Shown here piece by piece: positions 1 through 23,090 of a stretch of 23,090 nucleotides of DNA (positions are counted from its first letter, which is position 1; every line of letters starts with the position of its first letter). Origin of the DNA: a virus; the IMG/VR virus record IMGVR_UViG_3300047178_000218, positions 1 to 23,090 of that record; one strand, written 5' to 3'. The notes under the pieces are model-generated. The model saw only the letters and a program-made list of their open reading frames with translations, searched no databases and was not told the origin of the DNA. The translations under genes and the position numbers were made by a program.

Positions 1-116
1 ATATCAAGCTCAACATCGATCGCGTTCTGGAGCTGGCCGGCAACAAGCCAGGGTTGCAATCAGACATCGAACGCTACTTTGCCGCACGCGATGAGGACAG
101 CAATCAACCGACATGA
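1..116 (+). CDS. 3' end of an unidentified upstream gene (partial)
   Basis: An open frame enters from the left edge (first full codon at position 3) and ends at TGA 114-116, giving 37 visible C-terminal residues that end in DEDSNQPT. The fragment is mostly helical-looking and charged and carries no motif I recognise. The stop overlaps the next start codon (ATGA at 113-116), so it belongs to the same operon. In P22-like phages the terminase genes lie just upstream of the portal gene, so this could be a terminase-region protein, but nothing in the visible residues proves it. Confidence 0.7.
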   Translation, partial: IKLNIDRVLELAGNKPGLQSDIERYFAARDEDSNQPT

Positions 117-334
117 TCCGTCGCGCTCCCGTTCTTTGTGTCATGCCAACCTGGGAGCGCCCAGTGGCTGACCGTTATATGTCGCACCCTTTCATGGGCC
201 GGGCCATTGTGCAACTGACCGACGACCCTGATCACGTCTATGTGATGACGGATCAGGCGCTGCCGCGCTCTGCACCGGAGGCCCGGCAAATCGTCACCGC
301 CTGGAGAATCGCCAATGAAACGGCCCCTGACTAA
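113..334 (+). CDS. Small hypothetical phage protein (73 aa)
   Basis: This 73-residue frame starts at the ATG inside an ATGA overlap with the preceding gene, which suggests translational coupling; no Shine-Dalgarno is well placed. It ends at 334, overlapping the next gene by 20 nt. The sequence has a segment that could form beta strands (AIVQLTDDPDHVYVMTDQ) and no transmembrane stretch or signal peptide. I do not recognise the family. Its position before the zinc-ribbon and portal genes suggests an accessory role in DNA packaging or head assembly, which is inference from context only. Confidence 0.6.
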   Translation: MIRRAPVLCVMPTWERPVADRYMSHPFMGRAIVQLTDDPDHVYVMTDQALPRSAPEARQIVTAWRIANETAPD

Positions 335-641
335 TCAGCTGCTTCAGCAGCGTCGTGACAGCGACACCCAGGAGGATGTGGCTTCCCCTTCGGTGGTGCT
401 GGAGGCCAGCAAGCCCTGGCTCGATCTGGCAAGCGCCCCCCGCGACTCCAGCACCATCGATCTGCGTCTCAGCGACACTGTGTCCATGCCCGGGCGCTGG
501 CGGGTCACCAGGCGGCGCGAGGGCGCGCGCTGGGTGATTGTAGCGGGCTGGGTCGATCCGCTGACCCTGACCCCCCTTCAAAGCGAACCGGACGCATGGC
601 GGCCGATGGACTGGCACCGCTATCACCAGGCGGCGCAATGA
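315..641 (+). CDS. Small hypothetical phage protein (108 aa)
   Basis: The start ATG at 315 has a GGAG at 303-306, 8 nt upstream, supporting translation despite the 20-nt overlap with the previous gene. The product is 108 residues: a polar, Gln/Arg-rich N-terminus, then a compact part with conserved-looking tryptophans (PWLDL, GRWRV, ARWVIVAGW, DAWRPMDWHRY). The W-rich beta pattern resembles small soluble phage proteins, but I cannot assign a family. The stop at 639-641 overlaps the next start (ATGA at 638). No membrane segment is present. Confidence 0.6.
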   Translation: MKRPLTNQLLQQRRDSDTQEDVASPSVVLEASKPWLDLASAPRDSSTIDLRLSDTVSMPGRWRVTRRREGARWVIVAGWVDPLTLTPLQSEPDAWRPMDWHRYHQAAQ

Positions 642-1189
642 GCGAGCGCGCGCTCTACCGCCATAACCTGCGCTGCCGCAGCTGCGCGCACCGCTTCCAT
701 GTTGACCGGGTGACGGCTGATCCCGACCGCGTGCGCCCGGCCTGCCCGCGCTGCCGGGGCAAGACCAAGCAATCGTTCATGGCGGACATTCCGACCGACG
801 TGGCACAGGGCCGCGCGCCGGGTCTGATCGGCGGCAACATCCAGAATGTCGCGTATGACCGGGCGATGGAAGCCACCATGGCGGACCAGCAGCTCACCAA
901 TATTCAGGATCACAGCCGGCCGGGTGCGGTCTACCGGGCGGGCGAACCCACCGCGCCGCAGCTGCCGGCACATCTGCAGGCCCAGGCCGATGCGTTCTGG
1001 GGCGGGGCAAAGCAGCCGCGCCAGCGCACGGGCAAGGTTGACCTCAGTCCGGTGCTGGGTGCCGGCGCAGCACCGCCCGGTGCCGCGCAATTCCAGGCCG
1101 AGGCCAACGCCGGAATCGCACCGATCATGAACCATGTCCGCAGCCGGGGCTCAGCGATCCCCGAACATACCGTCATCGCCGGGAGCTAA
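638..1189 (+). CDS. Zinc-ribbon phage protein upstream of the portal gene (183 aa)
   Basis: I chose ATG 638 over the further upstream in-frame ATG at 596 because it forms an ATGA overlap with the preceding stop. Residues 13-39 contain two CxxC knuckles, C13-RS-C16 and C36-PR-C39, 20 residues apart, among basic residues. This is a zinc-ribbon arrangement typical of nucleic-acid or protein-binding domains. The rest (residues 45-183) is Ala/Pro/Gln-rich, low complexity and probably extended. It ends 53 nt before the portal gene. A role in packaging or late regulation is possible but unproven; the zinc ribbon is visible, the function is not. Confidence 0.7.
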   Translation: MSERALYRHNLRCRSCAHRFHVDRVTADPDRVRPACPRCRGKTKQSFMADIPTDVAQGRAPGLIGGNIQNVAYDRAMEATMADQQLTNIQDHSRPGAVYRAGEPTAPQLPAHLQAQADAFWGGAKQPRQRTGKVDLSPVLGAGAAPPGAAQFQAEANAGIAPIMNHVRSRGSAIPEHTVIAGS

Positions 1190-1220
1190 GGGCCTGGTCG
1201 TTGCAATAGACCATTGTTCT

Positions 1221-1243
1221 TGCACCGTGTTAATAACGGTGCA
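1221..1243 (+). promoter_or_regulatory. Hairpin over the portal start codon
   Basis: TGCACCGT (1221-1228) and ACGGTGCA (1236-1243) are perfect reverse complements around a 7-nt loop (GTTAATA). The last stem base is the A of the portal ATG (1243-1245). No Shine-Dalgarno lies immediately upstream, and an in-frame TAA at 1234-1236 excludes an earlier start. The structure could repress portal translation or be a dyad operator; the sequence does not decide. Confidence 0.5.
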
Positions 1244-3030
1244 TGGAAATTCCGACCGAGCGGCGCAAGCGGGCTGAGTTCACCGCGGGTATCATCAGGG
1301 CCTGCACCAACTCCCGCGCCGAGCGGATCGAGCGCGGCATGGCCTACCGCAATCTGTATCTGACCGGCAGTGAAAACGGCGTGCCGCAGAGCTTTCTGCG
1401 CACCCAGGACTTTGTGCAAGACGTTCGCGCGATGCTGTATTCGCCGTCCGAGCTGCGGTTTCACATCAACTACTTCGGCCAGGTCAGTCCGGCCGAGCGC
1501 GCCAAGGCCGACGCCGCCGCATCGGGCTTGCACCAGCATATCGTCAATAACGACATCGACGATAACCTCTCCGATGTCGTGCTGTGGTCGTTGATCAAAG
1601 GCAAGGTCATCCATCAGGTCGTCTGGTCGCGCGGCGGCTTCGAACCCTTCCTCATCCAGCCCGAGAGCTTCGGGGTCTATAACGAGGCCATTCATCAGCT
1701 CGACCGCCAGGAAGCGTTCGTCCACACCACGTTCCCGACGCGCTCGCGCTTTGTGCAAATGATTTCCAGCCTCCCGGCGGACAAGCAGCGCCGGCTGATG
1801 CAGGCGGTCGATTCCCTGCAGACCAGGCAGCGCGCCGGGGAGGATGTCAACAGCACGCTGAAGCAGATCCTGGTCGGCGGCCTCTATCCCTACCAGCAGG
1901 GCGGCACCGCCCCGATCGGTGTGGGCGGCATCGCCCCGCATTTGTTCGCGCCGCAGCCGATGATGCAGTCAGCCGTGGTTGACGCGCTCGTGCCCTGCGA
2001 CGAGTGCTGGATCTGGAACAGCAAGCAGGACGACTGGGCGACCATCACCATGGTCGGCGAAGAGATCGTTTTTGGCGACGACATTTTGTTCAACGCCTTC
2101 AGCCATGACGTGCTGACCCAGGCCGGTCTGCCCGAGGATCAGAACCCGCTGCGGGGCCAGCACGGCTTCGTCGAATACTGCCCGATGCCGCTGGACGGCT
2201 TTTTCTGGGGCGTGTCGTACGTCTATCTCGTCGCTTTGTTACAGCAGTCCATCAACCGCCGGATCGATGGCATCAACATCATGCTGCGCAAGCAGGAAGA
2301 CCCGCCGCGCTTCATGACCGGGTCCACGTCGGTCAACCAGAACGCCTATGCCAAGCTGAACAAGCCGGGCGGCTATTTTACCGACAGCAGCCCGAGTGCG
2401 AAGATCGCCGATCTGGCCAAGGAGGTGCCGGGCGACATCTGGCGGTCGTTTCATGAGCTGAATTCCATGTTCGACATCATCGGCGGGTTCCCGCCCATCA
2501 TGCGCGGCGAAGGCGAAGGCTCGGTGCGCAGCCAGGGCCAGTCCGATGCGCTGATGCGAACGGGTGCGGCCCGCCACCTTGATGCGGCCCTGAAGATCGA
2601 ACGCTCGGTCAGCCGCACCGGGGCGCTGATTTTCGACATGCTGCGGGCCAAGAGCAACGAAGTGATGACCGCCTGGCTGATGCCCAGCGCGCATTCCATC
2701 CAGGCCGATATCGAACCCGATCCGACGCTGGAGCCGCCCGCGCCCGGCATGAAACCGATCTCGTTTCAGTTCAGACACATATCACCCAATGCCAAGATTG
2801 CCGTGGACAGCCACAGTGCCAGCCCGGCCTTCCGCCACGAACAGCGCGAACTCGCCTTTGCCCTGGCCAAGATCGGCGCCGCCTCGGCCAAGCGTGTGGT
2901 GGAGATGACGCACCCGCCTTTGGAAGACGAGCTGATCGAGGACGCGCAGCGCAAGGAAATCGAGACCGCCGCCCTCATCGCAAAACACCCCGAGCTGCTT
3001 GACAAAGGTCACAAGGGCAAACGCGGCTAG
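1243..3030 (+). CDS. Portal protein (head-tail connector subunit, 595 aa)
   Basis: The product is a 595-residue soluble protein with the length and layout expected of podovirus portal proteins, which form the dodecameric ring at the capsid vertex through which DNA is packaged and ejected. Visible features are the helical N-terminus, the repeated aromatic/acidic core (residues about 100-160 and 250-330, with CDECWIWNSKQ and YCPMPLDGFFWGVSYVYLVALL), a Gln/Asn-rich helix that would match the portal stem (QQSINRRIDGINIMLRKQED), and a charged helical C-terminus ending in KGHKGKRG. No membrane segment is convincing. It sits before the scaffold and capsid genes as in P22. The start at 1243 is inside a hairpin and lacks a clear Shine-Dalgarno; the next in-frame ATG is at 1339. 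The portal assignment rests on family resemblance and gene order. Confidence 0.85.
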   Translation: MEIPTERRKRAEFTAGIIRACTNSRAERIERGMAYRNLYLTGSENGVPQSFLRTQDFVQDVRAMLYSPSELRFHINYFGQVSPAERAKADAAASGLHQHIVNNDIDDNLSDVVLWSLIKGKVIHQVVWSRGGFEPFLIQPESFGVYNEAIHQLDRQEAFVHTTFPTRSRFVQMISSLPADKQRRLMQAVDSLQTRQRAGEDVNSTLKQILVGGLYPYQQGGTAPIGVGGIAPHLFAPQPMMQSAVVDALVPCDECWIWNSKQDDWATITMVGEEIVFGDDILFNAFSHDVLTQAGLPEDQNPLRGQHGFVEYCPMPLDGFFWGVSYVYLVALLQQSINRRIDGINIMLRKQEDPPRFMTGSTSVNQNAYAKLNKPGGYFTDSSPSAKIADLAKEVPGDIWRSFHELNSMFDIIGGFPPIMRGEGEGSVRSQGQSDALMRTGAARHLDAALKIERSVSRTGALIFDMLRAKSNEVMTAWLMPSAHSIQADIEPDPTLEPPAPGMKPISFQFRHISPNAKIAVDSHSASPAFRHEQRELAFALAKIGAASAKRVVEMTHPPLEDELIEDAQRKEIETAALIAKHPELLDKGHKGKRG

Positions 3031-3056
3031 GTGTTTTGAACAATATCAAGCCGTTG

Positions 3057-3086
3057 TTGACGTTCGATACGGTTATGAATTATCCT
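3057..3086 (+). promoter_or_regulatory. Candidate sigma70-type promoter for the head genes
   Basis: TTGACG at 3057-3062 is a five-of-six match to the -35 consensus. TATCCT at 3081-3086 is a four-of-six match to the -10 element, at an 18-nt spacing. Local sequence is AT-richer than the surrounding coding DNA. The position, just after the portal gene and before the strongly expressed capsid block, makes sense, but matches of this quality arise by chance and no experiment is available. Confidence 0.35.
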
Positions 3087-3149
3087 GATTGCGCACCGAT
3101 TCTGGTGTCCCGGGTGGGTTAAGTCCCCGGGTTATCTTTGGAGATACCC

Positions 3150-3188
3150 ATGATCCGTTTTCGTCGCCGGAAGTCGCACCGCAAGTGA
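3150..3188 (+). CDS. 12-residue arginine-rich micro-ORF
   Basis: ATG 3150 to TGA 3186-3188 encodes 12 residues, MIRFRRRKSHRK, of which seven are Arg, Lys or His. A GGAG at 3140-3143 lies 6 nt before the ATG, one of the best-placed Shine-Dalgarno sites in the window. It could be a genuine nucleic-acid-binding micropeptide, or a leader peptide whose translation controls the hairpin that follows at 3195-3231. I know no named family of this length. The residue pattern recalls the basic DNA-binding peptides of small phages, but the resemblance is only compositional. Confidence 0.4.
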   Translation: MIRFRRRKSHRK

Positions 3189-3194
3189 AAAGGG

Positions 3195-3231
3195 CGAGCG
3201 CCAGGAACAGGGCAATCGTGGCTGGCGCTCG
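3195..3231 (+). terminator. GC-rich 10-bp hairpin before the head genes (terminator or attenuator candidate)
   Basis: CGAGCGCCAG (3195-3204) pairs perfectly with CTGGCGCTCG (3222-3231) around a 17-nt loop. The downstream sequence GTTCTTTC is only weakly T-rich, so this is not a classical Rho-independent terminator. It may be an attenuator, an mRNA-stabilising 5' structure or a processing site ahead of the gene starting at 3252. Confidence 0.4.
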
Positions 3232-3251
3232 GTTCTTTCAGGAGTAATCAA

Positions 3252-3677
3252 GTGGGTCTCGCCCCGATGCCGGCAGGAGTGCCTGGCGGTGGACTGCCGC
3301 CTCCGCCGCAAGGTGGGGCGCCGCAAGGTGGACTGCCGCCTGGCATGCAGGCGCCGCCGGCCAATCTCGGCCCGGTCACGGTGCCGCAGAGCAATCCCGG
3401 CAATGCCATGCAGGCGCTCGAAAAGGTCAAGCTGGCCGGCAAGATGATCCAGGAAGCGCTGCCGATGATCCCGATGGGGTCCGATGCGCACAACAAGCTG
3501 ATGAAGATCAGCACTGATCTGACCAAGCTGGTCAGCGAATCGCAGGACAAGGTGATGCAGGTGCAGACGTTACTGCAGCAGCTCGCCGCGGCCAGGCAAC
3601 AGAACGCACAGTCAATGGGTCCGATGGCGCCGCCGCCAAACGCCGGACCCGCCATGGCGCCGCCGGGCGCGGCTTAA
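3252..3677 (+). CDS. Pro/Gly-rich head-region protein with a central helix (141 aa)
   Basis: Translation starts at GTG 3252, supported by AGGAG at 3240-3244, 7 nt upstream. The 141-residue product has three parts: a Pro/Gly/Met-rich N-terminus of about 45 residues with a repeated PQGG-APQGGLPPG pattern, a central helical segment (about 50-115) with Lys/Gln heptad-like spacing that could form a coiled coil, and a Pro/Ala/Met-rich C-terminus. It lies between the portal and scaffold genes. A structural or assembly role is likely from position. I do not recognise a family; it could be a minor head protein or part of a two-component scaffold. Confidence 0.65.
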   Translation: MGLAPMPAGVPGGGLPPPPQGGAPQGGLPPGMQAPPANLGPVTVPQSNPGNAMQALEKVKLAGKMIQEALPMIPMGSDAHNKLMKISTDLTKLVSESQDKVMQVQTLLQQLAAARQQNAQSMGPMAPPPNAGPAMAPPGAA

Positions 3678-3690
3678 AGGAGACCGTATT

Positions 3691-3885
3691 ATGGCCGAAA
3701 CCAGAAATAACCCGCCGGGGCCGTTTGCCCCTTACGTCAACAGCATCAACCTGAATGACCCGTTGATGAAGCGCGTGCCGTTCAACTCCATGGACATCGG
3801 TGCGAATGCCGCCTCGATGCCGTCCGGCATGATGACCAGCGTCGGCAACATCGAGCACGTCGGCAAGGCGCCGACCAAGGCCTGA
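3691..3885 (+). CDS. Small head-region protein (64 aa), function unknown
   Basis: ATG 3691 is preceded by AAGGAG (3677-3682), a good Shine-Dalgarno. The 64-residue product is Asn/Pro/Met-rich, without predicted membrane segments or cysteines, and has the motifs FAPYVNSINLNDP and RVPFNSMDIGANA. It is 13 nt downstream of the preceding gene and 3 nt before the scaffold candidate, so it is co-transcribed with the head block. The extended, Pro/Asn-rich character fits a small head component or capsid-associated peptide, but that is inference. Confidence 0.6.
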   Translation: MAETRNNPPGPFAPYVNSINLNDPLMKRVPFNSMDIGANAASMPSGMMTSVGNIEHVGKAPTKA

Positions 3886-3888
3886 TAG

Positions 3889-4482
3889 ATGGAACTGTCC
3901 GACGACATCCGCAACCGAAGTGCGGCCTTGCTGCAGCAGCTTCTGGCGGATCCGCGCACCGCGCCGCAGGCCGAGGAACTGGTCGCCAAGATCAATCCGA
4001 CCGCGACCTTTCCGATGCGCGACGCACGCGAGGCGGTGATCGCCCCAGTGATGGGCGAGCTGGAGAAAGAGCGCGCCCGGGTCGCCGCCCTTGAAGCCAA
4101 ATGGGCGGCCAAGGAAGAGGCCGAGGCGGCTGCCGCGAGCAGGCGGGCCGAGGATGCGCTGATGGCCAGGCTCGACCGGGTCAAGGCCAAGCGCGGTTTC
4201 TCCGATGAAATGATGTCCAACGTGATGGACCGCATGCGCGAGCAGAACAATCCGGATGTGGATGCCGCCGCGGCATGGGTCGCTGAATCGATCCCGAAGC
4301 CGGCACCCGCGACCGGGCATGATTTCCTGCCCTCCGGTGTCGATCCGCTGGGACTGAATGCCAACAAGGACTTCTTCGACGGCCTGATGGACACCGGGCC
4401 GAAAGGCGCTGACCTCTGGCTGGACAAAACGCTGCGCTCGATCGCCAGCGATCCGGAATTCGCCCGCCTGGGCGGTGGCTAA
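3889..4482 (+). CDS. Probable scaffolding protein (197 aa)
   Basis: Scaffolding proteins guide coat subunits into a procapsid and leave or are cleaved before DNA packaging. This 197-residue product is highly charged and helical. Residues about 52-100 (ELEKERARVAALEAKWAAKE and the following Glu/Ala/Arg stretch) form a strong coiled coil, and the C-terminal part is acidic to mixed with PSGVDPLG and DPEFARLGGG. It has no cysteine and no membrane segment. It sits 11 nt before the major capsid gene, the usual place for a scaffold. The assignment rests on composition, coiled coil and position, since scaffold sequences are poorly conserved. Confidence 0.7.
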   Translation: MELSDDIRNRSAALLQQLLADPRTAPQAEELVAKINPTATFPMRDAREAVIAPVMGELEKERARVAALEAKWAAKEEAEAAAASRRAEDALMARLDRVKAKRGFSDEMMSNVMDRMREQNNPDVDAAAAWVAESIPKPAPATGHDFLPSGVDPLGLNANKDFFDGLMDTGPKGADLWLDKTLRSIASDPEFARLGGG

Positions 4483-4493
4483 GGGAAATATAG

Positions 4494-5588
4494 ATGTCAG
4501 GTTCCGTCACACAGTTCACTGGGCCGAATAGTGGCGGTCTGGTTCCCGGTGGTCTTACCGGTCAACAGCTTTCCTACATCACCAGAAGGGCCATCATTCC
4601 TTCGGTCTTTGTGCAGGTTTATCAGGCGCATCCGCTGCTCTCCATGTTGCTTGCGAATACCCAGGCGGCGATGGGCGGCGTCGGTCAGATCACGTTCCCG
4701 GTGCAGGGCTCGTCCTTCGTGTCCTTCCAGTGGGGCGGCTTCGGCGGTGATTTCCAGATCCCGCAGGACCAGGTCGCACTCAACAACGCCCAGTTCAATC
4801 TCAAGGCCGGCATGGTGCCGATCGGCTTCTTCGGCTTTGAAAGCATCATCCAGTCCTCCGAGGTCGTGATCCCCAAGCTGCGGGCGGTGACCTCCGACGC
4901 GGCCGCCGTGATGAAGCAGTCGCTGGCGACATCCCTGTACAGCTACACCTCGAACAATCTGGCCCTTGATTCTCTGGTGGGTGCTTACGATAACGGCACG
5001 AACACCGCGACCTACGGCGGGATTTCGAGAAACAATCTTTACTGGCAGGGCCAGTATTACCCGAACAGTGCCACCATCTGTAACCGGCTTGGCATTGCCC
5101 AGGCTCTGGTCAAGGTGCAGACCGGCGCGGGCGGTGAAAGCCCTGACTTCATTGTCATGAACCCGGTGAACTGGGCCACGCTGATGGCCGATTTCATGGG
5201 GGCCGAGGTGTTCAACACCGACCCGCGCAGCAAATACGGCCGGGGCGACGTGGTTAACGCCGGGTTCCGCGCCATCCGCGTGCTCGACACCCCGGTGTTT
5301 TCGGACCCGTTCTGCCCCGTTGGCGAAATGTATATGATCAATAGCCGCTATTTGGCTATGTATATGCATCCTTCGTTGCAGATGTATTTCACCGGCTTCG
5401 AATCGATGATCCCGCAAGGTCAGCTCGCCTCGATCGGAGTGCTCGTTGCGGCCCTGAATATGTGCTGCATGAAGCCAAGCAGTGGCGCGCACTTTACCGG
5501 GCTGCAGTCGCCGGGCTGGAGTGGCGGCCCGCCGCCGCCGCCTGCCGTGGCTTCTCAGACCGCTTATGCCGGCCAACAGTTAGTCTAA
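4494..5588 (+). CDS. Major capsid protein (364 aa)
   Basis: This is the main shell subunit. The 364-residue length fits podovirus coat proteins of the HK97 fold. The start ATG 4494 has AGGGA at 4482-4486. Features consistent with a coat protein are an N-terminal flexible segment, a beta-rich region with FPVQGSSFVSFQWGGFGGDF (about residues 66-85), a long helix with SDAAAVMKQSLATSLYSYTS, an Asn/Thr/Gly-rich loop (DNGTNTATYGGISR followed by YWQGQYYPN), a DFIVMNPVNWATL strand-helix, and a late IPQGQLASIGVLVAAL segment. The C-terminus is Pro/Gly-rich (PPPPP around residue 345). It is followed 12 nt later by the decoration candidate. No delta-domain protease gene is seen nearby. Confidence 0.85.
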   Translation: MSGSVTQFTGPNSGGLVPGGLTGQQLSYITRRAIIPSVFVQVYQAHPLLSMLLANTQAAMGGVGQITFPVQGSSFVSFQWGGFGGDFQIPQDQVALNNAQFNLKAGMVPIGFFGFESIIQSSEVVIPKLRAVTSDAAAVMKQSLATSLYSYTSNNLALDSLVGAYDNGTNTATYGGISRNNLYWQGQYYPNSATICNRLGIAQALVKVQTGAGGESPDFIVMNPVNWATLMADFMGAEVFNTDPRSKYGRGDVVNAGFRAIRVLDTPVFSDPFCPVGEMYMINSRYLAMYMHPSLQMYFTGFESMIPQGQLASIGVLVAALNMCCMKPSSGAHFTGLQSPGWSGGPPPPPAVASQTAYAGQQLV

Positions 5589-5600
5589 GGAAACCATCAA

Positions 5601-6665
5601 ATGCCCAACCGTTACGGTGGCGTTGGTATCAGCCTGCCATTCAACCAGATCGGCACCGGTCAGATCGGCCTGCAGCCCGGCGAAGTGTTCACCGTCCCCT
5701 CCGGGTTCTTCAATGTCGCCCTTGGTCCGGCGCTGTCGATCCAGTGGTTCAACCCGATCTGCAACATCTGGATGCCGATCGGCGGCCAGCAGGCCGGCAA
5801 CGGTCAGTATGCGCAGCTCGATTCGGACGGCAACAACTACCGGATTTCGAACCAGACCGGCTGCGCCATTGGTGCCGTGATCACCAACGCTGGCTCGGGC
5901 TACACCTCAGCCCCCACCGTCTCGGTTTCGGCCGGCAGCTCCACCTGGGTGGCGATCGTCGGCGGTGCGGTGAGCACGACCGTCACCATCCCGACCGGCG
6001 GGACCAATTACGTCTACCCCCCGGCCGTGATCATTGCCGCACCCCCATCCGGCGGCATTCCGGCGACCGGCTACGCCACGATCAGTGCCGGCGCGGTGAC
6101 CGGTGTCACCATCACCAACCAGGGTGCCGGCTACCTCAGCGCGCCGTTCATCACGCTGCTGAACGACCCGCGCGACACCACCGGTTCCGGGGCCACGGCG
6201 ACCGCGACCTTGACCGGCGCGCAGACCGTCACGGGTGTGCTCTGCACCAACCACGGCACGGCGCTGACCTCCACCCCCACGCTGACCTTCTCGGGCGGCG
6301 GCGGTTCGGCGGCGGCGGCCACGGTGCTGATGGACCAGGCCATCGCCTCGGTCGCCTACACCGCCGGCTCTGGCTACACGGACGGCAGCAAGCAGGTCAC
6401 CACGACCGGCACCGGCCTCACCTCGATCACACCGATTTACACCAATCCGGCGACACAGCAGGGCCTGTTGCGTCCGGTCCCCGCGCTGATCATCCCGGGC
6501 GGCTCGACCACGTTCTCGGCCACCGGCAACGTCATCGTCAACCCGGGTCATTTCTACAGCACAACCGGCGTCACGGCCGTGGTAACCGGTGCGGCCGGTT
6601 CGGGTGCGGCGGCGACCTTCACCTTCGGCGGCTATACCGACTATTTCTGGATGCAGCAGGGCTAA
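5601..6665 (+). CDS. Probable capsid decoration/head fibre protein with Gly-rich beta repeats (354 aa)
   Basis: AAGGA at 5587-5591 precedes ATG 5601 by 9 nt. The first 95 residues form a distinct domain (IGLQPGEVFTVPSGFFNVAL, then SIQWFNPICNIW), a pattern I associate with proteins encoded directly after phage capsid genes. From about residue 96 to 330 there are five degenerate copies of a Gly-rich beta unit built on GxGYxSxP plus a hydrophobic strand and an Ala/Gly tail, for example GSGYTSAPTVSVS. The C-terminus is aromatic (YTDYFWMQQG). The same unit is amplified in the protein at 7430-9970. Such surface-exposed beta repeats often mediate weak carbohydrate adhesion. Decoration is inferred from position; a tail accessory role is possible. 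Confidence 0.6.
   Translation: MPNRYGGVGISLPFNQIGTGQIGLQPGEVFTVPSGFFNVALGPALSIQWFNPICNIWMPIGGQQAGNGQYAQLDSDGNNYRISNQTGCAIGAVITNAGSGYTSAPTVSVSAGSSTWVAIVGGAVSTTVTIPTGGTNYVYPPAVIIAAPPSGGIPATGYATISAGAVTGVTITNQGAGYLSAPFITLLNDPRDTTGSGATATATLTGAQTVTGVLCTNHGTALTSTPTLTFSGGGGSAAAATVLMDQAIASVAYTAGSGYTDGSKQVTTTGTGLTSITPIYTNPATQQGLLRPVPALIIPGGSTTFSATGNVIVNPGHFYSTTGVTAVVTGAAGSGAAATFTFGGYTDYFWMQQG
5888..5920 (+). repeat. 33-bp exact direct repeat, copy 1
   Basis: The 33 bases 5888-5920 in the decoration-candidate gene are identical to 8788-8820 in the hub gene, and both encode the AGSGYTSAPTV-type motif in frame. Identity stops at both ends. Identity at synonymous positions suggests recent copying or gene conversion between the two repeat domains. 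Confidence 0.85.
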
Positions 6666-6671
6666 CAGGGT

Positions 6672-7430
6672 GTGCGCCTCAGTCAGTACCTCACTGAATT
6701 CAGAGACCTGATCCGCGACCCGCAGGGGCTGTTCGTGACCGAGCAGTCCGCTGTGCAATACATCAACGAGGCACGATCGACGACCTCGTTACTGACCGGC
6801 TGCTGCCGGCGGCTGATTTCCGGCATGCCAGCGTTTGGCGCCACCGCACAGCCCGACAGCGCGGTGCCGAGCGGCTCGCAGCCGAACGCCGATCCGAACA
6901 GCGCCTTTGCCACCATCGCCGGCCAGGAGCGCTACCCGTATATCGGCTTTGCCAATCCGTTTCTTAACGAACAGTTCGCCGGGATGCGCGGGATCTGCGA
7001 CGTGATTTCGGTGTCGGTGTCCTGGGGTGGCGCGGTGCTGCCCAGTCTCGACTGGATGCCGTTCGAGGATTTCCAGGCCTATTGCCGGTCAAACATCGTA
7101 TTGGTGACGAATTATCCCGTCGCTTTCACGGTGTTTAACGATGGTGAGGCCGGTGAGGTCTGGCTGTTTCCCGTTCCGCAGCAGGCCAGTGTCATGCAAT
7201 GGGACACGTTCTGCACCGCGGGAGCGCTGGAAAGCGACAATGACTTCGATGCGATCCCGCAGCCGTTTCAGAACGGTGTGAAGTATTACGCCGCCGCCAG
7301 GGCCTATGAGAGTTCCGGCCGGATGGGCATGGCGCAGATCATGTATGCCCAGTTTGAGCAGAGTAACATGTTGCGCCGGTCAGCCGCGGATCGCGGCAAG
7401 GTGCCGAGCCGGTATCCGACCTACCCGTAA
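6672..7430 (+). CDS. Head-tail adaptor/head completion protein (252 aa)
   Basis: The only in-frame start is GTG 6672, just after the stop of the preceding gene. The 252-residue product begins with a helical segment (SQYLTEFRDLIRD, then SAVQYINEARS) typical of phage adaptor proteins that plug the portal ring. It contains a beta-rich middle (YPYIGFANPF, ISVSVSWGGAVLPSLDWMPF) and ends with helices (NGVKYYAAARAYESSGRMG, then MYAQFEQSNMLRRSAADRG). The KYYAAARAYE helix and the pattern of a strand region between helical ends match P22 gp4-like adaptors. It overlaps the next gene by one base (TAATG). The family call is by pattern and order, not by alignment. Confidence 0.7.
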   Translation: MRLSQYLTEFRDLIRDPQGLFVTEQSAVQYINEARSTTSLLTGCCRRLISGMPAFGATAQPDSAVPSGSQPNADPNSAFATIAGQERYPYIGFANPFLNEQFAGMRGICDVISVSVSWGGAVLPSLDWMPFEDFQAYCRSNIVLVTNYPVAFTVFNDGEAGEVWLFPVPQQASVMQWDTFCTAGALESDNDFDAIPQPFQNGVKYYAAARAYESSGRMGMAQIMYAQFEQSNMLRRSAADRGKVPSRYPTYP

Positions 7431-9970
7431 TGCCGGCATCAGAAGGCATTTCAAAACTCGCGGGATCGGAAGAAAAACGTCTCGGCATCCCCGAGGCAAC
7501 CAAGTTTTTCTCGTGCGGCAATTTCGGTTCGATGAACCAGACCGATGCGCGCACCGCGATTGAGGACAGCGAATTCTTCATCGTCGAGAACTTCCTGCTC
7601 ACAGGCAGGGGTTCGTTGCGCACAATTTATGACCAGGGTGCGGCGGTCTACACCGCCCCGTCCGGTCTCTCCATCATCTATTTCAGCTGGTTCAACATCA
7701 ACGCCGATGTCGCCTGCGCGGTGTTCCTCAGCGACGGCACGGCGGTGCAGGTCGCTTACCCGACGTATGTGGTCACACCGATCAGCGCCATGCCAGGCAC
7801 GTTTTACAACGCCACCCAACTGCCGGTCGCCTGCCAGTGGGGTGATCTGTTCCTGCTGATCGCCAATAACATCACCCCCAACACCTACTGGATCTGGGAC
7901 GGCTCCGTCCTCTATGCCGCCGGCGGGATCGGCCCGTTCCAGCTCGGCGACCTCACCTCGGGCGGAACCAACTACACATCGCCGCCGGACGTGATTTTTT
8001 ATGGCGGTGCGGGCAGCGGCGCCGCGGCGACCGCCACGATCGAAAACGGCTCGGTGACCGCACTGACGGTGACCAACCCCGGCACCGGCTACACCCCGGC
8101 CGATCAGGTCGCCATCGCATTCGTCAACGGCGGCAGCGACGGCGGCGCGGTGCTGACCGCCATTCTCAGCTCCAGCGGGGTGGACTCGGTGGTCATCCTC
8201 GGCGGCGGCTCTGGCTACACCACCGCGCCCACCGTGACATTCTCCGGCGGCGGCGGGCAATTCGCCGCGGGCTCGGCAAACATCCTCGACGGCGCGGTTG
8301 TCTCAGTCACCGTGACCACCAGCGGCACCGGCTACACCAGCCCGCCAACGGTCACGCTGACCGGCGGCAGGGGTTCAGGGGCGGCGGCGGCAGCCGTGCT
8401 GGCGATCAGCGGAGTCTCCAGCATCGATGTGGTCACCGCCGGGCACGGCTACACATCAGCCCCCACGGTGACGATCTCTGGCGGCGGCGGCAGCGGCGCC
8501 ACCGCGGTTGCGACGCTCACCAACGGCGGGGTCAGCGCAATCACCGTCACCAACGAGGGTTCCGCCTACACCGGCACCCCAACAGTGAGTTTTTCCGGCG
8601 GCGGCGGTACGGGCGCCGCCGGCGTCGCCCAGCTGACCGTCGCCTCGATTTCAGGTGTCACCATCGTCTATGGCGGCTCGGGCTATGTCGGCACGCCCCA
8701 GCTGACCTTTGTGGGCGGCGGCGGCTCAGGGGCGACAGCCACGGCGCTGGTGACCGGGGGCACCATTTCGTCAATCGAGATGACCGCCGCTGGCTCGGGC
8801 TACACCTCAGCCCCCACCGTGCAGATCCAGGCCGGGGTCAACAACGCCGCATCGGGCACCATCGCGCTGATGCCCTTCGGGGTTTCGGGCACGTCGATCG
8901 AGACGTTTCAGTCCCGCGTGTGGATCAGCAATCCGGCCGAAGTCGGGCCAATCACCAACGGCGGCGTGATCAATATCTCAGCCCCCGAATCGCTGACCGA
9001 TTTCGCCACGTCGGCCGGCGGTGATCTGTTCACCAGCAACGACCGGTTCCTGCGCAAGCAATACGTCGCCCTGCATCAGAGCAACGGCTACCTCTACACG
9101 CTGGCCGATTCGTCGGTCAGTAACGTTTCCAACGTGCAGACCTCGGGATCGCCGCCCAGCACCACCTTCAATTACTACAACACCCACGCCCAGATCGGCG
9201 CGGCCTGGCGCGATACCGTGCAGGATTTCGGCCAGACCATCCTGTTCGGCAACGCCAACGGCATCAATGCGATCTATGGCGGCGCGGTGACCCGTGCTTC
9301 GAAGAAAATGGATGACCTCTTCGCCAACGCGGTGTTTCCGCCGGCTGCCGGGGCGGTGACCCCGAGTGCGGCGGTCGCCAATATCTACACCATCCCCGTC
9401 TACCTGATGAACATGACCATCCGCGATCCGCAGACCCAGGCGCTGCGCACGGTGATGGTGGCCTGGAACGAGAAAGAATGGTTTCTCGTCTCGCAGAAAA
9501 GCAGCATGACGTTCATCGCCACGCTGGAAGTCGCCTCCGTGATGAGTGCCTGGGGCACGGATGGTCACGCCCTTTACCCCCTGATGACCACGCCGTCCGG
9601 CCTGCAGAAGCGCCTGGTGACCAAGCTCTGGGGCGGCGAGCGCGAATACATCATCAAACAGCCGCTGGTTGACTACATCCGTGCCACCGACAAATCCGCT
9701 GGCCAGGAAGGGGTTTCCTTCACCGTCACCATGGAGTCGGCGGGTCTCGCCCAGCAGATCGGTCAGGCGGCGCAGCTGCCGTCCGTTGCCTATGTCAATC
9801 CGGTGCAGCCCAACTTCCTTGCACCCAACTACACCGCGCCGGTCTGGGGCGGCCAGACCGCGGCGGTCGCCGGCACCGCACTTGGTGCCACCATAACAAC
9901 GAACTCGCCGGATGTGCTAATCAGCGGGATATCGTTTGCCTACAGAGACGACGGGTTTCTTTTTGGCTAG
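7430..9970 (+). CDS. Tail hub / DNA-stabilisation-type protein with a beta-repeat insertion (846 aa)
   Basis: In P22-like phages the protein after the adaptor (gp10) extends the neck and retains packaged DNA. This 846-residue product occupies that slot. The N-terminal part (1-175) has FFSCGNFGSMNQ, FFIVENFLLTGRGSLR and CQWGDLFLLIANN, and the C-terminal part (about 470-846) has QSRVWISNP, AWRDTVQDFGQTILFGNANG, WNEKEWFLVSQKSSM and LVTKLWGGEREYIIKQP, resembling beta-propeller-like hub proteins of short-tailed phages. Between them residues about 177-468 are eight tandem Gly-rich beta units not expected in gp10. The flanks look continuous with each other, so the repeats seem to be an insertion. 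It starts at ATG 7430 coupled to the adaptor gene. Confidence 0.7.
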   Translation: MPASEGISKLAGSEEKRLGIPEATKFFSCGNFGSMNQTDARTAIEDSEFFIVENFLLTGRGSLRTIYDQGAAVYTAPSGLSIIYFSWFNINADVACAVFLSDGTAVQVAYPTYVVTPISAMPGTFYNATQLPVACQWGDLFLLIANNITPNTYWIWDGSVLYAAGGIGPFQLGDLTSGGTNYTSPPDVIFYGGAGSGAAATATIENGSVTALTVTNPGTGYTPADQVAIAFVNGGSDGGAVLTAILSSSGVDSVVILGGGSGYTTAPTVTFSGGGGQFAAGSANILDGAVVSVTVTTSGTGYTSPPTVTLTGGRGSGAAAAAVLAISGVSSIDVVTAGHGYTSAPTVTISGGGGSGATAVATLTNGGVSAITVTNEGSAYTGTPTVSFSGGGGTGAAGVAQLTVASISGVTIVYGGSGYVGTPQLTFVGGGGSGATATALVTGGTISSIEMTAAGSGYTSAPTVQIQAGVNNAASGTIALMPFGVSGTSIETFQSRVWISNPAEVGPITNGGVINISAPESLTDFATSAGGDLFTSNDRFLRKQYVALHQSNGYLYTLADSSVSNVSNVQTSGSPPSTTFNYYNTHAQIGAAWRDTVQDFGQTILFGNANGINAIYGGAVTRASKKMDDLFANAVFPPAAGAVTPSAAVANIYTIPVYLMNMTIRDPQTQALRTVMVAWNEKEWFLVSQKSSMTFIATLEVASVMSAWGTDGHALYPLMTTPSGLQKRLVTKLWGGEREYIIKQPLVDYIRATDKSAGQEGVSFTVTMESAGLAQQIGQAAQLPSVAYVNPVQPNFLAPNYTAPVWGGQTAAVAGTALGATITTNSPDVLISGISFAYRDDGFLFG
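7958..8835 (+). repeat. Eight tandem units of a Gly-rich GxGYTSxP beta repeat inside the hub gene
   Basis: Units of roughly 35 codons repeat the pattern GxGYT-S-x-P-T-V, a hydrophobic strand, then GGGGSGA and an Ala/Thr-rich strand. Recognisable heads are NYTSPP, GTGYTPA, GSGYTTAPTV, GTGYTSPPTV, GHGYTSAPTV, SAYTGTPTV, GSGYVGTPQL and GSGYTSAPTV. The DNA shares a 33-bp identical stretch with the gene at 5601-6665. Confidence 0.85.
8788..8820 (+). repeat. 33-bp exact direct repeat, copy 2
   Basis: This stretch is identical to 5888-5920 and lies in the eighth, last beta unit of the hub protein. It is the longest cross-gene identity I noticed between these two genes. Confidence 0.85.
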
Positions 9971-9981
9971 GGAGGGTGGCG

Positions 9982-10689
9982 TTGCGGATTTTCGTGCTCA
10001 CCCTGCTTGCGGTCATTTCGGTTTTTATTGCCAGACCGGCACGCGCCGACACCGCCTGCGGCAGCGTTTCGCCAGAAGTGCAAATCATCAATCCCTCGAT
10101 CACGGGCGCACCCCAGCCGGTCGGCCTGGCACTTTACGATCTGAACACCAAGGGTCTGTTCGTGCAGTTCGCCGGCCAGGGCAATATCGCCACCTATTTC
10201 GTGGGCGTGCCCAACCAGGCGATCGTGGGTCACGCCACGGTGCCCTGGTCGTCGATCGCGTTTTATCCGCAGGCGTTGGTGCAGACCAACAGCAACTGCC
10301 CGGTGCTGGCCGCCGCCGGCACGCCGATTCTCACCACCGGCAACGCCTATCCGACCACGAGCCCGTTCGTGCTGGCACCCTGCCCGCTGATCAGCACCGG
10401 CCAGAAACTCACCGTTGCCGGCATTCAGTTCCCGCCGTTCACAGTCACACTGGCGGTCTATGACGCCATGACGCAGTTCCTCACCGTCGAATTCGTCAGC
10501 GGCATCTCGGCGCTGTTCGTCGGTGTGCCGGCATCAATCATTTCGCAACCAATCCAGTGGAATTCGCTCTATCCTTACATGGAGGCAATTATGACGCAGG
10601 ACAGTGCCTGCCCGGTGCTGGCCGGCGGCAGCGACATTTACCAGGGCTGGCAGTTCGGTGTTTCGGCATTTGGGGCAGGTGGATTTTGA
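9982..10689 (+). CDS. Secreted protein with two tandem KTSC-like domains (235 aa)
   Basis: I prefer TTG 9982 over GTG 9976: GGAGG at 9971-9975 is 6 nt before the TTG but abuts the GTG. The product starts with a typical Sec signal peptide, a hydrophobic stretch FVLTLLAVISVF and a predicted cleavage after RPARA. The mature part contains two copies of a KTSC-like unit: ALYDLNTKGLFVQFAG with TYFVGVP, then AVYDAMTQFLTVEFVSG with ALFVGVP, each followed by a NCPVLA or ACPVLA segment. KTSC domains are about 60-residue modules known from phages and bacteria, of unclear function. Four cysteines could form two disulfides. It opens the signal-peptide block; its stop overlaps the next start (TTGA). Confidence 0.65.
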   Translation: MRIFVLTLLAVISVFIARPARADTACGSVSPEVQIINPSITGAPQPVGLALYDLNTKGLFVQFAGQGNIATYFVGVPNQAIVGHATVPWSSIAFYPQALVQTNSNCPVLAAAGTPILTTGNAYPTTSPFVLAPCPLISTGQKLTVAGIQFPPFTVTLAVYDAMTQFLTVEFVSGISALFVGVPASIISQPIQWNSLYPYMEAIMTQDSACPVLAGGSDIYQGWQFGVSAFGAGGF

Positions 10690-11918
10690 TCAAGTGGCTG
10701 CTGTTGCTGGCGTTGGTTCCGACCGTGGCTTTGGCCGCATCGCCCCAGCTTGCCTGGACGGACAAAGCTGAAGCAACCAACGGCACGCTGGTCAGCCCGA
10801 CGATCAGCGGTGCGGCGGTCTTCACCGGCACCGTGACGGCATCGGCCTTGTGGGCGTATCCGACCGATCCGGCCTTTGGCGCCAAATGCGACGGCACCAC
10901 CGATGACAGCACTGCCCTTGCGGCATGGTTTGCCTATCTGGTGGCAAACGGTGTCGAGGGACGCCTGCCGCCGGGAACCTGTGTGGCGAACACCGCGCAG
11001 ACCTGGAACATGTCATCGCGCACCAGCGGCATTCGCATTCGCGGCACCAGTCAGGGCTCGTCAGTGCTGGATCTGCGCGGCGTCTCGTCCGGCACACCGC
11101 TGCTGATGACCGGCAGCGGCACCGCTTTGTTCTACAGCCATTTCTCTGACTTTACCGTGCTGACCAATATCGCCGGGCCGGGCGTGGCTCTGGGCAATTC
11201 CAGCCTGACCGACGCATTTAACAGTTTCACATTCACACAGATCGAGTTCAAGAACGTCGCCAACAACTCAGCCGCTGTCGCACTGCAGATCAATGGGGTG
11301 TACAATTCGGACTTCCAGACGGTGACCACCAACACGGGCGGCGGTTCGACATCCGGCACCGGGCTGGGCACGTCGCTGGAGCTGCAGTTCAGCGCATTCA
11401 ACCGGTTCATGGGCTCGTTTTCGAGTGCCGCGATCGGGATTTATCTCACCAACAACTACAATTACGCCAACGTGTTTACGTCGGTGGACGTTGAAAACGT
11501 CAATACAGCGGTGCAGATCGATTCGGCGAACGCCTCGCGAAACACCTGGGTTGGCGGCACATTTGTCGCGGAAACCGACCTCAACACGACGGCCGGTGTG
11601 ACCAATGTTTTCATCAATCCCAATCTGAGCCTCTACAGCGGGGGTGCCAGAACCGCCGGAACGACCGGGATGTTTCTGGAGCAGTTCGGTGCGGTCGGCG
11701 TGACCACCCCGTCGATGCCGGCCAGCGGCACCGCCTATACCAACGCAACCGGGCGCATCATGAGTGTCAACATACTGAACGGGACCGTGAGCGCCATTCA
11801 GATCGGCGGCACCACCGTCGCCACCGCCACAAATTCGACGGTCATCCTGCAGCCGAATCAAACCATCACGCTGACCTATTCCGCCACGCCGGGCTGGGTA
11901 TGGCTGCCGGTGCTCTAG
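10686..11918 (+). CDS. Secreted pectate-lyase-fold (beta-helix) tail-spike-like protein (410 aa)
   Basis: The frame is open from 10557, but the TTG at 10686 is chosen: it overlaps the upstream stop (TTGA) and begins a signal peptide (MIKWLLLLALVPTVALA, cleavage before ASP). Residues 64-70, FGAKCDG, followed by TTDDSTALAAW, are the N-terminal signature of the Pectate_lyase_3 family, the right-handed beta-helix of many phage spikes and depolymerases. The middle is Asn/Ser/Thr-rich parallel beta-helix sequence. The C-terminal part (VNILNGTVSAIQIGG, then QTITLTYSATPGWVW) resembles C-terminal domains of tail fibres. Two cysteines occur. Catalytic residues cannot be read from sequence, so it may be a binder or an enzyme. 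The signal peptide is unusual for a virion spike. Confidence 0.7.
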   Translation: MIKWLLLLALVPTVALAASPQLAWTDKAEATNGTLVSPTISGAAVFTGTVTASALWAYPTDPAFGAKCDGTTDDSTALAAWFAYLVANGVEGRLPPGTCVANTAQTWNMSSRTSGIRIRGTSQGSSVLDLRGVSSGTPLLMTGSGTALFYSHFSDFTVLTNIAGPGVALGNSSLTDAFNSFTFTQIEFKNVANNSAAVALQINGVYNSDFQTVTTNTGGGSTSGTGLGTSLELQFSAFNRFMGSFSSAAIGIYLTNNYNYANVFTSVDVENVNTAVQIDSANASRNTWVGGTFVAETDLNTTAGVTNVFINPNLSLYSGGARTAGTTGMFLEQFGAVGVTTPSMPASGTAYTNATGRIMSVNILNGTVSAIQIGGTTVATATNSTVILQPNQTITLTYSATPGWVWLPVL

Positions 11919-11928
11919 GACGCATGCC

Positions 11929-13611
11929 ATGAGATTAAACCCATCGTTTCTCACGGCACTCGGTCTGGCCGCCGCGTGGCCCGCGCTGGGTGCAACGCCG
12001 AACCCGCTGCTGTCAAACAACGGCTTTGTCGTGACCTTGTTCGGGGGCGTCTACAACAGCACCCCGCCGGCCCTTTTGAACACGCAGACCTCACCGTTCC
12101 AGCTCGACAGCAGCGGCAACCTCAAGGTCAACGTCGTGACCGGCGGTGGCGGCGGCGGCGGCGGCGGCGGATCGACCTTTGGCGTGCCGTTTCCGGTGAG
12201 CGGCCAGGCCATCGGCGGTCTCTCGCCGGCGGGCAACCTGATCGCGCTGGGCGTCGATTACAGCAACAACGCCTATGTCAACCTGCGCACACCGCTGCCC
12301 GCCGGATCCAACGTCATTGGCAGCGTGATGCAAAACGGCGCCTGGACGGTCGGGATCACCGGGACCGTGCCGCTGCCGACCGGGGCGGCGCAGGCGCAGT
12401 ACCAGGGCGGCATTTATAACGCCAGCGCACCCGTGCTCAGCAGCGGCCAGATGACCGCGCTGCAGGTCGATAACCTCGGCAACCTCAAGGTCAACGTCGT
12501 GACCGGTGGCGGCGGCGGTGGCAGCGGCGGCGGCACCTCATCGCTGTTCACCTCGGCGTTTCCCATTTCCGGCACGGCGATCGGTGCGTCCAACAACGGC
12601 AATATGGTAGCACTCGGCGCTGACGGTGCGAGCAACCTCAACGTCGATTTGCAGACCGCCTTGCCCGCCGGATCCAACGTCATCGGCGCGGTGGCGCAGT
12701 CGGGCACCTGGAACACCACGGTTGCAACCGCGCTGCCGGCCGGAACCAACACAATCGGCGCGGTGGCGCAGGGCGGCACCTGGTCGGTCAATGTCATCGG
12801 CACCTTGCCGCCCATTTCCGGATCGGCCACGGCCGTGTTGCAGTCGTCCGTGCAGGGCTCGCCTTCGGGCGGCACTGCGGCGGTGGCGTCGCTGCTGACC
12901 GGCGGCGTCTACAGCAGCAGCCCGCCCACGCTCACAGGCGGTCAGCAGACGGGTTTGCAGGTCGATGCCAACGGCAACCTCAAGATCGCTATCGCCTCGG
13001 GCGGCGGCTCGGGCGGCACGGCATCCTCGTTCGGGCTCGCGTTTCCCTCGGTCGGCACCGCGATCGGCGCCAAGAACGGCGGCAACATGGTTGGCTTGAA
13101 CGCTGACGTGTCGGGCAATCTGCAGGTCAACATCCAGTCGTTCAGCGGCATGGCGACCGCCGCCAACCAGACCTCGGTGATCGGCAGCGTCGCGGCGGGA
13201 ACCGCTGCCAACAGCGCTGAGCTGACCGGTGCGGTTTACAACGCCACCCAGCCCAGCGCCGCGAGCGGTCAGCAGGTCGCCGTGCAGGCCGATTCCCATG
13301 GCAATCTTCGCCAGACCAGAGGTGTGGTCACCAAGGTGCCGCTGGACGTTGCAACGGTCACCACGGGCGGCACGGCGGTGACCGCGCTGACAGCGGGCCA
13401 CAGCACCGCGGGCGGCTGGATCTTCAATCCCGATACCGCGACGTATGATCTGTGCATCAACGAAATCGGCACCGCGTCGGGCACGACCTCGGCCGGCTCG
13501 ACGACCTGCATTGAGCCAAACACGACGTACGCCATCGCGCCTGGCAGCGGTGCGGTCTCGGTGATTTCGGCCGACAGCGCTCACGCATTTTCAGGCATGG
13601 GATACCAGTAA
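11929..13611 (+). CDS. Secreted fibre-like protein with four GGxYN repeats (560 aa)
   Basis: AGGA at 11917-11920 precedes ATG 11929. An N-terminal signal peptide (hydrophobic FLTALGLAAAWPALGA) is predicted to be cut before TPN. The mature protein has four repeats opening with GGVYN, GGIYN, GGVYS and GAVYN at residues 39, 160, 325 and 434. Each continues to a Q-rich strand, LQVDxxGNLKV in the first three, and then in the first three a polyglycine or Gly/Ser hinge. Between them lie LPAGSNVIG strands. Such repeats are common in phage tail fibres. The C-terminal about 90 residues (GGWIFNPDTATYDLCINEIG, then TTCIEPNTTY) form a separate cap with two cysteines likely to pair. It is probably a fibrous adhesin; no catalytic motif is seen. 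Confidence 0.65.
   Translation: MRLNPSFLTALGLAAAWPALGATPNPLLSNNGFVVTLFGGVYNSTPPALLNTQTSPFQLDSSGNLKVNVVTGGGGGGGGGGSTFGVPFPVSGQAIGGLSPAGNLIALGVDYSNNAYVNLRTPLPAGSNVIGSVMQNGAWTVGITGTVPLPTGAAQAQYQGGIYNASAPVLSSGQMTALQVDNLGNLKVNVVTGGGGGGSGGGTSSLFTSAFPISGTAIGASNNGNMVALGADGASNLNVDLQTALPAGSNVIGAVAQSGTWNTTVATALPAGTNTIGAVAQGGTWSVNVIGTLPPISGSATAVLQSSVQGSPSGGTAAVASLLTGGVYSSSPPTLTGGQQTGLQVDANGNLKIAIASGGGSGGTASSFGLAFPSVGTAIGAKNGGNMVGLNADVSGNLQVNIQSFSGMATAANQTSVIGSVAAGTAANSAELTGAVYNATQPSAASGQQVAVQADSHGNLRQTRGVVTKVPLDVATVTTGGTAVTALTAGHSTAGGWIFNPDTATYDLCINEIGTASGTTSAGSTTCIEPNTTYAIAPGSGAVSVISADSAHAFSGMGYQ
12114..12143 (+). repeat. 30-bp exact direct repeat, copy 1 (GNLKVNVVTG unit)
   Basis: Bases 12114-12143 are identical to 12477-12506 and encode GNLKVNVVTG just before the polyglycine hinges. 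This shows recent duplication or homogenisation of the fibre repeat. Confidence 0.8.
12477..12506 (+). repeat. 30-bp exact direct repeat, copy 2
   Basis: This stretch is identical to 12114-12143, 363 bp (121 codons) downstream in the same frame, so unequal recombination between copies would delete or add one whole repeat without a frameshift. Confidence 0.8.
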
Positions 13612-15605
13612 TGTTTGTGCGCCGGCTCGCCGCCTTTCTCATCGCGTCGTTGCTGCCGGGTGCCGCGTTCGCCCAGCAGGTCACCAGTTTCCCGCCGGCC
13701 AATCTGCCGCTCTCCGGTGCCGAGGTGCTGTATCTGGTGCAGGGCGGCCAGTCGAAGCAGACGCCGGTTTCGACGCTGACCAACACCGGATCATTCGCGG
13801 CCCTCAGCGCCGGCACGCTCACGGTGACCGGCACCACGTCGCTCGGTGTCACCGGGCTGTCCGGCAAGCTCGACACCATGGCCTCCAGCGCGGCCGGCGC
13901 GGGCCTTAACATCGCCACCGGCAATGCCCCGTCCTCGTGTATCGCGGGCGATGTGTGGATGACCACATCGGGGGTGTTTGCCTGCCCCACCAACGGCTCG
14001 CCGGTTGGCCCGTTTGGCGCGGGCGGCGGGGTGAACAACAGCACGCTCAACTATCTGGCCTATTACGCCACCACCGGTAACACCCTCAGCGGCCTCGCCA
14101 CGGCAAACAGCAGCGTGCTGGTCACGTCCAACGCGGGCGTGCCGTCGTGGAGTCTCACGCTGCCGAACAACCTGATTGCCGCAAGCTTTACCCCGACGAT
14201 CAAGAACTACGCGACCACATCCGCGCTGCCGACAGTGACGAGTTCCAACGCGGGTGAAATCGGCTACGTCACCAATTGCCGCAACGGCTCTGAAGGTGGC
14301 GGCCTCGGCACGGGCTGCCTTTACACTGTGAACGCCGCCGGCACCTGGACCGCTCTGCCCTCGATCCCGACCGGGCAGATTACCGTGGGTGGCCAGGCGC
14401 TTTACCTCGGTTCAGCGACCAACAATCAGGGCACCGGCAGCCTCATCCAAACGAGCAGCGGCAGCTTTACATCCGGCCATTGCGTGCAGTTCAACTCCAG
14501 CGGCGCGACGGTGGACTCGGGTGCGGCCTGCGGCGGCGGCAGCGGCGGGTCGGGCACGGTCACCTCGGGCACCGCAAACCAGATCGCTTGGTATTCCTCA
14601 AGCGGCACCGCCGTGGCGGGGCTCTCCACCGCCAACGGCGGTGTGCTTGTGACATCTGGCACGGGTGTGCCGTCGATCTCGACCACCCTGCCGGCCAGCT
14701 TGTCTGCCAGCACGATGACGCTGATCAGCCCGGCGATGAGCGGCACCGCGACATATTCCGCGATGACCGGCACCGGCAAGCTCACCACGGCTGCGTCCAC
14801 CACAGCTGGCGCTGGCTTGAACCTCACGCCCGGCACCGCGCCGACCAGTCCCAACAATGGCGATCTTTGGACCACCAGCTCCGCCCTGCAGGTCCGCATC
14901 AACGGCTCGACCATTACGGTTGGCACCGGCTCTGGCTCGGTCAGCAGCATCGCCACAACCAGCCCGATCACGGGCGGGACGATCACCACCACCGGCACCA
15001 TCGCCTGCCCGACCTGCGCGCTCACCACCAACGGCGGGCTGCTGACCGCCAGTTCGCCGGTCAACATCAGCGCCTCGGGTCAGATTACCTGCCCGACCTG
15101 TGTGACCACTTTTGGCGGCGGCTTTCTCACCTCTACATTACCTGTCAATGTCAACGCACAGGGCTTGATCACCTGCACGACGTGCCTGACCAGCTCGGCG
15201 GGCGGTGCGCTGGCCGGAACCGCGCCGGTCACCATCACCGGCAACACGATCTCGCTGGGCAATCAGTACGGCGCGGCTGTCTTCAACTGGGACAGCAGCA
15301 CGACGGTCGCCGCTTACACCTACTATATCACCCCGGCCTGGCCGTGGACCTCTGGCTCGATCGTCAGCGTGAGCTACCTGACCGGCGGCCCGGGCTCGCC
15401 CAGCTTCAATATCGCGCTGCAGATCAACGGCACAAATGTCGCGACCTGCAACGGCATCACGGTTTCATCCGGAACGCTGACGACCACCACCTGCGGCAGC
15501 AATACGATTGCCGCCGGCAACAAGGTTACGCTAGTGACCTCGGCGATTGTCGGCTCACCGAATTCCGCGGCAGTCCAGGTCAAATATGCCAGGAGTGCCC
15601 CATAA
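13611..15605 (+). CDS. Secreted fibre-like protein with a triple CxxC repeat (664 aa)
   Basis: ATG 13611 is coupled to the previous stop by TAATG. The N-terminus (MFVRRLAAFLIASLLPGAAFA, written here without its long run after cleavage) is a signal peptide cut before QQV. The mature protein is Ser/Thr/Gly/Ala-rich with fibre-type strands, including two copies of an ASTTAGAGLNLTPG-like unit (AGAGLNIATGNAP near residue 100, AGAGLNLTPGTAP near 400) and two ANSSVLVT/ANGGVLVT units. Near the C-terminus three CxTC motifs recur at exact 28-residue intervals (C466/C469, C494/C497, C522/C525). The last about 110 residues (FNWDSSTTVAAYTYYITPAW onward) look like a compact beta-sandwich tip. Fourteen cysteines in total. 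It is probably a tail fibre or adhesin; no enzyme motif is seen. Confidence 0.65.
   Translation: MFVRRLAAFLIASLLPGAAFAQQVTSFPPANLPLSGAEVLYLVQGGQSKQTPVSTLTNTGSFAALSAGTLTVTGTTSLGVTGLSGKLDTMASSAAGAGLNIATGNAPSSCIAGDVWMTTSGVFACPTNGSPVGPFGAGGGVNNSTLNYLAYYATTGNTLSGLATANSSVLVTSNAGVPSWSLTLPNNLIAASFTPTIKNYATTSALPTVTSSNAGEIGYVTNCRNGSEGGGLGTGCLYTVNAAGTWTALPSIPTGQITVGGQALYLGSATNNQGTGSLIQTSSGSFTSGHCVQFNSSGATVDSGAACGGGSGGSGTVTSGTANQIAWYSSSGTAVAGLSTANGGVLVTSGTGVPSISTTLPASLSASTMTLISPAMSGTATYSAMTGTGKLTTAASTTAGAGLNLTPGTAPTSPNNGDLWTTSSALQVRINGSTITVGTGSGSVSSIATTSPITGGTITTTGTIACPTCALTTNGGLLTASSPVNISASGQITCPTCVTTFGGGFLTSTLPVNVNAQGLITCTTCLTSSAGGALAGTAPVTITGNTISLGNQYGAAVFNWDSSTTVAAYTYYITPAWPWTSGSIVSVSYLTGGPGSPSFNIALQINGTNVATCNGITVSSGTLTTTTCGSNTIAAGNKVTLVTSAIVGSPNSAAVQVKYARSAP
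15006..15185 (+). repeat. Three CxTC repeats with an exact 28-codon period
   Basis: CPTC, CPTC and CTTC occur at residues 466, 494 and 522 of the fibre-like protein. Each is followed by a GG-L strand and a PVxIxxxG strand (for example SSPVNISASGQI). The regular period suggests a stacked beta structure with one Cys pair per rung, either disulfide or metal bound. Confidence 0.8.
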
Positions 15606-15606
15606 A

Positions 15607-18435
15607 ATGCGGCGGATTATACCGGCGGTTCTGGTTGTGTCTCTGCTGACCGCCACGCCCTCCGCCGTGCGTGCCAGCACCTACTTTACGACCAATACCC
15701 AAGGCCAGATCCTGCAACCGAACGGTCAGCTCTGGCAGGGCCGCGGCATCGCAATTGGTGCGGATGTCATTTACAACGGCAACCAGCTTCCCACATTGGT
15801 CACCAATGCCGCCGCTCAGCCGCTGACCACGTTATTCCCAAAGATAAATTATGTCCGCCTTGCGATCAATCTGGGCAATTACGCCTGTGGCCCATACGAT
15901 TTCACCCAGGGTCTGCCGTCAACATTTACCACGCAGATCGCCCAGCTCACCGCGCTTGGCATTGTCGTTATTATCGACCAGCATGCTTTTCCGCAGACCA
16001 ACCCAAACAACCAAAACCAGTCTTGCAGCGTTCAGACCGGCGCCCAGCTGACGGCGGAACTGGCTTGGTATCAAGCCTGGGCGCAAGCCTATCTGAATAA
16101 CCCGTATGTGTGGTTTCAGACACCAAATGAGCCGGTGTGGGGTCCGCCAAACGGCACCCAGGCACCCGTGACGGCCGAGCAGCTTGCCATCTACAACACG
16201 GTGCGCGCGACCGGTAACAACAGCATTGTGGTGCTGGAACTGATCGGAGGTGGTGTTTCCGCTTACCTTGGGGCGAATTGCCAGGCCAATTGCCTCACGC
16301 CGATCTCGGCCTATGCCGGAATGACAAACACCGTTTGGGACTACCACGCGTATGCCGGCACCGAAGTGGCGACGGTTGCGCAGTTTCAGTCGGGATTCGG
16401 GATGAATATCGGCCTGCTTGCGAGCATACCAAATGCGGCGGGCACGATGCCGACCGTGATCGGCGAGTTTGGCCCTTCCGGATCAGGCAATGGCTACGAT
16501 GCCAGTGGCTTGAACTTGCTCAATGCCGTCTTTGGCAGCGGTTACAGCGCGGCTGCGTGGGTCGCCAATTTATGCGGTTCTCAAAACGATTGTTCCGCAA
16601 CCACGACTGACACCGACGCTTTGTTGAACAACGCACTGGTTCTGACAACGAATTACGGCGTCTACACGTCCAGCTGGACGGCCTCAAATCCGTGTTGCGG
16701 CCCCACCCCGACGCCAACCCCGACGCCAACCCCGACGCCGAGCGGTCCGGTTGCTGTGCCTGCCCCGCTGACCGGCAACGTCACCACGCAGAACTGGGCG
16801 GCTTACGACGTGAGCTTCAGCACGCCGGCCTATCCCTATACAGTGCAGCTTACGAGCGGGCTTCCTTTCCACTTTAATGTTCTTCCACCAGCTCAATACA
16901 ATCCAACCGCGTATAAATATCCTTTGCTGATCTGGCTGCATCCGACCTTTGATAATAGCTGGTATCAAGGCTCGAACCAGCCCTATCAGCTGGTCGGCCA
17001 GGGTTTCGAGGCGGCGCTGTTCAACCAGGTTCCGTTTCTTACGTCCTATCCAGCCGTGATTGCGGTGCCTTACGCGGATCAGACATGCGGCAACGACGCG
17101 GTGTGCAACTGGGGCGGCTGGGTCAACAACGGAACGGTTGGCTCGGGAACCAATTTTTCCGGCGACACCGGGCCGAACACCTTTGCCGTTCTGGACATGA
17201 TCCAGTACCTGGAGGCGCACTACTCGATCGACACGAGCCGGATTTACGTGGAGGGCTTCAGCCTGGGCGGCATCGGCTCAGAGTATTTCATGCTGCTCTA
17301 CAACAGCCTGAACGGCAATCCGCCCGTATTTGCTGCCGGCGCCTCGATGGCTGGCGTTTTGCAGATCAACGGCATTGCCGCCGGGCCAACCAGTGCGAAT
17401 GCAACCACGATGACGAACGTCCCGGTGTGGTGGTTTTCAGGGGCGCAGGACACCGACAGCAATCCGTCACAGTGGAATAACCCGATCGCCACCGATCTGG
17501 GTGCCACATCCTATCCGTCCGCGATCACCAGCGTGTCCGCCAACAAAATCGGCAACAGCCAGATGGAATACACGCTCTGCCCGAGCTGCGGCCATCAGGA
17601 CCAGGATGCGAACGGCAATCCGGTGTGGACCAACACCACGATCATGAACTGGATGTTCGCGATCAACGGCGGAAACACCCCCACGCCAACCCCAACCCCG
17701 ACCCCGACGCCAACCCCAACCCCGACGCCGGGTGCGACGACCTGGAACCCCGGCGACATCGGCGGCGGCATGACCCTCTCAAACGGCAATCTGACGGCCA
17801 CCTCGACTGGCACGGGCGGCCAGGGGGTCCGCGACACCACAAGCCTCTCGACCGGCAAGGCCTGTTTCCAGGTGACTCTCTCAGCACTGACAAACGACAT
17901 GGCGGTGGGCGTCTCCAACGCATCCGAGGTGCTGACTGGCTTCCTTGGCGGGTCGGGTTCGCTCGGCATCGGCCTTTACCAGGCATACGGCGCGGGCCAG
18001 CAGATTTTCGCAAACGGTGCGGCGGTCAGTTCGGGCACCGCTGGCGTGAGCAGCCCGGGCGATGTCGTCACCGTCGAGCTGGACGCCACCAACGCGCTGA
18101 TCTGGTTCACCGACACGGCTATGCGTAATGCTGGCTACACCTGGAACAACAGCACCACAGCCAACCCGGAGGCCGGCACGGGTGGGTTGAGCACGGTGAG
18201 TTTCGGCGGTCCCTACTTCATCGAGGCGAACGACCAGGAGGCGGGCGGAAGCTGGCTGCTGAACCCGTCGCCATCGAACACCTGCACCGCATCGTTCCCC
18301 GACTGGCAGCTGCCCACGGTCACCAACTACCACCCGCTGCTGCTCAATCTGACCCGCGACGAGCGGGCCACACCGCCGCTCGCGGACTTTTCGTTGCCAA
18401 ATCTGTATAAGCAGATTCGTTACACAGGAGATTGA
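15607..18435 (+). CDS. Secreted trimodular enzyme: GH5 cellulase-like + esterase + SPRY-like (942 aa)
   Basis: ATG 15607 is preferred over the upstream in-frame ATG because it begins a signal peptide (RRIIPAVLVVSLLTATPS, cut after AVRA) and AGGAG lies at 15591-15595. Residues 24-365 are a glycoside hydrolase family 5-like domain: R84 in YVRLAIN, H126 in DQHAF, acid/base E175 in TPNEP, H247 in DYHAY, nucleophile E287 in VIGEFGP, and W318. GH5 enzymes cleave beta-glucans such as cellulose. A Pro-Thr linker (366-378) leads to an alpha/beta-hydrolase (about 380-688) with S552 in GFSLGG, D615 in SGAQDTD and H663 in CGHQD, as in CE1-type esterases. A second linker, (TP)9 at 691-708, precedes a SPRY-like domain (about 713-900). 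Fourteen cysteines. The likely role is degrading an acylated beta-glucan outside the cell; substrate unproven. Confidence 0.75.
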   Translation: MRRIIPAVLVVSLLTATPSAVRASTYFTTNTQGQILQPNGQLWQGRGIAIGADVIYNGNQLPTLVTNAAAQPLTTLFPKINYVRLAINLGNYACGPYDFTQGLPSTFTTQIAQLTALGIVVIIDQHAFPQTNPNNQNQSCSVQTGAQLTAELAWYQAWAQAYLNNPYVWFQTPNEPVWGPPNGTQAPVTAEQLAIYNTVRATGNNSIVVLELIGGGVSAYLGANCQANCLTPISAYAGMTNTVWDYHAYAGTEVATVAQFQSGFGMNIGLLASIPNAAGTMPTVIGEFGPSGSGNGYDASGLNLLNAVFGSGYSAAAWVANLCGSQNDCSATTTDTDALLNNALVLTTNYGVYTSSWTASNPCCGPTPTPTPTPTPTPSGPVAVPAPLTGNVTTQNWAAYDVSFSTPAYPYTVQLTSGLPFHFNVLPPAQYNPTAYKYPLLIWLHPTFDNSWYQGSNQPYQLVGQGFEAALFNQVPFLTSYPAVIAVPYADQTCGNDAVCNWGGWVNNGTVGSGTNFSGDTGPNTFAVLDMIQYLEAHYSIDTSRIYVEGFSLGGIGSEYFMLLYNSLNGNPPVFAAGASMAGVLQINGIAAGPTSANATTMTNVPVWWFSGAQDTDSNPSQWNNPIATDLGATSYPSAITSVSANKIGNSQMEYTLCPSCGHQDQDANGNPVWTNTTIMNWMFAINGGNTPTPTPTPTPTPTPTPTPGATTWNPGDIGGGMTLSNGNLTATSTGTGGQGVRDTTSLSTGKACFQVTLSALTNDMAVGVSNASEVLTGFLGGSGSLGIGLYQAYGAGQQIFANGAAVSSGTAGVSSPGDVVTVELDATNALIWFTDTAMRNAGYTWNNSTTANPEAGTGGLSTVSFGGPYFIEANDQEAGGSWLLNPSPSNTCTASFPDWQLPTVTNYHPLLLNLTRDERATPPLADFSLPNLYKQIRYTGD
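16702..16740 (+). repeat. Pro-Thr linker repeat 1
   Basis: Thirteen codons of alternating Pro and Thr, built from a repeated 12-base unit (ccgacgccaacc), join the GH5-like and esterase domains. PT linkers are typical of secreted polysaccharide-degrading enzymes. Copy number can change by slippage without breaking the frame. Confidence 0.85.
17677..17730 (+). repeat. Pro-Thr linker repeat 2, nine TP pairs
   Basis: Nine Thr-Pro pairs (residues 691-708) join the esterase and SPRY-like domains, with hexanucleotide-like repeats similar to linker 1. The shared repeat sequence would allow in-frame recombination that removes the whole esterase module. Confidence 0.85.
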
Positions 18436-18436
18436 A

Positions 18437-18637
18437 ATGGCGAAGAACCACACACGGCAGCGGGAAAACTGGGTCAAGTTCCTTGCCGAGGGTGAAAATC
18501 CTGCCGGCATGGTGTCTCAGGTGCCAGACGAGACCATGGTCAACGGCCGGGGTGCGGAGTTCCGCTCGGGTGGCTATGACCGGCAGGTGGATGAGCGCGT
18601 TGTGCTGGTGCGCGAACACACCCGAAAGAAGCGGTAA
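18437..18637 (+). CDS. Small basic hypothetical protein (66 aa)
   Basis: ATG 18437 has a strong AGGAG at 18426-18430 and lies directly after the enzyme gene's stop. The 66-residue product is polar and basic at both ends (AKNHTRQRENW; REHTRKKR), with SQVPDETMVNGRGAEF in the middle and no signal peptide, so the signal-peptide block ends here. Its stop overlaps the next start (TAATG). I do not recognise the family. A virion-internal or assembly role is suggested only by the neighbours. Confidence 0.6.
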   Translation: MAKNHTRQRENWVKFLAEGENPAGMVSQVPDETMVNGRGAEFRSGGYDRQVDERVVLVREHTRKKR

Positions 18638-18975
18638 TGGCGCTCGTTTCTTTGTTGAACATACCAACCGATCCGGCGTCGTGGTCGATCTGGGGGTTTG
18701 CGCACCGCGATCAGCACACGCTCGCGCGCACCGCTGTGCAAAGCACCTACCAGATCAACCTGACCGAATACCCGCTGGACCCGATCGATCTGACCGACAT
18801 CAATAACTTCCTGACCTGGAACGAGCAGGCGCACGACGATATCAACGCGGTGCTCGGCACCCAGGGCAGCAACCTCAATCAGACCGACCTGTCCGATCCC
18901 GCGCAGCTCCAGGCTTGGATTTACCTGCATTTTCTGGAGCATCAGACCTGGTCGTCGGTGCTCCGCTTTTCATGA
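18637..18975 (+). CDS. Phage protein of a recurring uncharacterised type (112 aa)
   Basis: ATG 18637 is coupled to the preceding stop. The 112-residue product begins with aromatic and hydrophobic residues (LNIPTDPASWSIWGFAHRDQ), then an acidic loop and a C-terminal helical part with NFLTWNEQAHDDINAVLG, then DLSDPAQLQAWIYLHFLEHQ. The pattern of a His/Asp-containing helix, a D-L-S-D-P turn and a W-L-x-x-x-F-x-x-H helix is one I have seen in phage proteins encoded near the tail and ejection genes, without a known function. It overlaps the GNAT-like gene by ATGA. It could be an assembly chaperone or minor tail part. Confidence 0.6.
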   Translation: MALVSLLNIPTDPASWSIWGFAHRDQHTLARTAVQSTYQINLTEYPLDPIDLTDINNFLTWNEQAHDDINAVLGTQGSNLNQTDLSDPAQLQAWIYLHFLEHQTWSSVLRFS

Positions 18976-19742
18976 CCGCGATGATGGTTGAGGTGCAGCG
19001 GTGCCTGGATGCGGAGCGGATCAATGCGCTGATCAACCAGCCAGACATCCGCCCCTGGGTGGCCGGCATGGACGAAGGCGCGCTCGATCTCAGCGCCACC
19101 GTAGCCAATCACGCCAACCACCTGGTGATGGGTGAGTATGGCGGGATTCTGTTTGCCCAGCTGCTGCCGGGCATTTACGAGGCGCACACGGTGGTGGATT
19201 CCTGCGCACGCGGGCGCTGGACCAAGGCCATGATCCAGTCCGCGGTGCATTGCATGTTCACCCAAACCGATGCGATGGAGATCACCACGCGGATACCGCA
19301 GGGCCATCCGGCGGCAATGACCGCGGCCCTCGGTGCCGGAATGCGGCCCGAGATGACCATTCCCGATGCGTACCTGTTCCGCGGCCGGCTGTGCGATGTG
19401 CATGTGCTCAGCTTTCGGCTGCAGGACTGGCTGCCAAACGCGCCGCATTTGATCGGGCGCGGCCGGTGGTTTCATGCGCGGCTCGCACAGGAGGCCGAGC
19501 GGCTGGGCATCCGCGATGCGAGGCACGAGCCCGACGATCTGCACAACCGCTATGTCGGCGCTGCCATAGAAATGATGTTTGGCGGGCAGGCGGGCAAAGC
19601 TGTTACGATATACAATCGATGGGCAAGAATCTGCCGGCATCCCACGGTTGAATGGCTTTCTGATGGCCTGATTCGGTTTGACTTTGGGCTGCTGCGGTTT
19701 GGTTCGAATGATATCGAGGTGATCCTTGAGGATGCGGTTTGA
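18972..19742 (+). CDS. GNAT-fold protein in the P22 gp14 position (256 aa)
   Basis: I chose ATG 18972 over the upstream in-frame start at 18915 because it forms an ATGA overlap with the previous stop. The 256-residue product shows the acetyltransferase order: a strand ending GEYGGILFAQLL, a strand EAHTVVD, a degenerate acetyl-CoA loop RGRWT (residues 80-84), an MIQSAVHCMFTQ helix, then MEITTRIPQGHPAAMTAALG, in which an Asn-like position before the last helix is replaced. Related podoviruses carry a GNAT-like protein before the ejection genes (P22 gp14 in the same order). It may act as a virion assembly factor rather than an enzyme; the imperfect Q/RxxGxG loop leaves activity uncertain. Confidence 0.65.
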   Translation: MTAMMVEVQRCLDAERINALINQPDIRPWVAGMDEGALDLSATVANHANHLVMGEYGGILFAQLLPGIYEAHTVVDSCARGRWTKAMIQSAVHCMFTQTDAMEITTRIPQGHPAAMTAALGAGMRPEMTIPDAYLFRGRLCDVHVLSFRLQDWLPNAPHLIGRGRWFHARLAQEAERLGIRDARHEPDDLHNRYVGAAIEMMFGGQAGKAVTIYNRWARICRHPTVEWLSDGLIRFDFGLLRFGSNDIEVILEDAV

Positions 19743-21153
19743 TCAGGACGGCTGGCATCACACCGGGGCTGTGTGCTCGGGTGGCATCACCGAAGTGCTC
19801 TTTGGCACCGGGCTTGCGAGCCTCTTCGGCGATGGTGCGCTGGCCACGGCTGGTGCGGACGCGCTGGGCGGTGCGGCGGTTGGTGCGCTGAGCAGTGCCG
19901 CGACCGGCGGCAAGCCGCTTCAGGGCGCGATCACCGGGGGCCTGACCGGCGGCGCGGTTGGCGGACTGGGCGGGCTGATCGGTGATGCGGCGGGCATCGG
20001 GACGACCGCTGGCGATGCCATCGCGGGCGCGGGTGCGGGCGCTCTGGGCAGTGCGATCACCGGTCAGAACCCGCTCAGGGGTGCGATCACGGGCGGTGCG
20101 GGCGGCCTTGCGGCGGGTGCGATCGGCGGCCTTGCGGGCGGCGGCGGGGAGGCCGGCGGCGGGCTCAGCGGTGGCCCGGGTGCTGGGGCCGGCGCCATTG
20201 CCGCCCCTGCCTCTGTCGCACCGTCTGCCGGTGACATTGCCTCGGGTGCGACGGCGGGTTTCGACACGGGGGCGGTGCCTGCCGGCACGGAACTCGCGGC
20301 GCAGGATGTTGGTGCGCTCAATCAGCAGGTCGCACTGGGCGGGTCTGGTCCGGTCACGAGCCAGGGTCTCGCCGTCACGGGCTCGGGCCAAAGTTTCGGC
20401 ACCGCCGCTGACCTCACGCCCGGCCAGGCAACCGACCTTTACAACCAGGGCGGCGGCGCGGTGCCCGGCAGTGCGGCAAGCGGCAGCGACGGTTTGATTG
20501 ATACGCCGCCCGCCCCGCCTGGCGCACCGCCCGCTTCCGGTGCTGCGACCAGCGGGCTCGGCAGCGTCATCGCCGGCACTGACCCCGCCGGCAATCTGCT
20601 GCCCGGGGCGGCAAACCTCAGCACTGGCGGGGCCGGGGGCGTTGGCAGTCTGCTTGGCAAGAATGCGTCCTGGCTGCTGCCGGCGGCGGTGCTTGGCTAT
20701 GACGCGCTGAAATCCAGCCAGGGCCTCGGGAATATCCCCGGCTATAATAACCTCACATCGACCGCGAACCAGCTCGGCACGCAGGGTGCGCAGCTGGCGA
20801 GCTATCTGCAGAGCGGCACCCTGCCGCCCGGCGTGCAGGGCTCGTTGAACCAGGCCGGTGCCGCGGCTGTCGCCACGATCAAAAGCCGCTATGCCGCGAT
20901 GGGCGGATCGGGATCGTCCGCCGAAGCCGAGGACATTGCGAATGTGCAACAGACCATCGCCGGCCAGGGTGCGCAGATCGCCCAGCAGCTGCTGACGACC
21001 GGTATTAACGAAAGCAACCTCTCGGCCAGCATCTACCAGCAGATCATGAACGCGAACATTCAGTCCGATCAGCAGCTTGGTAACGCGCTGACGACGCTGG
21101 CGGGGGCCGCCGCCCGGCCCACGATTTCGATCAACCAGCAACCGGCGTCGTAA
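19726..21153 (+). CDS. Gly/Ala-rich ejection (internal virion) protein (475 aa)
   Basis: The start is TTG 19726, with GAGGT at 19716-19720 about 6 nt upstream; ATG 19732 in the same frame is the alternative. The start lies inside the preceding gene by 17 nt. Residues about 46-136 contain two copies of a glycine-zipper unit with a 52-residue period (KPLQGAITGG at 63, NPLRGAITGG at 115), rich in GxxxG and likely able to insert in membranes. The middle is low-complexity Gly/Ala/Pro, a short hydrophobic SWLLPAAVLGY segment follows, and the last 140 residues are helical and Gln-rich (AQIAQQLLTTGINESN). This profile and place match P22 gp7/gp20-type ejection proteins, which form a conduit across the envelope. 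Confidence 0.65.
   Translation: MRMRFDQDGWHHTGAVCSGGITEVLFGTGLASLFGDGALATAGADALGGAAVGALSSAATGGKPLQGAITGGLTGGAVGGLGGLIGDAAGIGTTAGDAIAGAGAGALGSAITGQNPLRGAITGGAGGLAAGAIGGLAGGGGEAGGGLSGGPGAGAGAIAAPASVAPSAGDIASGATAGFDTGAVPAGTELAAQDVGALNQQVALGGSGPVTSQGLAVTGSGQSFGTAADLTPGQATDLYNQGGGAVPGSAASGSDGLIDTPPAPPGAPPASGAATSGLGSVIAGTDPAGNLLPGAANLSTGGAGGVGSLLGKNASWLLPAAVLGYDALKSSQGLGNIPGYNNLTSTANQLGTQGAQLASYLQSGTLPPGVQGSLNQAGAAAVATIKSRYAAMGGSGSSAEAEDIANVQQTIAGQGAQIAQQLLTTGINESNLSASIYQQIMNANIQSDQQLGNALTTLAGAAARPTISINQQPAS
19861..20133 (+). repeat. Two glycine-zipper repeats with a 52-residue period
   Basis: Residues 46-84 and 98-136 of the ejection protein align with a constant 52-residue offset (P-L-x-G-A-I-T-G-G in both). 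Glycine zippers of this kind pack helices tightly in membranes. Confidence 0.75.
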
Positions 21154-21155
21154 CG

Positions 21156-22928
21156 ATGGCCGATGCCGATCTGCTGCAGCCAGACACCACGACGGCGAAG
21201 CCTGCCGTTCCGGAAGCGGCGAAACAAAAGCCCGCGCCGAAGCCGCCAAGCCCAGTGCTGAGCGGGGCGACGCAGGGTTTTGGCGGCGGGCTTGATGCGC
21301 GTCTGGCGCAGGACCGGGCGGATATCGATGCCAAGACCCCGCAGATGCCGGTGCTGCAAAAGCCGCCGAGCCAACAGGCAAACACCGACCCGTTCGCTGC
21401 GTTCGGCCAGCCAGCCATGTTCATCGCGACCCTTGGCTCGTTATTCACCCGCCGGCCGTTTGTGAATGCCATCCAGGCGGCGGGCGGCGTGCTGACGGCC
21501 ACGGCGCAGAAGGATGCGCAGATCGCCCAGCACAATTTCGACACCTGGAAAACCGAGACCGAGAACGCCATGAAGATGGCGAAGTATCAGCAGGATGCCT
21601 ACAACGCAGCGATCAAGAAGCTGGATGTGGATGCCAAGGCGGGGCGGGCCGAGCTGGAGACCCATATCGCCGCGTTCAAGGATGAGGTGCTGCAGCAGGC
21701 CTATGCCCACGGCGGCATCGCCGAGGTGAAGAACCTGCTGTTTGCCCGCAAGAAAAGCACGGACGCGGCCGGCACGGCGCAACCGAAAACGGCGGCCTAT
21801 CTCGGCCAGCAGGTCGATATGGTCAAGCTGCTGTCCTCCGACGATCCGGTGGAGCAGGCCAAGGGCGCTGTGCTGCAGACCGAAATGGACGCAGCCACGG
21901 CCCACGGCGTGAAGGGTGACCCCGCCGCCAAGATCGCCGCCGACAACAACGTCACCGTCGCGAAGGTGATGCTGGCTCGCATCGAGGCCGGTGATCAGGG
22001 TGCCTACGAGGCGATGAAGCAGCGGTTTGGCATCACTGGCACCTGGAAAGCGCCCACGACGCCAGGGTCAAATTCCGACCAGATGGCCAAAGTTGCGGCA
22101 TCGATCAAAGCGGCCCATCCGGACTGGGATGACGGTCAAGTCACGCTGGAGGCCCGCAAGCAGATGCGCGAAGCCACGGACGTGGCTGGCGTGTCCGACG
22201 AAAACGCGAAGATGCTGGCAAAACTCTGGGTCTCCGGAAACACCGCCGCCGCCCAGGGCTACAGCCGCAGCAAAGCCGACAAGGAGAAAATCGGCAACGC
22301 CATCGCTCAAGAGATGCAAGAGCGGGGCATGAATGCGGACGACATCAACCAAGCGCAGCTGGCATTCAAGTCTCAGATGTCAGAGGCCGTGCGTGAAGGC
22401 GGCGGCGTCGGCACCCGCGTCGCGGCGATCGAGGTGTCCGCCGGGGAGGCGCAGAAGGTCTTCAAGTTGGTTGACGATGCTTATGGCAAGCTGCCGCGGG
22501 GGGATTTCAAGCCCTACAACGAGCTGCGATCCCTTGTCGCCGCCGAAACCAACACCCCTGAACAGAAAGCCGCCCAGGCCGCCGACTTCGGCGCAATCAC
22601 CACGATGGCCCGCGCGCTGAACCCATCCGGCGTGCCGCGTGAGGCAGACATTGCTGAGCTGGGCAGGCTGTTGAGCACCCAGGGCGACAGCCCCGCAGCC
22701 CATGCCGCAGTGATTGCCCAGTGGAACCAGGAAATTGCTGCAATCCAGGCTGCCACGGGAGAGGCACGCGACAGCCTGAGAAGCAGTTTCCGCACAAACA
22801 AAGGGCTTGGCGGCGGAGCAAACACAGTCAGGACATTACGGGCCGGGCACGAGGACGAGGACTATAACGCACTGCCGCCTGGTTCCGTCTTCATCGGGCC
22901 GGACGGCCAGCAGCGGCGCAAACCGTAA
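21156..22928 (+). CDS. Helical internal virion/ejection protein (590 aa)
   Basis: ATG 21156 follows the previous stop by 2 nt. The 590-residue product has a Pro/Ala/Lys-rich N-terminus, an FAAFGQPAMFIATLGSLFTR segment near residue 80-100 that could touch a membrane, then long charged helices (TENAMKMAKYQQDAYNAAIK; RAELETHIAAFKDEVLQQAY) and a helical C-terminal half. The end DYNALPPGSVFIGPDGQQRR-KP resembles a C-terminal pattern recurrent in phage internal virion proteins. It has no cysteine or signal peptide. Position after the Gly-zipper protein and before another ejection gene supports a P22 gp20/gp16-like role in DNA delivery. No lysozyme or transglycosylase motif is visible. Confidence 0.65.
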   Translation: MADADLLQPDTTTAKPAVPEAAKQKPAPKPPSPVLSGATQGFGGGLDARLAQDRADIDAKTPQMPVLQKPPSQQANTDPFAAFGQPAMFIATLGSLFTRRPFVNAIQAAGGVLTATAQKDAQIAQHNFDTWKTETENAMKMAKYQQDAYNAAIKKLDVDAKAGRAELETHIAAFKDEVLQQAYAHGGIAEVKNLLFARKKSTDAAGTAQPKTAAYLGQQVDMVKLLSSDDPVEQAKGAVLQTEMDAATAHGVKGDPAAKIAADNNVTVAKVMLARIEAGDQGAYEAMKQRFGITGTWKAPTTPGSNSDQMAKVAASIKAAHPDWDDGQVTLEARKQMREATDVAGVSDENAKMLAKLWVSGNTAAAQGYSRSKADKEKIGNAIAQEMQERGMNADDINQAQLAFKSQMSEAVREGGGVGTRVAAIEVSAGEAQKVFKLVDDAYGKLPRGDFKPYNELRSLVAAETNTPEQKAAQAADFGAITTMARALNPSGVPREADIAELGRLLSTQGDSPAAHAAVIAQWNQEIAAIQAATGEARDSLRSSFRTNKGLGGGANTVRTLRAGHEDEDYNALPPGSVFIGPDGQQRRKP

Positions 22929-23090
22929 TGGGCTGGCAGGACGCACCCGTCGTCGGCGACCAGACCGCTTCACCGCCGCCGCAGGGTAAGGCGCCAGCCT
23001 GGCAATCGGCACCCCTGGCCGCCACATCAAACACGAACGGCGATGGCGTCCAGAGCATGGTCGTCACACCAGAAGCCGCTCCGACAACGG
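22928..23090 (+). CDS. 5' end of a further ejection-type protein (partial, 54 aa visible)
   Basis: ATG 22928 forms a TAATG overlap with the preceding stop and the frame stays open to the window end. The visible N-terminus has a WQDAPVV segment, a Pro-rich stretch, then APAWQSAPL and polar low-complexity sequence. Repeated W-x-x-AP motifs followed by a flexible linker are common at the start of large phage ejection proteins, some of which carry a lytic transglycosylase domain. The domain content beyond the edge is not visible. Confidence 0.6.
   Translation, partial: MGWQDAPVVGDQTASPPPQGKAPAWQSAPLAATSNTNGDGVQSMVVTPEAAPTT

Follow-up and report, generated by a model that had tools for sequence, protein, structure and literature searches.

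The known polysaccharide depolymerases of phage tail spikes and fibres are mostly trimeric beta-helix proteins without a signal peptide. The enzyme analyzed here shares with them its position among structural genes, a proposed role in polysaccharide cleavage and an exchange of cassettes between phages, however it is a chain composed of a TIM barrel and an alpha/beta-hydrolase with Pro-Thr linkers.

A viral GH5 enzyme has been described from the Stordalen Mire bog, where it is encoded on an uncultivated peat phage contig, and its cleavage of beta-1,4-mannan was confirmed on glucomannan and galactomannan (Emerson et al. 2018, PMC6786970). The likeness to the present enzyme is by description and consists of the GH5 domain. 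In the accessible part of that report the gene is treated as an auxiliary metabolic gene, and no esterase or SPRY partner and no fibre cassette are described with it. SPRY lectins are present in the tail fibres of jumbo phages (PMC7824862), where the SPRY domain is a virion adhesion module, as is proposed below. In contrast to the enzyme described here, the jumbo-phage SPRY domains are not linked, in the accessible sections of that paper, to GH or esterase catalytic modules. Precedents are thus available both for a viral GH5 mannanase from peat and for lectins of the SPRY type in phage tails. Mannanases acting as phage depolymerases and signal peptides on phage fibres were both without precedent in the literature searched, the coverage of which was incomplete.

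Outside of phages, the GH5 profile best matches T. fusca and Streptomyces beta-mannanases (1bqc, 4fk9, 3wsu), at full coverage and with the two catalytic Glu residues aligned; these are bacterial secreted enzymes that do not carry a phage SPRY domain. The esterase domain has the same fold and Ser-Asp-His triad as CE1-like/PHB-depolymerase-type esterases (3doh, 3wyd LC-Est1C, 1jjf), but its identity to these is low and it scores under the NCBIfam cut-offs.

Locus and domain organization

The window, i.e. the whole stretch of DNA analyzed, corresponds to an uncultivated virus record of 23,090 bases, which is a fragment. It comes from a soil-type phage that has an adaptor gene of the SU10 type. 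The enzyme gene is located inside the structural/tail module, between nozzle-like and fibre genes on one side and the genes at 19726 and 21156 on the other. Signal peptides were assigned by a hand rule that requires a basic n-region, a hydrophobic core and an AxA-like site. The features are as follows.

4494..5588, +, major head protein (phrog_9953, 9e-23), the query for finding related phages
9976..10689, +, short gene with signal peptide and a weak KTSC match
10686..11918, +, tail-spike-like gene with signal peptide and TTG start (phrog_11182 tail spike, 4.7e-27)
11929..13611, +, fibre-like gene with signal peptide (homologues in L053, L055 and L056)
13611..15605, +, fibre gene with signal peptide, 1 bp upstream of the enzyme gene, its proposed cassette partner (homologues upstream of enzymes)
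15607-18435, +, enzyme open reading frame, 942 aa
15607..15675, +, predicted signal peptide by the hand rule, residues 1-23, MRRIIPAVLVVSLLTATPSAVRA
15679..16692, +, GH5 catalytic domain, residues 25-362 (PF00150, profile, fold, residues)
16702..16740, +, Pro-Thr linker 1, residues 366-378 (read directly from the translation)
16744..17676, +, alpha/beta-hydrolase esterase domain, residues 380-690, with S552, D615 and H663 (fold, triad, identity)
17680..17733, +, Pro-Thr linker 2, about residues 692-709 (read directly from the translation)
17737..18321, +, SPRY domain, about residues 711-905 (fold match, phrog_10080, phage relatives)
18322..18432, +, C-terminal tail of about 37 aa, a proposed docking peptide (tail profile)

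Two structural genes further upstream (5601-6665 and 7430-9970) have common repeated Gly-rich modules (GSGYTSAPTVTISGGGG) and match many PHROG virion families.

The identity of the three domains, GH5, a CE1/PHB-depolymerase-type serine esterase and SPRY, is close to certain. The initial annotation, made from the sequence, had described an exported GH5-esterase-SPRY chain with Pro-Thr linkers in a phage, and profiles, folds, the predicted signal peptide and gene context all uphold this. Residues R84, H126, E175, H247, E287, W318, S552, D615 and H663 are each found at the positions it gave, and N174 is in place as well. The structure prediction of the full-length chain has a mean pLDDT of 54.2 and is good for GH5 (mostly pLDDT 55-95) and poor elsewhere. 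The esterase and SPRY domains were refolded apart from GH5 with a 14-row alignment, giving a mean pLDDT of 71.8. The folds of GH5, esterase and SPRY were all recovered by Foldseek.

Catalytic domains and substrate

The GH5 domain matches PF00150 at residues 79-320 (1.4e-16; 61.2 bits compared with a gathering score of 23.5). The GH5 signature is present, i.e. two catalytic Glu residues (in NEP and in GEF/GEY) together with the conserved H247 and W318. None of the nine aligned GH5 rows departs from E175, H247 or E287; a chance explanation of the GH5 assignment is ruled out by the retention of both Glu residues in these rows. E175 is predicted to be the acid/base and E287 the nucleophile. The GH5 profile alignment pairs them with E128 and E225 of 1bqc, a T. 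fusca mannanase, presumably the catalytic residues of that enzyme. The predicted TIM-barrel fold resembles that of GH5 enzymes (Foldseek E-value 4.0e-10).

A ten-row GH5 profile compared with solved structures places four beta-mannanase-type chains first, all with full coverage (1bqc, 3.4e-15; 4fk9, 6e-13; 3wsu, 3.7e-12; 4y7e, 7.4e-11), and endoglucanases follow from 2.6e-8. We take 1bqc, 4fk9 and 3wsu to be GH5_8. Thus GH5_8-type structures lead by sequence profile, whereas endoglucanases lead by predicted fold. In related phages the same chain also carries a GH26 domain (Pfam 1e-33 to 1e-37 in proteins P0002-P0004), and GH26 enzymes are mostly mannanases. The initial annotation had favored a cellulase-type GH5 acting with a deacylase on an acylated cellulose-like matrix, for instance in a biofilm or pellicle. 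An acylated beta-linked matrix is a plausible target. The cellulase part, with the endoglucanase fold matches behind it and GH16-like domains in two other phage proteins (L066 and L068) that point to beta-glucan, appears very improbable in view of the profile ranking and the GH26 partners. Acetylated or acylated (gluco)mannan is the preferred substrate and would fit better than cellulose, because the mannanase-type profile ranking, the GH26 partners and the endomannanase described from a peat-bog virus (PMC6786970) point the same way. Beta-glucan is kept as the second candidate because of the endoglucanase fold ranking and the GH16-like domain of L066 and L068.

The esterase domain has an alpha/beta-hydrolase fold with a GxSxG serine, Asp and His, as seen in the predicted model and the alignment. 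S552 and D615 are invariant in seven of seven esterase rows, and H663 in all six rows that reach this position. The closest predicted-fold match is the thermostable esterase 3doh (4.2e-11), and further Foldseek matches are 3wyd (LC-Est1C), 9j07 and 1jjf, which include acetyl xylan esterase and feruloyl esterase. The Pfam match is weak (0.009), and the NCBIfam PHB-depolymerase matches (1.7e-8) are under the cut-offs (34.3 bits versus 150 and 30.4 versus 107.85). The domain is similar to the CE1/PHB-depolymerase type in fold and site, but it is outside the curated family cut-off and is not filed as a member.

Rearranged forms in other phages

With the window head protein as query, 33 related contigs or loci were found. 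Relatives of the enzyme are encoded by five of these, and three of the five are near-identical. Domain orders were assigned by profile; the alignment was built with collinear bridge sequences, since a 30-row fragment alignment misplaced domains. The orders are listed below, beginning with a signal peptide (SP).

Window: SP-GH5-esterase-SPRY
L053: SP-esterase-GH5-GH26-SPRY
L055 and L056: SP-GH5-GDSL-GH26-SPRY
L068: SP-GH5-GH16-like-esterase-SPRY
L117: SP-...-esterase-GH5-...-SPRY (GH5 by Pfam)
L118 (same contig as L078): SP-GH5-like-SPRY (GH5-like by eye)
L120: SP-GH5-like, without SPRY (Pfam 23.4 bits versus a cut-off of 23.5)

Shuffled versions of the enzyme are present at the equivalent place in at least seven distinct phage groups. 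Three related groups add GH26 to the chain; it is found in P0002-P0004, and a GDSL esterase in P0003 and P0004, at the equivalent genomic position. The gene order around the enzyme is kept in L053 and L055 and partly in L056. A pattern scan for the whole enzyme in uncultivated viral contigs and named phage records found none, and the exact order GH5-esterase-SPRY was found nowhere else by such scans, which rely on short patterns and may overlook relatives. The proposal that the architecture is new to phages thus stands for the named-record collection, but close variants exist in uncultivated phages.

Looser variants without the window-type fibre are present in other kinds of phage (L064, L065, L066 and L067). 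L064 encodes a 2329 aa protein that adjoins tail genes, L065 is beside topoisomerase II genes and L066 beside a head protein. The GH16-like domain of L066 and L068 displays an ExDxxE motif and was recognized by eye, with no Pfam match. In the L064 protein (L064:2733-9722), a very large multi-enzyme encoded in a tail region, SPRY and an esterase are combined with four fn3 domains and two stretches that match the GH5 profile.

Both catalytic Glu residues are kept in the GH5 domains of L053, L055 and L056 (L053:12462-16646, L055:6965-10813, L056:1121-4948). The equivalents of R84 and H126 are lost in the aligned GH5 of L053 and L055, which were possibly weakened after the gain of GH26; the GH26 domain may therefore do the work in these two chains.

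The window GH5 domain is about 31-38% identical to the GH5 of related phages, whereas the esterase is 64% identical to the L053 domain and 68% to that of L068. The GH5 part has a GC3 of 0.68 and a codon-usage z of -6.2, compared with z values of -2.5 for the esterase and -1.1 for SPRY, the last being no clear departure. The lower GC relative to the neighboring genes, which the initial annotation had pointed out, is real and is strongest in GH5. A gene annotated without a function at 18915-19742 also departs in codon usage (z -4.1; it has a 45% identical homologue in L062), and the departure is thus a tendency and not proof. The codon departure together with the low GH5 identity suggests, as the simplest reading, a recent exchange of the GH5 module.

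Acquisition from a bacterium had also been proposed. Codon usage is in keeping with the gain of the GH5 part by the phage, but the proposal does not hold for the whole chain. A bacterial origin of the gene as a whole was rejected, since the esterase and SPRY are more closely related to phage sequences and the bacterial sequences L002 and L003 match GH5 alone (34-35% identity). The close phage relatives of the esterase and SPRY indicate that the chain arose in phages, by domain shuffling. A plasmid search with the head protein or the fibre, as a clue to the host, gave no match.

Association with a fibre gene

A fibre gene with a signal peptide is directly upstream of an enzyme gene with a signal peptide in the window and in L053, L055, L068, L117, L118 and L120, with a gap of -4 to +10 bp. 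In L056 the fibre-enzyme pair is recognized by synteny. The fibres of the window, L053, L055 and L068 are 58-70% identical (window fibre versus the other three, 58-63%), and the L078/L118 fibre is about 39% identical to that of the window. In a tblastn search of the stretches retrieved for L068, L117, L118 and L120, the portal, head, adaptor, nozzle and internal proteins of the window gave no match. L117 carries an SU10-type portal gene; upstream of it is an 855-aa open reading frame (L117:4568-7132) with a LAGLIDADG match (4.7e-7), perhaps a terminase intein. Because the pair is kept among phages, some without detectable common core genes, fibre and enzyme would appear to form an exchangeable two-gene cassette.

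Cassette enzymes usually end in SPRY and a short conserved tail. The predicted SPRY fold resembles that of TRIM9 (7b2s; 1.6e-9, TM 0.75) and TRIM67 (7qs5; TM 0.77-0.78), and the region matches phrog_10080 (4.2e-9), a PHROG family of unknown function. PF00622 gave no match to the window protein itself; L080 and L081, phage relatives of its SPRY domain, pass Pfam SPRY. In PHROGs, the fibre (13611) and the enzyme gave no fibre match and SPRY alone matches. Relatives of the SPRY domain are located in a fibre adjoining baseplate J and within a central tail fibre J.

The C-terminal tail is common to the cassette enzymes. It is placed after SPRY except in L120, where it comes after the GH domain. A tail profile matched no other open reading frame in the fetched loci below an E-value of 7.5; it was built from these same tails, so its specificity alone is informative. 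The tail is proposed to be a docking peptide.

Alternatively, the gene might have an auxiliary metabolic role, its product breaking down plant hemicellulose of peat or soil and so feeding the host. GH5, GH26 and esterase together are a hemicellulose set, and endomannanase activity was confirmed for the peat-bog GH5 (PMC6786970). However the gene is in a tail-fibre module and is paired with a fibre gene even in phages that are unrelated, the protein carries a phage tail adhesin domain (SPRY) and no sugar uptake genes were seen nearby, which makes this explanation improbable.

Export and the virion

By the hand rule, exactly five listed open reading frames of the window have signal peptides and these are consecutive (9976, 10686, 11929, 13611 and 15607). 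That of the enzyme displays RR in the n-region, a hydrophobic core and an AxA-like site. The signal peptides of the neighboring fibre genes were a point absent from the earlier description. A similar block is found by the same rule in L053, L055 and L056, and L055 has in it an extra gene with a signal peptide (L055:4054-4968) that matches the alpha-L-arabinofuranosidase B catalytic domain (1.9e-11). In the distant phages MW202753 and MW202825 the rule finds no signal peptide among the CDS tested. The enzyme and the fibre (13611) are both Cys-rich, with 14 Cys each.

There is about an even chance that the enzyme is a modular polysaccharide depolymerase of a tail-fibre cassette that reaches the virion or its fibre. 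Its GH5 domain would cut a mannan or glucomannan in its beta-1,4-linked backbone, while the esterase would strip acyl groups, probably acetate, that otherwise block GH5, and SPRY would act as a lectin-like adhesion module. The enzyme would be produced together with the upstream fibre, presumably exported by Sec, and probably attached to that fibre, perhaps via the conserved C-terminal tail. Virions or released tail complexes could then work through the capsule or biofilm of the host. The enzymatic part would be swapped between phages to suit the local matrix, with the fibre and usually SPRY kept. Association with the virion is suggested by the position in the structural module, by the SPRY relatives in tail proteins and by the SPRY lectins described in jumbo-phage tail fibres (PMC7824862).

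The signal peptide is hard to reconcile with the virion part of this proposal, because the chain leaves the cytoplasm, the normal site of tailed-virion assembly. A soluble depolymerase that is no part of the virion, but is secreted with its fibre partners during infection and loosens the matrix for progeny either in the medium or at the cell surface, would account for signal peptides on five consecutive genes and is in keeping with the 14 Cys and with Pro-Thr linkers typical of secreted enzymes. It is a possible but unlikely explanation, as one of the five genes is a tail-spike relative and SPRY relatives are found in genuine tail proteins. Slightly more doubtful is that fibres and depolymerases are exported via the host Sec system, undergo disulfide-bonded folding outside the cytoplasm and join the virion no earlier than lysis, so that the tail is finished outside the cytoplasm, the enzyme being a swappable arm.

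The signal-peptide block on fibre genes poses a clear and testable question on phage assembly. The set of proteins is a source of ready-made combinations of GH5, GH26, GH16-like and esterase domains for use against acylated matrices. If the tail-fibre depolymerase reading is true, some “auxiliary metabolic” glycosidases of soil viruses may be exchangeable tail tools directed against the host’s own matrix, and this would alter the view of viral effects on soil carbon.
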